Shown here: positions 1-64,000 of the stretch, piece after piece
Layout of the letters: each line of letters begins with the position of its first letter
How positions within the stretch are numbered: position 1 is the first letter of the stretch
Assembly: GCA_900547155.1 (NCBI GenBank)
Contig: URFH01000009.1
Coordinates: forward strand, 1 to 64,000
DNA length: 64,000 nt
Direction of reading: 5' to 3'
Source: an uncultured bacterium
GTDB taxonomy: Bacteria; Cyanobacteriota; Vampirovibrionia; Gastranaerophilales; Gastranaerophilaceae
Notes under the pieces: generated by a model
Told to the model about the DNA's origin: nothing
The model's database searches: none
Seen by the model: the letters and a program-made list of their open reading frames with translations, nothing else
Program-made: the position numbers and the translations under genes

Positions 1-204
1 TGTTATTGCCCATCTAATTATTTAATGCCCGTTTTTTGGTGGTTTCTAACATCTGTTGGGTGGGATTGTTACATTTGTTCACAATTCAACCATTAAATTC
101 ACCTGTTAAACGCAACTTGTAATCATAATTTTTTTGCGATACATTCAGTGTGTATAAACACGATTTCATTTGTACAGGTCATAGAAAAAAGAGGAGAAAC
201 TCAA
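1..204. other. Upstream region of the aldolase gene
   Basis: No convincing gene lies in these first 204 bases. The region is AT-rich and carries the presumed promoter and leader of the aldolase gene. The window edge cuts it, so an upstream gene or terminator cannot be judged. Confidence 0.5.
117..145 (+). promoter_or_regulatory. Candidate promoter of fba
   Basis: A TTGTAA hexamer is followed after exactly 17 bases by TACATT, about 60 bases before the aldolase start codon. The hexamers are only moderately close to consensus, so this is a tentative housekeeping-sigma promoter. Confidence 0.35.
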
Positions 205-1164
205 ATGACAGAAAGAAAATTAGTTGGAACAAACGAAATGTTCAAAAAAGCGCTCGCAGGCGGATACGCTATCGGTGCTTACAACGTAAACAACATGGAA
301 ATTCTTCAGGCAATTGCTGAAGCAGCTGAAGAAACCCGCTCACCTATCATCTTGCAGGTTTCAGCAGGCGCAAGAAAATACGCAAACCAGACTTACCTCG
401 TAAAACTGGTTGAAGCAGCTCTGGCAACAACTACAGTTCCCATCGCGCTTCACTTAGACCACGGTGCTGACTTTGAAATTTGTAAAGCTTGCATCGACGG
501 TGGTTTCTCTTCTGTTATGATTGACGGTTCAAGATTCTCATTTGAAGAAAACGTTGCAGTAACTAAAAAAGTTGTTGAATACGCTCATGAAAGAGGAGTT
601 TCAGTAGAAGCTGAGCTCGGAAAACTCGCAGGCGTTGAAGATGACGTAAATGTAAGCGAAAAAGACGCTAAATACACTAATGTTCACGAAGCTGTTGAAT
701 TCGTAAAACAAACAGGCTGCGATTCTCTCGCAATCGCTATCGGAACTTCTCACGGCGCTTACAAATTCAAAGGCGAAGCAAAATTAGACTTTGAAAGACT
801 CAAAGAAATCAAAGACGCTCTGAAAGAAGCAGGTTTTGGCGATTATCCGATTGTTCTTCACGGTTCTTCTTCAGTTCCGCAGGAACTCGTTGAAAAATGC
901 AACAAATTCGGCGGAAATCTGCCCAATGCGCAGGGCGTTCCCGAAGATATGCTCAACTATGCTTCAAAACACGGCGTAGCTAAAATCAACATCGACACAG
1001 ACTTGAGATTGGCTATGACTTCTACTATCCGCGAATTCTTCGTTGAGCACCCCGAAAAATTCGACCCCAGAGAATACATGGGCCCGGGCAGAACAGCGGT
1101 TAAAGAAATGGTTATGCACAAAATGAGAGATGTTCTCGGCACAGCCGGCCACGCTGATGACTAA
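205..1164 (+). CDS. fba: Class II fructose-bisphosphate aldolase
   Basis: This 319-residue enzyme cleaves fructose-1,6-bisphosphate to dihydroxyacetone phosphate and glyceraldehyde-3-phosphate, or runs in reverse for gluconeogenesis, in the cytoplasm. The zinc/catalytic HLDHG motif lies at residues 83-87, further zinc histidines are seen in GTSHG (H183) and VLHGSS (H219), and the phosphate-binding NIDTDLR motif is near the C terminus. I start at 205 because a GAGGAG ribosome site lies at 191-196; an upstream in-frame ATG at 148 would add 19 residues of non-homologous sequence. It is monocistronic and followed by a strong terminator. Family assignment is firm; a tagatose-bisphosphate substrate cannot be fully excluded. 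Confidence 0.95.
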   Translation: MTERKLVGTNEMFKKALAGGYAIGAYNVNNMEILQAIAEAAEETRSPIILQVSAGARKYANQTYLVKLVEAALATTTVPIALHLDHGADFEICKACIDGGFSSVMIDGSRFSFEENVAVTKKVVEYAHERGVSVEAELGKLAGVEDDVNVSEKDAKYTNVHEAVEFVKQTGCDSLAIAIGTSHGAYKFKGEAKLDFERLKEIKDALKEAGFGDYPIVLHGSSSVPQELVEKCNKFGGNLPNAQGVPEDMLNYASKHGVAKINIDTDLRLAMTSTIREFFVEHPEKFDPREYMGPGRTAVKEMVMHKMRDVLGTAGHADD

Positions 1165-1183
1165 TCAGTCAAAAACATAAACC

Positions 1184-1220
1184 AAAAAGCCTCTTTGAAT
1201 CATCAAAGGGGCTTTTTATT
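1184..1220 (+). terminator. Rho-independent terminator after fba
   Basis: A 15-bp near-perfect stem with AAAAAGCC on the left and GGCTTTTT on the right encloses a four-base loop and ends in a T run. It lies 20 bases after the fba stop codon and also faces the convergent kdsC gene, so it may work in both directions. Confidence 0.85.
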
Positions 1221-1243
1221 GAAATTTTCCGCGTCATTGGGTA

Positions 1244-1780
1244 TTATTTGCTAAAAACCAGCCCTTTTTCCGTAATTTCCGGATATTTCCCCGCGCTTTT
1301 CAGTATAAAATCACAAATTTCCCTAACAGCACCGCGTCCGCCATTTTTTGAAGAGATGAAATGTACATATTTTTTAACCTCATCCATCCCATCAGCAGGC
1401 GTACAAGCTAAACCGACCCTGGAAAGTACGCAAATATCGGGCAAATCATCGCCAACATAAGCTATTTCGTCCAAATTTACGTTGAATTCCGCCATAAATT
1501 CCTCAAGCGCTTTCAGCTTGTTTTTTTCACCCTCAAAAAGCTTGGTCATGCCGAGGTTTTCAAACCTGTGGCGGACGGTCGGATTTTTCCTTGCGGTAAT
1601 GATTCCGGTAATATATCCTGATTTAACAAGCATAACTATGCCCTGACCGTCTTTTGCATTAAAAGTTTTGAGCTCTTTGCCCTCTTCTGTGAAAGTCAAA
1701 GACCCGTCCGTCAAAACGCCGTCAACATCAAACAAAACAGCTTTAATTTTGCCTGCTTTTTGAGCCAAATCAACCGACAT
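1244..1780 (-). CDS. kdsC: 3-deoxy-D-manno-octulosonate 8-phosphate phosphatase (KdsC)
   Basis: This 178-residue HAD-family phosphatase removes phosphate from Kdo-8-phosphate, giving the Kdo sugar of lipopolysaccharide. The HAD nucleophile motif DVDGVLTDG starts at D18, a lysine-containing GEKNK segment is near residue 85, and the Mg-binding GDDLPD motif is at 110-115. The C-terminal GGRGAVREICD segment is typical of KdsC, and the length matches the family. Its ATG overlaps the kdsD stop codon as TAATG, implying translational coupling. The gene pair indicates LPS-type outer membrane lipid. Confidence 0.93.
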   Translation of the reverse strand: MSVDLAQKAGKIKAVLFDVDGVLTDGSLTFTEEGKELKTFNAKDGQGIVMLVKSGYITGIITARKNPTVRHRFENLGMTKLFEGEKNKLKALEEFMAEFNVNLDEIAYVGDDLPDICVLSRVGLACTPADGMDEVKKYVHFISSKNGGRGAVREICDFILKSAGKYPEITEKGLVFSK

Positions 1781-2766
1781 TACGCAATCCCCGCTTTCAA
1801 AAGGTCATGGATATGAATCAAACCGACCGGTTTTTTGTCATCATCGCAGACAACCAGCGAAGTAATCGAATGTTTCTCCATAATATGGAGCGCTTTGGCT
1901 GCAAGGTCAGAGCCAAGAACGGTTTTCGGATTTTGGGTCATAACGTCGCTTGCAAGGAGATTTGCCGTCGAATCGTATTTCAAAAGTGTTCTTCTGATGT
2001 CGCCGTCGGTCAAAACGCCCAGCATTATGCCATTTTCGTTCGTAATAATTGCACAGCCGAGTTTTTTGTCCGAAATATATTTGATTGTGTCGTGAAAAGA
2101 GGATTTTTCGTTAATAACAGGCAGCCTTTCGCCCGTAATCATCAAATCCGCAACCTTATAAAGCACGCCCTTGCCCAGAGCACCGGACGGATGGAACATC
2201 AGGAAATCTTCCTCCGTAAATCCGCGTTTTTTCAACAGGCAAATCGCCAGCGCGTCGCCCATTGCCAGTGTTGCCGTAGTGCTCGCTGTAGGAGCTTTGC
2301 CCAGAGGGCAGGCTTCTTTTTCGACCGAGATATCCAATGTAACATCGCTCTTTTGAGCAAGTGTAGAGCCCATTTTGCCCGTCATCGCAATCATCGGAAC
2401 GCCAAAACGCTCAATTAACGGCAAAAGGTTCAAAAGTTCAGAGGTTTCGCCACTGTTAGAAATCGCCACAACAACATCCTGACGCGTAATTATGCCGGAA
2501 TCGCCGTGGGTGCTTTCTGCGGGGTGAAGAAAATAGGACGGCGTACCGGTAGAAGAAAGCGTAGCAGCGATTTTCCGCCCGATGTGGCCGGATTTTCCCA
2601 TGCCTGTAATGATTACACGCCCTTTGCACCCGTACATGATATCAATTGCTTTTTCAAAATCTTCGTTAACCCGTTCTTTGAGTTTCAACACGGAATTTGC
2701 CTCAATATCAAGCACTTCTTTTGCCAAATCGGTAATTGAGCTTAATTTATTCAAAGTTTCTAACAT
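1780..2766 (-). CDS. kdsD: Arabinose-5-phosphate isomerase (KdsD/KpsF)
   Basis: This 328-residue enzyme interconverts ribulose-5-phosphate and arabinose-5-phosphate, the first committed step of Kdo synthesis. An N-terminal SIS sugar-isomerase domain (about residues 45-180) contains GMGKSGHIGRK and the SNSGET phosphate-binding motif. Two CBS domains fill residues 205-328, as in the KpsF/GutQ family. A GAGAGGG ribosome site precedes the ATG. It is the first gene of a two-gene operon with kdsC. The kdsA and kdsB genes are not in this window. Confidence 0.94.
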   Translation of the reverse strand: MLETLNKLSSITDLAKEVLDIEANSVLKLKERVNEDFEKAIDIMYGCKGRVIITGMGKSGHIGRKIAATLSSTGTPSYFLHPAESTHGDSGIITRQDVVVAISNSGETSELLNLLPLIERFGVPMIAMTGKMGSTLAQKSDVTLDISVEKEACPLGKAPTASTTATLAMGDALAICLLKKRGFTEEDFLMFHPSGALGKGVLYKVADLMITGERLPVINEKSSFHDTIKYISDKKLGCAIITNENGIMLGVLTDGDIRRTLLKYDSTANLLASDVMTQNPKTVLGSDLAAKALHIMEKHSITSLVVCDDDKKPVGLIHIHDLLKAGIA

Positions 2767-2827
2767 TTTTGCCCTCTCAATTTATGGAATTTCAAAATAT
2801 CTGCTTCTCCTGAACCGGTTTCTTGCT

Positions 2828-2946
2828 GTCATCCTGAACTTGTTTCAGGGTCGCAAGGTTTTTTGCCGGATTTTCTTTATCTGGCGATTCCGAAACGAGT
2901 TCGGAATGACGATTTCATACTGTCACCCTGAACTTGTTTCAGGGTC
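2828..2946. repeat. Cluster of three GTCA-type palindromes
   Basis: Three 25-base palindromes lie at 2828-2852, 2886-2910 (opposite orientation) and 2922-2946 between kdsD and miaB. All share the core GAACTTGTTTC or its complement, but the stem differs: CCTGAA in the outer two and ATTCCGAA in the middle one. The rest of the 303-base gap holds the miaB leader and no gene. Confidence 0.85.
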
Positions 2947-3069
2947 TAAAGCGTTTGAAACGCCTGTATGTCCTTGTTCAAATATATTATACGATGGGCG
3001 CGGAGAAAATTGCAATTAACAGCTTATTTTTTAGTTATAATTGTTAAGGAAGTCAAAAAACAGGTAAAT

Positions 3070-4389
3070 ATGAAAAAGGTATATATTGAAACACTCGGCT
3101 GTCAGATGAACAAATCGGATTCGGAAAGAATCCTCGGAATGCTCTCGCATTTTGGCTACGAAGAAACAACAGAGCCCAAAGAAGCCGACTTTTTAATCAT
3201 AAACACATGCTCAATCCGCCAGCTCTCCGCTGACAAGGCTTACAGCTGCGTAGGCGTCTGGGGAAAATGGAAAAAAGAACGAAACGAAAACCTGAAAATC
3301 GGTTTTTGCGGCTGCGTTGCGCAACAGGACAAAGAAAAACTCCAAAAACGCTTCCCGTACGTTGATTTGGTCTTTGGACCGTCGAATCTTTACCAGCTTC
3401 CTGAGCTTGTAAAACGCATTGAACAAGGCGAAAAAGTCTGTGCCGTTTCCGAACGCCCTTATATTACGGACGAAAGCCAATTTGAAATAAAACGCGCCCA
3501 AAGCCTGAACGCCTGGATTCCGATAATGGAAGGTTGCGACAATTTTTGCACATACTGCATAGTTCCGTTCACCCGCGGGCGTGAAAGAAGCAGGGAACCA
3601 GAAAAAATCATTGCCGAAGCAAAAAAAGCAATTGAAAACGGGTTCAAAGAAATCACCCTGCTCGGACAAAACGTTGACAGCTACGGAAAAGGGCTGGGCG
3701 AAGAAGTTACGCTCGCAAACCTTTTAAGAGAATTGAACAAAATCGAAGGAAAGTTCAGAATCCGTTTTGTAACCTCGTATCCGACGGATATTTCGGACGA
3801 TTTAATCAAAGCGGTCGGAGAATGCGAAAAAGTCTGCGAATATTTTCACATCCCCATGCAATCCGGCAGCACAACGCTTCTCAAAGATATGAACCGCCGT
3901 TACACGCGCGAAGAATACGGAAAAATCGTCAAAAAAATCAGAAAAGCGTTTGAAAATGTAACAATAACCTCGGATTTTATCGCAGGATTCCCCGGAGAAA
4001 CCGAGGAACAGTTCAATGAAACTTTAAGCGCGATTGACGAGTTTGAGCTGGATTATTCAAACACTGCAGCATATTCCCCGCGCGAAAAGACAAAAGCCGC
4101 ACGGTGGGTGGACAAATTTATTGATGAAGAAACAAAAATGAAGCGGCTTGCGATTTTAAACGAAAAAAACCGCGAAGCATGCCTGAAATCCAACCAAAAA
4201 TTCGTCGGAAAAACGCTCGAAATCCTTGTTGAATCGTTTGAGGAAAAGGATGGAAAGATTATCCTTGCCGGACGCGCAAGAAACAACAAAATTGCGCATT
4301 TTGAGGGTAAAAAAGAGCTTGTGGGCGAATTTGTTAACGTAAAAATCACAAAAGCGAGCACCTGGCATGTTGCCGGGGAGCTGGAGTAA
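3070..4389 (+). CDS. miaB: tRNA-2-methylthio-N6-dimethylallyladenosine synthase
   Basis: This radical-SAM methylthiotransferase adds a methylthio group to i6A37 of tRNAs that read UNN codons. The N-terminal UPF0004 domain carries the auxiliary cluster cysteines C11 (LGCQMNKSDSE), C47 (NTCSIR) and C82 (GCVAQQ). The radical-SAM triad is CDNFCTYC, C156/C160/C163, and a TRAM RNA-binding domain follows from about residue 375. I start at 3070 (MKKVYIETLGC, 439 residues), where homology begins; a longer in-frame ORF runs back into palindromic repeats. The ribosome site is weak. Confidence 0.95.
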   Translation: MKKVYIETLGCQMNKSDSERILGMLSHFGYEETTEPKEADFLIINTCSIRQLSADKAYSCVGVWGKWKKERNENLKIGFCGCVAQQDKEKLQKRFPYVDLVFGPSNLYQLPELVKRIEQGEKVCAVSERPYITDESQFEIKRAQSLNAWIPIMEGCDNFCTYCIVPFTRGRERSREPEKIIAEAKKAIENGFKEITLLGQNVDSYGKGLGEEVTLANLLRELNKIEGKFRIRFVTSYPTDISDDLIKAVGECEKVCEYFHIPMQSGSTTLLKDMNRRYTREEYGKIVKKIRKAFENVTITSDFIAGFPGETEEQFNETLSAIDEFELDYSNTAAYSPREKTKAARWVDKFIDEETKMKRLAILNEKNREACLKSNQKFVGKTLEILVESFEEKDGKIILAGRARNNKIAHFEGKKELVGEFVNVKITKASTWHVAGELE

Positions 4390-4430
4390 AGATTCCAGGG
4401 TAAAAAAGTGCATATCTACACAAATCCGGC

Positions 4431-4584
4431 GATTCCGAAACAAGTTCGGAATGACGGCTTCTTTCTGTCACCCTGAACTTGGTTCAGGGTCGCAAGGTTT
4501 TGGCACATCGACTTCAAGCCGGCGATTCCGAAACGAGTTCGGAATGACGGCTTTTTTCTGTCACCCTGAACTTGGTTCAGGGTC
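4431..4584. repeat. Cluster of four GTCA-type palindromes
   Basis: Two palindrome types alternate: ATTCCGAA-stem copies at 4431-4455 and 4524-4548 and CCCTGAAC-stem copies at 4467-4491 and 4560-4584. Spacer sequence between pairs is also partly repeated, so this looks like a duplicated two-palindrome unit. It occupies most of the 327-base miaB-glk gap; the remainder is the glk leader. Confidence 0.85.
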
Positions 4585-4716
4585 TAATAATCGAAAAAAC
4601 AGCTTTAATCCTTAAAAAGCTTACCTTGCCCGCAGCAAAATAAACTATGAATCACATACTCATTAAAAACCATGATATAATCTTGAAAAAAGGACATAAC
4701 CCGAACGGAGAAATAT

Positions 4717-5697
4717 ATGCCCAATTATGCTATCGGAATTGATTTAGGCGGAACAAAGATTTTAACCGGACTTGTTGATAAAGAAACCGGAAAAGTAGAA
4801 TATTTTACAAAACACAAAACCCGCGCAGAAAACGGAGCGGATTATGTAATTAACAAAATTATCCAGTCAATAAATGAGCTGCTTGAGGCGACAAAGCTGG
4901 ATATCCACCAAATCAGCTCAATCGGCATTGGCGCCCCCGGGCAGGTTAACCGTGAAAAGGGGATTTTAATCAACGCACCGAACCTGAATTGCTCAAACAT
5001 AAACCTCAAAGCCATTCTTGAACGCCAGTTTTTTATTCCAACGTTTTTGGGCAACGATGTGGGGATTGCAACGGTCGGAGAAATGAAATTCGGTTCCGGA
5101 GTGGGATTTAACAATATTGTTTGCGTTTTTGTCGGAACAGGAATCGGCTCCGGCATTGCAAAAGACGGAAAAATTTACTATGGTTCATCGGGAACAGCAG
5201 GCGAAATCGGGCATATTATCGTTGACGCAGGCGGAAGACCCTGCGGTTGCGGCGGAAACGGCTGTCTTGAAGCTTACGCATCGCGAACGGCAATTGAACA
5301 CAGAATCACAGGTGCGCTGAAAAAGGGCAGAGAATCCGTTATAACAGAGCTTTTAAAAGACGGAAAAAGAATCAGCTCAAAAGTGCTGAAAAAAGCGCTC
5401 GAGCTTGGCGACGAATTAGTAACGCAGACGCTTTTTGAGGCATCTGATTATCTTTCTAACGGGCTTGCGACGGTTATTAACTTTTACAATCCCGAAATAA
5501 TCATCCTCGGCGGCGGTCTTATTGACGCAATTGACGAATTTTACGAAAGAACAACCAAAAAAGCCCGCTCCAAAGCCCTCCCGATACCGGCCAGGACAAT
5601 TGAGTTCAAAAAAGCCAAGCTGGGCGATTTTTCAGGAGTTATCGGGGCTTGTTTTCTTGAAGATTTAGCAAAATTATCTGCGGGCAAAGAAAAGTAG
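4717..5697 (+). CDS. glk: ROK-family glucokinase
   Basis: This 326-residue cytoplasmic sugar kinase most likely phosphorylates glucose with ATP to feed glycolysis. The ATP phosphate-binding GIDLGGTK motif is at residues 7-14 and a catalytic Asp in GND is at about 114. The ROK zinc site is seen as H166 in EIGH and C176/C178/C183 in CGCGGNGC, followed by LEAYAS. A GGAG ribosome site precedes the ATG. Sugar specificity among ROK kinases (glucose, fructose, N-acetyl sugars) cannot be decided from sequence. The 3' end abuts the first family A element, whose left arm overlaps the last codons. Confidence 0.88.
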   Translation: MPNYAIGIDLGGTKILTGLVDKETGKVEYFTKHKTRAENGADYVINKIIQSINELLEATKLDIHQISSIGIGAPGQVNREKGILINAPNLNCSNINLKAILERQFFIPTFLGNDVGIATVGEMKFGSGVGFNNIVCVFVGTGIGSGIAKDGKIYYGSSGTAGEIGHIIVDAGGRPCGCGGNGCLEAYASRTAIEHRITGALKKGRESVITELLKDGKRISSKVLKKALELGDELVTQTLFEASDYLSNGLATVINFYNPEIIILGGGLIDAIDEFYERTTKKARSKALPIPARTIEFKKAKLGDFSGVIGACFLEDLAKLSAGKEK

Positions 5698-5807
5698 ATT
5701 TTTTTCCTTGTTGTGACGATGGGGAGGCTGTTGTTGATGACAAAAATGCGTTTTCTTCGTTAAAAAGCCAGAGAAATCGGAACGGGGAATAGGGATATTT
5801 GCTTTTC
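5690..5807 (+). repeat. Family A element, copy A5 (degenerate)
   Basis: The conserved left core reads GTGACGATGGGGAGGCTG (5712-5729) and the right core AAATCGGAACGG (5774-5785). The outer arms (about 5690-5707 and 5790-5807) are only partly complementary, so this copy is decayed or was never perfect. The left arm overlaps the glk stop codon. Confidence 0.7.
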
Positions 5808-5839
5808 TCCGGTGATTTAACAAGTCGCTCCCCATCCCG

Positions 5840-5862
5840 GCCTTCCCCAAGTCGGGGAAGGA
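5840..5862. repeat. G/C-rich palindrome D1
   Basis: CTTCCCC and GGGGAAG arms enclose AAGTC. The same motif recurs as D2 (6046-6066), D3 (6249-6271, decayed) and D4 (35432-35452). Between convergent genes it could also weaken read-through, but it lacks a T tract. Confidence 0.7.
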
Positions 5863-5892
5863 GGTTTTCGGGTTATTTGCAGCTAAAATCAA

Positions 5893-6012
5893 GAAAAGCA
5901 GGTATTTCTCTTTGCAGTGACTATGGAGGAGGCTGCTATTGATTACAAAAGTGGGCTTTCTTCGTTGAATGGCCGGGGGAATCGGAACGGAAAAGAGGAA
6001 TAGCTGCTTTTC
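5893..6012 (+). repeat. Family A element, copy A3
   Basis: The left core AGTGACTATGGAGGAGGCTG (5916-5935) and right core GGCCGGGGGAATCGGAACGG (5971-5990) are enclosed by roughly 19-base arms. The arms pair except for one mismatch and one wobble. The next unit repeats the whole element at about 6098-6217 (A4). Confidence 0.85.
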
Positions 6013-6097
6013 CAGCGCGATTTAACATGTCGCTCCCCATCCCAGCCTTTCCCGAGTCGGGGAAGGAGGTTTTCGGGTTATTTGCAGCTAAAATCAA

Positions 6098-6217
6098 GAA
6101 AAGCAGGTATTTCTCTTTGCAGTGACTATGGAGGAGGCTGCTATTGATTACAAAAGTGGGCTTTCTTCGTTGAATGGCCGGGGGAATCGGAACGGAAAAG
6201 AGGAATAGCTGCTTTTC
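6098..6217 (+). repeat. Family A element, copy A4
   Basis: This is a near-exact duplicate of A3, 205 bases downstream, with the same arms and core. Its near-identity points to recent tandem duplication, in contrast with the unrelated arms of A1 and A2. Confidence 0.85.
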
Positions 6218-6282
6218 CAGCGCGATTTAACATGTCGCTCCCCATCCCAACTTTCCACAGGTCGGGGATGTAGGTTTTTAGG

Positions 6283-7512
6283 TTATTCGTAGCGCAGCGC
6301 GTCGATTGGGTTTAATAAAGACGCTTTGTACGCCGGATAATAGCCGAAAACAACCCCGATTAAGCCGGAAAACCCGAACGAAAGCAGAATCGAAAAGGAA
6401 GAAATCGCAATCCGCATATCAGAGAAAACCTGAATACCATAAGCGCCCAGAACTCCGATAAGAACCCCCAGAACACCGCCCGCAAAAGATAAGAGCAGTG
6501 ATTCTATCAAAAACTGGATTCTGATATCGCTCGCTTTGGCGCCGATTGCCATGCGGATACCGATTTCTTTTGTTCTTTCGGTCACAGAAACGAGCATTAT
6601 GTTCATAATCCCGATTCCGCCGACCAAAAGCGAAACTCCTGCAATCGACCCCAGCAAAATTGCCATTGTTCTGGTCGCCTCTTTGGCTGATTCCATCATC
6701 TGGGTAAGGTTTCGGACGGTAAAATCATCGTCCTTGTTCTTCCCGATGTGATGGCGTACGCGCAAAAGCTCGGTAATTTGCTCCTGAGCCAAATCAAGCT
6801 CCTCAGTGCTGTTTGCTTTCACGTTAATAAGCTTCACCATCCCCGGAAAATCTGTTCCGAAAAGTTTTTTTTGGGCAGTTGTAATCGGTACAAAAATAAT
6901 ATCATCCTGATCCTGCCCCATGCCGTTTTGCCCTTTGGTTTCAAGCACTCCGACGATTTTGAACGGAACATTTCCTATTCTGATTGTCTTATTCATAGGG
7001 TCAACATCGCCGAAAAGGTTTATTGCGACAGTGTTTCCGATAATTGCGACTTTTGTGATATTTTTGTTGTCATCCTCGGTAAAATTCCGCCCGTCTTTTA
7101 TTGCCCAGTCACGAATTTTAAAATATGAAGCAGTAGTGCCCGCAGCGCTGGTAGCCCAGTTCTGATTTCCGTAAGTAACCTGCTTTGCCTCGCCCATATA
7201 AGGCGCAACATAAGCAACAGCAGAACAATTGTCCTCAATTGCATAAGAATCCTTGAGCGTTAGCGTAGGCTGGGTGCCGCTTCCGCCTCTTACGCCGCCG
7301 GCGTTTGAAGAACCGGAGCGGATCATCAGCAAATTGCTGCCCATCGACGCCATATCGTCAGAAATCCTTTTGCTGGCGCCGTTTCCGACCGCAAGCATGA
7401 TAATTACCGCACTTACGCCGATAATTATGCCAAGACTGGTGAGAATTGAGCGCATTTTGTTGATTTTGAGCGAGCGAAGCGCTATTTTGAACGTCGAAAT
7501 AAAATCAATCAC
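6283..7512 (-). CDS. MacB-type ABC transporter permease
   Basis: This 409-residue inner-membrane protein is the permease part of a MacB-type exporter. It shows the typical plan: one N-terminal membrane helix (about residues 20-45), a large periplasmic MacB_PCD domain (about 50-280), then three FtsX-type helices near 290-400. The signatures GIIIGVSAVI and ERTKEIGIRMAIGAK are clear. In E. coli MacB the ATPase is fused to this protein; here it is the separate upstream gene, overlapping by four bases (ATGA). Cargo is unknown: a lipoprotein, peptide, lipid or drug are all possible. Confidence 0.92.
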   Translation of the reverse strand: MIDFISTFKIALRSLKINKMRSILTSLGIIIGVSAVIIMLAVGNGASKRISDDMASMGSNLLMIRSGSSNAGGVRGGSGTQPTLTLKDSYAIEDNCSAVAYVAPYMGEAKQVTYGNQNWATSAAGTTASYFKIRDWAIKDGRNFTEDDNKNITKVAIIGNTVAINLFGDVDPMNKTIRIGNVPFKIVGVLETKGQNGMGQDQDDIIFVPITTAQKKLFGTDFPGMVKLINVKANSTEELDLAQEQITELLRVRHHIGKNKDDDFTVRNLTQMMESAKEATRTMAILLGSIAGVSLLVGGIGIMNIMLVSVTERTKEIGIRMAIGAKASDIRIQFLIESLLLSFAGGVLGVLIGVLGAYGIQVFSDMRIAISSFSILLSFGFSGLIGVVFGYYPAYKASLLNPIDALRYE

Positions 7513-8195
7513 CGCGTCACCTCGTCAGATACAATATTTCCGTCCTTAAAACGCACTGTCCGCTTGCAATATTCGGCAATATCAGGCTCGTGGGTAACAA
7601 GAACGATTGTTTTTTTGTATTTATCATTCAATTCACAGAAAAAATCCATAACCTCGTAACTGGTTCTGGAATCAAGGTTTCCGGTAGGCTCATCCGCAAG
7701 AATAACAGGCGCATCATTCACAATTGCGCGCGCAATGGCAACTCTCTGCTGCTGCCCGCCTGAAAGCTGGTTCGGGAGGTGTTCTTCACGCCCCTGAAGC
7801 CCTACAATTTTTAGCGCATGCATTGCACGCTCTATCCTCTCTACCGGGTCAATTCCCTTGTAAATCATTGGCAATTCGACATTTTCAAGCGCACTCGTTC
7901 TTGAAATCAAATTAAAACCCTGAAAAACAAACCCGAGTTTCAGATTTCTTATTTCGGCGAGCTTGTCTGAATCGAGGTTTATTACGTCAATCCCGTCCAG
8001 AAGATAAGAACCCGAAGTCGGTTTGTCAAGACAGCCGAGCATGTTCATAAAAGTAGATTTTCCCGAGCCGGAAGTGCCCATTATAGCAACAAATTCGCCA
8101 TCTTCCACGCTCAAAGATACATCATTCAGCGCGTTGAACGACGAATCTCCGGTAGAATAGGTTTTTATTGCGTTTTTTACTTCAATAAGGCTCAT
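7509..8195 (-). CDS. MacB-type ABC transporter ATPase
   Basis: This 228-residue ATPase belongs to the LolD/MacB/FtsE class. The Walker [10 protein letters not shown] motif is near residue 40, the signature [14 protein letters not shown] near 143 and the Walker [13 protein letters not shown] near 163. An AGAGGTG ribosome site precedes its ATG. It is the third gene of the tolC-hlyD-ATPase-permease operon and overlaps the permease start by four bases, so the two are likely made in equal amounts. Confidence 0.94.
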
Positions 8196-8206
8196 TTTTT
8201 CACCTC

Positions 8207-9367
8207 TTACAAGAATCTCGGCGCTCTTGGCTGATTATTGTTTTTTCCGGCCTCCTGACCTTTTATTCCAACGATTACAGCGTCATTTTCATGGATTTTG
8301 TCAGAAATAATTTCCGTGTGTGTGTCATCTGCGGCACCTGCTTTGATTGAAATTCTTTGCGGTTTTTTGTCTTTCATCACCCAGACGCCCTGTTCCTTGT
8401 ATTTGGGGCCGCTTCCGTCTGTGTTGGGCGTAAATTTCAATGCTGCGTTCGGCACGCTCAAAACATCAGCCTTTTTGCTGGTAATTATCGAAACATTTGC
8501 GGTCATGCCCGGAATCAGCTTCATATCTTCGTTGTTTACCTGAATAATAACCGTATAAGTAACAACATTCTGCACTGTTGTCGGCGAAATTCTTACCTGA
8601 AGAACTTTTCCCTCAAAAACACTGTCCTGATAACCGTCAAGAGTGTAGGTAACCTCCTGTCCCTCTTTGACTTTGCCGATATCAGCCTCCGAAACATTGG
8701 CTTCTATCTGCATTTGGGTCAAATCCTGTGCAACCGAGAAAAGTTCAGGCGTCTGGAAGCTCGCAGCAACTGTCTGGCCGACATCAACACCCCTCGAAAC
8801 AACCACACCGTCAACAGGAGAAACAATCCGTGTGTAGCGGAGGTTTGCAGCAGCGGTGTTGTAGGCAGCCGAGGCCTGTGAAATCTGGGCACGTGCCGCA
8901 GAAATCTGCGCAAGGTCGGATTTGTAGGTTGATTCGGCCAAATCAAGCTCACTTTTTGCAATAAAGTTGCGTTTATACAGATTTCTGTACCTGTTCAGCG
9001 TTTTTTTGTCGTTTTCAGCGACCGCCTGAATCTTTGCAAGGTTTGCGCGGGCATTTGCGATGTTAGCCTGCGATTGTTCTACCTGCGCAGTAAAAAGCGA
9101 AGTGTCAATCTGCGCCAGAAGCTGGCCTTTTTTCACTTTGGAGTTGTAATCAACGTAAATTTCCTTAATCATGCCCGAAACCTGCGAACCAATGCTGACC
9201 GTTTGCACCGGCTGAACCGTTCCTGACGCCTCAACGACCTGCGTTATGGTATGTTTTTCAACGGGCGAGGTCAGATAATCAGGTTTTTTGTTGTTTTTCA
9301 AAAATCCGGCGCTAACCAGCAGCACAGCCATCAAAACGCTTACAGCTATTATAATTTTTTTGTTCAT
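8207..9367 (-). CDS. HlyD/MacA-type periplasmic adaptor
   Basis: This 386-residue membrane-fusion protein should link the inner-membrane ABC exporter to the TolC channel. It has an N-terminal membrane anchor (residues 4-24), a biotinyl-lipoyl segment near 60-80, an alpha-helical coiled-coil hairpin with repeated ANARANLAKIQA-type heptads (about 110-180), and a beta-barrel domain with VDGVVVSRGVDVGQTV. Its ATG overlaps the TolC stop codon (TAATG), with GGGAG upstream. Order and overlap support one tripartite pump. Confidence 0.93.
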   Translation of the reverse strand: MNKKIIIAVSVLMAVLLVSAGFLKNNKKPDYLTSPVEKHTITQVVEASGTVQPVQTVSIGSQVSGMIKEIYVDYNSKVKKGQLLAQIDTSLFTAQVEQSQANIANARANLAKIQAVAENDKKTLNRYRNLYKRNFIAKSELDLAESTYKSDLAQISAARAQISQASAAYNTAAANLRYTRIVSPVDGVVVSRGVDVGQTVAASFQTPELFSVAQDLTQMQIEANVSEADIGKVKEGQEVTYTLDGYQDSVFEGKVLQVRISPTTVQNVVTYTVIIQVNNEDMKLIPGMTANVSIITSKKADVLSVPNAALKFTPNTDGSGPKYKEQGVWVMKDKKPQRISIKAGAADDTHTEIISDKIHENDAVIVGIKGQEAGKNNNQPRAPRFL

Positions 9368-10800
9368 TATGATTCTCCCATTGCTTTTTCAAGCGCTGCA
9401 CGGGCCACGTTATAGTCATAAATAGCCTTTACGTATGCCTGTTGTGCATTGTTATAGTTTACTTTTGCATCCTGAAGCTCAATATAGTTTCCGACGCCCA
9501 CTTCGTAGCGGCCGTCCGCAAGCTCGTAGTTTTCAAGCGTCTGGCGGACTTTCACAGCAAGCAGCGGAAGCCTTTCTTCTATTTGTTTCATATCAATATA
9601 CGCGGATTGCACCTCAAAATAGATGTTCTGCTTGATTAAATTCACATTTTCCCTTGCAATCTCAAGCTGTGCCTTTGCTTCGTCGATTTTGCATTTTGTG
9701 TTCATTATGTTTATGTTGCTTGTTTCAAGTGTTGCCGATAAATTGAAGCTGTTTGTGGTGTTTCCGTCCATACTGCGGTAGCCGTATCCGGCTCTGCCGC
9801 TCAGTGAGGGAAAATATTCACGTTTTGTGTATTTTAACGACTCTTCCATTGCTTTAAACGTAGATTCATAGGATTTCAGGTCGGGGCGCTTTTCATTTGC
9901 GGTTTTCACCGTGTCATCAAAGCTCATGTCAAAGGGTTTGAACACATAATCTTTCAAAATGTTGCTTTTTTCTACCGAAGAGGTAAAAACAGCGTTTTTA
10001 GGCTGCTTCGGTGTCTGGCTCAAGTCCTTTGTTTCAGCAATATTAACAAGGTTTACGTCCGTATAAACGTTATTTTTAAAATTGAAGCTTTCAGTATTTT
10101 TTATTGAATAAGCAGGCGCATAAGCCGTGTACATGGAGTTGTTCAGCTTAACGAGCGCGGTCTGGTAAGCTTTTTCGGCCGTTACAAGCTCGATTTTTGC
10201 ATCAGAAAGGTTCACTTCCGCATTCACAAGGTCAATTTTTGAACGAATTCCTTCTTCAAAAAAGGCTTTTATCTGGTTGTAGGTTCGCTCATTCATAGCA
10301 ACATTTGCACGCGCAACCTGCCTGTTCGCCTGCGCCGCAAGAACGCCGTAATAAGCGGTTTTTACATTATAAACCGTTGAAATCCGCATATTTTCGAGGT
10401 CAAAATCAGATGCAATTTTGTAGAATTTTTGCATGTTAATTTTTGCACCGGTTTTCCCGAAATTGTAGAACATCATGTTCAAAGATGCGCTCATTGAATA
10501 ATAATCCATGTTATTTGAAAGGGTGCGGTTTCCGGAGGTGTTGCCGTTCTGGTTGTAGTACCCTCCGCCGGCGCCTATTGTCGGAAAATAGTCGGATTTA
10601 GCCTGTCCTATGCGGCTTTTGTAAATTTTCTGGTTATTTTTGGAAATATTTATTTCAGGACTGTTTTTCAGTGCGATTTCAATGCAATCTTCAAGGCTCA
10701 GCATTGCGCCCTCTTTGATTTCGACAACAGCCATGGCAAAATTTTGTGTAAAAATGCACAAAACCGCAAAAATTATTAATGCTGTCAGTCTAAGCCTCAT
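9367..10800 (-). CDS. TolC-family outer membrane efflux protein
   Basis: This 477-residue protein is the likely outer-membrane channel of the pump. It starts with a signal peptide (about residues 1-24, ending FAMA) and contains the two internally repeated OEP domains rich in helical heptads. Its first conserved segment, LSLEDCIEIALKNSPEI, is a TolC hallmark. A Thr/Lys-rich linker near 255-300 lies between the two halves. It is the first gene of the operon, preceded by GGGAGGA. The presence of a TolC channel is strong evidence for an outer membrane. Confidence 0.92.
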   Translation of the reverse strand: MRLRLTALIIFAVLCIFTQNFAMAVVEIKEGAMLSLEDCIEIALKNSPEINISKNNQKIYKSRIGQAKSDYFPTIGAGGGYYNQNGNTSGNRTLSNNMDYYSMSASLNMMFYNFGKTGAKINMQKFYKIASDFDLENMRISTVYNVKTAYYGVLAAQANRQVARANVAMNERTYNQIKAFFEEGIRSKIDLVNAEVNLSDAKIELVTAEKAYQTALVKLNNSMYTAYAPAYSIKNTESFNFKNNVYTDVNLVNIAETKDLSQTPKQPKNAVFTSSVEKSNILKDYVFKPFDMSFDDTVKTANEKRPDLKSYESTFKAMEESLKYTKREYFPSLSGRAGYGYRSMDGNTTNSFNLSATLETSNINIMNTKCKIDEAKAQLEIARENVNLIKQNIYFEVQSAYIDMKQIEERLPLLAVKVRQTLENYELADGRYEVGVGNYIELQDAKVNYNNAQQAYVKAIYDYNVARAALEKAMGES

Positions 10801-11001
10801 ATTCCTCCCGCGGAATGCCCGCTCCGGAACAATTATAGTTCACCGCCTGCCTCCTTGCATAATCTTTCGGGAGGATTTTTTTCAAAAAAATAATGCTCAT
10901 ATCATACATAACGAATAATTTTAAAAAATGTTCATTTAATAAAACAATTGCCCGATTAACTATTTTATAATTATCTTGTATGATTATTGTTGATTTTGCA
11001 C

Positions 11002-11007
11002 TATAAT
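11002..11007 (+). promoter_or_regulatory. Candidate -10 box of the TPR gene
   Basis: A perfect TATAAT lies 37 bases before the TPR gene start in the 244-base divergent gap from tolC. No good -35 hexamer sits at 16-18 bases, so only the -10 is proposed. Confidence 0.4.
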
Positions 11008-11044
11008 TGTAATATCGAAAAATCAGCATTCGGAGAGTTGAGCT

Positions 11045-13192
11045 ATGAAAAAAATTATATTGTTATTGGCATTAATGATGATATTCCCGCCTGCGTGCAC
11101 ATTTGCGCAGGATTATGATGACCCCTACTCAAGACCCGCCTCCGGCGCTTACGAAACAGGCGTTCAGCTTTTGAAAACCCAGCAGTTTTCCAAAGCAATT
11201 ATAGAATTCAAAAAAGCTCTGCGCGAAAACCCGAATGATGAATCCTCAAAAATCCAGATTACAAACGCCTATCTGGCACGCGCTGCTTATTACAACAACC
11301 GGATGATGGACTACAAAAATGCAGCAAACGACCTGCGCTCAGCGCTGTTTTACCTTAAATATTACAGCGTAAGCCCTGTAGATGCCCAAACTCTCGACAA
11401 TATCACAATAACAGAGAACAATTTGAGAAATGTCCTGAGTGCAATAAACGCCGATATGACGCCAAAAGGCAGATACAATGCCGGAAAATCGCTCCGTGCA
11501 CAGGGGGAATTTGCGGCAGCGGTGACAGAATTTCAGGCTGCACAATCCGACGCAAAATGCAGAAAAGACGCTCTGGTTGCGCTGGGCGAAATTTATTATA
11601 TTCTGAATTTGAACGAGCAGGCCGCAACTTACCTTGAAAGAGCGCTCTACGATGACCCGAAAGACGCCAATACCCACCTGAAACTCGCAAGAGTTTATGA
11701 AAGAATGGGTTCAGCGGACAAAGCAGCCAAAGAATACACTCTGGCGCTCACAAAATCCTCTGAAAATCAGGAGATTTTGCTTGCTCTGGAAAATATATGG
11801 AAGCAAAAAGCCGCAGCAACGCCGGATGATGCCGATGTTCATGCAAATCTCGGCGCAATCTATCAAAAACGCGGCAATCTGGACAGTGCACTTGCCGAAT
11901 ACCAGCTTGCTGAAAAGCTTAACCCCTCAAGTGTCATGACAAGATTGAACCACAGCACTCTTTATCAGCAAAAAAAAGAATATGAAACAGCAATCGAGGG
12001 CTATGATTCGATTTTGCGCCTTTACCCGAACCACACGCTGGCATATTACTACAAAGCTCAATGCCTGCGCGCTCTCGGAATGAAAGATGCAGCTGTTCAG
12101 AACTACAAACTGGCACTAAACCTTGAACCCGAAAATCAGGGAATCAAAGACGAGCTGTTTGATATGGTAAAAAGCGACATGACGCCCGAAGAAATGCTTG
12201 CTTATCTTGCCAACGAGCTGAAAAACAGCCCGAATAACCCTGAAACGGTTTACGAATACGCTTACCAGCTCCACAAAAACAAAAAATTCGACGAAGCAAT
12301 AACATATTACAATCAGGTTATTCAACTTGACCCGAAGAACTCGGACGCATACCTGAATATTGCAGCTGCATACAAGCAGAAAAGCCAGTTTGACAAAGCA
12401 AAAGAAATTCTTAATCAAGGCAAATCGTTATTCCCCGAAATTGGGGAGTTTAAAAAGCAGCTAGCGATTCTTAATGAAGAAGAAGCCTCGCTTTTATATT
12501 CAAATGCTTCTGATTTGTTCAAAAAAGGCAAATATCAAGAAGCGATTAATCTTTATTCAAAAATAACCCCGATGACGCCCGAAGCGCTCGTCGGAATCGG
12601 CGCAAGCTATCAGGCAATGAAAAACTACAAATCTGCGGCGGAAAATTTCAAAAAATCGCTCGACATGGAGCCCAACAACGCCGATACTGCTTATTATCTG
12701 GCGCTTGCATATTCAAATGCACAGGATTTGCCGCAGGCAAAAATTTATGCAAAAAAAGCCCTCGAAATCGAGCCAAATAACAAAAACGCAAAAGAACTTC
12801 TTGATTACGTAAACCAGTCCGAGCTTTCGGCGTATCTTGAGCAGGCAGACAAGCTTTACACCGAGAAAAAATATCCGGAAGCGCTCGTTATGCTGGGAAA
12901 AGTTCTTGCCATGGACCCGAAAAACGCCAGTGCGCACTATTCCTGCGGACTTATTAACGATGAGCTGAAAAAATACTGGCCCGCAATCGAAAGCTACAAA
13001 AAGGCGGTACAAAATGACCCATCGCTTGCGATTGCATACTATTCTATCGCTGTTGACTACGATACGCTGCAAAGATACCAGCAGGCAGTGGCAAACTACA
13101 AACTTTTTGTTGCCAATGAAAAAGCCGACAACGAATATACACAATACGCAAAACAGCGCATACAAGAGCTGAAACAATACGACACCCCTTAA
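11045..13192 (+). CDS. Exported TPR-repeat protein
   Basis: This 715-residue protein begins with a signal peptide ending CTFAQ (about residue 22) and then consists almost entirely of tetratricopeptide repeats, with many NPNDA/EPNNADTAYYLALAY-type units. TPR arrays bind partner proteins, so an envelope assembly or scaffold role is likely, but no enzyme domain is visible. The ribosome site is GGAGAG. dusB follows after 13 bases, so they may share a transcript. A second exported TPR protein occurs at 57357. Confidence 0.85.
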   Translation: MKKIILLLALMMIFPPACTFAQDYDDPYSRPASGAYETGVQLLKTQQFSKAIIEFKKALRENPNDESSKIQITNAYLARAAYYNNRMMDYKNAANDLRSALFYLKYYSVSPVDAQTLDNITITENNLRNVLSAINADMTPKGRYNAGKSLRAQGEFAAAVTEFQAAQSDAKCRKDALVALGEIYYILNLNEQAATYLERALYDDPKDANTHLKLARVYERMGSADKAAKEYTLALTKSSENQEILLALENIWKQKAAATPDDADVHANLGAIYQKRGNLDSALAEYQLAEKLNPSSVMTRLNHSTLYQQKKEYETAIEGYDSILRLYPNHTLAYYYKAQCLRALGMKDAAVQNYKLALNLEPENQGIKDELFDMVKSDMTPEEMLAYLANELKNSPNNPETVYEYAYQLHKNKKFDEAITYYNQVIQLDPKNSDAYLNIAAAYKQKSQFDKAKEILNQGKSLFPEIGEFKKQLAILNEEEASLLYSNASDLFKKGKYQEAINLYSKITPMTPEALVGIGASYQAMKNYKSAAENFKKSLDMEPNNADTAYYLALAYSNAQDLPQAKIYAKKALEIEPNNKNAKELLDYVNQSELSAYLEQADKLYTEKKYPEALVMLGKVLAMDPKNASAHYSCGLINDELKKYWPAIESYKKAVQNDPSLAIAYYSIAVDYDTLQRYQQAVANYKLFVANEKADNEYTQYAKQRIQELKQYDTP

Positions 13193-13205
13193 TGAGGCGC
13201 AAAAG

Positions 13206-14180
13206 TTGGAAAATGAAACGATTAAAATAGGAAATGTCGAAGTTAAAAGCCGCGTAATGCTTGCTCCGATGGCGGGGATTACGGATGTTGTATTAAGGGG
13301 GCTCGTCAGAAAGTTTTCAAAAACCTGCCTTTTGACCACGGAAATGATTAGCTCTGAGGCACTTATGCAGAAAAAAGGAGGAGAAATCCTTGAACGCTGC
13401 GACGACGAAACGCCTCTTGCCTATCAAATTTCGGGTCACAAGCCGTTTATGATGGCAAAAGCGGCAAAAATGCTTGAAGAACGCGCAGATATTATTGATA
13501 TAAACATGGGCTGCCCTGTAAACAAGGTTGTGAAAGGCGGTGACGGTTCTGCGTTGATGAAAACGCCCGAACTCGCTTCTGACATTGTAAAAGCGGTAAA
13601 AGACGCCGTGGATTTGCCGGTTACAGTCAAATTCCGCCTCGGATATACCGCAGAAACGAAGAATTTCAGGGAATTTGCCTTAAAAATGCAGGAAGCCGGC
13701 GCCGACGCAATGACTATCCACTGCCGCACCCGTTCCCAGATGTATTCCGGAAAAGCTGACTGGAGCGAGATTGCAGGGATAAAAGAATTTATAAAAGTGC
13801 CTGTTTTTACCAACGGCGATGTGATTGATGTTGATTCTGCGATAAAATGCCTTGAAGAATCAAAAGCCGACGGGGTTGCGGCGGCAAGAGGCGTTCTGGG
13901 CAACCCTGCGCTCTTAGGTGAAATTGAAAACTATTTAAAAACGGGCGAAAAGCCGGAAAAACTCAGTTTCAAAGAAAAAATCCGGCTTATGAAGACCCAT
14001 CTTGATGAAGAAATCAGGCTCAGGGGGGAAAATTGCGCAATCCAGTTCACGCGCAAGTTTTATCCGTACTACATCAGAGGGATAAAAGGCGCGTCGCAGT
14101 TCAGATACGCGCTTGTAACCGAAAATTCTTACGAAAAAATCCTCAAAATCATTGACGAAATTGAGGCGCAGTGCGATTAA
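13206..14180 (+). CDS. dus: tRNA-dihydrouridine synthase
   Basis: This 324-residue FMN enzyme reduces uridines in the tRNA D-loop. It shows LAPMAGITD (residues 20-28), the catalytic cysteine in NMGCPV (about 102), TVKFRLG, HCRTRSQMYSG and the C-terminal helical domain. I use the TTG at 13206 as start: GAGGC lies eight bases upstream and the first in-frame ATG would delete the conserved IKIGNVEVK strand. DusB-like by similarity, but subfamily is not certain. Confidence 0.92.
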   Translation: MENETIKIGNVEVKSRVMLAPMAGITDVVLRGLVRKFSKTCLLTTEMISSEALMQKKGGEILERCDDETPLAYQISGHKPFMMAKAAKMLEERADIIDINMGCPVNKVVKGGDGSALMKTPELASDIVKAVKDAVDLPVTVKFRLGYTAETKNFREFALKMQEAGADAMTIHCRTRSQMYSGKADWSEIAGIKEFIKVPVFTNGDVIDVDSAIKCLEESKADGVAAARGVLGNPALLGEIENYLKTGEKPEKLSFKEKIRLMKTHLDEEIRLRGENCAIQFTRKFYPYYIRGIKGASQFRYALVTENSYEKILKIIDEIEAQCD

Positions 14181-14181
14181 T

Positions 14182-14439
14182 ATGACAAAGCCCTATTTTA
14201 CCTACATTATTCTTACTGAAAAAGGCACTTATTACTGCGGTTATACGGATGATTTGGAAAAAAGGTTTGAAAAGCACAAAGCAGGGCTTGCAGCGAAATA
14301 CACCCGCGCGTTTAAGCCGGTGAAATTCGTTTATACAAAGGAATTCCCCACAAAATCCGAGGCGATGAAAGAGGAATGCAGAATTAAGAAGCTTTCAAGG
14401 GCGAAGAAAGAGGAATTGATTAAATCAAGCGGGATATGA
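14182..14439 (+). CDS. GIY-YIG domain protein (YhbQ/URI type)
   Basis: This 85-residue protein is a single GIY-YIG nuclease-fold domain. The paired motif appears as YIILTEKGTYYCGYTDD (about residues 6-22), followed by the conserved arginine in LEKRFEKH and the glutamate in EEC. It resembles the YhbQ group, whose DNA-repair role is poorly known. The ATG at 14182 follows the dus stop codon by one base, so the two are co-transcribed. Confidence 0.85.
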   Translation: MTKPYFTYIILTEKGTYYCGYTDDLEKRFEKHKAGLAAKYTRAFKPVKFVYTKEFPTKSEAMKEECRIKKLSRAKKEELIKSSGI

Positions 14440-14482
14440 AAAAAAGGGCACGGGATTTAGAAAATACTCTTCATGCCGGTGA

Positions 14483-14601
14483 GATGCTGAAACAAGTTCA
14501 GCATGACAGATTGTTTTTTGTAACCCTGAACCCGTTTCAGGGTCGCAAGGGCGGTGTTAATCGACTTCAACCTTGCGATTCCGAATCAAGTTCGGAATGA
14601 C
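14483..14601. repeat. Cluster of three GTCA-type palindromes
   Basis: Copies lie at 14483-14507 (stem ATGCTGAA), 14520-14544 (ACCCTGAA, decayed) and 14577-14601 (ATTCCGAA). They fill the convergent gap between the GIY-YIG gene and a sensor kinase. Three different stems surround nearly the same core. Confidence 0.83.
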
Positions 14602-14643
14602 AGCTTGTTTTTCCCTGAAAAAGCCCGTTTTAAGCCTTAAACA

Positions 14644-15903
14644 TTACGCCAGCCTCAAGGGCAATTTAACCGTAAAAGTGCTTCCCCTTTCCGGCTTGCT
14701 TTTCACGCTGATTGTGCCGCCATGAAGCAGGGTCAATTCCCTGGTAATCGTGAGCCCCAGCCCTGTCGAGCTTTCGTTTTTGCAATAAATATTGTTGAGC
14801 TGCACAAATTTTGAGAAAATTTTCTCCTGATACTCGGGCGCAATCCCGATTCCGTCGTCTTTTACGTAGATTTCCACCTGATTTTTCAGTTTTTTTATCC
14901 CGATTTCAATGTGGCCGTTTGCGGGCGTAAATTTAATCGCATTGCTCAAAAGATTATACATAATCTGCTGAATTTTCTGGTAATCCGCCCTAATCCCGAT
15001 TTCTTCGGGCATTTTTTTAACAAGATGAATCATTTTCTTGTCCGCAAGCGGCTGAATAACGTTCACAACCTCGGTTACGGACATATTCAGGCTAAAATTC
15101 GACGGCGTAAGCTTCAATGCACGCGATTCAAGCTTTGAAATCTCAAGAATTTCATTAATCATGCCCAGAAGATGCAGCCCCGAAACGTGAATATCGCGAA
15201 TATATTCAGCCTGTTTTTCATTCAACGGGCCAAAAAGCTGGCGCGACAAAACCTCGGAAAACCCGATAATTGCGTTCAAAGGCGTCCTCAACTCATGGGA
15301 AGTATTCGCCAGAAACTCCGATTTGACCTTATCCGCCTCCAGAATCTTTTCATTTTGCTCCTTAATCGTTGCATGCGCCTGCGCACGGTCGATAATGCTT
15401 TCCTGAAGCTCTTTTAGCTGCATTTTGAACACATCTGACAGCTCGCTGTCCTTAATTGAATAAGAAGCCAGCGCACAAAAGGCCTTTGCAGCCTGAATAT
15501 CGGTGTTTGTAAAGGTTTTTGTGCGGGAAAGCAGAATAAAACCGAAAACCGTTTCATTTATCAAAAGCTTGGACAGCAAAAAGTTCTTGTTCTTTTTTAT
15601 CCCGAAAGACCTTGCAATTGCGGAATCACGCGTAAAAAGCAGGGGCTCCGGACTGTACAAATCGGGTTTTGCGCTTTCATCAACCGGCAGAATCGTTGTT
15701 TTTTCAGTAAAAATTTCCTCTTTTTCAGCGGTTTTGCGGTATTTTATGCCGGCATTTCCGGAATTCAGGTAACAAACGTACGCAGCTTCAAATTCTACCG
15801 CTTCTTTTAAAAAGTTGAGCGTGTTTTCAAAGCAGTGTTCGGGATTTTCGCCTGAATTAAGGATTTGAGGGATTTTTTCAAGTATTTTTTTATAAATGGT
15901 CAT
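14644..15903 (-). CDS. Sensor histidine kinase with N-terminal GAF-like domain
   Basis: This 419-residue protein lacks membrane helices. Residues 1-155 resemble a GAF sensor domain, residues 160-195 are coiled coil, and the phospho-acceptor H203 sits in NTSHELRTPLN. The ATPase core shows the N box NLLSNAIKF, DDGIGIAPE and GLGLTI. It should autophosphorylate and pass phosphate to an unlinked response regulator; none is adjacent. The ligand of the GAF-like part is unknown. Confidence 0.88.
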   Translation of the reverse strand: MTIYKKILEKIPQILNSGENPEHCFENTLNFLKEAVEFEAAYVCYLNSGNAGIKYRKTAEKEEIFTEKTTILPVDESAKPDLYSPEPLLFTRDSAIARSFGIKKNKNFLLSKLLINETVFGFILLSRTKTFTNTDIQAAKAFCALASYSIKDSELSDVFKMQLKELQESIIDRAQAHATIKEQNEKILEADKVKSEFLANTSHELRTPLNAIIGFSEVLSRQLFGPLNEKQAEYIRDIHVSGLHLLGMINEILEISKLESRALKLTPSNFSLNMSVTEVVNVIQPLADKKMIHLVKKMPEEIGIRADYQKIQQIMYNLLSNAIKFTPANGHIEIGIKKLKNQVEIYVKDDGIGIAPEYQEKIFSKFVQLNNIYCKNESSTGLGLTITRELTLLHGGTISVKSKPERGSTFTVKLPLRLA

Positions 15904-15946
15904 ACCGAAATTATAGGTCTGACTTCACAATCCCGCAAGTTTGTAA

Positions 15947-16171
15947 CTAAACTTCCAAAAACAGTCTTTTTCCGACAATATTCGGCTTGCCGTTGTAATA
16001 TCCTGCGAAATATCCGCCGCGAACGGGTTTGTTTTTGCCGTAATAGTTGGTTGCATTGTCCGAAATGAACGGATTACCGAAAGGATTTGAGCTTCTTTGT
16101 GCGGTTGCTCCCTGAACAGCGTTTATATTTGTCGGCATTAATGCGTTGGAGATGAGGCTTACAAGATTCAT
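15947..16171 (-). CDS. Small hypothetical protein
   Basis: I do not recognise this 74-residue protein. It is rich in Asn, Gly and Tyr, begins MNLVSLISNALMP, and has a NPFGNPFISDN segment in the middle. A good AAAGGA ribosome site lies seven bases before the ATG, which supports that it is real. It has no signal peptide or membrane helix. It lies divergent from the Cys-rich small gene at 16343. Confidence 0.55.
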   Translation of the reverse strand: MNLVSLISNALMPTNINAVQGATAQRSSNPFGNPFISDNATNYYGKNKPVRGGYFAGYYNGKPNIVGKRLFLEV

Positions 16172-16307
16172 AAAAATCCTTTCCTAATTTACAAGACAAT
16201 ACTTACGTTCTTAAATTTACTGATAAATATATTATAGTCATGATTATTATAGAACAATATTACAAAATGTTAAAGATTTTTTCAGAAAAAATCCTACAAA
16301 CTGCGTA

Positions 16308-16336
16308 TTAATGCAAAAGAAAAAATCTGTCATTAT
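16308..16336 (+). promoter_or_regulatory. Candidate promoter for a leaderless transcript
   Basis: TTAATG and CATTAT are separated by 17 bases, and CATTAT ends six bases before the ATG at 16343. This spacing would place the transcript start on the start codon; no ribosome site is visible. Confidence 0.35.
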
Positions 16337-16342
16337 AGTTTT

Positions 16343-16546
16343 ATGAAAAAATGTCCTTTTAATTTAGATATTTGTTCTGACGAGTGTGCGCTTTTTATAT
16401 CGCCCTCGGAACTGAACGAGCTCGTGGCTAACAGGCTTCACAGTATTGGCGTTTTTGACAAAAAAGCCGGCATGTGCGCGCTGAAAAACATAGCAATGGG
16501 TGCAAGCAGAGAGGTTTTCGAAAAAAGTTCGGCAAACAATTTTTAA
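16343..16546 (+). CDS. Small cysteine-rich hypothetical protein
   Basis: This 67-residue protein has cysteines in KCPFNLDICSDECALF and again in GMCALKNIA, a pattern that could bind zinc or an iron-sulfur cluster. No named family is recognised. No Shine-Dalgarno sequence precedes the ATG; a -10-like box lies directly upstream, suggesting a leaderless message. It is followed after 60 bases by the 334-residue gene at 16607. Confidence 0.6.
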   Translation: MKKCPFNLDICSDECALFISPSELNELVANRLHSIGVFDKKAGMCALKNIAMGASREVFEKSSANNF

Positions 16547-16606
16547 AAAAATTGTCTTTGTGAATTTAAACATTAAATTCATGAAAATACTCTCAAAGGT
16601 AAAAAA

Positions 16607-17611
16607 ATGAGTGAGATAAATCTCGGACAATTTATAAAAAACGCTTTTAATTACAGCATAGGAAAGCCTGTAACCCAACAGCCGACCAAAACTTCACAGG
16701 AAAACTTTCAAAAAGCACAGCAGCAGGTCGCCCGGCTTGTCAACGAAACAATGCAGAACATTCAGACAAATTTTGTACGTCAGGCGGACATTTTGAACAC
16801 ACAAAACCTGCTCAGGCAGCTGAATTCGTTTGAACAATCCGCGATGATGAAGGATTTGTACAGTTTTCCGCGTGATATGAAAGATTTAATGCTTTTGCTT
16901 GTAAAAGAGGGCGCAAACCTTTCTTCTGCGAACGCTAAAGACCTGAACGCACTGCTTTCGCAAACGCTGGATATGTCAAAATTGATGATTTTGTTGCAAA
17001 CGAACGGAAAAAACGCCGCAGAAAAGCTGACAAAAATGATTACAACCCTGAATCAGTCCGGAATCTACAACACCCAGCAGCTCAAAGAAATGACCGCGCT
17101 CATAAACGCCTGTATTCCGGCCGCTGACACGCAACCGGCTGCAATGCTGAAGAATCTAATGGTTATGTATCTTCCGTGGCTTCCGCTGCATGAGCAGGGC
17201 ACTTTCAATCTTCAGGTTGCCGACGAAAGCGAAAAAAAAGGCTCCGATTCTGAAAATATCGTTACAATTACCGTCAACACAAGCACCTACGGGATGATTC
17301 GCGCAACAATTTACCTTGAGGGCAAAAAACTCGACGTCGAAATCAACTGCCCTGAAAATTTCCCGAAAAACGAGTTCAAAGAAACGCTCGCACACGAAGC
17401 AACAGGCTACGACATGGAATCCGGAATCTCTTTCACCACGAGAAAATCCAACGATTCGTCCGAAAAGAAAGAAACGAATGTTTCCATCACAAATTCCTCA
17501 AAAATCTCGCCCCATTTGCTTTTGATAATTCACATGGTCATAAATGCAATCATGGCGCTGGACAAAAAGGCGCAGCTTGTTGTTGACAGGGAAAAAAAGA
17601 TGGATTCTTAG
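16607..17611 (+). CDS. Hypothetical protein, weakly FliK-like
   Basis: This 334-residue protein has no signal peptide. Its first 160 residues are helical and Gln/Asn-rich; residues 185-290 form a predicted beta-rich segment (PWLPLHEQGTFNLQ, ITVNTSTYGMIRATIYLEGK, LDVEINCP) whose layout recalls the C-terminal domain of flagellar hook-length control proteins (FliK). That likeness is inference by eye only. No flagellar structural gene is nearby, though a sigma-28-type gene lies at 35613. Confidence 0.5.
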   Translation: MSEINLGQFIKNAFNYSIGKPVTQQPTKTSQENFQKAQQQVARLVNETMQNIQTNFVRQADILNTQNLLRQLNSFEQSAMMKDLYSFPRDMKDLMLLLVKEGANLSSANAKDLNALLSQTLDMSKLMILLQTNGKNAAEKLTKMITTLNQSGIYNTQQLKEMTALINACIPAADTQPAAMLKNLMVMYLPWLPLHEQGTFNLQVADESEKKGSDSENIVTITVNTSTYGMIRATIYLEGKKLDVEINCPENFPKNEFKETLAHEATGYDMESGISFTTRKSNDSSEKKETNVSITNSSKISPHLLLIIHMVINAIMALDKKAQLVVDREKKMDS

Positions 17612-18238
17612 GCGGTTTTGGGCTTGTATACAACTCTACACTAAATTTTCAATCACTCCCCATCTTGAAAGCCTAAAACTTACATTTTTGCACAATCTTG
17701 CGGTGGGAACCGTTGAACTTTTCCCACCCTACAACTCAACAACATTAAAATCGCTCCCCATCCGGCCACATTGTCACTCTGAACTCATTTCCGGGTCGCA
17801 AGGGCGGGGGAAATTAGCTCAAAATCTAAAGAATAGCTTTCACACTGGTGAGATGCTGAAACAAGTTCAGCATGACGGCTTGTTTGTTGTCACCCCAAAC
17901 TCGTTTGACCGCTTTTTCCAAAATCTTTGATTTTGTGAAAAATGTCTGGTTTCCCACAGGGTCGCAAGGGCGGTGCCTATCGACTTCAATCTGGCGATTC
18001 CGAATCAAGTTCGGAATGACAGCTTGTTTTTCGTCACCCTGAACTTGTTTCAGGGTCGCGAGGACGGGGGAAATTAGCTTAAATCTTAGAAAAAGGAGAT
18101 ACTGCCAGCTTTGTTCTTTTAACCCTTATTTTCTGCACAAATATTTATTAACCTTTCTTCCTAGCTTAAATGTCAACGCGCAAAGGCAATGTTTTTCTTT
18201 TGAAAACTGCCAAAATGGAAACATAAGGAAGTTGGAAA
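17612..18238. other. Repeat-filled intergenic region
   Basis: This 627-base stretch has no credible gene. It holds a GGTGGGAA/TTCCCACC hairpin near 17702-17729, two CGCTCCCCATC-type fragments (compare the units at 5.8-6.3 kb), a cluster of GTCA-type palindromes, and the leader of the next small gene with AAGGAAG at 18227. Confidence 0.7.
17773..18057. repeat. Cluster of five GTCA-type palindromes, one interrupted
   Basis: Copies lie at 17773-17797 (decayed), 17852-17876 (ATGCTGAA stem), about 17889-17962 (interrupted by some 50 bases of another hairpin), 17996-18020 (ATTCCGAA stem) and 18033-18057 (ACCCTGAA stem). Linking sequence such as GTCGCAAGGGCGG also recurs in other clusters. Confidence 0.8.
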
Positions 18239-18526
18239 ATGAAAAAGATAATTAACATCAAAAAAATCTCTTCATTATTAGCTGTCATCCTTCTCAATTC
18301 TATATTCACAATGGGAGTGTATGCGGCTTGTAATACGGAAGCCGGCGCTTGCAGGATTTCCGATTTGAGAAAAGCCGCGCAGACGGAGGCAATTGAAAAT
18401 AAATTTCTGCCTCCGTCCCAGAAGAGGGCAGATTTGTTTGAAGAACCTCAAACACCTGCCCAAAAACCTGAAAAAACCTCTCCTATCCGGCAGTTTATAG
18501 AATCATTGCTAAAACCATCAAAATAA
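18239..18526 (+). CDS. Small exported hypothetical protein
   Basis: This 95-residue protein has an N-terminal signal peptide (about residues 10-29, cleavage after VYA) and a short mature part with two cysteines (ACNTEAGAC), a basic helix and a Pro-rich tail ending KPSK. No family is recognised. An AAGGAAG ribosome site precedes the ATG. Its last 32 bases overlap the 3' end of the convergent gene at 18495. Confidence 0.6.
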   Translation: MKKIINIKKISSLLAVILLNSIFTMGVYAACNTEAGACRISDLRKAAQTEAIENKFLPPSQKRADLFEEPQTPAQKPEKTSPIRQFIESLLKPSK

Positions 18527-19433
18527 TCCCTCCTATCTGGATGCCGGTGTTCAAATGCTGCATTAATCGATTATTGTCATAATATCTGGCAGTTTTCTTT
18601 GCGGTAGTCGTAGCAAGCAGCCTTTGGATTCTGGCATCTTCGCTGCCGGAGAATGTTTTTTGAAATACCGAATTTTCAAGCCGCGCAAGCCTGTTTTCAA
18701 CAGGTTCATTTGCAAATTTTCTGCCCAGAACCTCGCTTTCAAGCATGTCAAGGTCGTAATTTGTGCCGGAAGCGTCAGTTCTAAACCTTGAAGCAGGCCC
18801 TGCTACCCTGTTTCTGGTATTTTGGGGCGTGTAATAATTATATTGGCTTTCTTCAGAAAAACTGTTCAAACCCGCTGCTCCGCCGGAGATTCCGGGGTCA
18901 TATTCCTCCAGCACAATCGAGGAATCATCCCTAATCCGCGCATTCGCCAGCACAGAAGCGCGAAGACTATCCACACGCTCGCTCAACGGCGCAGAACTCT
19001 CTTTTTTGTAAACCTGTTTTTCCAGCCTTGAAAGCCGCTTGTAAATATCCTCGCCGGAATAGTCTTTTTTAAAGACTTCCTGCTCAATTTTATCCACAAC
19101 AGGATATTTTACGTCCGCATCCGCCTTTTCTGTATTCAATTCGTCATAAGCAGCTTCTTCTTCAACAGCCTCAGACGGGGCAGGCGCTGCGGTAGCGTAC
19201 TGGGGCATATCCTGACGCAGCCTGCGGATACGATTCTGGATAGTGTCTTTAGACGCGGAGCCGTAAACTGCTTTTTCCAGCCGTTCAAGGCGCTGTGCCG
19301 TTGTTTCGCCGTTATAATCGTAACCAAAATAGTTTTTTTCGAGTTTTTGAATCTGAGCGGAAATATTCTCCGCACAAAATCCGCCCGAACTAATAAATAG
19401 TATGCAAAATAGCGTAAAAACAGCTTTTTTCAT
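18495..19433 (-). CDS. Exported repeat protein with C-terminal membrane helix
   Basis: This 312-residue protein has a signal peptide (ending GFCA) and a C-terminal hydrophobic helix (IQIGGIILMVLAMIL). Three copies of a roughly 30-residue motif are visible, with the pattern LE..vfg..y.gE...RL.RLE..vy, at about residues 30-60, 112-145 and 228-262. The intervening parts are acidic and Asn/Tyr-rich. The motif recalls repeats found in hypothetical proteins of the cyanobacterial lineage; no function is known to me. It overlaps its convergent neighbour by 32 bases. Confidence 0.75.
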   Translation of the reverse strand: MKKAVFTLFCILFISSGGFCAENISAQIQKLEKNYFGYDYNGETTAQRLERLEKAVYGSASKDTIQNRIRRLRQDMPQYATAAPAPSEAVEEEAAYDELNTEKADADVKYPVVDKIEQEVFKKDYSGEDIYKRLSRLEKQVYKKESSAPLSERVDSLRASVLANARIRDDSSIVLEEYDPGISGGAAGLNSFSEESQYNYYTPQNTRNRVAGPASRFRTDASGTNYDLDMLESEVLGRKFANEPVENRLARLENSVFQKTFSGSEDARIQRLLATTTAKKTARYYDNNRLMQHLNTGIQIGGIILMVLAMIL

Positions 19434-19834
19434 AATCTCACCCGTTCCGTTTTACACTATCAAGTTAATCTGCTTTTGAAACGCACTCAATTCCACGGAA
19501 ATTTTAAACGCGCAAAAAAACATAGTCCTTTTTTATTAGCGGTAAGTACTATATTTAGCCTTATACCCGTTAGCAGCCGCTATTTCGGCCATACTCCCAA
19601 AGTATTATTTAAAAATTTTCCAATCTGAAAAATTTAACCAATTCAAAAAATAAGGAATTTATATAACTTTACGCCAAACAGAATAAAACTGTCTCCCTGA
19701 ACTTGTTTCAGGGTCGCAGGGGCGGGAAAATGTATTTAAATCTTAAAAAATTTCACGCTGGTGAGATGCTGAAACTAGTTCAGCATGACATTTTCGATTA
19801 ATTCTCGTGTAAACATTTGTGCTAAAATTTAGTC
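19434..19834. other. Intergenic region, 401 bases
   Basis: This is the gap between divergent genes, ending in ispG. It contains two GTCA-type palindromes in its right part. The left part has a possible short hairpin (GCAGCCG/CGGC near 19574-19588) but matches no riboswitch I can recognise on either strand. Confidence 0.5.
19691..19789. repeat. Pair of GTCA-type palindromes upstream of ispG
   Basis: A CCCTGAAC-stem copy at 19691-19715 and an ATGCTGAA-stem copy at 19765-19789 lie 45-140 bases before the ispG start, in the same arrangement as in the 14.5 and 17.8 kb clusters. Confidence 0.8.
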
Positions 19835-20902
19835 ATGGAAAATATTATTAAACGCAGAGAATCAAAACAGATTCAAATAGGAAACGTAAAAATCGGCGGA
19901 AACGCGCCCATCAGCGTTCAGTCGATGTGCAATACCGACACAAGAGATGTAGAAAAAACAGTTTCGCAAATAAAAACGCTCGAAGAAGCCGGCTGTGAAC
20001 TCATAAGGCTCGCAGTGCTTAACAAAGACGCCGCTGCGGCAATAAAAGAAATCAAAAAACGCGTAAATATTCCGATTATTGCGGATATTCACTTTGATTA
20101 CCGGCTGGCAATTCAATGTATTGAAAGCGGTGTTGACGCTTTGAGGCTCAATCCCGGAAACATCGGGCGCGAAGAAAATGTTAAAAAAGTGGTTGAACTT
20201 GCAAAAATCAACAAAACCCCTATCAGAATCGGCATAAACGGAGGTTCTTTAGAAAAGGAACTTCAGGCGCTTGATATGCCATTGCACGAAAAAATGGTAA
20301 AAAGCGCAATGCGGCACATAAAAATCCTTGAAGATAACGATTTTGACCTGATAAAAATATCGCTGAAATCCAGCAGCGTTCCCACAACAATCGCTGCCTA
20401 CCGCGAAATCTCAAAACTCGTTCCATATCCGCTTCATCTGGGCGTAACAGAAACAGGAACGCTCAAAGGCGGGCTTGTAAAATCCTCCGTGGGGCTCGGA
20501 ACGCTTCTCGCAGAAGGAATCGGCGACACTATCAGGGTTTCATTAACCGAAAACCCGATAGAAGAAGTTCATGCAGGATTTTCTATCCTAAAATCGCTTG
20601 AATTGCGCAAAAAAGGCATAAATTTCATTTCCTGCCCGACCTGCGGAAGATGTCAGATTGATTTAATCGGATTGGCAAAAAAAGTTGAAAATGCGCTTTC
20701 TTCTATTGACAAGGAATTAACCGTTGCGGTCATGGGCTGCCCGGTAAACGGCCCCGGAGAAGCCAAACACGCCGATTACGGCGTAGCCGGCGCAATAAAA
20801 GAAGGATATTTGTTCAAAAAAGGCGAAATCCTCAAAAGAGTACCCGAAAACGACATTCTTGACGAATTATTAGCATTAATTAAAGCGGATTCTTCAAATT
20901 AG
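19835..20902 (+). CDS. ispG: 4-hydroxy-3-methylbut-2-en-1-yl diphosphate synthase
   Basis: This 355-residue iron-sulfur enzyme makes HMBPP from MEcPP, the penultimate step of the MEP isoprenoid pathway. The TIM barrel begins with VQSMCNTDT, and the 4Fe-4S ligands are C267 and C270 (SCPTCGRC), C302 (MGCPVNGPGEA) and E309. The length matches the short bacterial form without the plant insert. No clear Shine-Dalgarno is seen before the ATG. Its product feeds the prenyl diphosphate synthase at 46261. Confidence 0.96.
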   Translation: MENIIKRRESKQIQIGNVKIGGNAPISVQSMCNTDTRDVEKTVSQIKTLEEAGCELIRLAVLNKDAAAAIKEIKKRVNIPIIADIHFDYRLAIQCIESGVDALRLNPGNIGREENVKKVVELAKINKTPIRIGINGGSLEKELQALDMPLHEKMVKSAMRHIKILEDNDFDLIKISLKSSSVPTTIAAYREISKLVPYPLHLGVTETGTLKGGLVKSSVGLGTLLAEGIGDTIRVSLTENPIEEVHAGFSILKSLELRKKGINFISCPTCGRCQIDLIGLAKKVENALSSIDKELTVAVMGCPVNGPGEAKHADYGVAGAIKEGYLFKKGEILKRVPENDILDELLALIKADSSN

Positions 20903-21005
20903 AGGTTTGTTTGGACAAATATACTTGAAATATAGGATTTGCTTAACCGGAGAAAATAATATATTATATAATAAGAATCCTAAAAGATTTGAAAGGTAAT
21001 TGTAT

Positions 21006-21368
21006 ATGAAAAAATTATTGGCATTATTGGGTTTAATCGTTTTGACTTCAGGATGTGTGTTTGCCGCAGACACCGAGCCTTATAACGACCCCGAAAATAC
21101 ATCGGTAACAACCAAAGATATGACTTCTGAAGCGTTTTTACGCAACTCAGGATATTCAACAGAAGCATACAGAATTTACGAAAAACAGGTAGGCAGAAAT
21201 ATCCTCACACCCGTACAGGTTGTTGAAAAAAGACCGAACAAATTTGTTCGTTGCGTGAAAAAAGTTGGCGGTCAGTTTATGGAAACATTTGACCCGACTA
21301 TTGACCAGAAACAATTTGTTAATGATCATGATATCGATTACAGCTGGAACACTGTTCAGGATTTGTAA
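21006..21368 (+). CDS. Small exported hypothetical protein
   Basis: This 120-residue protein has a signal peptide with either a signal peptidase I site (VFA-A) or a non-canonical lipobox (LTSGC). The mature part contains AFLRNSGYSTEAYRIYEKQ and a basic KRPNKFVRCVKKVGGQF segment. No family is recognised. I start at ATG 21006, nine bases after AAAGG, rather than a TTG two codons earlier. A strong terminator follows. Confidence 0.7.
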   Translation: MKKLLALLGLIVLTSGCVFAADTEPYNDPENTSVTTKDMTSEAFLRNSGYSTEAYRIYEKQVGRNILTPVQVVEKRPNKFVRCVKKVGGQFMETFDPTIDQKQFVNDHDIDYSWNTVQDL

Positions 21369-21389
21369 TCTGACATTTTTAAATTTTTC

Positions 21390-21422
21390 AAAAAGGCATG
21401 CCCGAAAGCATGCCTTTTTGTT
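21390..21422 (+). terminator. Rho-independent terminator
   Basis: The stem AAAAAGGCATGC pairs perfectly with GCATGCCTTTTT around the loop CCGAAA, 21 bases after the stop codon of the small exported protein. Confidence 0.92.
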
Positions 21423-21469
21423 TTAGGAAGCCATTTTGTAAAGTTTTGTTAAGAATATTGAAATCATGC

Positions 21470-21493
21470 AAAACCCATGTGCACATGGGTTTT
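21470..21493. promoter_or_regulatory. 24-bp perfect palindrome upstream of yggS
   Basis: AAAACCCATGTG followed by its exact complement lies 44 bases before the yggS -35 box. It could be an operator for a dimeric regulator or a second weak terminator for the upstream gene. Confidence 0.5.
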
Positions 21494-21536
21494 TGACATG
21501 TTAAAGAGTGCGGGATTTTGCTGATTTAACAATAAT

Positions 21537-21565
21537 TTGTCCAGAATTTGAAGATTTATTATAAT
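21537..21565 (+). promoter_or_regulatory. Promoter of yggS-sepF
   Basis: TTGTCC and a perfect TATAAT are spaced by exactly 17 bases, and TATAAT ends 43 bases before the yggS ATG. It is the best housekeeping-type promoter in the window. Confidence 0.7.
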
Positions 21566-21608
21566 TAAAAAAGTATTAAACACACTAAATTTCTTGGGAG
21601 AAAATTCA

Positions 21609-22265
21609 ATGAACACTGTAACAGCTAATCTGGCTGACCTGAGAAATGAAATCGCACCTTGTAAACCGGTAATAATCGCTGTAACGAAGTATTTCGGAGC
21701 AGAGAAGCTCGTTGAGGCTTATGAAGCGGGTTTGAGGAATTTTGCAGAAAATCGTGTGGCAGATGCGTTGGAAAAGTTCGGAAATTTGCCTGAAGAAATA
21801 AAACAAAATTCAACCTTTCACCTCATAGGCCACTTGCAAACCAACAAAGTGAAAAAAGCGGTGGGTCATTTTGACCTGATTCAGTCAGTTGACTCGCTGA
21901 AACTTGCGGAATTGGTTTCAAATGAAGCGCAAAAACAGGGCATTGTTCAAAAAGTATTACTTCAGGTTAATAATGCAAACGAAGAAAACAAATCAGGATT
22001 TGAAAAAGGGGTTCTGAAAGAGGTTTTCGGAGAAATTATCAGCCTCGGGGGGATAAAAGTTGAGGGCCTTATGAATATTGCGCCGATTACGGACGAGAAC
22101 ACTCTGGATTTTCTGTTTGAAGATATGAAAAACTTCAAAGAGGAACTCGAAAAAGATTTTTCTTACCCGATGAAAGAGCTTTCGATGGGGATGTCAGGCG
22201 ATTACAAAACCGCACTCAGGCACGGTGCAACAATGATACGGCTTGGAAGAAAATTATTCATGTAA
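21609..22265 (+). CDS. yggS: PLP-binding YggS family protein
   Basis: This 218-residue protein has the alanine-racemase-like barrel that binds pyridoxal phosphate and maintains B6 homeostasis. The PLP lysine is K27 in VTKY, and FAENRVADALEK, FHLIGHLQTNK and the C-terminal LSMGMSGDY with IRLGRKLF are family hallmarks. I start at ATG 21609, preceded by GGGAG. It is directly followed by sepF, an arrangement also known in Firmicutes and Cyanobacteria division clusters. Confidence 0.95.
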   Translation: MNTVTANLADLRNEIAPCKPVIIAVTKYFGAEKLVEAYEAGLRNFAENRVADALEKFGNLPEEIKQNSTFHLIGHLQTNKVKKAVGHFDLIQSVDSLKLAELVSNEAQKQGIVQKVLLQVNNANEENKSGFEKGVLKEVFGEIISLGGIKVEGLMNIAPITDENTLDFLFEDMKNFKEELEKDFSYPMKELSMGMSGDYKTALRHGATMIRLGRKLFM

Positions 22266-22283
22266 TATTGGGAGGAGATAACA

Positions 22284-22772
22284 TTGGCAGGCGTTTCAGA
22301 CAAAATTAAATCAATAGTAGGGTTTTTAACTTCAGGATTTGAAGGCAGAGAAGACATATTTGACGATATGGCTAACGAAATCGGCGACGAGTATCCGGTG
22401 AGCGACAATTTGGCACTTGAGCCGATGTACGCGTCAACTCCGGCAAAAACTCAGGCGCCTAACGTAGTAAGCCATCCCGGATTCAGAGGATACGAGGTTC
22501 TTGTTTGCGAACCCCGCTCTTATGACGAATCAGTTTCTATCGTAAAACATCTTAAAGAAAAGAAAACAATTATTTTGAACCTTCATCTGCTTGACAAAGA
22601 ACAGTCAATCAGAATCGTGGATTTCCTTTGCGGCGCAACTCATGCACTTGCAGGAAATCAGCAAAAAATCGGTGACACAGTATTCATCTTTACACCGAGC
22701 AACGTTTCATTGAACGCTGAATCACAAAAAAGCAAATTCATCAGAGATGCTTTGTGGAATCAGCCTCAATAA
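22284..22772 (+). CDS. sepF: Cell division protein SepF
   Basis: This 162-residue protein should tether and bundle FtsZ at the septum. The C-terminal SepF fold (about residues 68-150) contains YEVLVCEPRSYDES, the conserved ILNLHLLD and RIVDFLCGATHALAG segments. The N terminus MAGVSDKIKSIVGF is an amphipathic helix suited to membrane binding. The start is TTG at 22284, with GGAGGAG upstream. SepF together with an outer membrane points to the cyanobacterial lineage. Confidence 0.93.
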   Translation: MAGVSDKIKSIVGFLTSGFEGREDIFDDMANEIGDEYPVSDNLALEPMYASTPAKTQAPNVVSHPGFRGYEVLVCEPRSYDESVSIVKHLKEKKTIILNLHLLDKEQSIRIVDFLCGATHALAGNQQKIGDTVFIFTPSNVSLNAESQKSKFIRDALWNQPQ

Positions 22773-22808
22773 CCTAAAAAGAACATAGTTGGGGATAATT
22801 TAAAAATT

Positions 22809-22841
22809 ATAGCTGTCTTTTTACAGGGCAGCTTTTTTTTA
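22809..22841 (+). terminator. Rho-independent terminator after sepF
   Basis: AGCTGTC pairs with GGCAGCT (one wobble) and is followed by eight T residues, 37 bases after the sepF stop. Confidence 0.85.
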
Positions 22842-22853
22842 GAGAGGTTTATT

Positions 22854-23507
22854 ATGGAAAACGCAAATATAAAAGAACGCAACAGAAAGCTCGCCGCAAA
22901 AGTCATTTCAGAGCTGGAAAAAAGGCATTTTCAGGGCTATTTTTGCGAAGACAGAACAGGGGTGCTCGAAACAATCAAAAAACTTCTCCCGAAAGAGCAC
23001 GTAATCTCCTGGGGCGGCTCCACAACACTGCAAGAATGCGGAATTTTCAACTATCTGGAAGAAAACGGGTACAAAACCATCGACCGTGCGCTCGCAAAAG
23101 ACCGCGCAGAGCAGCTCGAAATCTCCCGTCAGGCGCTTTTGTGCGATACTTTTTTGATGAGCTCAAACGCAATAACCGAAGACGGGCAGCTTGTCAATAT
23201 TGACGGGCTGGGAAACAGGCTTGCGGCGCTTTTGTACGGGCCTAAAAGCGTAATTGTCATTGCAGGGATGAACAAGGTCGTAAAAACGCTCGACGACGCA
23301 ATCCAACGCGCCAGAACCGTTGCTGCGCCGGTAAATATGCAAAGAATTGCGCTGCTGATGGACAGAAAAACGCCCTGCGTTTCAACAGGAAGCTGCGCGG
23401 ACTGCAAATCGCCGGATTCAATATGCTCCCAGATTGTAATCACAAGGCTTTGCGCCCCTCAGGGCAGAATCAAGGTCATTTTAGTGAATGAAAGTTTAGG
23501 ATTTTAG
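22854..23507 (+). CDS. LUD domain protein (LutC/YkgG type)
   Basis: This 217-residue protein has the LUD (DUF162) fold seen in lactate-utilisation subunits and related proteins: SWGGSTTLQECG, DTFLMSSNAITEDGQLVNIDGLGNRLAALLYGPK and VIVIAGMNKVV are characteristic. The C terminus adds a cysteine group (PCVSTGSCADCKSPDSIC) that could hold an iron-sulfur cluster or zinc. The partner subunits LutA and LutB are absent here, so a stand-alone role is likely. An AGAGAGG ribosome site precedes the ATG. Confidence 0.85.
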   Translation: MENANIKERNRKLAAKVISELEKRHFQGYFCEDRTGVLETIKKLLPKEHVISWGGSTTLQECGIFNYLEENGYKTIDRALAKDRAEQLEISRQALLCDTFLMSSNAITEDGQLVNIDGLGNRLAALLYGPKSVIVIAGMNKVVKTLDDAIQRARTVAAPVNMQRIALLMDRKTPCVSTGSCADCKSPDSICSQIVITRLCAPQGRIKVILVNESLGF

Positions 23508-23567
23508 CAAAAGGCGCTTGTTAATCGGGTTTGAGGGCAGCAGAACAGGAAAATCAGGCTTAAAAGC

Positions 23568-24239
23568 CTACCTTATATCATAAAACTTGTGAACCTGCCC
23601 GATAAGCCTTGTATCAGGGTGTTTTAAGGTGAATTTTTCAAAAACTTCAAGAATTTTCTCCTTTTTCACCGCAATCTCTCTGCCTGCTGTCTTTGGCTGG
23701 AGAATTAACGGTATATCAAAGGTTTCGCCGAGTTTTGCGCACTCATTTATCTCAAAATCGGCAATTCTGTCATCAAAAACGATTTTGGCAAAAACCTCTT
23801 TGTTTGCGGATTTGACAATTTCGAGAAATTTTTTATGGCTGTTGAACAAATCACCGATTTTTGCACTCGAATCCAGCTTTATATCCATAGAAACAATATC
23901 AATAAGGTCAATAACCTCTGCCAGCGGGCCATAGAGGACACCGTTTGTTTCAAGATAAGTTTTTGAATCAACAAGCGGAAGAAATTCTTTCAAAAATTCG
24001 TAATGCAAAAGCGGCTCCCCGCCCGTAAGGCTGATGGAATGAATGGATTTTAAAGGAAATTCGCTGATTTTCTGCACGAGCGTTTCAGGAGTGTAAACAT
24101 CTCCGCCCGAAAACTCCGTATCGCAATAATCGCAAAGCAAATTGCACCCGCAAAACCGGACAAAAACCTGCCTGCAACCAATATAAAGCCCCTCGCCCTG
24201 TATTGAATCAAAAATCTCGTTTATTGCTGCTTCAGCCAT
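23568..24239 (-). CDS. queE: 7-carboxy-7-deazaguanine synthase
   Basis: This 223-residue radical-SAM enzyme converts carboxy-tetrahydropterin to 7-carboxy-7-deazaguanine for queuosine or other deazapurines. QGEG is at residues 14-17 and the cluster cysteines C32, C36 and C39 lie in GCNLLCDYCDTE; SLTGGEPLL and LETNG follow. Its start overlaps the dnaJ stop by eight bases. The other pathway genes (queC, queD) are not in the window. Confidence 0.9.
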   Translation of the reverse strand: MAEAAINEIFDSIQGEGLYIGCRQVFVRFCGCNLLCDYCDTEFSGGDVYTPETLVQKISEFPLKSIHSISLTGGEPLLHYEFLKEFLPLVDSKTYLETNGVLYGPLAEVIDLIDIVSMDIKLDSSAKIGDLFNSHKKFLEIVKSANKEVFAKIVFDDRIADFEINECAKLGETFDIPLILQPKTAGREIAVKKEKILEVFEKFTLKHPDTRLIGQVHKFYDIR

Positions 24240-25290
24240 TTTTTAAATTCTCCCTGATGTTGTGGTTTGAAAGCTTTTTGAGCTTTTCATATAGTTCTTT
24301 CTCTTCTTTTGAAATTTCCTTTGGCATTTCTATTCTGACTGTGACAATCTGGTCGCCCTTTTTGCCGCCCTGCTCCAATCCCTCGCCGGAAAGCCTGAAT
24401 TTTTGTCCGGAAGTAGTTCCTGCGGGTATTTTCATAGAAACATGAGATTTTAATGTAGGAACGTCAATATTCGCGCCTAAAGCAGCCTCATACGGGGTTA
24501 TAGGAATCTCGCAGGAGGTGTTCAGGCCGTCAATTTTCAAAAATGAAGGTTCTTCAATCTCAATTTTAAGGAACAAATCCCCGTTTTTGCCGCCGTTGCA
24601 GCCTTTATTGCCCTCATTTGCAATCCTGATTTTTGAACCGTTTTTAACACCGGCCGGAATTTTCACATTCAGCTTTTTATGGATTGAAAGCTCGCCTGTA
24701 CCTTTACACATCGGGCATTTTGCGCCGTTAATGAACTTTCTGCCCTCGCATTTCGGGCACATTTCAGTATGAAGAACATTGATTGTCCTGTGCGCGCCGT
24801 TTATTGCTTCGTCGATTTTTATTGAAACATTCAGGTTAATATCCCTGCCGTTAGCGGGTTTGCAGCTCTTTTTCTTTTCATGGCTGTCATCATCCGGGAA
24901 AAGTCCGTCGAGAATCGTGTTAAAAACGCTGGAAAACGACTGTTTATCTTCCCGCGGCGCGGTTTTGGGCTTTTCTTTTGTTGTTTTTTCCTCTTTTGCT
25001 GTGTTTGTGTAAGCCTGCCTTGCCTGAGCGCGTTTTGCCTGCGAGGCTTCGGCTCTTTTTCTTGCAAAACCCTTTATTTCATCGTATTGTTTGCGTTTGT
25101 TTTCGTCCAGCAGAAATTCGTAGGCTTCTGTGATTTCTTTGAACTCTTTTATGCTTTCCGGCGTGTTGTTGTTCACGTCAGGATGGCAGACGCGGGCTTT
25201 TTTTCTGTAAGCCGACTTGATTTTTATCACATCTGCTTCAAAAGTGATACCCAGAATTTCATATAAGTCTTTTTCTAAATATTCTTTCAC
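24232..25290 (-). CDS. DnaJ-type co-chaperone with half zinc finger
   Basis: This 352-residue protein has an N-terminal J domain (residues 8-72) with HPD at 36-38, a charged low-complexity linker (75-145), two C-terminal substrate-binding beta domains and, between them, a zinc-binding segment with only two CxxC motifs (C178/C181 and C192/C195). Canonical DnaJ has four. It should stimulate a DnaK-type ATPase. It sits in a bioF-dnaJ-queE operon and not next to dnaK. Confidence 0.88.
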   Translation of the reverse strand: MKEYLEKDLYEILGITFEADVIKIKSAYRKKARVCHPDVNNNTPESIKEFKEITEAYEFLLDENKRKQYDEIKGFARKRAEASQAKRAQARQAYTNTAKEEKTTKEKPKTAPREDKQSFSSVFNTILDGLFPDDDSHEKKKSCKPANGRDINLNVSIKIDEAINGAHRTINVLHTEMCPKCEGRKFINGAKCPMCKGTGELSIHKKLNVKIPAGVKNGSKIRIANEGNKGCNGGKNGDLFLKIEIEEPSFLKIDGLNTSCEIPITPYEAALGANIDVPTLKSHVSMKIPAGTTSGQKFRLSGEGLEQGGKKGDQIVTVRIEMPKEISKEEKELYEKLKKLSNHNIRENLKNG

Positions 25291-25334
25291 GCGGCGTTCC
25301 TTTTAACGCTATTTTAATGTTATTTTTTCAATTT

Positions 25335-26468
25335 TCAAATTTTTGAAAAAATTTGCGCCAAATTTTCTACATCTGAAAAAGCTAAATCGGCTCTTAATGA
25401 AATTCTAACTCTTGCAGTGTTTTGCGCAACCGTCGGATGGCGGATGGGGAGGAGGAAAAATCCGTTTTTTAAAAGTTCTTTGCTAAAAGCCTCCGCAGCT
25501 TCGTTTTCGCCGAGAATTACCGGAATTATGTAACTGTCGCCGATTGTTTTAAGGTTTGCTTCCTTGATTTTTGTCCTTAAAAAGTCAGAAATCGCAAAAA
25601 GATGAGCCCTTGCGCCGGAAAATGCAGGAAAAATCTCTTTTGTCACAAAATAAGAAAATTGAACGTTAATTTCCGGTAGCGCAGTGGAAAAAATCAGCGG
25701 ACGGGCCTTATTCACGAGATATTCAATCAAAACCCCGTCACCTGCGCAAAAAGCACCCATTGAGCCGGCAGCTTTTCCGAATGTTCCGATAATTAAGTCA
25801 ATTTTCTCCTTAAATTTTTCCGAAAGCCCCAAACCCGCTTCCCCGTAAACACCAAAAGCGTGAGCTTCGTCAACAACAAGGATTGCGCCGTATTTTTCCT
25901 TGAGCTCAATCAATTTTTCAAAATCAGCCCTGTCTCCGTCCATGCTAAAGAGGGATTCTGTGATTATTATTGCGTTTTGGGCCGATTCGCGGTGTTTTTT
26001 CAGCAATAATTCAAGATGGTCATAATCAAGGTGTTTAAAACGATGAAATTCGGCGCCTGAAAGCCTTATGCCGTCGATTATGCTTGCGTGGTTGAGCTTG
26101 TCGCAAAAAACCGCGTCTTTTTTTGACAAAAGTCCGGACATTATCCCGACATTCGCGTGATATCCGCTGTTAAAAAGCAGCGCCGCGTCTTTGTTGTAGA
26201 TTTTTGCAAGAAAATCCTCAAATTCCGCATAAATTTCGTCATTTCCGGTCAAAAGCCGCGAAGAGGTGGAGCCCAGCGAGTAATTTGCCGATTTTAAAAA
26301 TTTCGCCCTTATTTTTTCGTCCGCTGCAATCCCCAGATAGTCATTTGAAGAAAGATTAAGGTATTTTTCCCCGTTCAAATACAAAAATTTTCCCTCTTTT
26401 TTCACGGGCCGAAGCGCTCTGTAGAGGTGCTGCGATTTTAATTCGATTAATGCGGTTTCGTAGTTCAT
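25335..26468 (-). CDS. bioF: 8-amino-7-oxononanoate synthase
   Basis: This 377-residue PLP enzyme condenses pimeloyl-ACP or -CoA with alanine in biotin synthesis. The PLP lysine is K232 in GTFGKAAGS; VDEAHAFG (D200, H203) and LNHASIIDG are typical of the alpha-oxoamine synthase family. Related KBL or serine palmitoyltransferase activity cannot be excluded because no other bio gene is adjacent. No Shine-Dalgarno sequence is visible upstream. It is the first gene of the operon with dnaJ and queE. Confidence 0.85.
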   Translation of the reverse strand: MNYETALIELKSQHLYRALRPVKKEGKFLYLNGEKYLNLSSNDYLGIAADEKIRAKFLKSANYSLGSTSSRLLTGNDEIYAEFEDFLAKIYNKDAALLFNSGYHANVGIMSGLLSKKDAVFCDKLNHASIIDGIRLSGAEFHRFKHLDYDHLELLLKKHRESAQNAIIITESLFSMDGDRADFEKLIELKEKYGAILVVDEAHAFGVYGEAGLGLSEKFKEKIDLIIGTFGKAAGSMGAFCAGDGVLIEYLVNKARPLIFSTALPEINVQFSYFVTKEIFPAFSGARAHLFAISDFLRTKIKEANLKTIGDSYIIPVILGENEAAEAFSKELLKNGFFLLPIRHPTVAQNTARVRISLRADLAFSDVENLAQIFSKI

Positions 26469-26525
26469 GATTAATATTTTAGCGCAAGCACTTCAAATTT
26501 GAAAAAAATATGCTAATATGGGTAT

Positions 26526-26735
26526 ATGAGTGATGCAATTTCTTCAATTTCAGCAGCGACAACAGAGCAAACACAGGCAATGCTCTCGATTTTGATGCAA
26601 ATGTCGCAGCAGCAGCTTCAAGGGCAGGTCGCAATGGAGCTTATTCAAAGTGCAGTCCAAACCGGAGCGGAATTTCAAGACCCCTCGACGGTTACAGCAG
26701 CGCAGCTCCAGTCGCCGATTGATTTGAGAATATAA
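26526..26735 (+). CDS. Small hypothetical protein
   Basis: This 69-residue protein is Gln- and Ser-rich and mainly helical (TQAMLSILMQMSQQQLQGQ) with a short C-terminal tail. Its style recalls small YjfB-type putative motility proteins but I would not assign it. An extended -10-like TGCTAATAT lies just upstream. It is divergent from bioF. Confidence 0.5.
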   Translation: MSDAISSISAATTEQTQAMLSILMQMSQQQLQGQVAMELIQSAVQTGAEFQDPSTVTAAQLQSPIDLRI

Positions 26736-26803
26736 TCAATCCAATTTCCCCGAAACCCGCTTTATCAGGGCGCAATTTTCACTGCACCCTCAATTTTGTA
26801 TGT

Positions 26804-29800
26804 TTATTCTCCAACAGCCGGAGTTTCCTGCGGTGTTTCGTCTTTTGATTTGCGCTTAAAGAACAGAAATTTTCTTTCTTTTGCGGGTTTTTCCACATTT
26901 TGCCTGTCAGAAACCGTTTTCATGCCGTCTTTTTGCGTTTCTTCAACCGGATCCGGCAAAGTGCTCGCAAAAGCGGTTGCATTATCGATTTGCGACTGTT
27001 CAGCAAGCCATTTGAACGATTTGACGAGCGTAAGCGGTTTTCTGGTGTCGCCGTTTAGCACAACCTGAAATTTCGTCGCATTTGCGTCAGAATATTGGTA
27101 CAATTCAGGAATTGCCTTCATTTCTTCCTCTGTAACGGATTCACAGAAGAGGAAAAAGGCTTTTGCAGCAAGAACGTTCATTCCGGGAGTGTTTTTTATA
27201 AGATTAACCGGGTTAATGTACGCCAGAGGGCCGAGCATGTCGGAAACCTGCGAAGCAAGGCGCCCGCGGAGCTTCATATCAGCCTCGTTGGTTAGCAAAT
27301 TCATATTTCCGGCAATATGAATGCTCAAAACCTTGCCCTGTGAGGTTATTGTGTCGATTGCAGCAATACCGTCCTTGAAATTCAGCACACCGCTCAAAAC
27401 ATCATAATGAGAGGTTTCGATACTGGTTATTGAGTTGATAACCTGCCCGATTGTGGTTTTGAAAAACTCGGATTCTCTGATGTTTTCTGCGAGAATCAGG
27501 TTTTCGATTTTGCCAAAAGGCCCTAGCTGGCCGTTTTTAATACTAAATGTAACTTTTCCTTTCAAAGATTTCATCTGCTCAACCTGCGTCGCACCGCGAA
27601 GAGCAATATCCGTCGTAAACGACGCCGTGCCGGTAAGCGTGTCTTTCATATTGGCAAGTTTTAACAACGCGTCCTCAACATCAAGCCCTGCGCCGTTGAC
27701 TTTCACGCCCAGAGCGCCGTTGAGAAGGTTTGTTGTAATATTGCCGGTGATATTCCCCCCGAAAGTCGAGGTTCTAAGGTTATTCAGGAAAAATACGTTA
27801 TTGCGCAGCGCAATATCACCCGTTGTATTCGTCAAAACAATGGGATTAGCAAGGATTCTGCGCATATTTATTGCGCCTGAACGCACAAGAACAGGAATTT
27901 CCGCGGGAGCAGAAGAAGCCGCACCCGACGCAGGCGGAGCAAGTTTTGCAGCCGCATCCGCAACTTTCATCATTTTTTCCACGTCAATCAGCGAAGAATT
28001 TACGTTCAAATCATAAACCTGAACGATTTTTGACGGATTCAGGTCGACATTTGCGCTCAAATTCAAATCAGAACCGTTCAAAAGCAGGTTGCTGACGCTC
28101 ACGCCGAGTTCTTTGCCCCTGAAATCAAGATAAGCCTCCTGCATTGCCAGCAAAAGGTCGGAAATACGCAAATCACTAACCCTGAAATGTCCTCTCATCC
28201 TCGGAGAAGCCGCTTTTCCGAACACAAACAGCCCGCCGTCCACTCTCATGCTCGAATCCTTGAATGCACAGATTTTTGCATTAAACGGGTGCGGTATCAT
28301 AATCCGGAAAAGGTTAATAAAAGGCTCTTTTGTGTCCAGAGCGGTAATTGTGCCGGATATTGATGCGATTTCTCTTGTGTGAGCCATGTTCGCGTCAAAA
28401 TCGTTGGAAAAGGCGCCCGGAGTGGATTTTACATAAAGCCCCGTATCAAAAACACGCAGCCTGTCGCCTTTAAAGTCGGCTCTCGCCTGAAGAATGCTCT
28501 GTTTTCCGGAAAGCGGAGCAATCTCAACCGGCGTAAAGTAGTTTGAACCATCTGCCATAATCTGCAAAGCCATAGTTTGCTTTTTGTCATTGCCTTTTAT
28601 TTGCGCTTTTACAGGGATTGCGCCGTTCGCAGCGAGAAAAGGCGCAGCCTCTTTGCCGGCAAGTTGTTTTAAATCAGCCGCAGCCAGCTTTCCATCCGCA
28701 AAAATGCTTATCAAAGGGCTCGTTGTGTATTGAGCGACCTGCCCCGAAGCAATAATCGACGAAGAATCGTTCAAATTAATCGTAACAGGGTTCAAAATTA
28801 TGTTTATATTATCCAGATTCACGCTCAAAGAGGGCACGCTGAGCACAGATTTTTGCTGCGGCAGAACAAGCTTAAAATCCCTGTTTGTAATGCGTCCGAG
28901 CGTGGATTTTGAATCAGCGCTGAACTCGGCCACAAGATTCCCGTTTGTAACAGCAAGCAGATTTGTGCGTTCTTTCAGTGCGAGGTTATTCAGCACAATT
29001 TTTGCCGAAGAAACAGCTTTCTTAATTTTCCCCGTAACACTGGCGTTGAGCGCAACAGTACCGGAATATAAATTGTAATTTCTTTTCAAATCCGCCGGCG
29101 CAAAAGCGGCAAAAAGCCCGGGAATCGGGATGTTTTCAGAGCTTATGTTAACGCCCGTAACCGAATCCTCCTCGATTTTGCCCGCAATTTTAAGCGCAGC
29201 TCCGTTAATAAGCGCCTTTGTATCCTTGATATTGAGCATATTGTTGTCAAAAAGGAAATTAGCGTTAACGTCGGAAATCACAAGGCCCGTTTTTTTGTTT
29301 GCAACCCCGCCCTCTCTGACTATAATGCTTCCGTTTGACTTAATTTTCTTCAAATTCGTTTTAATATTGGCATTCGCAAGAATATACCCGCGCCCTTTTA
29401 AATCGCCCATTTCATTTTTAATATGCAGGGTATCCAGAAAAGCTTTTGCGAGCACAATCACGTCGTTAAAGTAAATTTTCTGGGATTTCAAAGCCATATC
29501 AACAGAGGGGTTATGTCCGTAGTTAAATTTGCCCAGCGCCTGAAAATGCTGGTTTTTCGTCACGTAAAGGTTCGTATCGGTTTCAACATTTGTACCTGAA
29601 AACCTGAATTTTGCATAACATTCGGGCAGCTGGTACCCTGAAAGATTCATAGTCGTTTTTTCAACGTCCAAAAATCCGTTTAGCTTCACCAAATCACCGC
29701 TTTGACGGATTTTAAGCTTTGCATTTACATCAGACTTTAAGTCGTAATCACGATACATCAAAACCGGGTTCACAAAAGGGATTTCAACCCTTTGAACCTC

Positions 29801-30517
29801 ATCATCCTCCTCATCTTTCGGCACTGCAGGAGGAATAAATGTATTTATATCAAGGTTCGCAACGATATTTGTCCGGTCATCACTCAGAATTTTCGCTTCG
29901 GTCTTGAGTTTTGCAACTTTTCCGTTAAAATAGCCCAGAGCCAGCTCATCGCCCGCCAGAGTGAGCGAATGACCTGATTTTTCATCGTTTATTACAGCTT
30001 TATAATCATGAATTTTGATATTCGGCACTTTTATTCTGATTATAGACGGGTCAAACGGCAAAGGCTCGGGTGCAGTAGCAACTTTGCCGATGTCGTTTTT
30101 CTGTTCGTTCAAAATATTTTCAACAAGCCTTACAACCTTAAATTGCTCGCCGTTTGCGATATCAAGGTTGATACGCGGCGACTGAATATCAATTTCCGGA
30201 ACTTTTACTGTCAAAAGCAGCAAAGACGGCAATGCAACATGCCCTCCGGCGGACTCTGCGCTGAGCAAAACCGAACCGTCAGGAAGTTTTACGGTGATTT
30301 TGCCCGTTTTTATTCCGACACCGAGCGCAGGGGTGGTTTTGAGTTTGAGATTTTGGATATCAACATCCAGATGCGCCTGCTCTTTTGCAATTTTCTCTAT
30401 TTCAGGCTTAAAAACCTCCAAATCCACCGCCCGCGGCAGATAGAACAAAAATGCCATATATACGCAAAAAATCGCAAAAAGCGACAACAATCCGAATACT
30501 TTCCAAAAATTTTTCAT
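26804..30517 (-). CDS. Large AsmA/TamB-like envelope protein
   Basis: This 1237-residue protein has one N-terminal membrane helix (about residues 7-28) and then a long repetitive beta-rich region made of short strands with alternating Asn, Asp and hydrophobic residues. The N-terminal domain (VDLEVFKPEIEKIAKEQ, DVDIQNLKLKTTPALGVGI) and the C-terminal GSASFTTD..L-type repeats match AsmA-like proteins, which form periplasmic grooves that move phospholipids to the outer membrane. The last 80 residues are charged and Pro/Lys-rich. It is preceded by GAGGAA and stands alone. Confidence 0.85.
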   Translation of the reverse strand: MKNFWKVFGLLSLFAIFCVYMAFLFYLPRAVDLEVFKPEIEKIAKEQAHLDVDIQNLKLKTTPALGVGIKTGKITVKLPDGSVLLSAESAGGHVALPSLLLLTVKVPEIDIQSPRINLDIANGEQFKVVRLVENILNEQKNDIGKVATAPEPLPFDPSIIRIKVPNIKIHDYKAVINDEKSGHSLTLAGDELALGYFNGKVAKLKTEAKILSDDRTNIVANLDINTFIPPAVPKDEEDDEVQRVEIPFVNPVLMYRDYDLKSDVNAKLKIRQSGDLVKLNGFLDVEKTTMNLSGYQLPECYAKFRFSGTNVETDTNLYVTKNQHFQALGKFNYGHNPSVDMALKSQKIYFNDVIVLAKAFLDTLHIKNEMGDLKGRGYILANANIKTNLKKIKSNGSIIVREGGVANKKTGLVISDVNANFLFDNNMLNIKDTKALINGAALKIAGKIEEDSVTGVNISSENIPIPGLFAAFAPADLKRNYNLYSGTVALNASVTGKIKKAVSSAKIVLNNLALKERTNLLAVTNGNLVAEFSADSKSTLGRITNRDFKLVLPQQKSVLSVPSLSVNLDNINIILNPVTINLNDSSSIIASGQVAQYTTSPLISIFADGKLAAADLKQLAGKEAAPFLAANGAIPVKAQIKGNDKKQTMALQIMADGSNYFTPVEIAPLSGKQSILQARADFKGDRLRVFDTGLYVKSTPGAFSNDFDANMAHTREIASISGTITALDTKEPFINLFRIMIPHPFNAKICAFKDSSMRVDGGLFVFGKAASPRMRGHFRVSDLRISDLLLAMQEAYLDFRGKELGVSVSNLLLNGSDLNLSANVDLNPSKIVQVYDLNVNSSLIDVEKMMKVADAAAKLAPPASGAASSAPAEIPVLVRSGAINMRRILANPIVLTNTTGDIALRNNVFFLNNLRTSTFGGNITGNITTNLLNGALGVKVNGAGLDVEDALLKLANMKDTLTGTASFTTDIALRGATQVEQMKSLKGKVTFSIKNGQLGPFGKIENLILAENIRESEFFKTTIGQVINSITSIETSHYDVLSGVLNFKDGIAAIDTITSQGKVLSIHIAGNMNLLTNEADMKLRGRLASQVSDMLGPLAYINPVNLIKNTPGMNVLAAKAFFLFCESVTEEEMKAIPELYQYSDANATKFQVVLNGDTRKPLTLVKSFKWLAEQSQIDNATAFASTLPDPVEETQKDGMKTVSDRQNVEKPAKERKFLFFKRKSKDETPQETPAVGE

Positions 30518-30694
30518 ATTTCCTCAACAAATCTAGTTAATTTTAACAAAATTATACCCCCTGTACGCGGATTTTTACAAGGTTTTTTAAAATTGTTAAG
30601 TTATGTAAATAGTATATATAAAATATATCAATTATTTTATAAAAAAATTCTTTATATAAATATAGAGAGTAAAACCGGAAAGAAGAGAGAAAAA

Positions 30695-31798
30695 ATGGGT
30701 GTAAATACCAATTACGAAGTAAAAATTAATGAAGTTAAATATCCGCAAACATTAAACGCTCGCACAGAAACACCTGTAGCGCCTATTAATCTTAACGGCA
30801 ACGGCAATCTCGGACAGGTCGGCGACGGCTTTGTAAGAAGCACGGATTCTACTCTTGATGAAGCAGAAAAGTTAATCGATTCAAATAACTTAGACCAGCT
30901 AAAAAGCGCAGAGCAACGGGTTTCGGCTTTGTCCGTTGAAGATACAGACCCGGTAAAAGACGCTCAAGCAGCAGAAGACGCAGCAGCAGCAAACGTAACT
31001 GACAGACAATCCGCTGCTGACGCAGCAGACGCAAACAAAGACGCTGCAGAAACTGAAAATGACGCAGCAAAAGAAAATGAAGAAACAGCAACACAAAATA
31101 AAGCAGCAGCCGCACAAGCACAGTCAGCCGCAACAGAAAATCACACACAGGCACAAGCCAACACACAACAGGCAACTGCCGACGTAACAAAAGCAGAAGC
31201 AAACCAGGCTCAAGCCGAAGCAGCAGCAAAAGCAGACCCGACCAACGCAGCTGCACAGACAAGAGCTGCACAAGCAAAAACAAAAACAACAGAAGCTAAA
31301 CAAAAAGAAACTGTAGCAAAAAAAGAAGAAGCAACAGCAAAAGAAAATAAAGACAACGCAGATAAACAAGCCGACAAAGCAGAAAAAGAAGAAAAGAAAG
31401 CCAAAACAATAGCCAAAAAGGCGGCCTCCGGTTTGTCTAAGGCAACACAAACGGCTTCTCAACTCGGCAGCCTGCTCACTATGGCAAAAAGCGCCCTCGG
31501 CACAGCACAAAACAACACAGCAGATTACACAACAACAACCGGTGAAACTAAAGCGCAGGTTCAACAACGTTTGGCAGCAACTATAAAAAGCCTTGAAAAC
31601 GGAGGAAGCGGCAATCCCTATTCTTCTTATTCGACAACCTCGGGATTCACTCTTTCCAACGCAACTTCTTCAGCAGCAGGCTCAGCTTATAATGCAGTAT
31701 CATCTGCAAGCACAAATGTTGCAGCTAACTCCGCAAATTTCGCTTCAGCCGCCGGAAGCAATGCAGCAACACCGAACATATTCCTTAAAAAAGCATAG
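30695..31798 (+). CDS. Ala/Gln/Lys-rich coiled-coil protein
   Basis: I do not recognise this 367-residue protein. After a 90-residue Asn/Thr-rich head, residues 85-250 are almost entirely Ala, Lys, Glu, Gln, Thr and Asn in heptad-like order, predicting a long coiled coil; the last 90 residues are Ser/Ala/Thr/Asn-rich. It has no signal peptide or membrane helix. The longer ORF that starts at 30008 is an antisense run through the AsmA-like gene, so I use ATG 30695. A terminator follows. Confidence 0.75.
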   Translation: MGVNTNYEVKINEVKYPQTLNARTETPVAPINLNGNGNLGQVGDGFVRSTDSTLDEAEKLIDSNNLDQLKSAEQRVSALSVEDTDPVKDAQAAEDAAAANVTDRQSAADAADANKDAAETENDAAKENEETATQNKAAAAQAQSAATENHTQAQANTQQATADVTKAEANQAQAEAAAKADPTNAAAQTRAAQAKTKTTEAKQKETVAKKEEATAKENKDNADKQADKAEKEEKKAKTIAKKAASGLSKATQTASQLGSLLTMAKSALGTAQNNTADYTTTTGETKAQVQQRLAATIKSLENGGSGNPYSSYSTTSGFTLSNATSSAAGSAYNAVSSASTNVAANSANFASAAGSNAATPNIFLKKA

Positions 31799-31867
31799 GA
31801 ATAAAAAATAATTTTAAAAACTCTTTGAATCAACTCAAAGTTTAAATGGAACGGGAAAAAGGTATTT

Positions 31868-31899
31868 TAACGATGTTTTTTAACATCGTTTTTTTTTGT
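31868..31899 (+). terminator. Rho-independent terminator
   Basis: AACGATG pairs with CATCGTT around a T-rich loop and is followed by nine T residues, 70 bases after the coiled-coil gene. Confidence 0.9.
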
Positions 31900-31993
31900 T
31901 TATTTGATATTTTGAACAAAAACTCCATGAATTCCCGAAATTTCACAATAAATGATTAAAATTTTTCTTCTCATTGATTAACCGCCTTGTTTT

Positions 31994-32011
31994 GTTTACT
32001 ATAATGTAAAC
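31994..32011. promoter_or_regulatory. Palindrome centred on a -10 box
   Basis: GTTTAC and GTAAAC flank a perfect TATAAT (32000-32005), 24 bases before the BadF-type gene. A regulator bound here would block transcription, so an operator is likely. Confidence 0.5.
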
Positions 32012-32034
32012 GGAATAAGAAAGATGAGGGTGAA

Positions 32035-33039
32035 ATGTCACTTGATGTATATTTAGGGATTGACGTAGGCTCGGTTACAACAAAACTGGCGCTCGTTGAC
32101 GAAACCGGAAAATTTATCGACAGCTACATGCTTAGAACCGCAGGAAAACCGGTTATTGCAGTACAAACAGGTATGCGCGAGCTTTATAAAAAGAAATTAT
32201 GCGACTACAACATTCAGGGCGTAGGCACCACAGGCAGCGGAAGAAATCTCGCCGGAGCTTTGACCGGTGCTGACGTAATCAAAAACGAAATCACCGCTCA
32301 TGCTGTTGCAGCCAGCACATATGTGCCCGGCGTTCAAACAATCCTCGAAATCGGCGGTCAGGATAGCAAAATCATCATACTTCGCGACGGAATTGTAACT
32401 GATTTTGCGATGAACACGGTTTGCGCGGCAGGAACGGGAAGTTTTCTTGACCAGCAGGCAAGCAGATTGAATGTTCCGATTGAAGAATTCGGTGATACAG
32501 CGCTAAAATCCACTTCGCCCGCAAGAATCGCCGGAAGATGCGGCGTTTTTGCAGAAAGCGACCTCATTCACAAACAACAGCTCGGCTATCCCGTAGAAGA
32601 CCTTCTTTACGGGCTCTGTCAGGCGCTTGTGCGCAACTATTTGAGCAATTTGGCGCTCGGAAAAGAACTTTTGCCCACAGTAACATTCCAGGGAGGCGTC
32701 GCAACGAATTCCGGTATGGTTAAAGCGTTTGAAGAAGCCTTGAACACAAAAGTTGTTGTTCCGCAGAACCACCAGACAATGGGCGCAATCGGCGCAGCGC
32801 TTCTTGCGATGGAAAATCATCAATATACTTCAACCCCGACAAAATTCAAAGGCTGGGAAGTCGGAGAAATGCATTTTAGCTCGGTAACGAACCAGTGCAC
32901 GGGCTGCTCGAACAATTGTGAAGTCATCACTATCATCGAGGGCGAAATGGAAGACAAACATCCTCAAAATATCAAAGATATTAAAGGCAATATCATCGCA
33001 CGCTGGGGCGGAACCTGCGGAAGATGGGATATTTCGTAA
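32035..33039 (+). CDS. BadF/BadG/HgdC-type ATPase activator
   Basis: This 334-residue protein belongs to the ASKHA family of ATP-driven activators that inject electrons into 2-hydroxyacyl-CoA dehydratases or related enzymes. GIDVGSVTTK (residues 8-17) and GGQDSK (107-112) are nucleotide-binding motifs; C130 (NTVCAAGTG) and C169 (AGRCGVF) should hold the dimer-bridging 4Fe-4S cluster. The C terminus has extra cysteines (CTGCSNNC, GGTCG). No dehydratase is adjacent, so its target is unknown. Confidence 0.88.
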   Translation: MSLDVYLGIDVGSVTTKLALVDETGKFIDSYMLRTAGKPVIAVQTGMRELYKKKLCDYNIQGVGTTGSGRNLAGALTGADVIKNEITAHAVAASTYVPGVQTILEIGGQDSKIIILRDGIVTDFAMNTVCAAGTGSFLDQQASRLNVPIEEFGDTALKSTSPARIAGRCGVFAESDLIHKQQLGYPVEDLLYGLCQALVRNYLSNLALGKELLPTVTFQGGVATNSGMVKAFEEALNTKVVVPQNHQTMGAIGAALLAMENHQYTSTPTKFKGWEVGEMHFSSVTNQCTGCSNNCEVITIIEGEMEDKHPQNIKDIKGNIIARWGGTCGRWDIS

Positions 33040-33153
33040 TCCGGACAGGAAATTTAGCGAAAAAATTACGTTATATAAATTATTTGCGCCAAAACATATT
33101 AGGTATATTATATAAGAAGATGTTTGAAACATAGTTGTATTCTTGGAGGACAA

Positions 33154-34482
33154 TTGACCCAAAAGCTAAGAATAAAAGGCGGTTTAACTCTCAAAGGAGA
33201 AGTTTCCATAGGCGGTGCGAAAAACGCAGTGCTTAAATTAATGGCCGCTGCGCTCCTTGCAAAAGGGGAAAGCAAAATTTACAATGTCCCCGACTTAACC
33301 GACGTCCAGATAATGCTTAATGTTATTGAAGGGCTTGGCGTAAAGACAAAATACGACAAAAACGCCAAAACCGTCGCAATCGACGCAACAGATATCACAA
33401 ACATCACAGCAAAATACGAGCTCGTAAGCAAAATGCGCGCTTCGTTTATCGTGCTGGGCGCTCTTGTTACAAGATGTAAAGAAGCTATTGTTGCGCTCCC
33501 CGGCGGATGTGCAATCGGCGAAAGGCGCGTTGACTTTCATATCAAAGGTTTGGAGGCGCTGGGCGCAAAAATCAAAATCGAAAACGGTTATGTTCATGCA
33601 AATGCCTCAAAACTGCGCGGTGCGGATATTTATCTGGATATTCCGTCAGTCGGCGCAACAGAAAACCTTATGCTCGCTGCAATAATGGCCGACGGCTCAA
33701 CAAGAATCCAGAATGCAGCGCAGGAACCTGAAATTGTTGACCTTGCAAACTTTTTAAATGCAATGGGCGCAGATGTTTGCGGCGCAGGAACCTCTGAAAT
33801 CGTAATTAACGGCGTAAAACTTGAAGATTTGCACCCGATTGAATATTCAACAATTCCCGACAGGATTGAAGCAGGAACTTATATGGCGGGAATCATTGCC
33901 ACAAGAGGAAAAGGCATAATTAAAAACGTTATGCCGTCACATTTGACGTTTTACAATTCAAAATTAATCAAAATGGGCGCAAAAATTAAACTTCTTGAGC
34001 CCACAGTGCTGGAAGTAAGCTGCAAGCAGCGTCTGAGCTCCGTAAACATCGTTACGCAGCCATATCCGGGCTTCCCGACTGATTTACAATCGCTTGCAAT
34101 GGCGATGTTGACCACTGCTGACGGCGTAAGCATTGTAACGGAAAGCCTTTACGAAAATCGCTTTATGCAGGTGCCCGAGCTGCGCAGAATGGGCGCGGAC
34201 ATCCATCAGGAGCGAAATCATGCGCTGATTCGGGGTGTTAAAAAGCTTACAGGCGCAAATCTCAAGGCAAGCGACCTGCGTGCGGGCGCTTCGTTGATTA
34301 TTGCCGCATTAATGGCTGACGGCGTAAGCGAAATCGAATCAATTCACCACATTGACCGCGGATATGAGAATTTTGAAGAAAAATTCAGAAATCTCGGTGC
34401 GCAAATCGTCAGATTTGACGACAGTCTTCCACAGGTAGATATTTCAACCAAAAAGGAAAACTACAATGAAGCCTCAATATAA
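33154..34482 (+). CDS. murA: UDP-N-acetylglucosamine 1-carboxyvinyltransferase
   Basis: This 442-residue enzyme catalyses the first committed step of peptidoglycan synthesis. The fosfomycin-reactive cysteine is C119 in PGGCAIG, and the N-terminal SIGGAKNA binds substrate. I choose TTG 33154, directly after GGAGGA, where homology to the family begins; another in-frame TTG at 33124 would add ten poorly conserved residues. The 3' end overlaps the next small gene by 17 bases. Confidence 0.94.
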   Translation: MTQKLRIKGGLTLKGEVSIGGAKNAVLKLMAAALLAKGESKIYNVPDLTDVQIMLNVIEGLGVKTKYDKNAKTVAIDATDITNITAKYELVSKMRASFIVLGALVTRCKEAIVALPGGCAIGERRVDFHIKGLEALGAKIKIENGYVHANASKLRGADIYLDIPSVGATENLMLAAIMADGSTRIQNAAQEPEIVDLANFLNAMGADVCGAGTSEIVINGVKLEDLHPIEYSTIPDRIEAGTYMAGIIATRGKGIIKNVMPSHLTFYNSKLIKMGAKIKLLEPTVLEVSCKQRLSSVNIVTQPYPGFPTDLQSLAMAMLTTADGVSIVTESLYENRFMQVPELRRMGADIHQERNHALIRGVKKLTGANLKASDLRAGASLIIAALMADGVSEIESIHHIDRGYENFEEKFRNLGAQIVRFDDSLPQVDISTKKENYNEASI

Positions 34483-34798
34483 AAGATGGTATGATCATGA
34501 CCCCGTTTTAATGGAGGTTCTCGAGCTTTTACGCAATTATCAGGACGAGTTGAAAGCGCAGGCTGAAATTTTTCTGCAAAAAATTGAAGAAAAGGTTTCA
34601 AAAGAAACAATTGACAAATTTTATGAGATGGTAAGACCCATAAACGGCAACCGCTGGTACGATAAAGACCCAGTTATATCAAAAACGGTTGAACTTTTGA
34701 GGGTTGTTCCGCCGGAAATCCAAAAATCCGCGGCTGAAAACTTTATAAAAACCCTTGAAGATGCAGGAATTAGCCACCAAAAAGCTGCGAATGATTAG
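34466..34798 (+). CDS. Small protein with two WYDxDP repeats
   Basis: I do not recognise this 110-residue protein. It consists of two similar halves: KRWYDHDPVLMEVLELLRNY (residues 6-25) and NRWYDKDPVISKTVELLR (residues 62-79), each followed by a helical stretch. An AAGGA ribosome site lies inside the murA 3' end. Overlap with murA and with the next gene suggests a three-gene operon. Confidence 0.7.
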   Translation: MKPQYKRWYDHDPVLMEVLELLRNYQDELKAQAEIFLQKIEEKVSKETIDKFYEMVRPINGNRWYDKDPVISKTVELLRVVPPEIQKSAAENFIKTLEDAGISHQKAAND

Positions 34799-35213
34799 GT
34801 TTGTTGTAGATTTTATAAAATCACAGTGGTACGAATTTTTGTCACATTTTGTGCGGGAAAAAATCCGTTATAAAATCACGGGTTCATGCAAAAAGTGCGG
34901 AAAATGCTGCAATTACATGTACAGTTTTGACACCTACACGGAAAAAGAATTCAAAATAATGCAATTTCTTTACCCCGCGTACAAACGCTTTTACATAAAG
35001 GGGAAAGACGAGTTCGGGAACTTTATATTTGCCTGCAAATACGTCGGCAAAGACGGGTTGTGCACGGTTTATGACAAAAGGCTCGCAATGTGCAAAAAAT
35101 ACCCTGCGGATTCAATTCTTTATCCGGCAAAAATGCACGACGGGTGCGGATATAGTGTTGAGAAGATTAGTTTTGAAGATTATTTGAAGTCTGATAGAAA
35201 AAAGCGGCGTTAA
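34791..35213 (+). CDS. YkgJ-like putative zinc/iron-binding protein
   Basis: This 140-residue protein has the CxxCGxCC motif (SCKKCGKCC) and later FACKYVGKDGLCTVYDKRLAMCKKYP, the pattern of YkgJ/CxxCxxCC proteins thought to chelate zinc or iron. The start ATG at 34791 overlaps the previous stop codon (ATGATTAG); the longer frame from 34755 has no better signal. Function is unknown. Confidence 0.78.
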   Translation: MIRFVVDFIKSQWYEFLSHFVREKIRYKITGSCKKCGKCCNYMYSFDTYTEKEFKIMQFLYPAYKRFYIKGKDEFGNFIFACKYVGKDGLCTVYDKRLAMCKKYPADSILYPAKMHDGCGYSVEKISFEDYLKSDRKKRR

Positions 35214-35612
35214 GAGTGTAAAGGCTGCGGCGGGTAATGATTTTTGAAAGGTGGTTGCCCGTTATCCCAAAGGGCGAGGGGCCATAATTGCACCCTCCTC
35301 GAGTTGAACTCTGCCGAACAAACGATTGAGTGTCGTTTGTGGGTGGGGGGAAATATGAGGGACTTTTCGGTTGGGAATGGGTGGTTTTGGGGAAGTTTTT
35401 TTATTGATTTTAAGGTCAATCCCCACCCCGACCCTCCCCGAGTTGGGGAGGGAGGAAATATGAGGGATTTTTGCTTAGAAATGGGTTGATTTTAAAAGTT
35501 GTTGCCCTTTTCCCGCTGCTCTCCCGGCGGGCGAGGTAGGATTTGCTGGGTTTTCGGCTGAAAATTGGTAAAAAACCGTTGAAAATTGCTTTTTAACTAT
35601 TTTATAAACAAA
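35214..35612. other. Repeat-containing intergenic region, 399 bases
   Basis: No credible gene is present. It holds two direct copies of a [18 protein letters not shown] sequence (35351 and 35453 regions), the palindrome D4 (35432-35452) and a CTCCCGGCGGG hairpin near 35520. It separates convergent genes. Confidence 0.65.
35432..35452. repeat. G/C-rich palindrome D4
   Basis: CCCTCCCC and GGGGAGGG arms enclose GAGTT. It shares the loop and CCCCACCC-like prefix with D1-D3 but has a different stem. Confidence 0.7.
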
Positions 35613-36437
35613 TTAAACAATACTTTTTCGCATTCTGTCCGAACGGCTGGAGCTCAGGATATTTTTGAGCTTCATAATAGCCTGCGCATGGAGCTGGCAA
35701 ACGCGGGATTCGGAAATGGCAATCGTTTCGCCGATTTCTTTAAGGGTCATGTTTTCATGATAGTAAAGAACCATAATCATTCTTTCACGTTCGGGCAAAC
35801 GTCTTAGGGCGAGCTGGAGTTCTTGTTTTACATCCTTATCAACGAGCTGTTCGAGCGGATTTTTGGAATTGTTGTCCTGAATTGTGTCAATTATCTCAAC
35901 ACTTTCTTCCGATGAGCCTTTTTTGTCGTAAATAGAAGAAACCTGCATTTCGTCGGCAAGAATTGCCTCGAGTTTTTCTCTATCCATTCCTACGAGCTGC
36001 GCAAGCTCTGTGGGCGTAGCAGCTCTGCCGTTTTTCTGTTTAAAATCTTCGGCGGCAAGCTTTATTTCCTTGATTTTTCTTCTCGTGCTGCGGGGAACCC
36101 AGTCCTGTGAACGAATTTTGTCAATAATAGCGCCCCTTATTCGCATAAGAGCATAGGTTTCAAACCTTGCCCCCCTGTCGGGCGTGTATTTTTCGATTGC
36201 ATCAATCAAACCCTCAACCCCGAAGCTTGTAACATCTTCAAGAGAAAAAGTCTGGGGCAGGTTGTTTTTTATTCTTCCGATGACGTAACGCGTGAGGTAA
36301 ATGTACTGAACAATGAGCGTATCCCTGAGTTTTTTGTCGGATTTGTCCGCCAAATAATCATGCCACAACGTTTCTAACTCGCTGTCGCTAAGACGTTTTA
36401 TCCTGTTGTAAGAACTGTATTCTATCTCTTCGCTCAT
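35613..36437 (-). CDS. Sigma factor of the FliA/WhiG (sigma-28) type
   Basis: This 274-residue alternative sigma factor has region 2 with SLEDVTSFGVEGLIDAIEKY and the signature ARFETYALMRIRGAIIDKIR, region 3 with WVPRSTRRKIKEI, and region 4 (LPERERMIMVLYYHENMTLKEIG, SESRVCQLH). FliA controls late flagellar genes and WhiG development; no flagellar gene is in the window except one weak FliK-like candidate, so the regulon is unknown. Confidence 0.92.
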   Translation of the reverse strand: MSEEIEYSSYNRIKRLSDSELETLWHDYLADKSDKKLRDTLIVQYIYLTRYVIGRIKNNLPQTFSLEDVTSFGVEGLIDAIEKYTPDRGARFETYALMRIRGAIIDKIRSQDWVPRSTRRKIKEIKLAAEDFKQKNGRAATPTELAQLVGMDREKLEAILADEMQVSSIYDKKGSSEESVEIIDTIQDNNSKNPLEQLVDKDVKQELQLALRRLPERERMIMVLYYHENMTLKEIGETIAISESRVCQLHAQAIMKLKNILSSSRSDRMRKSIV

Positions 36438-36529
36438 CCGAAAATATCCATTACCGCCCTAAAGTGATGGTTCTATTATAATTTTACCCTCTATGCAGAT
36501 TCAGGAATCGTATATTTGGATGAAATTCT

Positions 36530-37396
36530 TTAAAAATCAGCCTTTAAAATCCTGTTTCCGGCAATTTTTTGCAAATATTTTTGGATAATCTCCTGCGGCA
36601 TGTACATATGGAGCGCGCCAAGGTCGGAAGTGTCGATACGTTCACCGGTTTTTGATGCCGCAATGCGTTTTTCAATGATTTTATCGGGTTTTAGCGTGCC
36701 AAATTGCTCTAAAAATTCATAAGCGTCAATGTCAATATCATTTTTGGAAATTTCAAAGAACCGCCGACCTCTGTTGTAGTGCGCAATGTGCGATTCATAA
36801 TCAGCAACCGATGTAATATTCGGCTTGAACCCGTTTTTCAAACAGTATTCCACAGCAATCTGGTCAGCAGCAGCCCCTATCCCCGCATAAAGCTCTTCAT
36901 TGTTGTTTTGTAGATACTCAATAGAAACCCTTTTTCCGGTTATTCCGAGTTCCGGATAATTATCAAGCAGTGCACTGTTTTCATAAACCTCCCAGTAGCA
37001 AGAATCCTTTTTCAACTTGCTCCAGTCATCAATAGTCACGTATCCGGCCTCGGTTTTCAGGTCTTTTTCAATAAAATGATAGGTCGTCTGCCAGCCGTCT
37101 TTCACGGATTCGGCAACGTAAACCTCGCAGGGCGTTTTTATGAGCTTTCCGGTGGCATGGTCTTTGACTTTTTTGAAAATTACGGTTTTATTTTCAGGAT
37201 TAAATCGAACTTTCAGCTTTTCCAGCAAGGGTTTTGAGGAAATATGAACACGCTGGTTCATATGCATAATCGAAATTTCCCCTGCCTTGATTGTATGCTC
37301 AAAAACATCGTTTTTCAGCCTGTAAACAGGCGTTTTCTGTAATTTCTGGCTGTATTTTGGTGCAAGTATTGCACTGATTTTGTTAAAACTAATCAT
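36530..37396 (-). CDS. Hypothetical protein, weakly GNAT-like
   Basis: This 288-residue cytoplasmic protein is unassigned. Around residue 169, LYAGIGAAADQIAVEYCLKNG resembles the acetyl-CoA-binding loop and helix of GNAT acetyltransferases, followed by RGRRFFEI where a GNAT often has FYxKxGF. The likeness is weak. No Shine-Dalgarno precedes the ATG; TTATAT lies just upstream. Confidence 0.55.
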   Translation of the reverse strand: MISFNKISAILAPKYSQKLQKTPVYRLKNDVFEHTIKAGEISIMHMNQRVHISSKPLLEKLKVRFNPENKTVIFKKVKDHATGKLIKTPCEVYVAESVKDGWQTTYHFIEKDLKTEAGYVTIDDWSKLKKDSCYWEVYENSALLDNYPELGITGKRVSIEYLQNNNEELYAGIGAAADQIAVEYCLKNGFKPNITSVADYESHIAHYNRGRRFFEISKNDIDIDAYEFLEQFGTLKPDKIIEKRIAASKTGERIDTSDLGALHMYMPQEIIQKYLQKIAGNRILKADF

Positions 37397-37527
37397 ATTT
37401 ATATAAAATTCATGATAAGAAAAAATTGCTAAAAGGCTAGTCCATATCGCCTATTTTTGCCTGCCGGTTTGTAATTGGAGCAAAAATTATGTTTTAATAA
37501 TAACAGAAATAAGAAACGGCGGAAATT

Positions 37528-38754
37528 TTGGAAACGAATTCAGGAAAAAAATATTTGTGTATATTCGGAGGCGGCGCAATAAGAGGGTTTGCGTACCTTG
37601 GCGCGCTCGAAGCCCTGAGAGAAATGAATGTCGAGATAAAAGCCTACGCGGGTTCGTCCGTGGGGGCGGTTTTCGGGGCATTTGCCGCACTCGGGTTTAC
37701 TTCCTGCGAGCTGCGTGATGTTTTCGGCGAGGTAAATTTTGACCTTTTCAAGGATATTCAAATAAATCTTGCAAAAAATTTCGCAATCAGCAAGGGCGAA
37801 TTTTTCCTTGAATGGATTCGCGACAGCATTGAGAAGAAATTTTACGGAGAAAAATACCGCAAAGGCCAAAACAACCCCGTAACGTTCAAAGATATTGATT
37901 GCGACCTTATTGTCGTAACCAGCAACCTGAACGGCTGCACGCCATACTTATTTTCCAAATATACAACGCCGGATTTTGAAGTTGCGCAGGCCGTGAAAAT
38001 TTCAACCGCACTTCCCGGACTTTTGGAGCCGTTTGAGTACGATAACAAGCTTTTAATCGACGGCGATATGATGAAAAGCTGGCCAATGTGGCGAATCAAC
38101 GATTTATTATGCCCTGAGGATTGCAGAATACTGGAATTCAGGCTTGAGGGCGGAAAAAACTGGGAAAAAGTCAATAATTCGGTAGAATTTTTAAACGCTG
38201 TATTCTGCACGCTGTCTAATTTTGCAACGGATTTTATAAAATCGGTTTATCTGCCGAAAGACAAATTTGACTACATTTCAATTGACACGGACAAGGTTTT
38301 GCCGGTTGAATTCAACCTGACAAAAGAAAAACGCCAAAAACTCATCGAAATGGGTTACCTGACAACAAAAGAGTATTTTACAAAAACGCTGCTGGAGAAG
38401 AAAAAACGACTTTTGCCGCAATATCAGGTAATTTTGGACAATTTAATAAAAACCAAAAACCTGATTTCCACAAACAGAGCCGAAGAAGCGAAATGCCAGC
38501 TCTGCGAGCTTTTTGTTTACCTTTGCGAGGCAAAAAGGTTCATTGATTTGCAGATTTATGACGATATTGTCGAATTTAAGAACTTTTTATTTCAAAATCT
38601 CCACAAAAGCTTTTTTGGCAAAACAAAACTCAAAGATACGCGCCAGCTTATTTTTTATCTGAACAAAATCAACACGGAAGTGCTTAACAGGTGCATTGAG
38701 CTCGACGAGTATATAAAAGAATTTGAAAAACCGCAGGATGTTTTGACAAAATAG
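37528..38754 (+). CDS. Patatin-like phospholipase
   Basis: This 408-residue protein has the patatin catalytic layout: oxyanion GGGAIRG (14-20), nucleophile S44 in GSSVG, and D178 in LLIDGD. It probably hydrolyses lipid acyl esters. The C-terminal half is helical and unassigned. The likely start is TTG at 37528; the first in-frame ATG would remove the oxyanion loop. The ribosome site is weak (GGCGG). Confidence 0.88.
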   Translation: METNSGKKYLCIFGGGAIRGFAYLGALEALREMNVEIKAYAGSSVGAVFGAFAALGFTSCELRDVFGEVNFDLFKDIQINLAKNFAISKGEFFLEWIRDSIEKKFYGEKYRKGQNNPVTFKDIDCDLIVVTSNLNGCTPYLFSKYTTPDFEVAQAVKISTALPGLLEPFEYDNKLLIDGDMMKSWPMWRINDLLCPEDCRILEFRLEGGKNWEKVNNSVEFLNAVFCTLSNFATDFIKSVYLPKDKFDYISIDTDKVLPVEFNLTKEKRQKLIEMGYLTTKEYFTKTLLEKKKRLLPQYQVILDNLIKTKNLISTNRAEEAKCQLCELFVYLCEAKRFIDLQIYDDIVEFKNFLFQNLHKSFFGKTKLKDTRQLIFYLNKINTEVLNRCIELDEYIKEFEKPQDVLTK

Positions 38755-38847
38755 GTTTTTGGAGCCGGGGATTCTTGCACAAAAGCCCAAAATCCGCACA
38801 GAAGTAAGATTTCAGCAACAACACGTCGCAAAACCAAACAAAACCGC

Positions 38848-39051
38848 CTATTCCGCCAATTTTCCCTGACACTGTTTCATCATAAACGAGCAGAGTTCTT
38901 TTGAGGGCGCGTCGATGATTTTGTGCGCCTTTGACTGCGCTTTTGGAGGCTCGGGGGCAGTCCATTTTTTGTACAATTTATAAACCCCGACCGCAATAAT
39001 CGCTATCAACGCGGCAATTATTAAATTTTCAAAAATAACCTGAGCTTTCAT
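38848..39051 (-). CDS. Small single-helix membrane protein
   Basis: This 67-residue protein has one N-terminal membrane helix (about residues 8-25), a basic and Pro-rich linker and a C-terminal segment with two cysteines. Family is unknown. It lacks a Shine-Dalgarno but has a near-consensus promoter directly upstream, so a leaderless message is likely. It lies 17 bases after the phosphorylase gene on the same strand. Confidence 0.6.
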   Translation of the reverse strand: MKAQVIFENLIIAALIAIIAVGVYKLYKKWTAPEPPKAQSKAHKIIDAPSKELCSFMMKQCQGKLAE

Positions 39052-39057
39052 TGCTTA

Positions 39058-39085
39058 ATTATACAATTTTATATAATTTTGTAAA
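39058..39085 (-). promoter_or_regulatory. Promoter for a leaderless transcript
   Basis: On the minus strand TTTACA and TATAAT are spaced by 16 bases, and TATAAT ends six bases before the ATG of the small membrane protein. Transcription would start on or next to the start codon. Confidence 0.55.
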
Positions 39086-40370
39086 CCATCGTACGGTGAG
39101 CCGGTTTATCAGGACAAAAATCGAACGCACTGCGAACGCCCTGAAGCGCATTTTCAAGTTTTTCCTCAGAATCCGAATAAAGAACGGCCAAAACCCCGCC
39201 TTTTTCAACTTTTTCACCGTAAATTTTGCGCAGCTCAACGCCCGCAGAAAAATCTATGCTGTCGGACTTTTTCTCCCGACCTGCACCGAGAAGCTTGCAG
39301 GCATAAGCGATTTTATAAGCGTCAATATTTTTAACGAACCCGTCAAACTCCGATTTTAGCTCATATTTGAACGCCGGCTGTTTAAATTTGGAATAATCGT
39401 CAATCACCGAATCATCGCCGCCCTGCGATTGGATAAGTTCTTTGAATTTTTCAAGCGCAGCGCCGCTTTTTATCGCATTATCGAGCATTTCGAGCGCGTG
39501 ATTTTCATCTTTTGCAATCCCGAGGTGAACAAGGGTCAAAACAGCGATTGCGTAAGTCAATTCCTTGATATCGGGCGTAAAATTGCCTTTCAAAAACTCA
39601 ATAGATTCAATAATTTCAAGTGAATTGCCCACCATCCGCCCGAGAGGCTGCTCCATTGAGCTTATCACCGCATTAAATTTGCGGCCGAGCTTTTGTGCTG
39701 TGTTTACCATCAATTCGGAGAGTTTCAGGGCATTTTCAGGCGTTTTTATGAAAGCGCCCGACCCGTATTTCACGTCCAGCACGACAAAATCCGCCCCTGA
39801 CGCAATTTTTTTAGACACAACCGACGAAGCAATCAAAGGCATTGAATCGACTGTTGCCGTAACATCGCGCAGTGCATAGAGTTTTCCGTCCGCAGGGGTG
39901 AGTTTTTTCGTCTGCGAGCCGATTGCCACCCCGATTTTTTTCACTTTTTCAATAAGTTCCTCAATTCCGAGCTCTGTGCGGAAATTAGGGATTGATTCGA
40001 GCTTATCAATGGTTCCGCCCGTGTGTCCGAGGCCTTTTCCGGAGAGTTTTGCAACAGGAACGCCGCATGAGGCAAGAAGCGGAATGAGAATAATCGTAAT
40101 TTTATCCCCAACGCCGCCTGTGGAGTGTTTATCGGCGATATGAGAGCCTATGGGGGTAAGGTCGATTTTTTCGCCGGAATTTATTATTGCTTCGGTGAAA
40201 TTTGCAGTTTCTTCCGCACTCATGCCTTGAAAATAAACCGCCATAAGCCATGCGCTAATCTGGTAGTCCTCAGCCGTTCCATTCATCATAGAATCAATCA
40301 GGAAATTTATTTCCTCTTTTGAATGTTCAAACCCTTTTTTCTTTTTTTCGATTAAATCAACTATTCTCAT
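39069..40370 (-). CDS. pdp: Pyrimidine-nucleoside (thymidine) phosphorylase
   Basis: This 433-residue enzyme splits pyrimidine nucleosides to base and (deoxy)ribose-1-phosphate for salvage or carbon use. The signature KHSTGGVGDK is at residues 81-90 and KLSGKGLGHTGGTIDKLES follows. Length equals the Bacillus Pdp type, while E. coli DeoA is also possible. The NupC-type transporter at 50647 may supply substrate. Confidence 0.92.
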   Translation of the reverse strand: MRIVDLIEKKKKGFEHSKEEINFLIDSMMNGTAEDYQISAWLMAVYFQGMSAEETANFTEAIINSGEKIDLTPIGSHIADKHSTGGVGDKITIILIPLLASCGVPVAKLSGKGLGHTGGTIDKLESIPNFRTELGIEELIEKVKKIGVAIGSQTKKLTPADGKLYALRDVTATVDSMPLIASSVVSKKIASGADFVVLDVKYGSGAFIKTPENALKLSELMVNTAQKLGRKFNAVISSMEQPLGRMVGNSLEIIESIEFLKGNFTPDIKELTYAIAVLTLVHLGIAKDENHALEMLDNAIKSGAALEKFKELIQSQGGDDSVIDDYSKFKQPAFKYELKSEFDGFVKNIDAYKIAYACKLLGAGREKKSDSIDFSAGVELRKIYGEKVEKGGVLAVLYSDSEEKLENALQGVRSAFDFCPDKPAHRTMVYKII

Positions 40371-40390
40371 ACCTTAGCCCCGGAAAAGAC

Positions 40391-40420
40391 GGAAAAAGCC
40401 TCATTCAGGGGCTTTTTCCG
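40391..40420. terminator. Terminator after ompH
   Basis: GGAAAAAGCC and GGCTTTTTCC form a strong symmetric hairpin 20 bases downstream of ompH on the minus strand; T-rich sequence follows in that direction. Confidence 0.75.
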
Positions 40421-40439
40421 CATATTTTTCAATTAAAAA

Positions 40440-40907
40440 CTATTTATTTTTTTTGAATTTTTTGTTGTTATTCAAATAATAGATAACATCATCGGTCAAA
40501 TCGGTTCCGCCTGTGAAAATTACGCGATAATCAAGAACAACGTCGATTTTCTTTTCCGCTGCAACCGCTTTTGCTGCGTTTACGATGTTATTTTCGACTT
40601 CTTCTGCTTTTTTCATTTTCAGTTTTGTGAAGTTGTCGTTTTTTACTTTAAAATCCTTTTGAACAGTTTCTTCAAAGTTCTTTTTCTGGATGGGGGATTC
40701 GATATTTTTGTACTGTTTTTCCTTATCCATCAAGTATTGTTGAAGATTCAGGTATTCTGCGTCGAGTTCTTTATAAGCATTTTTTGCAAATTCGTAGTTT
40801 GACTCAACGGTTTTGTAATTAACGTAGCCGATGGTATCCGCATTAGCCGCAAGCGCGCCCATTGCCGCAACCAGAGCCGTAATCATCGCAAGTTTAAATC
40901 TTTTCAT
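40440..40907 (-). CDS. OmpH/Skp-like periplasmic chaperone
   Basis: This 155-residue protein has a signal peptide (ending ANA, about 23) and the OmpH plan: a short beta segment (IGYVNYKTV), two long charged helices with KEKQYKNIESPIQKKNFEE, and a C-terminal strand VVLDYRVIFTGG. Skp holds unfolded outer-membrane proteins in the periplasm. bamA and lpxD, frequent neighbours, are absent here. The ribosome site is GGAGGAG. Confidence 0.82.
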   Translation of the reverse strand: MKRFKLAMITALVAAMGALAANADTIGYVNYKTVESNYEFAKNAYKELDAEYLNLQQYLMDKEKQYKNIESPIQKKNFEETVQKDFKVKNDNFTKLKMKKAEEVENNIVNAAKAVAAEKKIDVVLDYRVIFTGGTDLTDDVIYYLNNNKKFKKNK

Positions 40908-40979
40908 AATTCTCCTCCTGATTAATAAGATTTTAGCAGTAATATCAGATTAAAACAAGTTCTCAATCAAGCACGCAAA

Positions 40980-41060
40980 GTAAAAAGCAGAAATATTTAT
41001 TTTTCTAGCTCGATTCGCTGCACTCATAGGCGTCGAAAAATAAATATTTCTGCTTTTTAC
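40980..41060 (-). repeat. Family B element, copy B1
   Basis: A perfect 25-bp inverted repeat (40980-41004 with 41036-41060) encloses a 31-base loop (41005-41035). On the minus strand the loop starts CGACGCCTATGAG. The loop matches that of B2 at 26 of 31 positions, while the stems are unrelated. Confidence 0.9.
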
Positions 41061-41092
41061 GCATAAGCGCTAATCCGCCGCATTTTGGGTCA

Positions 41093-41212
41093 GGAGAAGA
41101 TAAATATCCTCTTTTCCGTTCCGATTCCTCCGGCTATTCATTGTTTTAAATGAATATCAAGGCTAATGAAGCCTCCTCCATAGTCACTACAAAGAGGATA
41201 TTTATCTTCTCC
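41093..41212 (-). repeat. Family A element, copy A1
   Basis: A perfect 21-bp inverted repeat (41093-41113 with 41192-41212) encloses a 78-base middle. Read on the minus strand the middle starts GTAGTGACTATGGAGGAGGC and ends GCCGGAGGAATCGGAACGGA, with a small variable hairpin (ATTCATT/AATGAAT) between. Confidence 0.9.
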
Positions 41213-41230
41213 TTTTGCGCATATTGCGAT

Positions 41231-43543
41231 TTACTTCTTCATCTTATAAATTTTGAATTCTGATGGCTTCAATTCCCCGAAATGCATTGAAGTTTCGGGT
41301 TTTGAGAACGGAATTTCTTCAAATTCGCCGCGTGCGGGGTTGTATTTGTATTCGGCAACTATCGCATAATCCCCCGGAATTGCAATTTCGCGGTTATAGA
41401 CCGTTTTTCCGTCTTTGACATAAGTATAACAAAGCCCGTCTTCGCCCTCTTCGGAGATTTTCTCGGTAGGCGCCTCGTAGTTTGCAACAATCAGCAAAGA
41501 CTCTTTCAAGGGGTCTTTTGAAACCATCCACACAGCAAAACCGTCCTCCTGCGTGATAATCTGCGCCTCGCCCTCCCGCGTAAGCTCACAGTCGAGCGCA
41601 AAACGGCCGATTGCATTGAATTTTTTGAAAAATTCATCATTCCGGCTTCTGGGCATGGAGATTTCAGCGCCAATCGCCCCCTCAATGCCTGTTTTTGTAA
41701 ACGATTCATCCCCGTCAATATACATTACAGGACGATTTGCGTTCTTTCCGCCCGGCAAAAACTTGAATTTGAACCATTTAAACATCGCTCCGTCCTCGCC
41801 GAGCTGACCGGGGTACTGGTCGATTGAGCGGAATTCGCCGTCCTGATTGTTGTACGTTTTCAAAATCGAAAGCGGCTCTTTATCCGGACTTTTTTCGTTG
41901 TATTCAGCGAGTTCGTGGTTGTTGCGCATGATTTCTTCGGGATTTTTTGAAGATTGAGAAATTATATCGTTGCCCCAGAGTATGTCAAAATGCATATCCT
42001 CGTGATATTCCTTGAAAAACCTGTCCCAGAGCATATATTCCGCAAGCGTCGCAAAATAAGGGGTTTTGTTTTTCAAAACCTGATTCGCCCTGCCCAAAAC
42101 ATAAGCAGGAGCGCGATAGCTTATGGGAACGCAGTCTTTTTGCGAAACCTCATCAACAACATGGTCAATATGGTCAACGCGGAACCCGTCAAAATTATAA
42201 TCTTTCTGCAATTCCCTCAAATAATCAATATACGCGTCGATTACCGGCGTATTGTACTTGCCGTTTTCAAGGAAAACAAAGTAAAACGGCGTCTGGCAGT
42301 CAAGATTTGCAAAATCCGTTACATCTTTGCCGTTGCAGTCATAGTGCCTAAACATGGGGAAATCGCCGTGTTCGGACATTTTGTCAAAAATCGGAATCCC
42401 CGCAGAACACCACGCCCCGCCGGGTGCGGGCCAGAGCCCCTCATCAATGAGCGTTCTGATGATTTCACCCTGTTTCGTAATATCCGATTCTTTGAGGTTT
42501 TTAGAGGGTTTTGTGCCCAAAATGCGTGCGACAACTTCTTTTGCGCGCTTATTAAGCTTTGTTTGCTCGTCTTTTTCAAGCATTTTGTTAGAAATTTCTT
42601 TTTTCAAGGGCAAAAGCGCCTCATCAAGCTTTTCATAAATGTTTCTGTAATGCTCGCTAAGGTCGCAGGAGCCGTTTTTCAGGGTGGATTTGTAAATATC
42701 TGCAACAATATCAATATCATCAGCGTCAAATTCATTGTCAGACTTGAGTTTTGCGCTGACAGAATCAACACCGGTTTCGATTTTTTGCATTAACGCGTTT
42801 ATGTCATACCAGCGCGCAATCCACGGATTCGCAAGAACCATTTTAGAAAAACGCCCTGTTTGGGGCAAAACATCGTAAATAACAGGATGTCCGGCGAGCT
42901 GAGCCAGATTTACAAAAAGCTGAACCTGTTTTTTTGCGTCCATGCCCGTTTTTTCTTTTACATTTTTGTCCTCGAGGTTCGGGCTGATATCAAGGCTGGT
43001 TGGCAGATACGCGCAGCCGAATTCCCTCGGGTGAAAAGGAATCAGGTACAAAGTTGTGCTCAAAACCTTTTTATCAGGGCGCCCGACCGGCAAAATGAGC
43101 AGCTGGCGCAGCCAATCAATCAATTTTCCCGGTTCATGCGTAACATTTCCGTTCCCGAGGCCGGCAAGGTTGATGAGTTTAATATCGTGCTGTTCTTTTT
43201 TTATCCAGTCAGGGTTATCAAAGCCCGCACGCTTAACAGGGCTGATATTTTCGTTCTCAAACGAAAATTCGCCATCTGCAAAAACCCTGTTTGCCGCCCA
43301 TTTTTGCTCAAGCCCCCACAAAACTTCCGCATCGGAAAGCTCCTCGAGCGCCTGAATATACGAATAGGGCAAATAACCGTTTTTTTCAATCAATCTGGCG
43401 AGTTCCTGTTTTCGTTCCTGCGCAATATCGTCATAATTGTAGAGTTCTTTCAATTTTGAATAAAGAGCATTGATTTCTTTATCCTTAATTTCATTTTTTT
43501 TAAACAACTCTAACAATTTTTTCAGGAATGAAAACATAAACAC
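41231..43543 (-). CDS. Divergent GH13-like (alpha-amylase superfamily) enzyme
   Basis: This 770-residue protein acts on alpha-glucans by family inference. The GH13 catalytic triad is visible as D457 (GFRVDHID), E502 (TLAEYML) and D568 (NNQDGE). About 360 residues precede the barrel core, far more than in a simple amylase, and the barrel strand order before D457 is unusual. A glucanotransferase or phosphorylase role is possible; no signal peptide is present. Confidence 0.75.
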   Translation of the reverse strand: MFMFSFLKKLLELFKKNEIKDKEINALYSKLKELYNYDDIAQERKQELARLIEKNGYLPYSYIQALEELSDAEVLWGLEQKWAANRVFADGEFSFENENISPVKRAGFDNPDWIKKEQHDIKLINLAGLGNGNVTHEPGKLIDWLRQLLILPVGRPDKKVLSTTLYLIPFHPREFGCAYLPTSLDISPNLEDKNVKEKTGMDAKKQVQLFVNLAQLAGHPVIYDVLPQTGRFSKMVLANPWIARWYDINALMQKIETGVDSVSAKLKSDNEFDADDIDIVADIYKSTLKNGSCDLSEHYRNIYEKLDEALLPLKKEISNKMLEKDEQTKLNKRAKEVVARILGTKPSKNLKESDITKQGEIIRTLIDEGLWPAPGGAWCSAGIPIFDKMSEHGDFPMFRHYDCNGKDVTDFANLDCQTPFYFVFLENGKYNTPVIDAYIDYLRELQKDYNFDGFRVDHIDHVVDEVSQKDCVPISYRAPAYVLGRANQVLKNKTPYFATLAEYMLWDRFFKEYHEDMHFDILWGNDIISQSSKNPEEIMRNNHELAEYNEKSPDKEPLSILKTYNNQDGEFRSIDQYPGQLGEDGAMFKWFKFKFLPGGKNANRPVMYIDGDESFTKTGIEGAIGAEISMPRSRNDEFFKKFNAIGRFALDCELTREGEAQIITQEDGFAVWMVSKDPLKESLLIVANYEAPTEKISEEGEDGLCYTYVKDGKTVYNREIAIPGDYAIVAEYKYNPARGEFEEIPFSKPETSMHFGELKPSEFKIYKMKK

Positions 43544-43595
43544 CTCATCATTTATCTCTAACCGATTTTACCATCATAAAACCAGAACATCAATA

Positions 43596-43627
43596 AAAAA
43601 ACCGCCCCCGAAAGGACGGTTTTTTGG
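43596..43627 (-). terminator. Terminator after rplL
   Basis: Read on the minus strand, AAAAAACCGTCC pairs with GGGCGGTTTTTT and a T run follows, 65 bases after the rplL stop. Confidence 0.88.
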
Positions 43628-43691
43628 TTATTTTTGTCAGGGCTCCGGATTTCGGCCAAAACCGAGCCTCTATGCCCTGCACAAACTGTTG

Positions 43692-44069
43692 TTACTTGAT
43701 TTCAACAGTAGCGCCAGCTTCTTCAAGCTGTTTTTTGATAGCTTCTGCATCTTCTTTTTTGATGTTTTCTTTGATAGCTTTCGGAGCTGCGTCAACGAGG
43801 TCTTTAGCTTCTTTCAAGCCAAGGCCTGTGATAGCTCTAACTTCTTTAAGAACAGCGATTTTGTTAGCACCTGCTGAAGCAAGGATAACAGAAACTTCAG
43901 AAGCTTCTTCAGCGCCGCCTTCTGCTGCTGCGCCTGCTGCGGGAGCTGCTGCTACTGCAACCGGAGCTGCTGCTGATACGCCGAATTTTTCTTCCATAGC
44001 TTTTACCAATTCAGCTGCTTCAAGTAAAGTTAATTTTTCAATTGATTCCAAAATAGATTCTACGCTCAT
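43692..44069 (-). CDS. rplL: 50S ribosomal protein L7/L12
   Basis: This 125-residue stalk protein recruits translation factors. The N-terminal dimerisation helix ([15 protein letters not shown]), Ala/Gly-rich hinge ([12 protein letters not shown]) and C-terminal domain ([20 protein letters not shown]) are all clear. AAAGGAG precedes the ATG. It follows rplJ after 87 bases. Confidence 0.97.
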
Positions 44070-44156
44070 TTTTTTCTCCTTTTATTTGAGTTTAATTTTG
44101 TACTACTTTTAAATTTCCCGTTTTAAGGGGGTGAATTCTGCACAAATCTGAAAATA

Positions 44157-44678
44157 TTATGCAGATTTTTGTTTTGCAACCGCGTCGATTGCTCTTACGA
44201 GGCTGCTCATTACAGCGTTCATTGCGCCTGCGATACCTGTTGCAGGTGAATTTACGCAGCCAAGCATTTTCGCATAAAGTTCTTCTCTTGACGGTGTTTT
44301 TGCAAGAGCTTCAACTTCGCTTGCATTCAGAAGCTGTCCGTCGAGTGCACCGGCAATGATTTCGCATTTTTTCTTGTCTTTGATGAATTTTGCGAGGACT
44401 TTAGCCGGAGAAACTTCGTCATTAAAGCCGAATGCTACCGCAGTAGATTCTTTCATGACGTCAGAGAGAACTTCGTATTGTGTTCCTTTGAACGCAATTT
44501 TAGCTAAGGTATTTTTTGTAACCGTATAGTCAGCACCTTCTTTTTGAAGAGCACGTCTGAGCTCGGTGATTTCGTCAACGCTCAAACCTTTATAGTTAGT
44601 TACAATAGCTACTTTAGCCTTTTCAACATTTTCTTTAATGTGATTGATTTTTTGTTCTTTAAAGGCTTTTGTTGCCAT
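44157..44678 (-). CDS. rplJ: 50S ribosomal protein L10
   Basis: This 173-residue protein anchors L7/L12 dimers to 23S rRNA. VAIVTNYKGLSVDEITELRR, YTVTKNTLAKIA and the C-terminal helix are typical. AAAGGAG precedes the ATG. The usual nusG-rplK-rplA neighbours are missing; here rplJL stand alone, divergent from rsgA, with a long leader. Confidence 0.97.
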   Translation of the reverse strand: MATKAFKEQKINHIKENVEKAKVAIVTNYKGLSVDEITELRRALQKEGADYTVTKNTLAKIAFKGTQYEVLSDVMKESTAVAFGFNDEVSPAKVLAKFIKDKKKCEIIAGALDGQLLNASEVEALAKTPSREELYAKMLGCVNSPATGIAGAMNAVMSSLVRAIDAVAKQKSA

Positions 44679-44799
44679 GGTTTGCTCCTTTGTGATTATT
44701 TATCGACCTGATTGATGTCAAATATTAAAAAATGACTTCGCGAAACCGCAAAATCATTACATCAATTTATAATATCGCCAAATGGCTGCTTATTCTTGA

Positions 44800-44985
44800 C
44801 TTTTATGATCCTCGATAGGCTTTTTCTTTTTAAGAGGAGGCTTTTTTATTATCTGCACCCGTTAACCATTCATCCAGCGGACTTTAGCTAACCAGGTCCT
44901 TAACGCCACCCGTTAACTATTCATCCAATGGACTTTAGTTAAACAAGCACTTAGGCCACCCCGCCTATTGTCTGCGGTTCAGTAA
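44800..44985 (-). promoter_or_regulatory. Candidate L10 leader with duplicated module
   Basis: The minus-strand leader of rplJ contains CCGCAGACAATAGGCGG (about 44964-44980), which resembles the AGAC...AGG part of ribosomal protein L10 leaders, followed by two roughly 50-base direct repeats. Each repeat reads AAAGTCC-x-TGGATGAAT-x-GTTAACGGGTG. L10 is known to repress its own operon through such leaders. Assignment is tentative. Confidence 0.5.
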
Positions 44986-45056
44986 TTAATTTATATAAAA
45001 CAAAGAAAATATGCAAGAAAATTGTTAAATTTTATTAAAGAAACGGAACACCCCAA

Positions 45057-45180
45057 GCAGATTAGGAGGATTTTACTTTGTAGTGACTATGGGGGAGGCT
45101 TCAAATATTAAGAAAAGTGGTCAATAATTGTTGCATAGCCGGAGGAATCGGAACGGAAAAGTAAAATCCTCCTAATCTGC
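45057..45180 (+). repeat. Family A element, copy A2
   Basis: A perfect 23-bp inverted repeat (45057-45079 with 45158-45180) encloses a 78-base middle that starts GTAGTGACTATGGGGGAGGC and ends GCCGGAGGAATCGGAACGGA. Stem sequence is unrelated to that of A1. A run of 11 C follows the right arm. Confidence 0.92.
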
Positions 45181-45245
45181 CCCCCCCCCCATCAATAATA
45201 TTTGCAGTATAATAAAATAAGTCAAAACAACAAACAAAAGGTTCA

Positions 45246-46268
45246 ATGCAGGGACAAATTTTTAAAATACATTCTGATTTTTATTACGTAAACACGCCCG
45301 ACGGTGTGTTTGAGTGCAAAATCCGCGATGTTTTAAAAAAACAAAAAGCGCAAATCTTCACAGGGGACTTCGTCGAGCTCGAAAGCATAAATGCGGACTC
45401 AAAACAGGCGTTTATTTCAGGCGTTCTGCCCAGAAAAAGCTTCATCCCGAAACCAAAAGTCGCAAATATCGACGGAATCGTCATTGTATCGGCAATAAAA
45501 GAGCCAAACCTCGATTTTGAACAGCTGAACAGATATCTTTGCTTCTGTGAATATTACGGAATAAAACCAACCCTCTGTTTTAATAAAAACGACCTTAAAG
45601 ACGACAGCAGCGTCATTGAAAACATAAAATCCATCTATGCACCGCTCGGATATGACATAATTTTCACTTCTGCAAAAGAAAAAGAGGGAATTGAGGAACT
45701 TGAAGCGGTTCTGGCGGACAAAATCACGGTATTTTGCGGACTTTCAGGCGTAGGAAAATCCTCTCTGGCAAACGCAATCAACCCGAACTTAAATCTGCGC
45801 ACAAAAGAAGTCAGCCAAAAATCCGACCGCGGAACCCACACAACAAGGCATTGCGAAATCGTGGAACTTGAACTTAGCACGGGCAAAAACGCAAAACTCG
45901 TCGACACTCCGGGTTTCAGCCATTTGAGATTTGATTTTTTAATGCCTGCTGAAATTTCAGGACTTTTCCCCGAAATCAACGCCCGCAAAGCCGGCTGCAA
46001 GTTTTCAGACTGCCTGCATGAGCATGAAATCGGCTGCAATGTTATTGAAAACCTTGAAAAAATTAGCAAATCCCGCTACGAAAGCTACCTTAGATTCGTA
46101 AACGAAGCAAAAGACTACAAAACGCAGGTCACATACGGCGGAAAGAAAACAGAAAGCCGCTCAAAAACCCTGCATAACAAAACTGTCACAAAAATCAGCG
46201 ACAAAAAAAGACAAATTTCAAGAAAAACAGCAAACCAGAAAACCGAAAAGGAAAATAACCATGAATGA
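45246..46268 (+). CDS. rsgA: Ribosome small-subunit GTPase RsgA
   Basis: This 340-residue circularly permuted GTPase helps mature the 30S subunit. An OB fold (residues 1-65) comes first, then NKND (113-116), the P-loop GLSGVGKSS (165-173), DTPGF (220-224) and a zinc site with C251, C256, H258 or H260 and C264. The basic tail (305-340) is extended. It overlaps the next gene by eight bases. Confidence 0.95.
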   Translation: MQGQIFKIHSDFYYVNTPDGVFECKIRDVLKKQKAQIFTGDFVELESINADSKQAFISGVLPRKSFIPKPKVANIDGIVIVSAIKEPNLDFEQLNRYLCFCEYYGIKPTLCFNKNDLKDDSSVIENIKSIYAPLGYDIIFTSAKEKEGIEELEAVLADKITVFCGLSGVGKSSLANAINPNLNLRTKEVSQKSDRGTHTTRHCEIVELELSTGKNAKLVDTPGFSHLRFDFLMPAEISGLFPEINARKAGCKFSDCLHEHEIGCNVIENLEKISKSRYESYLRFVNEAKDYKTQVTYGGKKTESRSKTLHNKTVTKISDKKRQISRKTANQKTEKENNHE

Positions 46269-47142
46269 AAAAGATAAAGCGCAAATTGCAGAATATAAAA
46301 AGGTTGTAAACGAAAATCTGGACAAATTCCTGAAAATTCAATACCCTGAAAAAATCTGGGAATCAATGAGATATTCTGTGCTAGCTGACGGAAAAAGAAT
46401 CCGTCCTGTGCTTGCGCTGGAGGCTTGCAGAGTTTTGAGCGGGGATTACAAAGCCGCAATCCCGACCGCATGCGCAATCGAAATGCTCCATGCGCAGAGT
46501 TTAATCCATGATGACCTGCCCTGTATGGATAACGACGATTACAGACGCGGAAAACTCACAAATCACAAGGTTTTCGGCGAATCAACAGCGGTTCTGGCTG
46601 GCGATGCGCTGCTTTCATTCGCCCCGCAGGTGATTATTCAACACACAAAAGCCGATGCAAATACAGTTTTGCGGGTTCTTGAAGAATTCGTAATAAATGC
46701 CGGCGCTGAACGGCTAATCGGCGGACAGGTTGTGGATATTGACTCAGAGGGCAAACAAATTTCAAAAGAAACACTCGATTATATTCACAATAACAAAACG
46801 GGCGCGCTTTTTAAACTTTCATTAAGAACCGGCGCAATCCTTGCAGGCGCTGACGAACAAAAAATCGACGCACTCACGCAATATGCGGAAAAAATCGGGC
46901 TTGCGTTCCAGATTTCAGACGATATTCTCGACGAAACCGCCACTTACGAAGAATTGGGCAAAACTCCCGGAAAAGATAAAGAAGCAGGGAAAGTTACCTA
47001 CCTCAGTTTTTACGGAATGGAAGAAGCGAAAAAGCATTTAGATTGCCTTTGCCGCGAAGCTTGTGATATATTAATGAGGAATGGAATTGATTCAGGAATA
47101 CTTTGCTCAATAGCAAAGAAAATTTATGAAAGGGTAAAATAG
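46261..47142 (+). CDS. ispA: Polyprenyl (farnesyl/geranylgeranyl) diphosphate synthase
   Basis: This 293-residue enzyme elongates isoprenoids. The first Asp-rich motif is DDLPCMD (84-90) followed by NDDYRRGK, and the second is SDDILDE near residue 220. The six-residue spacing in the first motif fits bacterial farnesyl/geranylgeranyl synthases; chain length is uncertain. Three bases separate it from the DivPAP gene. Confidence 0.92.
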   Translation: MNEKDKAQIAEYKKVVNENLDKFLKIQYPEKIWESMRYSVLADGKRIRPVLALEACRVLSGDYKAAIPTACAIEMLHAQSLIHDDLPCMDNDDYRRGKLTNHKVFGESTAVLAGDALLSFAPQVIIQHTKADANTVLRVLEEFVINAGAERLIGGQVVDIDSEGKQISKETLDYIHNNKTGALFKLSLRTGAILAGADEQKIDALTQYAEKIGLAFQISDDILDETATYEELGKTPGKDKEAGKVTYLSFYGMEEAKKHLDCLCREACDILMRNGIDSGILCSIAKKIYERVK

Positions 47143-47145
47143 AGA

Positions 47146-47601
47146 ATGTACCAGATAAATACGGGGTTTGAGGTTCTGGCAAACGGGCTTTTGGCGGCAG
47201 TTATTGCACAAATTTTAAAATTTATAGGATTTATACTTACCCATCAGAAAATCAATTTCAAAACCTTTGCAACCACAGGCGGAATGCCCAGCGCTCACAG
47301 CGCAGCCGTCATAAGCCTTGCGACAACGGTCGGGCTCATTGAGGGGTTCAATTCGGTGGTGTTTGCGATTGCACTCGGCTATTCTTTTGTTGTAATGTAC
47401 GATGCAGCGGGCGTTCGCCGCTCGGCAGGCAAAATTGCTGCCTCGTTGAACAGGGTTATGGAGGAATTTTACGCCCATCGCCCTTCTGCAGCAGGTGAAA
47501 AGCTTAAAGAGCTCCTTGGCCACACACCTTTTGAGGTTTTTGTCGGGGCTATTCTGGGCTGTGCAGTTGCATTCTTTATGCACACGGTTGTTCTTGCCTA
47601 A
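47146..47601 (+). CDS. DivPAP family membrane phosphatase (DUF212)
   Basis: This 151-residue membrane protein is a divergent PAP2-like acid phosphatase. TTGGMPSAHSA (about 44-54), DAAGVRRSAGKIA and LGHTPFEV are signature motifs. It may dephosphorylate prenyl or lipid phosphates, which fits its place directly after the prenyl diphosphate synthase. Confidence 0.88.
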   Translation: MYQINTGFEVLANGLLAAVIAQILKFIGFILTHQKINFKTFATTGGMPSAHSAAVISLATTVGLIEGFNSVVFAIALGYSFVVMYDAAGVRRSAGKIAASLNRVMEEFYAHRPSAAGEKLKELLGHTPFEVFVGAILGCAVAFFMHTVVLA

Positions 47602-47619
47602 TTTCCGGTTAGGAGAAAA

Positions 47620-49278
47620 ATGAAAGAGTCTGATTTTTCTTTATATAACAACTTTTTCACCGCTGTAATGGTGCTGGATGAGGCACAGCGCATAGTTTTT
47701 CGCAATTTTCAGTTTGAAAAAAGCTTCGGAACGGTGAAAAATCTGGAGAAATTCGCTAATTACTTCAATTTTGACATTTGCGTGCTTGATTCTGAAAACC
47801 TGCTGAACGCCAACCCCGTGGCGTTTGCGCTGGCTTCGCCGGAGAATTATACCTCAATTGCCGTATATCAAAAGGGAAAAAACGCATTTTATCAGCTGAA
47901 CTCCTTTTTTGACAGGGGTTTTAGGGTTCTGGCGTTCAAAGATATTACGGACAGCATGCTTATTGAAAGCCTTGAAAACCGTTATGAAAAGCTGAACATG
48001 CGCTGCGCCCAGCTCGAAGAAGAAAACCGCACAATCGCTGATTTTCGCCAGAAAGCCCAGAATCAGGCAATAAAAATGGCGCTTATGCACAGAATTTCCA
48101 ACGTTATCCGCGAATCAATCGACATTTCAAAAATCGTAAACTCAACGCTCAAAGAACTTTCCAGCCTTTTTGGCGCGCAAAAGGTTTATTATGCAAAAAT
48201 TGACGGAAAAAATTACATAATCGAAAATGTTTACCCCACAAAATTCAAAAACGCGGCAGGCGAAAAGGTAGAATTCGACGAAAACACGAGAAATTCAATT
48301 TTTTCAAAAAATATTTCCATAAAACCTTGCCTCAAAGAATTTTCCAACTCAAAAGAAACATTCCCCTCGCCGGTAACCCGCATTCTTGTGCCGGTTTACA
48401 GGCTAAACAACTTTCTCGGGGTGCTTATTATTTTCACAAACAAGCCCGAAGACCCGCAAAACGATATTCTACAGTCGATTTCGACCCAGCTTGCGTCTGC
48501 AATGGTTCAGGCGTCGCTTTTTGCGCAAATCAGCTCGAAAAATCAGGAGCTTGAAACAGCGCTGAAAGAATTGAAAGAAACGCAGCTACAGCTTATAAAT
48601 TCCGAGAAAATGGCGTCACTGGGGCAGCTTGTTGCCGGAGTTGCGCATGAAATCAACACTCCGCTCGCTTCAATCAACTCGAACAACGACATTTTGTCCA
48701 CTCTCATCACCCGCCTGAAAATCAATGACGAAAAGCTTTCCGGCACTTTAGAAAGTATAAACAAAATTGACAAAGAGGCGATAAAAAGGATAAATCGCAT
48801 TGTAAAAAGCCTGAAAAGCTTTGTGCGGCTGGATGAATCCGATTTGCAGGAGGCGGATATCAACAAAGAGCTTGATTTAACACTGGAGCTTATCCGTCAT
48901 GAAACCAAAAATCGCATAAAAATCACCAGAAATTACACTGAAATCCCGCTCATAAAGTGCTATCCGAACATGCTGAACCAGGTTTTTATGAATTTGTTGA
49001 TAAACGCATGCCACAGCATTGAAAATACGGGCGAAATCGTTATTTCTACGGCTTTTTCAAATGGAAATCTTATTGTGAAAATAAAAGACGACGGCTCCGG
49101 CATTGACGACAAAATAAAAGACAAAATTTTCAATGCAGGAACCACAACAAAAAAAATCGGAACCGGCCTGGGGCTTGCAATTACGAAAAAAATCATAGAA
49201 AAACACCGCGGAACAATAGATTTTACAACAGAAAAAAATCAGGGCACGGAATTCGTCATAACAATCCCATCCCTTTGA
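47620..49278 (+). CDS. Sensor histidine kinase with GAF domain
   Basis: This 552-residue soluble kinase has a PAS-like N-terminal part (1-115), a coiled coil, a GAF domain (about 150-300) and the kinase core with H343 in GVAHEINTPLAS, NLLINACHS, DDGSGIDD and GTGLGLAI. The H-box type belongs to the HWE-free class often paired with NarL or unlinked regulators. No regulator is adjacent. The ribosome site is AGGAG. Confidence 0.88.
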   Translation: MKESDFSLYNNFFTAVMVLDEAQRIVFRNFQFEKSFGTVKNLEKFANYFNFDICVLDSENLLNANPVAFALASPENYTSIAVYQKGKNAFYQLNSFFDRGFRVLAFKDITDSMLIESLENRYEKLNMRCAQLEEENRTIADFRQKAQNQAIKMALMHRISNVIRESIDISKIVNSTLKELSSLFGAQKVYYAKIDGKNYIIENVYPTKFKNAAGEKVEFDENTRNSIFSKNISIKPCLKEFSNSKETFPSPVTRILVPVYRLNNFLGVLIIFTNKPEDPQNDILQSISTQLASAMVQASLFAQISSKNQELETALKELKETQLQLINSEKMASLGQLVAGVAHEINTPLASINSNNDILSTLITRLKINDEKLSGTLESINKIDKEAIKRINRIVKSLKSFVRLDESDLQEADINKELDLTLELIRHETKNRIKITRNYTEIPLIKCYPNMLNQVFMNLLINACHSIENTGEIVISTAFSNGNLIVKIKDDGSGIDDKIKDKIFNAGTTTKKIGTGLGLAITKKIIEKHRGTIDFTTEKNQGTEFVITIPSL

Positions 49279-49333
49279 CAAAAACCGGAAAATGTTAGAA
49301 TATAGTTAAAAAATAGATAAATCAGGGGTAAAT

Positions 49334-50419
49334 ATGGAACAAGCGGAGCTTATCATAGGAGTTCATTCAAGCGGAGAAAGCGATTCGGACGCAAAAGCGC
49401 TCATTGAAGCTTTTAGAAAAAACGGCGCAAAGGCTTTTACAACGCAAGAATGCGACGCGCAAAATCTTGTTCCGAATTTAACAATCGGCTACGATTCAAC
49501 AGGGATTTCCGGCTGGCAGAAGTATTTGAACAAAAATATCACGAACATAATGTGGTCGGGCGGTTCTGTTTTTGAAAAAAATACTGATTTTGTTGAACAA
49601 TTTGCCAAAATGCCGAATTTTATCCTGCTCACCTCAACCCCATGCGACACAGAGCCGGTTGGCAGGTTTTTTGCCAGCCTAAAACACGGAGCGCTGATTC
49701 ACGGGGCAAAACCGGCTGAAAATCCGAAAAACTTCAGCCAGAGAGAATACGATTTTCTATTTTCGTCAGATATTGTTGATATTGACGAAAAAATGGCGGA
49801 ATTAAAAGCCAAAATGCCGGAATTTGTTTACAAAATGATGATGGACATGTACCACATTTCCTCGAACAATCCGGTTCTTTCATTCTGGCAGATTTACAAG
49901 CTTTTTTGCGAAAATTTCGGGCTTGCGTTTGATTTTGAGCAATATTTGCTCCTTTTCTCAAACGTAGCCCCGCTTATAACCTCAAACAAGAAAATTCAGA
50001 TGATAAAAGCGCTTAAAGATTTCAATGTTAAGGTTTCCGGCTGCGAAATCTGGAAAAAATACATTGACGGCAAGGTTGAATACATTGGCGCGGCTGATTC
50101 TTCGCAATTTAGCAATGCAAAAATCGTTTTGCACTACCAGTCGGTCGAAATGTCGATGGGGCTTGAAAAAAGCATGCTGGAAGCGGCTGCGTCAGGCGCT
50201 TTTATACTTTCTTCAAAAACTCCTTCGATTGAATCCATTTTTGGCCGCAATATGGAGTATTTTGATTCCGCAGAGTTTAAAGATATTGCGCAAAAGGCGG
50301 ATTATCTTTTGAAAAACCTCCCTGAGTGCGAAAAAAGAGCGGAAAATGTCCTCCAATCGCTCCGTAATGAAAATTCGCTCGAAAAAAGGGTTGGGGAAAT
50401 TCTCGGGCTGGTTAAATAA
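49334..50419 (+). CDS. CgeB-like putative glycosyltransferase
   Basis: This 361-residue protein shows the C-terminal layout of CgeB/GT4-like transferases: SMGLEKSMLEAAASGAFILS, IFGRNMEYFDSAEFKDIAQKADYLLKNLPE and LEKRVGEIL. The N-terminal Rossmann half begins LIIGVHSSGESDSD. The sugar donor and acceptor are unknown. A GGGG ribosome site precedes the ATG. Confidence 0.65.
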   Translation: MEQAELIIGVHSSGESDSDAKALIEAFRKNGAKAFTTQECDAQNLVPNLTIGYDSTGISGWQKYLNKNITNIMWSGGSVFEKNTDFVEQFAKMPNFILLTSTPCDTEPVGRFFASLKHGALIHGAKPAENPKNFSQREYDFLFSSDIVDIDEKMAELKAKMPEFVYKMMMDMYHISSNNPVLSFWQIYKLFCENFGLAFDFEQYLLLFSNVAPLITSNKKIQMIKALKDFNVKVSGCEIWKKYIDGKVEYIGAADSSQFSNAKIVLHYQSVEMSMGLEKSMLEAAASGAFILSSKTPSIESIFGRNMEYFDSAEFKDIAQKADYLLKNLPECEKRAENVLQSLRNENSLEKRVGEILGLVK

Positions 50420-50444
50420 GCCGGTTGATGTTGTATTAAGCAGG

Positions 50445-50509
50445 TTTTAAGTATTTTTAGGAACCGGAACGGGCTTCGCCGCTTTTACGTTTCCTAAAAA
50501 TGCTTAAAA
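50445..50509. repeat. Element C, variable-stem type hairpin
   Basis: A 19-bp stem with one wobble (50445-50463 with 50491-50509) encloses a 27-base loop that begins CCGGAACGGGCTTCGCCGC. Only one copy is in the window. It lies just after the glycosyltransferase stop codon. Confidence 0.75.
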
Positions 50510-50543
50510 ACGGCCTAATGTTGGGGGATTTTTCGTTTTGGTT

Positions 50544-50624
50544 TACAAAGTCGGGAATGTTCATTTTTCGACGCCTATGAGCGCTGCAAATCAAGCTGGA
50601 AAAATGAATATTCTCAACTTTGTA
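50544..50624 (+). repeat. Family B element, copy B2
   Basis: Arms 50544-50568 and 50600-50624 pair over 25 positions with one mismatch and two wobbles. The 31-base loop (50569-50599) begins CGACGCCTATGAG and matches that of B1 at 26 positions, in an unrelated stem. Confidence 0.88.
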
Positions 50625-50646
50625 TGTTGATATTCGATAAAAAGCC

Positions 50647-51927
50647 TTACAACAAAATCCCCGCAATACAAGCGGAAAGATAAGACGCGAGAGTTCCGCA
50701 AAACAGCGCTTTAACGCCCAATTTTGCCAAATCTTTACGTCTGTTGGGCGCCAGTTCGCCGATTCCGCCGATTTGGATGGCAATGGAGCCGAGATTTGCA
50801 AATCCGCAAAGCGCAAAACTTGCAATAACAACACTTTTCGGGTCAAGAACCGCTTTCATTGAAGTCAAATCAAGGTACGCAATAAATTCGTTGAAAACAA
50901 GCTTCGTGCCCATCAAAGCGCCGACCGCACCCGCATCTTTGAGCGGAACGCCCATCGGAATAGAAAAAAGCGAGAAAATTGCGCCAAGAATTTCCTTTAA
51001 CGACAGGTGATTCAGGTCAATATTAATAAACGCAAGGCTCAAATGCAGTTTTTGCGCCAGAAACTGACCGACACCGCCCAGAATCCAGTCAATCATCGAA
51101 ATCAAAGCAATCAGCGCAATCAGCATGGCGATTACATTTATAGAAACCTTCATACCGTCTGACGCGCCGTGCGCAATCGCGTCAATCAGGTTTACATGGT
51201 TCTTTTTGATTTCAACTTTTACCTCGTTTTTCGTCTGGGATTCTTCGGTTTCGGGGTAAACGATTTTAGAAATGACCAGAGCCCCCGGAGCCGCCATTAT
51301 TGAAGCGGCAAGCAGGTATTCCGCCGGAATTCCCATCCCTATGTACATCGCCATCACGCCGCCCGCGATACAAGCCATACTTCCGGTCATCGAAGCGAGA
51401 AGTTCGGACATTGTCATGCCCGAAAGGTATGGTTTAATCATAATTTGCGCCTCAACCTGCCCCACAAATGCGCTGGCGATGTTAGAAAGCGATTCTGCGC
51501 CGGAAACATTCATTATGCGGTACATGATTTTTGCAAAAAACGCGACAACACGCTGCATTATGCCGTAATAGTAAAGAATATTCACAAGAATAAGGATGAA
51601 AATGATAGTGGGAATCAGTTTTAGCGCAAAAATAAAGCCTGCGCCCGCACCGAAAAGCTCCTCCATCTTCGCCGGATTGTTAGTCAGCACGCCGAAAACA
51701 AAATCGCCGCCCATATTAGAAAAATCAAGGATTTTTTGGATAAACATGCCGATAGCATGGAAAATTTGTTTTCCAACAGGCACTTTCAGGATAAAAACAG
51801 CCAGAAGCACCTGCAAAATCAAGCCGGGGATAACCGTTTTGAGTGAAATAGCTTTTTTGTTGTTAGAAAATGCAAACGCAATCCCCAAAATTAAAATAAT
51901 TCCGAAAATACCGACAAATCTTTCCAT
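50647..51927 (-). CDS. nupC: NupC-type concentrative nucleoside transporter
   Basis: This 426-residue inner-membrane protein imports nucleosides with a cation. It has about ten hydrophobic segments, the conserved FVGQVEAQIMIKPYL, GSMACIAGGVMA and the C-terminal FALCGFANLGSIAIQIGGIGELAP. It could supply the pyrimidine-nucleoside phosphorylase and thymidylate kinases elsewhere in the window. Confidence 0.92.
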   Translation of the reverse strand: MERFVGIFGIILILGIAFAFSNNKKAISLKTVIPGLILQVLLAVFILKVPVGKQIFHAIGMFIQKILDFSNMGGDFVFGVLTNNPAKMEELFGAGAGFIFALKLIPTIIFILILVNILYYYGIMQRVVAFFAKIMYRIMNVSGAESLSNIASAFVGQVEAQIMIKPYLSGMTMSELLASMTGSMACIAGGVMAMYIGMGIPAEYLLAASIMAAPGALVISKIVYPETEESQTKNEVKVEIKKNHVNLIDAIAHGASDGMKVSINVIAMLIALIALISMIDWILGGVGQFLAQKLHLSLAFINIDLNHLSLKEILGAIFSLFSIPMGVPLKDAGAVGALMGTKLVFNEFIAYLDLTSMKAVLDPKSVVIASFALCGFANLGSIAIQIGGIGELAPNRRKDLAKLGVKALFCGTLASYLSACIAGILL

Positions 51928-52126
51928 GTTCCATTCTTTCTTTTAATGTATTTTCAGGCACCGGCCTGTTCGTTTATTTTATTTACAATTGTACTCAAAC
52001 CATGCCCAAAATACTAAACATTTTTGATATATATTTTATATTTGTAACAAAGTTAAAAAATTTCCGGCCACGGGCGCAATTTTCGGCGAATTTTTGTTTT
52101 TATATCTGTGTGAAGGTGTATTTATT

Positions 52127-52441
52127 ATGCAAAATCAGGTAAACAGTGTGAATCCGAATATGAAATTTCAGCCGAACCCGCGACAGGTCGTGTGTCCGCC
52201 AGCGCAAATGTACAAATATTCGCTTTATGACGAACTAAAACTCGGCGAAGACAAGTACAAAGAAATTAAATCAGCGCTGCGAAGCCCAAAAGCGATTCCC
52301 AAACCCACAAAAACCGAAAATTTATTGAAAAACATCTTCACTCTTGCGATAATCGGCGGCGGCTGCGTGCTGGGTTACAAAAACAGAGAAAAAATTCTCG
52401 AATTCATAAAAAAAATACCTCAAATATTTGGTAAAAAATAA
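52127..52441 (+). CDS. Hypothetical protein with one membrane helix
   Basis: This 104-residue protein has a Pro- and Asn-rich N terminus, a basic middle and a membrane segment (FTLAIIGGGCVLGY) near the C terminus followed by basic residues. No family is recognised. I start at ATG 52127 after GAAGGTG; a longer frame to 52094 is not supported by a ribosome site. Confidence 0.6.
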   Translation: MQNQVNSVNPNMKFQPNPRQVVCPPAQMYKYSLYDELKLGEDKYKEIKSALRSPKAIPKPTKTENLLKNIFTLAIIGGGCVLGYKNREKILEFIKKIPQIFGKK

Positions 52442-52465
52442 TTTTCAGCAGTTTATAATGGAAGT

Positions 52466-52891
52466 ATGGAAGTGGACAAGTTTACAAAAACATATCATCA
52501 AAAAGAAAACGACGAAGTCGCAATGGACGACTTTAAAGTCGATTTTTCTGCTGCGCAGTCCATTTTCTCAAGAAATCCCCTGAATTCGGCTGATGACCCG
52601 GAAAAAGAAGAAAATTCGCAGGGATTTTTTGAATTCATGTTTGAAAAATTTGAGGAATACCTCGACAAAAACAAGAAAAATTCACCGCTTGCGCGCAAGC
52701 TCAAAATGCTCATCCACTTTTTCCAGATAAAAGACACTCTGAGCAGGCTCAACAAAATAAACAGCTCGGTTGACGAGCTCGTAAACCTGAAAGTGCCATT
52801 CGGTGGGCAGCAAAAACGCTATGAAATCCTTTCAAACCGGCTAATTCGCGCAAATTATCTTCATTCCCAGATTAAAAAGGAACTGTCATAA
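52466..52891 (+). CDS. Hypothetical protein
   Basis: This 141-residue protein is acidic and mostly helical, with FFEFMFEKFEEYLDKNKKN and a central helix pair; it has no signal peptide. No family is recognised. A TATAAT lies six bases before the ATG and overlaps a GGAAG sequence, so either a leaderless start or a close ribosome site is possible. Confidence 0.55.
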   Translation: MEVDKFTKTYHQKENDEVAMDDFKVDFSAAQSIFSRNPLNSADDPEKEENSQGFFEFMFEKFEEYLDKNKKNSPLARKLKMLIHFFQIKDTLSRLNKINSSVDELVNLKVPFGGQQKRYEILSNRLIRANYLHSQIKKELS

Positions 52892-52892
52892 T

Positions 52893-53252
52893 CTAGAGCT
52901 TTCCAATCAACTTTTTAAGAAGCGGGTCGATAAAAAGCACAAATATGTAGATTGCGTCGTAAAACCAGAGCATTTTATTAGGGTTTGAGCGATTAAAATC
53001 AGGTTTTGCGGCCCTGTAAACATCAATAACCATCCTGATTCCGTAATATAACACAAAAGGCATTAAAAACAGCGCAGCCAGAGCCACCAGCGCCATTACT
53101 TTTTGATGTCCGCCCCTGAAAAAGAAAACAATGTAGGACAAAACCTCAAGAAGCAAAAATACAACCGCCATTTTCCTGTAATACTGTGAATACAGGCGAT
53201 AGACTTCAAAAATGTCAATCATTTTCTTGAGATTTTCACCGAGTTGGCTCAT
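52893..53252 (-). CDS. Small membrane protein, three helices
   Basis: This 119-residue protein has three hydrophobic segments (MAVVFLLLEVLSYIVFFF, VMALVALAALFLMPFVLYYG, YDAIYIFVLFIDPLL). Its start lies 14 bases after the map stop, so it may be the last gene of the adk-map operon. Function is unknown. Confidence 0.65.
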   Translation of the reverse strand: MSQLGENLKKMIDIFEVYRLYSQYYRKMAVVFLLLEVLSYIVFFFRGGHQKVMALVALAALFLMPFVLYYGIRMVIDVYRAAKPDFNRSNPNKMLWFYDAIYIFVLFIDPLLKKLIGKL

Positions 53253-53265
53253 TTTCAGTCCAAAA

Positions 53266-54018
53266 TTACAATAATAACGTCAAAATGTCCGGTTCTCCGT
53301 CCGTAACGTGAATTGTGTGCTCAAAGTGGGCGGAGGGCCTGTGGTCTTTGGTTGTTACGCACCATTTGTCCTCCTGAACATAAACATCATCGCACCCGAG
53401 GTTCAACATTGGCTCGATTGCAATTGTCATGCCTGATTTCAGCTCAAAATTGTTCCCAGCACGGTAATTGAACACAAAAGGCTCCTCATGCATTTGATGT
53501 CCGACGCCATGACCGCCGTATTGACGCACAATACCGAGATTTTTCGACTTTGCAACATCTTCAATCGCTCCGCCGACATCCTCGAGCGTATTTCCGGCTC
53601 TCATTTTTTCAATTCCGGCAAAAAGCGATTTTTCAGTGGTTTCAAGCAGCATTTTGCACTCTTCTGAAACCTCTCCCACAGGATAAGTCCACGCACTGTC
53701 GCCAACCATGCCATGATAGGTTGCGCCGACGTCAATGCTTATAATATCGCCCTCTTTAAGGATTTCTTCGTCAGAGGGGATTCCATGGACGACATTTGCG
53801 TTGATTGAAGCACAAATCGTTGCCGGAAAACCGCCGTAACCCAGAAAAGTAGGAATACATTTGTTTTCTTTGATGATTTTTGCGGCAATTTCATCCAGGT
53901 ATTTCGTGGAAACGCCCGGTTTGATTTCTTTTTTCATTGCCTGATGAACCAGCGCCACAACGTTTCCCGCGTAGCGCATGATTTTAATTTCTTCTCTGGA
54001 TTTTCTTGATGCTGCCAT
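53266..54018 (-). CDS. map: Type I methionine aminopeptidase
   Basis: This 250-residue metalloenzyme removes initiator methionine. Metal ligands appear in order as IDVGA (Asp), GDSAW (Asp), GHGVGHQMHEEP (His), IAIEPM (Glu) and FEHTI (Glu). It follows adk after five bases, a standard neighbour, but secY is not upstream here. Confidence 0.96.
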   Translation of the reverse strand: MAASRKSREEIKIMRYAGNVVALVHQAMKKEIKPGVSTKYLDEIAAKIIKENKCIPTFLGYGGFPATICASINANVVHGIPSDEEILKEGDIISIDVGATYHGMVGDSAWTYPVGEVSEECKMLLETTEKSLFAGIEKMRAGNTLEDVGGAIEDVAKSKNLGIVRQYGGHGVGHQMHEEPFVFNYRAGNNFELKSGMTIAIEPMLNLGCDDVYVQEDKWCVTTKDHRPSAHFEHTIHVTDGEPDILTLLL

Positions 54019-54022
54019 AATT

Positions 54023-54676
54023 TTATATAACCTGTTTCAATTTTTCGTAAATTTCGTCAATAGAGCCGGTAGCGTCGAGTTTTACGAGCACACCGCGCTT
54101 TTCATAGAAATCAATAAGCGGAGCTGTTTGTGAAAAATATGTTTCAAAACGTTTTTTCGCAATTTCTTCCGTATCGTCTTTTCTTTGAACGAGTTCTGTC
54201 TGGCAGAAGTCGCAAACGCCCTCTTTTATAATAGGCATTGTTTTAATATTGAAAATAGCGCCGCATTTCGGGCAGGAACGCCGGTAAATAATACGTTCCA
54301 TGAGATTTTCAATCGGAATATCAAAATAAATCACGGTAGTTTTTACATCTTTTCCCGCGTCGATTTCTTTGAGCATTTCATCGAGAAGTTCCGCCTGCTC
54401 AAGGCTTCTGGGGAAACCGTCAAGTATAAAACCTTTTTGAACATCATCCTGTTTCAATCTGTCTTTGATGATATTCGCAACAACATTAACCGGAACGAGC
54501 TGGCCTTTTTCAACATAATCTTTTGCGATTTTTCCGGCTTCTGTGTTGTTTGCCATAGCTTCACGAAGCAGGGAGCCTGTATCAACATGGACAAACCCCG
54601 AATCAGCCGCCAGTTTTTTGGTTTGTGTACCTTTTCCGCTTGCCGGAGGCCCCATAAAAATAAGTTCTTTTTTCAT
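54023..54676 (-). CDS. adk: Adenylate kinase, zinc-binding lid type
   Basis: This 217-residue enzyme interconverts ATP, AMP and ADP. The P-loop GPPASGKGTQ is at residues 9-18, DGFPRSLEQA binds AMP, and the lid has four cysteines (CPKC and CDFC) for zinc. It heads an operon with map. The ribosome site is GGGAG. Confidence 0.96.
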   Translation of the reverse strand: MKKELIFMGPPASGKGTQTKKLAADSGFVHVDTGSLLREAMANNTEAGKIAKDYVEKGQLVPVNVVANIIKDRLKQDDVQKGFILDGFPRSLEQAELLDEMLKEIDAGKDVKTTVIYFDIPIENLMERIIYRRSCPKCGAIFNIKTMPIIKEGVCDFCQTELVQRKDDTEEIAKKRFETYFSQTAPLIDFYEKRGVLVKLDATGSIDEIYEKLKQVI

Positions 54677-54745
54677 ATAAACTCCCTTTCATTGCTATGA
54701 ATAAATCTTAACACTTTAAAAATATGTGACAATAATATATTTGAA

Positions 54746-55438
54746 CTAATCGCTGAATCTGAACTTAACAAGCGCCCAAATCGCATGAATTCCGTCAAAC
54801 CAGGTGATTTTTTTGCCCTCTGCATACTCTCTTCCGTAATAAGAAACAGGCAGTTCGTACAAACGGGCGTTTCTTTTCAGGACTTTTGCCGTAATTTCGG
54901 GCTCAAAATCAAATCTGTCCGATTTTATTTCAATCCCTTTCAAAAAGTCCGTGCGAAAAGCCTTATAACAGGTTTCCATGTCCGTCAAAGTCGTGTTGTA
55001 GAGGATATTTGTTATAAGAGTGAGGAGCCTGTTGCCCATCAGGTGCGTAAACATGAACGAACGCGATGGTTTTCCGCCGGAAAGCCTTGAGCCGTAGACA
55101 ACATCCGCCTTATCTTCAAGAATAAGCCTCAAAAGCTCATCATAATCCTTGGGATCGTACTCCAAATCAGCGTCCTGAATAACCATAATATCGCCGGTCA
55201 TGTGTTTCATTGCGGTTCTGATTGCAGCACCTTTGCCCTGATTTGTTTCATGGTAAAAAACTTTGTATTTTTCTTCATATTTTTTCAATAAATCCGTGCT
55301 GCCGTCAAAAGACGAATCGTCAACAAAAATTATCTCTTTTTCCAGCCCGCAAAACGGCGCCTGTTCGATTTTTTCCACGATTTTGTCCAAAGTTTCAATT
55401 TCATTGTAAACCGGAACGATAATGCTGATTTTTTCCAT
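54746..55438 (-). CDS. GT2 family glycosyltransferase (DPM1-like)
   Basis: This 230-residue enzyme has the GT-A fold: SIIVPVYNE at residues 4-12, FVDDSSFDGS, QDADLEYDP as the metal-binding DxD-type motif, and ETCYKAFR later. It resembles polyprenyl-phosphate sugar transferases without membrane helices. I start at the ATG after AGGAGT; a longer frame upstream has no support. Confidence 0.88.
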   Translation of the reverse strand: MEKISIIVPVYNEIETLDKIVEKIEQAPFCGLEKEIIFVDDSSFDGSTDLLKKYEEKYKVFYHETNQGKGAAIRTAMKHMTGDIMVIQDADLEYDPKDYDELLRLILEDKADVVYGSRLSGGKPSRSFMFTHLMGNRLLTLITNILYNTTLTDMETCYKAFRTDFLKGIEIKSDRFDFEPEITAKVLKRNARLYELPVSYYGREYAEGKKITWFDGIHAIWALVKFRFSD

Positions 55439-55615
55439 ATAAACTCCTATGTAATTCATTTGTTCTGCAAATTTAGCACGGATATCGGCGATTTTGCTGC
55501 CCTGAAACCGATTCGGTGCGACAATCGATATTAAATTATCATACATGTAGTATATTGCATTTTAAATTTGCTAAAAATATTGTATAATCAAATTGAGAAT
55601 ATGTTAAGGGTCAAA

Positions 55616-57352
55616 ATGGAAGAGTCAATAAAATCACAGGAAATTAATTCTGCACCTGCAAGCAAACTGCACAAATTGTTCGAAAGACTGGACACAGAAA
55701 GCACACAGGTTCTTTACAATGAGGCAAAAAGCCTCCACGAATTTTTGCTGAACACAAAATTTTACGGGCTGATTTCCCAGAATCTTTCCCTGATGGGGGT
55801 TCTGGAGTACAAACTCAACAACGGAAGCTACAAAACAGCCCTGAACATGCTAGAAGATGCAAAATTCCTCGCAGAAAATGCACGCGACCTTTCTGCGCAA
55901 AAAATAAATTTCTATTGCCGCGCAAGCGTTTTTTCGGGCGAAAAAAATTACTCTGAAGCGCTCGCAAACCTGAAAAGAGCCATGGAAATTTCGGTGGAAG
56001 ACGGTTTTCTGGACGGCAAAATAAAACTGCTTATTGAAAAAGTCCAAACAGAAAATAACGGCGAAAACGGCTCCTATGAACCGCAAAAACCGGTCACAGC
56101 GCTGCTTAACGTAGCAAGAACGCTCGCTGCGGAAACAAGTTTGGATTTATTGCTGGAAAGAATCGCTCAGGAAATCAAAAAAGTTCTAAATGCTGACAGA
56201 TGTTCGGTTTTCATCCTTGATAAAGACAAAAATCAGCTCTGGTCAAAGGTTGCGCTGGGGCTTGAAAGCAAAGAAATCAGATTTGACGCTGATAAAGGGC
56301 TTGCAGGCTTTGTTGCAAAAACAGGCGAAATCGTAAATATTAAAAACGCGTACGAGGATTCCCGTTTTAACCCCGAAATCGACTCAAAAACAGGCTACAA
56401 GACAGAAACCATTCTTTGCATGCCGATGAGGAACATAAAACATGAAATTCTCGGTGTTTTTCAGGTTTTGAACAAAATTAACGGCACATTCACCCGCGAA
56501 GACGAGGAAATGCTAATCGCAATCGGAACCAGCGCGGGAATTGCGATTGAAAACGCAAGGCTTTTTGATTCGCAGCAAAAAATGATTGAAACCCAGAAAC
56601 AGCTGTTCAAAAGCTTTATTGACACGCTCGCTGCCTCCATCGACGCCCGTGACAAAATCACAGCAGGTCATTCCAGCCGTGTAAAAATGTATTCGGAGTT
56701 GATTTGCGAGGATTTAAACCTTGAAAAATCGCAAAAAGACAATGTCATCCATGGCGCAATCCTCCATGATATCGGAAAAATAGGGATTCGCGACGCAGTT
56801 CTCCAAAAAGAGGGCAAACTCACCGACGAAGAATACAAACACATTCAGGAGCACGTAAAAATCACCTACGATATCCTGAACAAGGTTTATCTTTCGGAGG
56901 AATTCAAAGAAGTCGCTGAAATCGCCTCCAGCCACCACGAAAAATACGACGGAACCGGCTATTTCAGAAAACTTGCGGGCGAAAATATCTGCCTCGGAGG
57001 CAGAATCCTCGCTGTCAGCGATGTTTTTGACGCAATCACCTCAAAACGCCACTACCGTGACAAAATGCCTATCAAAGATGCACTTTCAATCATCAAAAAC
57101 GGCTCGGGAAAACACTTTGACCCGAAAATTGTTGATTCTTTCTTTAGAATAAGGCTGGACAGGCTTGTGCAGGTATTTTTGAGCGAAGTGGATTGGGAAT
57201 TGCAGCCCGAAGACGAAATATTACTCGCAAAGTACAATGTCGGTTATCTTTATGATTTAATAACATCAAAAGAGCCGGAAAATTTCAGTGAAGAAGAAAG
57301 AAAATTCTTTGAAATTTTCAACCACTACTACAATTGCAAAGCAGGAAACTAA
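55616..57352 (+). CDS. GAF plus HD-GYP protein, putative c-di-GMP phosphodiesterase
   Basis: This 578-residue soluble protein has a TPR-like helical N terminus (1-145), a GAF domain (about 150-305) and an HD-GYP domain (about 325-500). HDIGKIG and HHEKYDGTG are intact, but the GYP triplet reads GYF. It may hydrolyse cyclic di-GMP or be a sensor only. I start at ATG 55616 with AAGGG upstream. It is followed by a TPR gene and a NarL regulator. Confidence 0.88.
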   Translation: MEESIKSQEINSAPASKLHKLFERLDTESTQVLYNEAKSLHEFLLNTKFYGLISQNLSLMGVLEYKLNNGSYKTALNMLEDAKFLAENARDLSAQKINFYCRASVFSGEKNYSEALANLKRAMEISVEDGFLDGKIKLLIEKVQTENNGENGSYEPQKPVTALLNVARTLAAETSLDLLLERIAQEIKKVLNADRCSVFILDKDKNQLWSKVALGLESKEIRFDADKGLAGFVAKTGEIVNIKNAYEDSRFNPEIDSKTGYKTETILCMPMRNIKHEILGVFQVLNKINGTFTREDEEMLIAIGTSAGIAIENARLFDSQQKMIETQKQLFKSFIDTLAASIDARDKITAGHSSRVKMYSELICEDLNLEKSQKDNVIHGAILHDIGKIGIRDAVLQKEGKLTDEEYKHIQEHVKITYDILNKVYLSEEFKEVAEIASSHHEKYDGTGYFRKLAGENICLGGRILAVSDVFDAITSKRHYRDKMPIKDALSIIKNGSGKHFDPKIVDSFFRIRLDRLVQVFLSEVDWELQPEDEILLAKYNVGYLYDLITSKEPENFSEEERKFFEIFNHYYNCKAGN

Positions 57353-57356
57353 TTTT

Positions 57357-58958
57357 ATGCGTAAAAAATTAATAAAAACCATGGCAATTTTGATATCTTT
57401 GAGCTGCGCGCCGGCTATTGTGCATTCAGCGGAAACAAATGCCGTAAACCAAAAAGCCGGTTCATACGCTTTCACAAACGATAACATGAAACAAATCAAA
57501 AACAGCGGATTGGCGAATGATTTGTTCAAAATTATCACATTTTCCCAACCCGCGGATTCTTTCAGGGCCGGCTCCTCAGCAATGAGCTCCACAAAACAAT
57601 ACGAAGCAGCAAATCAGAAATTTTCGCAAGGAAACATCACTGCCGCGTATAAAGATTACAAATCCGTCTTAAATACCAACAAAAGCGACGATTTTGTTTA
57701 TCTCGGATTCGCCTACAAACTCGCAAATCTCGGGCTTTTCTCACTTGCACAGGAATCTATAAACAATATCTGCAACACAGGGCTTTATAAAACCCAGATT
57801 GAGCTGATTAAAAAGGTTTTCTTCCCGACAATGGCGCTTTCTTACGATGAAGAAATTTATCTTGCGCAGTGTTACACAGAAATTTATTTTAACAATCTGG
57901 CGTTTGAAGTTGTGCGTGAATTGAGCAAAAATTCGGCACTTTTGAAAAAATCCGACTATGCAAATTACATTCTTGCCCAGGCGTATTTGAATTTGAAAGA
58001 ATACGGAAAAGCAATGAGCTCAATCAACAAAGCCCTCTCCATGAGCGACAATAACGCAAATTATCTAAAGCTCAAAGCCCAGATTTATTGCGAAAACAAC
58101 AAATATAACGACGCAATCAAGACGGTTGACAGCATTCTTGCCCAGAATGTCAACGTGATGAACTACAATCAGGATATTGAAGCACTAAAATACTTTATCC
58201 TTGCCAGAGCAACCCGCGATAAAACAAAATCCAAATATTACCTTGCGAACTATTTCCTGAAAAGCTCTGAGACCCAAAGAGCAATCAAAGAGCTAAATCA
58301 GAACGTATTTTCAAACAAAAAAGACTACCAGTCCTACACAACGCTTGGCGATATATATTTAGCGCAGCGTGACTCGGTAAAAGCGATGGATATGTATCAA
58401 AAAGCCTTTAAAATCAAGAAAAACGATACAAATGTGCTCATCGGAATCGGAAATGTTTATATGGCGCAAAACAACCATAAAACAGCTCTGGACTATTTTC
58501 TAAAAGCAGCGAAAAAAGATAAAAATAATGAAAAAGCGTTCATAAACGCAGCACTCTGCTACAAAGCAACGGGTGTGCCCGCTAAATCAAGCGAATTCTC
58601 CCAGAAAGCGCTCAAAATAAACCCCGAATCCGACTATGTTTATTACACAATGGCGCAGATTGACGAGGTTTACGCGACAAATTACCTGAAAAAAGCACTG
58701 ACCATCAACCCGATGAACACAGAAGCCTGGCTTGATTTGTCCTACAATGCGATTAAAAACCGCCAGTCGGGTTATGCACGTGAATATCTTCAGCCGGTAA
58801 AATATCTTGATAAAAATAATTACAGATATTACTACATTTCCGGCCTGATTAAAAAACAGGAAGGCGACCTCACCGGTGCTGACAACGATTTCACAAAATC
58901 ACACAACCTCAACCCCTCTTTTACAGAGGCGCTGAAAGAGCTTTCATCAGGATTGTAA
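57357..58958 (+). CDS. Exported TPR-repeat protein
   Basis: This 533-residue protein has a signal peptide (ending VHSA) and about ten TPR units (for example DIYLAQRDSVKAMDMYQKAF). It probably acts as a protein-binding scaffold. I start at ATG 57357, 15 bases after AGGAA; a longer frame overlaps the HD-GYP gene. The NarL regulator follows immediately. Confidence 0.8.
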   Translation: MRKKLIKTMAILISLSCAPAIVHSAETNAVNQKAGSYAFTNDNMKQIKNSGLANDLFKIITFSQPADSFRAGSSAMSSTKQYEAANQKFSQGNITAAYKDYKSVLNTNKSDDFVYLGFAYKLANLGLFSLAQESINNICNTGLYKTQIELIKKVFFPTMALSYDEEIYLAQCYTEIYFNNLAFEVVRELSKNSALLKKSDYANYILAQAYLNLKEYGKAMSSINKALSMSDNNANYLKLKAQIYCENNKYNDAIKTVDSILAQNVNVMNYNQDIEALKYFILARATRDKTKSKYYLANYFLKSSETQRAIKELNQNVFSNKKDYQSYTTLGDIYLAQRDSVKAMDMYQKAFKIKKNDTNVLIGIGNVYMAQNNHKTALDYFLKAAKKDKNNEKAFINAALCYKATGVPAKSSEFSQKALKINPESDYVYYTMAQIDEVYATNYLKKALTINPMNTEAWLDLSYNAIKNRQSGYAREYLQPVKYLDKNNYRYYYISGLIKKQEGDLTGADNDFTKSHNLNPSFTEALKELSSGL

Positions 58959-58959
58959 T

Positions 58960-59598
58960 ATGAACAAACTGCTTATCGTTGAAGACCACGCATTGACCAG
59001 ATTTGCTTTGAAATCAGCTTTTGAACTGCCTGATTTTGAAGTTTTTGAGGCAGAAAATGCCTCCTGCGCGCTTGAATGCGTAAAAAATAACGCAATTGAC
59101 GTAATTTTGATGGATTTGGGGCTTCCTGATTTTAACGGAATCGAAGCAACACAAAAAATCAAACAAAAAAACAGCAGCATAAAAATAATAATCCTCACTT
59201 CCCATGAAAAAAAGGAGGAAGTGCTGGATTCATTAAAAGCAGGCGCAAACGCATACTGCTCAAAAGACATTGCGCCTGAAAAACTTATAGAAGTCGTAAA
59301 ATCAGTACTTAACGGTGACGCATGGTTTGATGCCAAAGTTGCAAAAATCGTGCTGGAAGCGGCATCTTCCGGTGCTACGGCAGAAATTGAAACACCGAAT
59401 GCGGAAACAAACCTCACAATGCGCGAAAAACAGGTGCTCTCGCTGATTGTCGAGGGGATGAACAACCACGAAATCGCAAAAAAGCTCGACGTAAGCGTCA
59501 ACACAACAAAAGCCCATGTCTGCAACATCCTCCAGAAGCTCTCCGTTCAAGACCGCACGCAGGCTGCAATAAAAGCCCTCAAAGACAAAATCATCTAA
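58960..59598 (+). CDS. NarL/FixJ family response regulator
   Basis: This 212-residue regulator has a receiver domain with phospho-acceptor D52 (LMDLGLPD), a switch serine/threonine and K104, and a LuxR-type HTH (LTMREKQVLSLIVEGMNNHE, SVNTTKAHV). It is directly after the TPR gene, so it likely shares a transcript. A partner kinase could be either orphan kinase in the window. Confidence 0.92.
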   Translation: MNKLLIVEDHALTRFALKSAFELPDFEVFEAENASCALECVKNNAIDVILMDLGLPDFNGIEATQKIKQKNSSIKIIILTSHEKKEEVLDSLKAGANAYCSKDIAPEKLIEVVKSVLNGDAWFDAKVAKIVLEAASSGATAEIETPNAETNLTMREKQVLSLIVEGMNNHEIAKKLDVSVNTTKAHVCNILQKLSVQDRTQAAIKALKDKII

Positions 59599-59677
59599 CC
59601 GGGCTAGCCTTTTTGCTATTTAACTCCTTATTTAAACGTGATATTTTCAATCCGTAACATAATTCAAGGAGTTTAAA

Positions 59678-59989
59678 ATGAGCCACGGAAAACACAAAGC
59701 CAAGTACATGAAACATTTTTTCGTAAAAAGTTTCTTGATAAGTTTAGTTTTGCTGATTTTGGTCTGCATTTGCAGCGCGTTTACATTTGACTGGCAGGCA
59801 GCGCTTGCTGAAAGACTTTACGGCATGGATTCTGATGATTACGCACAAATCCTCGCCCTTACCATGGGAATCTGGAAAATATTAATCGTCCAATTCACGC
59901 TTGTGCCTGCGATTGCCGCATTTTTCATCGCAAAACACATTGAAAAACATCACGCAGATGAAAACGATGACTGCGGCTGCGGCTGTTAG
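59678..59989 (+). CDS. Small His/Cys-rich membrane protein
   Basis: This 103-residue protein has a His/Lys-rich N terminus, two membrane helices (FLISLVLLILVCICSAF and IWKILIVQFTLVPAIAAFFI) and a tail ending CGCGC after HIEKHHADENDD. The metal-ligand-rich ends suggest metal binding. No family is recognised. A CAAGGAG ribosome site precedes it. Confidence 0.7.
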   Translation: MSHGKHKAKYMKHFFVKSFLISLVLLILVCICSAFTFDWQAALAERLYGMDSDDYAQILALTMGIWKILIVQFTLVPAIAAFFIAKHIEKHHADENDDCGCGC

Positions 59990-60012
59990 TTATTGAAAGA
60001 TTTACCTCGCAA

Positions 60013-60041
60013 AAGCGGCGCTTTTTGGCGCTGCTTTTTTG
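60013..60041 (+). terminator. Rho-independent terminator
   Basis: AGCGGCGC pairs with GCGCTGCT (one wobble) and is followed by six T residues. It serves the His/Cys protein and may also act for the convergent kinase operon. Confidence 0.75.
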
Positions 60042-60044
60042 TTA

Positions 60045-60710
60045 TCAGTCCAATCTACCCGAATCCAGCACTTCCTGAACGCGCTCAACCATCTTTTTAT
60101 GGATATCTTCAACCGGCAAAGTCCCGTCAATCGAGATAAAGTTATAAAGCGACTTCATTTTTTCATATTCATCAAGGCATTTGTCCTGATAAATCTTGAA
60201 ACTGCTGTAAAAATCCGAGCTCAGCCCGATATCACGCCCTGATTCCCAATAATCAAGCCCTGTTGTGCCAATTACGCGTTTTAAAAGGATATCAATCGGC
60301 ACATCAAGATAAAATACCAAATCCGGCTCCGGAGCAAAGCTATAAAGCTCTTTTACCCATTCAAAATCCTGCCCGCGCACAACATCTCGGGCAAACGCAG
60401 TATAAGTATAGCGGTCAAGCAATACCACAAAACCGGCATTAAGCGCCGGAATGATAGTATTTTCGAGCCTGTCGGCAAAATCCGCAGCGTACAAAAGGCT
60501 GAAAGTCGTTGCGTTGAGGAGATTTCTGTCTTTTGCGTCGTCAATAACATTCGCAATAAGCCGTGAAGTCTTCCATTCACTGACCATGCAGCCGTAACTT
60601 TTGTCCTCAATCCATCTTTTTAACAGATTAATCTGGGTCGATTTGCCGGAACCGTCCGTTCCTTCGATAACTATAAGCAATCCGGGATATTTTTTGTTGT
60701 TTTGCTCCAT
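60045..60710 (-). CDS. Thymidylate kinase-like protein, second paralog
   Basis: This 221-residue protein has the P-loop GTDGSGKST, DRYTYTAFARD and a C-terminal lid region. It should phosphorylate dTMP or a related nucleotide. Its ATG overlaps the stop of the preceding paralog (TAATG); a frame extended to 60740 runs into that gene. The two proteins share about the same length and motifs but are clearly diverged. Confidence 0.85.
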   Translation of the reverse strand: MEQNNKKYPGLLIVIEGTDGSGKSTQINLLKRWIEDKSYGCMVSEWKTSRLIANVIDDAKDRNLLNATTFSLLYAADFADRLENTIIPALNAGFVVLLDRYTYTAFARDVVRGQDFEWVKELYSFAPEPDLVFYLDVPIDILLKRVIGTTGLDYWESGRDIGLSSDFYSSFKIYQDKCLDEYEKMKSLYNFISIDGTLPVEDIHKKMVERVQEVLDSGRLD

Positions 60711-61381
60711 TATATATTTATTCCTTTTTTCGCGAGGCAATCTCTGACGAGTTCGCGCATTTTAACCTGTTTTGCATGAATTGACTGCTGTGCATCTATT
60801 TTTACAAGCCCGAATTCCTCGACCATTTGCAGATATTCGGCATTTACCATATTCTGGAAAATAACATAGCTTTTGTAAGGGTTGTTGCTCAATTTCAAAT
60901 CCATTCCCGCCTCATAAAAGCTCGGTGTCCGGTTTGCACAGATTCTTTCGAGCGAAGTTTCGGCGTTTATGCTGTAATAAAGCGTCAAATCCGGCTTTAC
61001 AGCAAAACCGTACATATTTCGCACCCAGTTTTTGTCCACGCCTCTGGCAACATCCCTTGCAAAAGCCGTGTAAACGTACCTGTCAGCAAGCACTATGAAG
61101 CCCGCTTTCAATGCAGGAATAATAATCTGCTCCAGTCTGTCCGCAAAATCAACCGCATGCAGAAGACTGAACGTCCTCGGGCTTAAAAGATTCTTTTTTT
61201 TGGCCTTTTTTGTGGTTTGAGAGATGAGTTCCGAGGAATTCCACTCCGTAAAAATCACATCAAGCCCTTTTGATTGCAGCCAGTCGCGAAGAATCGCCAG
61301 CTGGGTGGATTTTCCCGAACCGTCAATCCCCTCAACACAAATCAATGTGCCCTCTAAATTATGCTCGTTGAATAATCTCAA
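60710..61381 (-). CDS. Thymidylate kinase-like protein, first paralog
   Basis: This 223-residue kinase has GIDGSGKST (18-26) and DRYVYTAFARD (100-110). The serine usually following DRY is replaced by threonine and the lid lacks the normal arginine pattern, so substrate is uncertain. It is the first of a coupled pair of paralogs. Confidence 0.85.
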   Translation of the reverse strand: MRLFNEHNLEGTLICVEGIDGSGKSTQLAILRDWLQSKGLDVIFTEWNSSELISQTTKKAKKKNLLSPRTFSLLHAVDFADRLEQIIIPALKAGFIVLADRYVYTAFARDVARGVDKNWVRNMYGFAVKPDLTLYYSINAETSLERICANRTPSFYEAGMDLKLSNNPYKSYVIFQNMVNAEYLQMVEEFGLVKIDAQQSIHAKQVKMRELVRDCLAKKGINI

Positions 61382-61454
61382 AACCGCCCCTTTTTACTTA
61401 AATTATTCTTTTTATTTTAACATATTATTGAAAAAGTTCAAAGTAACCGGTTGT

Positions 61455-61739
61455 TTAATGATTTCTTATTGAATATTCGTAATTGTCCAGTTCTTCTTTT
61501 TCCGCGTCATTAATCTTTTTGAGCTCCTCAAAGTAAATATCCGAGGGCATTTCGAGCCAATCAGCCTTATGAGCAAGAGCTTCGCGCCTTTGTGCGTATT
61601 TATATTCAATCTCCTCGCGCCCGTTCATTGCCGGAGAGCAAAAATCGCAATCATCAAGCTCTTTAAATGACACATTTTTCGTTTTATTTATTGAAAAATT
61701 ACTGTTTGAAAAACCCACGGGGATAGTTTTTGTAATCAT
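61455..61739 (-). CDS. Small hypothetical protein
   Basis: This 94-residue protein has two cysteines (DDCDFC) and an acidic helical C terminus (EELKKINDAEKEELDN). A GAGAGGT ribosome site supports it. No family is recognised. Confidence 0.55.
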   Translation of the reverse strand: MITKTIPVGFSNSNFSINKTKNVSFKELDDCDFCSPAMNGREEIEYKYAQRREALAHKADWLEMPSDIYFEELKKINDAEKEELDNYEYSIRNH

Positions 61740-61953
61740 AGTTACCTCTCTTATACATATGACCTATTAAACACCGTAATTATTAATTTTTGCTATCTTT
61801 TAAGTTTATTTTGAAAAAAATTTACATATCAGCTCATAAAATTGACTTAAATGCGTTTTTTTGTTAATTTTTGTATAAATATGCCGTCACACTAGCAAAT
61901 ATTGGGATTTAGCTGCTTTATTCAGCTGGAGAAGAATAGAAAGGTTTATATTA

Positions 61954-63252
61954 TTGACAAATATCAACGCATTTTTCAACCATTTTGCCAATAAATCAAC
62001 ACTGCCGCAAATTCAGGAAAAGAAACAAAAAACAGAAAAACAGGAAGTAAAAGAACTTTTACAAAATCCCGAAGACCCGCTTGCGAAGTATCCTTTGAGG
62101 GGATTTGGCTACGCAAACGAAATCGGGGCAGCTCTTTCAGCAATGCCCGGATGGGGAAAAACCGCTGAAGCCTTGCTCTGGGTGCCGGCGTTGATGTATC
62201 TGGGCGCGGATATTTTCGACAAGTACTCCAGAGGCAAGGAAGGCAACTATTCCAAGCCCGCCGTAGATAAAGCGGTCGAACAGGCAACTTTTCAGGCGCT
62301 TGCCAGCGTAATTTTGCCGACTGCAGCCGTAAAAATGGGGCAAAAACTCGCCGGTTATGCAGCTAAATACGACGGTTCCAACCTCACCGCAAGCGCGCAG
62401 GAAGAATTGTACAGAAAACTTCTCGATGATTTTGATAAAGGGCGTTTTGCAAAATCAGATTACACAAAAACAGCGGCTGACGGCAAATCTACCGTAAGAA
62501 AAGGCGTTGACCGGATGATGAACAAAGTTTTGTCCGAAGATTTTGACAAACTGCTCAACGATACGGCTCATGACCTAAAAACAGAAGGAATCTGGCCTAA
62601 AGTCAAAAGATTTTTCACGCACACCTCAAGACCGGTTTCGTGCGCGACATCAGACCGGAACGATGTGGTCAATTTTGTTAAAAAGAAATCCGAAGAAATT
62701 TTCGACCTGCAAAATCAGCTCGAAAACATTTCTGAAAGTGAAACATCCAAACTGAAACCCGAGGTTTTGAAAAGATATAACAAAGCCGCTAAAAATATCG
62801 ACGTTAAAGTTCAGGAACTCATAAAAGAGAACCCGTCTTTTGTATTGAAAAAGATTTTAAACAGCTACAATCCGGCAATGAAGCCGCTTGAAGCTGAAAT
62901 CATTAAAAAATACAGCGGTGACAGCCTCAAAGTCCTGCTAAAAGACAACAAAGCCTGCTCTGCTTTGCTTGAGGAGCTTATGAAAAATCCGGAATCGCAA
63001 AAAGCAATCATTGAGCACACTAAAAAGGTTAAAATTGCACGTGACGCGCTGCGGCCTCTTTTGAAAACAAGAGAAATGCGCCTCGGATGGCTGAAAACAG
63101 CCGGCGGATTCGCTGCACTGGCTTGCCTTGCGATTCCGATTGACCATTTTGTCCACAAATACATTATCCAAAAGGCAGTTGCGCCCGCACTTGAAAATGT
63201 TGAAAAATTCAACAAAAATTTCAAGAAAAACCATGAAACAAAAAATGCCTGA
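61954..63252 (+). CDS. Hypothetical protein with two membrane segments
   Basis: This 432-residue protein has a hydrophobic segment near residues 75-90 and another near 385-402 (GGFAALACLAIPIDHF), and is otherwise helical and Lys-rich. No family is recognised. The start is TTG 61954 with AAAGG 15 bases upstream. Confidence 0.65.
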   Translation: MTNINAFFNHFANKSTLPQIQEKKQKTEKQEVKELLQNPEDPLAKYPLRGFGYANEIGAALSAMPGWGKTAEALLWVPALMYLGADIFDKYSRGKEGNYSKPAVDKAVEQATFQALASVILPTAAVKMGQKLAGYAAKYDGSNLTASAQEELYRKLLDDFDKGRFAKSDYTKTAADGKSTVRKGVDRMMNKVLSEDFDKLLNDTAHDLKTEGIWPKVKRFFTHTSRPVSCATSDRNDVVNFVKKKSEEIFDLQNQLENISESETSKLKPEVLKRYNKAAKNIDVKVQELIKENPSFVLKKILNSYNPAMKPLEAEIIKKYSGDSLKVLLKDNKACSALLEELMKNPESQKAIIEHTKKVKIARDALRPLLKTREMRLGWLKTAGGFAALACLAIPIDHFVHKYIIQKAVAPALENVEKFNKNFKKNHETKNA

Positions 63253-63335
63253 GCGTTTCGTATGCAATACTTTACAAATACTTGCATGCAGCTTGTTTCT
63301 CAAGTAGAATAATTTTACAAAATAAGGAGAACAAG

Positions 63336-64000
63336 ATGAAAAAACTGCTTTCTAATTTGATTGTACTTACAGCGCTGGTCGGGCTGTCCTGCACTTGTGC
63401 AATGGCAAAAGAATACACCGATATGCCCAAAGACCACTGGGCGTACAAAGATATTCAGCAATTGACCGATTTTGGCGTTGTTGTTGGCTACCCCGACGGT
63501 TCATACCGCCCCGATATAAAGGTTACACGCGCAGAATTTGCGACAATGGCAATAAAAGCTCTCGGGCAGCAAAACGCTAAAATCACCGAAATCGCAAAAT
63601 TCACTGATTTTGACGAAAATCACTGGGCGTGGGAAATGGTACAAAGAGGCGTTATGTTTGACCTTTTAAAAGGCAATCCCGACGGTTCATTTAACCCCGA
63701 AGGCAGCGTTTCCAGAGGACAAACAATCGCTGTTATTGTAAATGCCCTGACCACGCAAGAACTTTCAAAAACAAAAGCAGAAGAAATTCTTGAAAATTCA
63801 TATACAGATTACAAAGAGCTCCCCTACTGGCTCATCATTGCATCAGGAAAAGCCGAAGTTCTCGGCATGATTGTACCTTCTCCCGGTGCACCCGGAAAAC
63901 TCAATGCAGATATGCCCGCAAACAGAGCAGAAGTTGCGTCTTTCCTTATGAGAATGCTTGAACAGGCAAAACTCAACCCCAACGAAAAGCTGAAAAAGGT
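63336..64000 (+). CDS. SLH-domain protein, 3' end beyond window
   Basis: The visible 221 residues carry a signal peptide (ending AMA) and three SLH-type domains (DMPKDHWAYKDIQQL, DFDENHWAWEMVQRG, DYKELPYWLIIASGK). SLH domains anchor proteins to pyruvylated cell-wall polymer; in Cyanobacteria they also precede outer-membrane porins. AAGGAGA precedes the ATG. The rest is missing because the window ends. Confidence 0.85.
   Translation, partial: MKKLLSNLIVLTALVGLSCTCAMAKEYTDMPKDHWAYKDIQQLTDFGVVVGYPDGSYRPDIKVTRAEFATMAIKALGQQNAKITEIAKFTDFDENHWAWEMVQRGVMFDLLKGNPDGSFNPEGSVSRGQTIAVIVNALTTQELSKTKAEEILENSYTDYKELPYWLIIASGKAEVLGMIVPSPGAPGKLNADMPANRAEVASFLMRMLEQAKLNPNEKLKK

What the first reader, a model, noticed from the sequence alone, without database searches (positions are those of the whole stretch)
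41093..41212. Family A: conserved core inside a stem that differs in every locus
Copies A1 (41093-41212, minus) and A2 (45057-45180, plus) share both core halves (GTAGTGACTATGG.GGAGGC and GCCGGAGGAATCGGAACGGA) but have perfect 21-bp and 23-bp outer stems of unrelated sequence. The apical part also differs. Copies A3-A5 (5690-6217) keep the core with other stems. Conserved core plus unconserved but self-complementary arms suggests either a structured RNA under base-pair selection or a mobile element that builds an inverted copy of its target. I recognise no known family.
Basis: seen in the sequence. Interest (0 to 1): 0.8.

Follow-up and report, generated by a model that had tools for sequence, protein, structure and literature searches.

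The report
Dispersed hairpins with conserved purine core
A gut bacterium related to cyanobacteria carries scattered hairpins of about 126 letters that share a purine-rich core and keep their two arms complementary even where the arm sequence differs, which points to an undescribed structured RNA or DNA-hairpin element.

Summary
Family A is a hairpin of about 126 bp: 24-bp arm, core of about 78 nt, 24-bp arm. The window holds four full copies and one decayed copy. A Candidatus Gastranaerophilales MAG of a related species (79-89% identical over syntenic DNA) has 42 strong model matches. Seven of 286 genomes of the order have matches.

Pairing stops near 24 bp: 24 of 39 copies pair at position 24, 4 of 39 at position 25. 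In 31 aligned copies 27 of 36 pairs show two-sided changes. A sister family C has Watson-Crick pairs where A has tandem G.A pairs. The N of the left and right GGNGG is A/G or G/A in 30 of 31 rows.

A few unlinked copies have recognisably related arms. Comparison with empty sites gave no support for arms copied from the target. Selection on base pairing is therefore favoured over 'inverted target copy', which is not excluded.

Rfam has no match; no target duplication was seen; six of seven carriers lack a reverse transcriptase. RNA versus single-stranded DNA, the mobilising enzyme and the function remain unknown.

The parts
41091..41214 (-). Copy A1: hairpin element, arms 41191-41213 and 41092-41114 (23 bp, perfect), core between
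   Evidence: 115.6 bits
45056..45181 (+). Copy A2: hairpin element, arms 45057-45079 and 45158-45180 (23 bp, perfect), core 45080-45157
   Evidence: 124.5 bits
5686..5810 (+). Copy A3: decayed copy with imperfect arms and core; overlaps the stop codon of the upstream ROK-family gene (4717-5697)
   Evidence: (51.1 bits)
5890..6015 (+). Copy A4: hairpin element, first of two matching units of a 205-bp tandem repeat
   Evidence: 110.7 bits
6095..6220 (+). Copy A5: hairpin element, second unit of the tandem repeat
   Evidence: 110.7 bits

Best explanation
Family A is a non-autonomous dispersed element of Gastranaerophilales whose core strand folds into one rod. Read inward: a helix of about 24 bp with free sequence, a GNA/GGA internal loop, G-C and U-A, tandem G.A and A.G, C-G, U.C, A-U and U-A, a symmetric GGNGGA/GGNGGA internal loop, a stem of up to 5 bp and a poorly conserved apical loop. 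Shown by sequence: copy number, near-fixed geometry, covariation, exchange of inner modules between relatives, and presence or absence between two related species. Inferred: the purine-rich core is the recognition site of an unidentified trans-acting factor and the helix is a spacer of set length, so that in the arms pairing and length are selected while in the core the letters are. I think the folded form is more likely RNA (about 0.65) than one DNA strand. Selection more likely serves the element's own persistence or spread than the regulation of neighbours, because its orientation to neighbouring genes shows no clear preference.
For: Helix edge: 24 of 39 Watson-Crick at position 24, 4 of 39 at 25. 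Covariation score 0.615 against 0.153 shuffled and at most 0.192 slid, 27 of 36 pairs changed on both sides, 0 of 500 shuffles reaching any of five measures. 23 double Watson-Crick changes against 2.9 simulated in eight pairs of copies with similar arms. Sister family C replaces the tandem G.A pairs by G-C and C-G in 4 of 4 copies examined. N/N' swap: A/G 16, G/A 14, A/A 1 of 31. G.T 54 against A.C 5 in 39 copies; 31 against 1 in 14 distinct arm pairs of other species. Unlinked copies with related arms: 6 of 351 pairs at score 10 or more against a shuffled mean of 1.2, maximum 4 in 100. Orientation to neighbours: same/same 10, convergent 11, divergent 13, both opposite 8 of 42 rows with two neighbours (my tally, array members counted singly).
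Against: In 16 single-locus copies the G.T to A.C count at positions 8-21 is only 5 to 2, and 22 of the 54 G.T sit at positions 5 and 7; many of the rest are inherited within arrays. At positions 20-24 of all 39 copies A.C exceeds G.T, 23 to 8 (some arms have ended there). Complementary strands fold about as well. Column-wise, arms of 15 single copies are close to composition alone while apical columns are above it, which compensatory drift alone does not predict. No transcript, promoter or partner protein was found. In the printed copies I see no U-run after the helix.
Confidence: 0.6

Rival explanations
1. DNA-level palindrome correction: the core lets a replicating strand fold back and the polymerase copies one arm onto the other over about 24 nt, keeping the arms perfect without selection on an RNA.
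For: Arms of single copies and of C copies are almost free of wobble: 213 Watson-Crick and 5 G.T at positions 8-21 of 16 copies, 87 and 1 of 88 cells in four C copies, against 243 and 31 in 14 arm pairs of other species. Changes between L021 and L044 come as a block.
Against: Related copies pass through G.T states. The sharp helix edge and the covariation inside the core, including the N/N' swap, are not explained by copying of arms.
Confidence: 0.2
2. The element inserts a core and builds one arm as an inverted copy of about 24 nt of its target.
For: Arms of most pairs of copies are no more alike than chance, while apical columns keep some likeness. All three window sites lack A in the related genome.
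Against: None of six arm sequences matches the orthologous empty site beyond chance: 394 to 1650 of 2000 random stretches score as high. A few unlinked copies share arms.
Confidence: 0.1
3. A cis-acting element of messenger RNAs (terminator, stabiliser or leader) spread by duplication.
For: Copies lie mostly between or at the edges of larger ORFs, for example A1 16 bp after a gene and A2 64 bp before one.
Against: All four orientations to neighbours occur at similar numbers, 10, 11, 13 and 8 of 42, and I see no U-run after the helix in the printed copies.
Confidence: 0.05

Closest known systems
Small bacterial MITE-like repeats: Correia/NEMIS, ERIC, RUP, RPE, YPAL (review PMC2229807, passages seen)
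   Same: About 100-200 bp, dispersed, mostly intergenic, transcripts predicted to form long stem-loops, no transposase of their own
   Different: Those are described with terminal inverted repeats and, in most, target duplications. Here the arm sequence differs between most loci, no duplication was seen, and a non-canonical purine core sits in mid-stem
REP elements with RAYT transposases (PMC3733652, abstract and outline seen)
   Same: Strand-specific dispersed hairpins in intergenic DNA
   Different: REPs are 20-40 bp; A copies are about 126 bp. The only Y1 transposase found in G001 lies by another palindrome beginning GTAG and is not near an A copy within its 3.3-kb locus
Stem-loop sequence families of Cozzuto et al. 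(PMC2267715, abstract and outline seen)
   Same: Repeat families with a shared predicted secondary structure, two thirds of them intergenic by its abstract
   Different: That survey covers 40 genomes; I did not test whether any of its 92 families matches this one
GNA/GGA and tandem sheared G.A internal loops (recalled, from no call)
   Same: The core facing strands GNA/GGA, GA/GA and GGNGGA/GGNGGA have the letters of such purine motifs
   Different: No three-dimensional structure was tested here

Membership tests
MITE-like small mobile repeat | Many dispersed copies without coding capacity of their own | tested here: met
   48 model matches in G001, 42 at 93 bits or more (150 of 1632 candidates scored); four full copies in the window
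MITE-like small mobile repeat | Terminal inverted repeat of shared sequence | tested here: not met
   Terminal arms pair but differ between most loci
MITE-like small mobile repeat | Target-site duplication | tested here: not met
   0 of 16 single copies with 2-5 matching bases at the called ends; up to 4 of 16 (2 bases) and 2 of 16 (3 or 4 bases) at the best of other offsets; one arm end, L012, was called too short
MITE-like small mobile repeat | Presence or absence at orthologous sites | tested here: met
   A1, A2 and A3-A5 absent from the G001 orthologous regions
MITE-like small mobile repeat | Autonomous partner with the same ends | not tested
   No search was made for transposases other than PF01797 or for autonomous relatives with these ends
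REP / RAYT | Y1 transposase gene beside the repeat | tested here: not met
   PF01797 in 3 of 7 carriers and 2 of 9 non-carriers; no R1 match at E 0.001 or below in the seven PF01797 loci
Element mobilised by a reverse transcriptase | Reverse transcriptase gene in carriers | tested here: not met
   PF00078 in 1 of 7 carriers and 4 of 9 non-carriers; the MAGs may be incomplete
Known structured RNA (Rfam 15) | Match at the family's gathering score | tested here: not met
   Window: only L10_leader. A1/A2 region and ten G001 loci at permissive E-values: only sub-threshold matches besides L10_leader
Structured RNA | Covariation of paired columns | tested here: met
   a phylogeny-aware test such as R-scape was not available
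Structured RNA | A transcript exists | not testable with these tools
   No RNA-seq is held

The most novel reading that the evidence does not exclude
A new class of structured RNA of Gastranaerophilales with a switchable non-canonical core (tandem G.A in A, Watson-Crick in C, and a GGNGGA/GGNGGA loop with an A/G swap) held at a set distance from the end of a sequence-free helix, read by a dedicated RNA-binding or RNA-mobilising protein that is not yet known.
Probability: 0.2. Interest if true: 0.85.

Novelty: new variant of a known kind. Interest (0 to 1): 0.56.

Why it matters
In many dispersed bacterial palindromes the terminal sequence is shared, so selection on structure is hard to tell from passive copying. 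Here the helix sequence turns over while pairing, length and an internal purine core stay, which makes selection on structure measurable and gives a natural series of variants of a G.A / GGNGGA motif. It would also give a little-studied order of non-photosynthetic gut relatives of cyanobacteria a repeat system whose partner protein could be sought.

Tried and rejected
The window's own genome is not held. Viral contigs: 8 stretches, all judged by reading them to be chance matches without arms, and 0 for the short form. Phage records: no match for A2. Target copying: arm against empty site not significant. Target duplication: not seen. Reverse transcriptase and Y1 transposase as partner: not supported. 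Nearer relatives for clean empty sites: with the flanks of L022, the best match in 28 other genomes over more than 250 bases was 77% identical.

Two analyses were set aside. My first arm-relatedness test (32 of 496 pairs at score 10 or more against 1.5 expected) was inflated by the conserved inner ATTT and by copies that share flanks; I rely on the stricter repeat (6 of 351 against 1.2). Notebook entry 6 calls the first test decisive; that wording is too strong. Apical identities are inflated by loose gap costs and are not used.

Papers: nine full-text searches, listings seen for all; passages of PMC2229807; abstract and outline of PMC2267715 and PMC3733652. In those listings I saw no description of such an element in Gastranaerophilales or Melainabacteria; subscription journals and preprints are not covered, and one search showed 15 of 467 papers.

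Full report
WHAT IS THERE. The window carries four full copies and one decayed copy of a hairpin: A1 41091-41214 minus, A2 45056-45181 plus, A3 5686-5810, A4 5890-6015 and A5 6095-6220 plus. A pattern with both core halves was scanned over genome contigs (one genome for each of 84,980 species). All nine stretches found come from one MAG, Candidatus Gastranaerophilales bacterium E02__bin260, here called G001. It is related to the window organism: syntenic stretches are 79-89% identical. With a covariance model G001 has 48 matches: 42 at 93 bits or more, 2 at 77-78 and 4 at 42-49 (150 of 1632 candidates scored). The last four are uncertain, because the antisense strand of true copies alone reaches 39 bits.

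ANATOMY. I parsed 40 copies, 36 from G001 and 4 from the window, identical copies taken once. The core is 75-79 nt in 39 of 40 and 78 nt in 25 of 40 (my tally). Leaving out decayed A3, pairs were counted position by position in 39 copies: positions 1-4 are Watson-Crick in all, position 24 in 24, position 25 in 4. Read inward, the core is GNA/GGA, G-C, U-A, tandem G.A and A.G, C-G, U.C, A-U, U-A, a symmetric GGNGGA/GGNGGA loop, then a stem of up to 5 bp whose pairs change between G-C, C-G and others. The two N positions are A/G in 16, G/A in 14, A/A in 1 (window A1) and G/G in 0 of 31 rows.

SISTER FAMILY. The orthologous intergenic region of A1 in G001 holds a different hairpin on the opposite strand. 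I examined four clear copies of this family C. They keep AUGGNGGAG...GGNGGAAUC but have GUGCU/AGCAC where A has GUGAC/GGAAC, so the tandem G.A pairs become G-C and C-G. Their arms run 23-25 bp outside that motif, G.U counted as pairs, with 87 of 88 cells Watson-Crick and 1 G.T. Both N/N' states occur in C too. In G113 the A-U/U-A step reads G.U/C-G (L136, read).

DISTRIBUTION. The exact two-half pattern is absent from 38 other relatives. The model finds matches in 7 of 286 genomes of the order (stricter filters, 12 candidates scored per listed genome). A wider look at those seven and three non-carriers gave matches in the same 7 of 10. In the other carriers the inner part is shorter or replaced while the outer GNAGUGAC...CGGAACGNA module or the C type remains. 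L139 (G008) and L144 (G165) share a downstream stretch and may be one locus. Their arms differ by compensatory changes while their inner modules are different (read). The orthology rests on that short stretch only: the all-against-all comparison did not list the pair.

WHY STRUCTURE IS SELECTED. On 31 aligned rows (27 A, 4 C) the structure has 87.2% of cells paired (shuffles 62.6), 27 of 36 pairs with two-sided change (shuffles 22.3) and a covariation score of 0.615 (shuffles 0.153, slid versions at most 0.192); 0 of 500 shuffles reach any of the five measures. Rows are related and the structure was drawn from them, so these are not probabilities. Eight pairs of copies with similar arms, each pair on different contigs, show 23 double Watson-Crick changes against 2.9 in a simulation that scatters the right-arm changes. 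The pairs were chosen for similarity, four sequences are used twice, and 9 of the 23 come from L021/L044, whose kinship is the least certain. Mismatches are polarised on the core strand: G.T 54 against A.C 5 in 39 copies, though 22 of the 54 sit at positions 5 and 7 and many are inherited within arrays; 31 against 1 in 14 distinct but related arm pairs of other species. Against this, 16 single-locus copies give only 5 against 2 at positions 8-21, with 213 Watson-Crick, and the complementary strands fold about as well.

ARE ARMS COPIED FROM THE TARGET? Column by column, arms of 15 single copies are close to composition alone (0.31 against 0.31 and 0.30 against 0.30 on the left; 0.31 against 0.30 and 0.35 against 0.29 on the right), whereas apical columns are above it (0.45 against 0.33, 0.40 against 0.32). 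That favours new arms at each insertion. But local alignment of the outer 16 nt of 27 copies, one per array and per flank-sharing cluster, gives 6 of 351 pairs at score 10 or more against a shuffled mean of 1.2 (maximum 4 in 100), and 4 at 11 or more against 0.3 (maximum 2); at score 7 there is no excess beyond the shuffles (59, maximum 64). The clearest are L043/L044, window A2/L045, L021/L044 and L013/L040. So a few unlinked copies share arms and most pairs are at chance. At the three window sites G001 has no A copy, but these regions have turned over, and none of six arm sequences matches the empty site better than random G001 stretches (394 to 1650 of 2000 as good). The test is inconclusive rather than negative.

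FUNCTION AND MOBILITY. Relative to the nearest ORFs of 80 aa or more, the copies stand in all four arrangements, 10, 11, 13 and 8 of 42 rows (my tally; 2 further rows had one neighbour only). 18 of 44 rows overlap such an ORF, most of them 81-131 aa long and not shown to be genes. Two overlap the 3' end of a gene with a Pfam match: A3 (ROK) and L039 (Sua5/YrdC). No target duplication is seen at the called ends. A reverse transcriptase is found in 1 of 7 carriers and 4 of 9 non-carriers, a Y1 transposase in 3 of 7 and 2 of 9; the G001 Y1 gene has a different palindrome beside it. The enzyme that moves the element is unknown. I infer a trans-acting factor that reads the purine core and a helix of set length; whether the folded molecule is RNA or one DNA strand is open.

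NOVELTY. It works like the small bacterial stem-loop repeats reviewed in PMC2229807 (passages), but two features by which those are described, shared terminal repeats and target duplication, were tested and not met, and Rfam has no match. I call it a new variant of a known kind.

Noticed in passing
window 40980-41060 and 50544-50624; G001 loci L056, L057, L058, L059, L060, L061: Family B: another hairpin with a shared loop (near AGCTCGATTCGCTGCRCTCATAGGCGTCG) inside paired arms of about 26 bp in the window copy; arms are more alike between copies than in A. L198 of G179 has a similar loop.
   Followed up: partly
window about 50440-50520; L125 (G001 C109:1-7400): A further hairpin with a shared core (near GGGAACC..AAAAGCGGCGAAGCCCGTTC) in the same intergenic region of both species but in opposite orientation (by eye).
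   Followed up: no
L191-L210 (G179, G008, G151, G271): Modules of 268-842 bp bounded by inverted copies of a 21-mer GATAATATNTATTATGTAAAA that resembles a dif (Xer) site, many carrying A-like or other hairpins; 10-54 such 21-mers per genome in five genomes and one in G001, at most one per strand for the reversed control. The regions were chosen because they held paired ends. Likeness to dif is recalled, not tested.
   Followed up: partly
L166 (G001), L163 (G151), L180 (G165): A 21-mer with central TATATA lies in alignable flanks in three genomes and may be the true chromosomal dif site.
   Followed up: partly
L233 (G001 C80); flanks of L010, L015 and L018: A Y1 transposase gene with a REP-like palindrome GTAGGTCAGGC...GCCTGACCTAC beside it; similar palindromes flank some A arrays.
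   Followed up: partly
window 2816-2956, 4410-4594, 14455-14637, 17773-18083, 19679-19819: Other short palindromic repeats of the type CCCTGAACTTGTTTCAGGG and GATTCCGAAACAAGTTCGGAATGAC.
   Followed up: no
window 44718-44995 (-): Ribosomal protein L10 leader (Rfam RF00557, 50.9 bits) upstream of the L10 gene at 44157-44678.
   Followed up: no
window 5686-5706: The left side of A3 contains the stop codon of the ROK-family gene, whose orthologue in G001 ends differently.
   Followed up: partly
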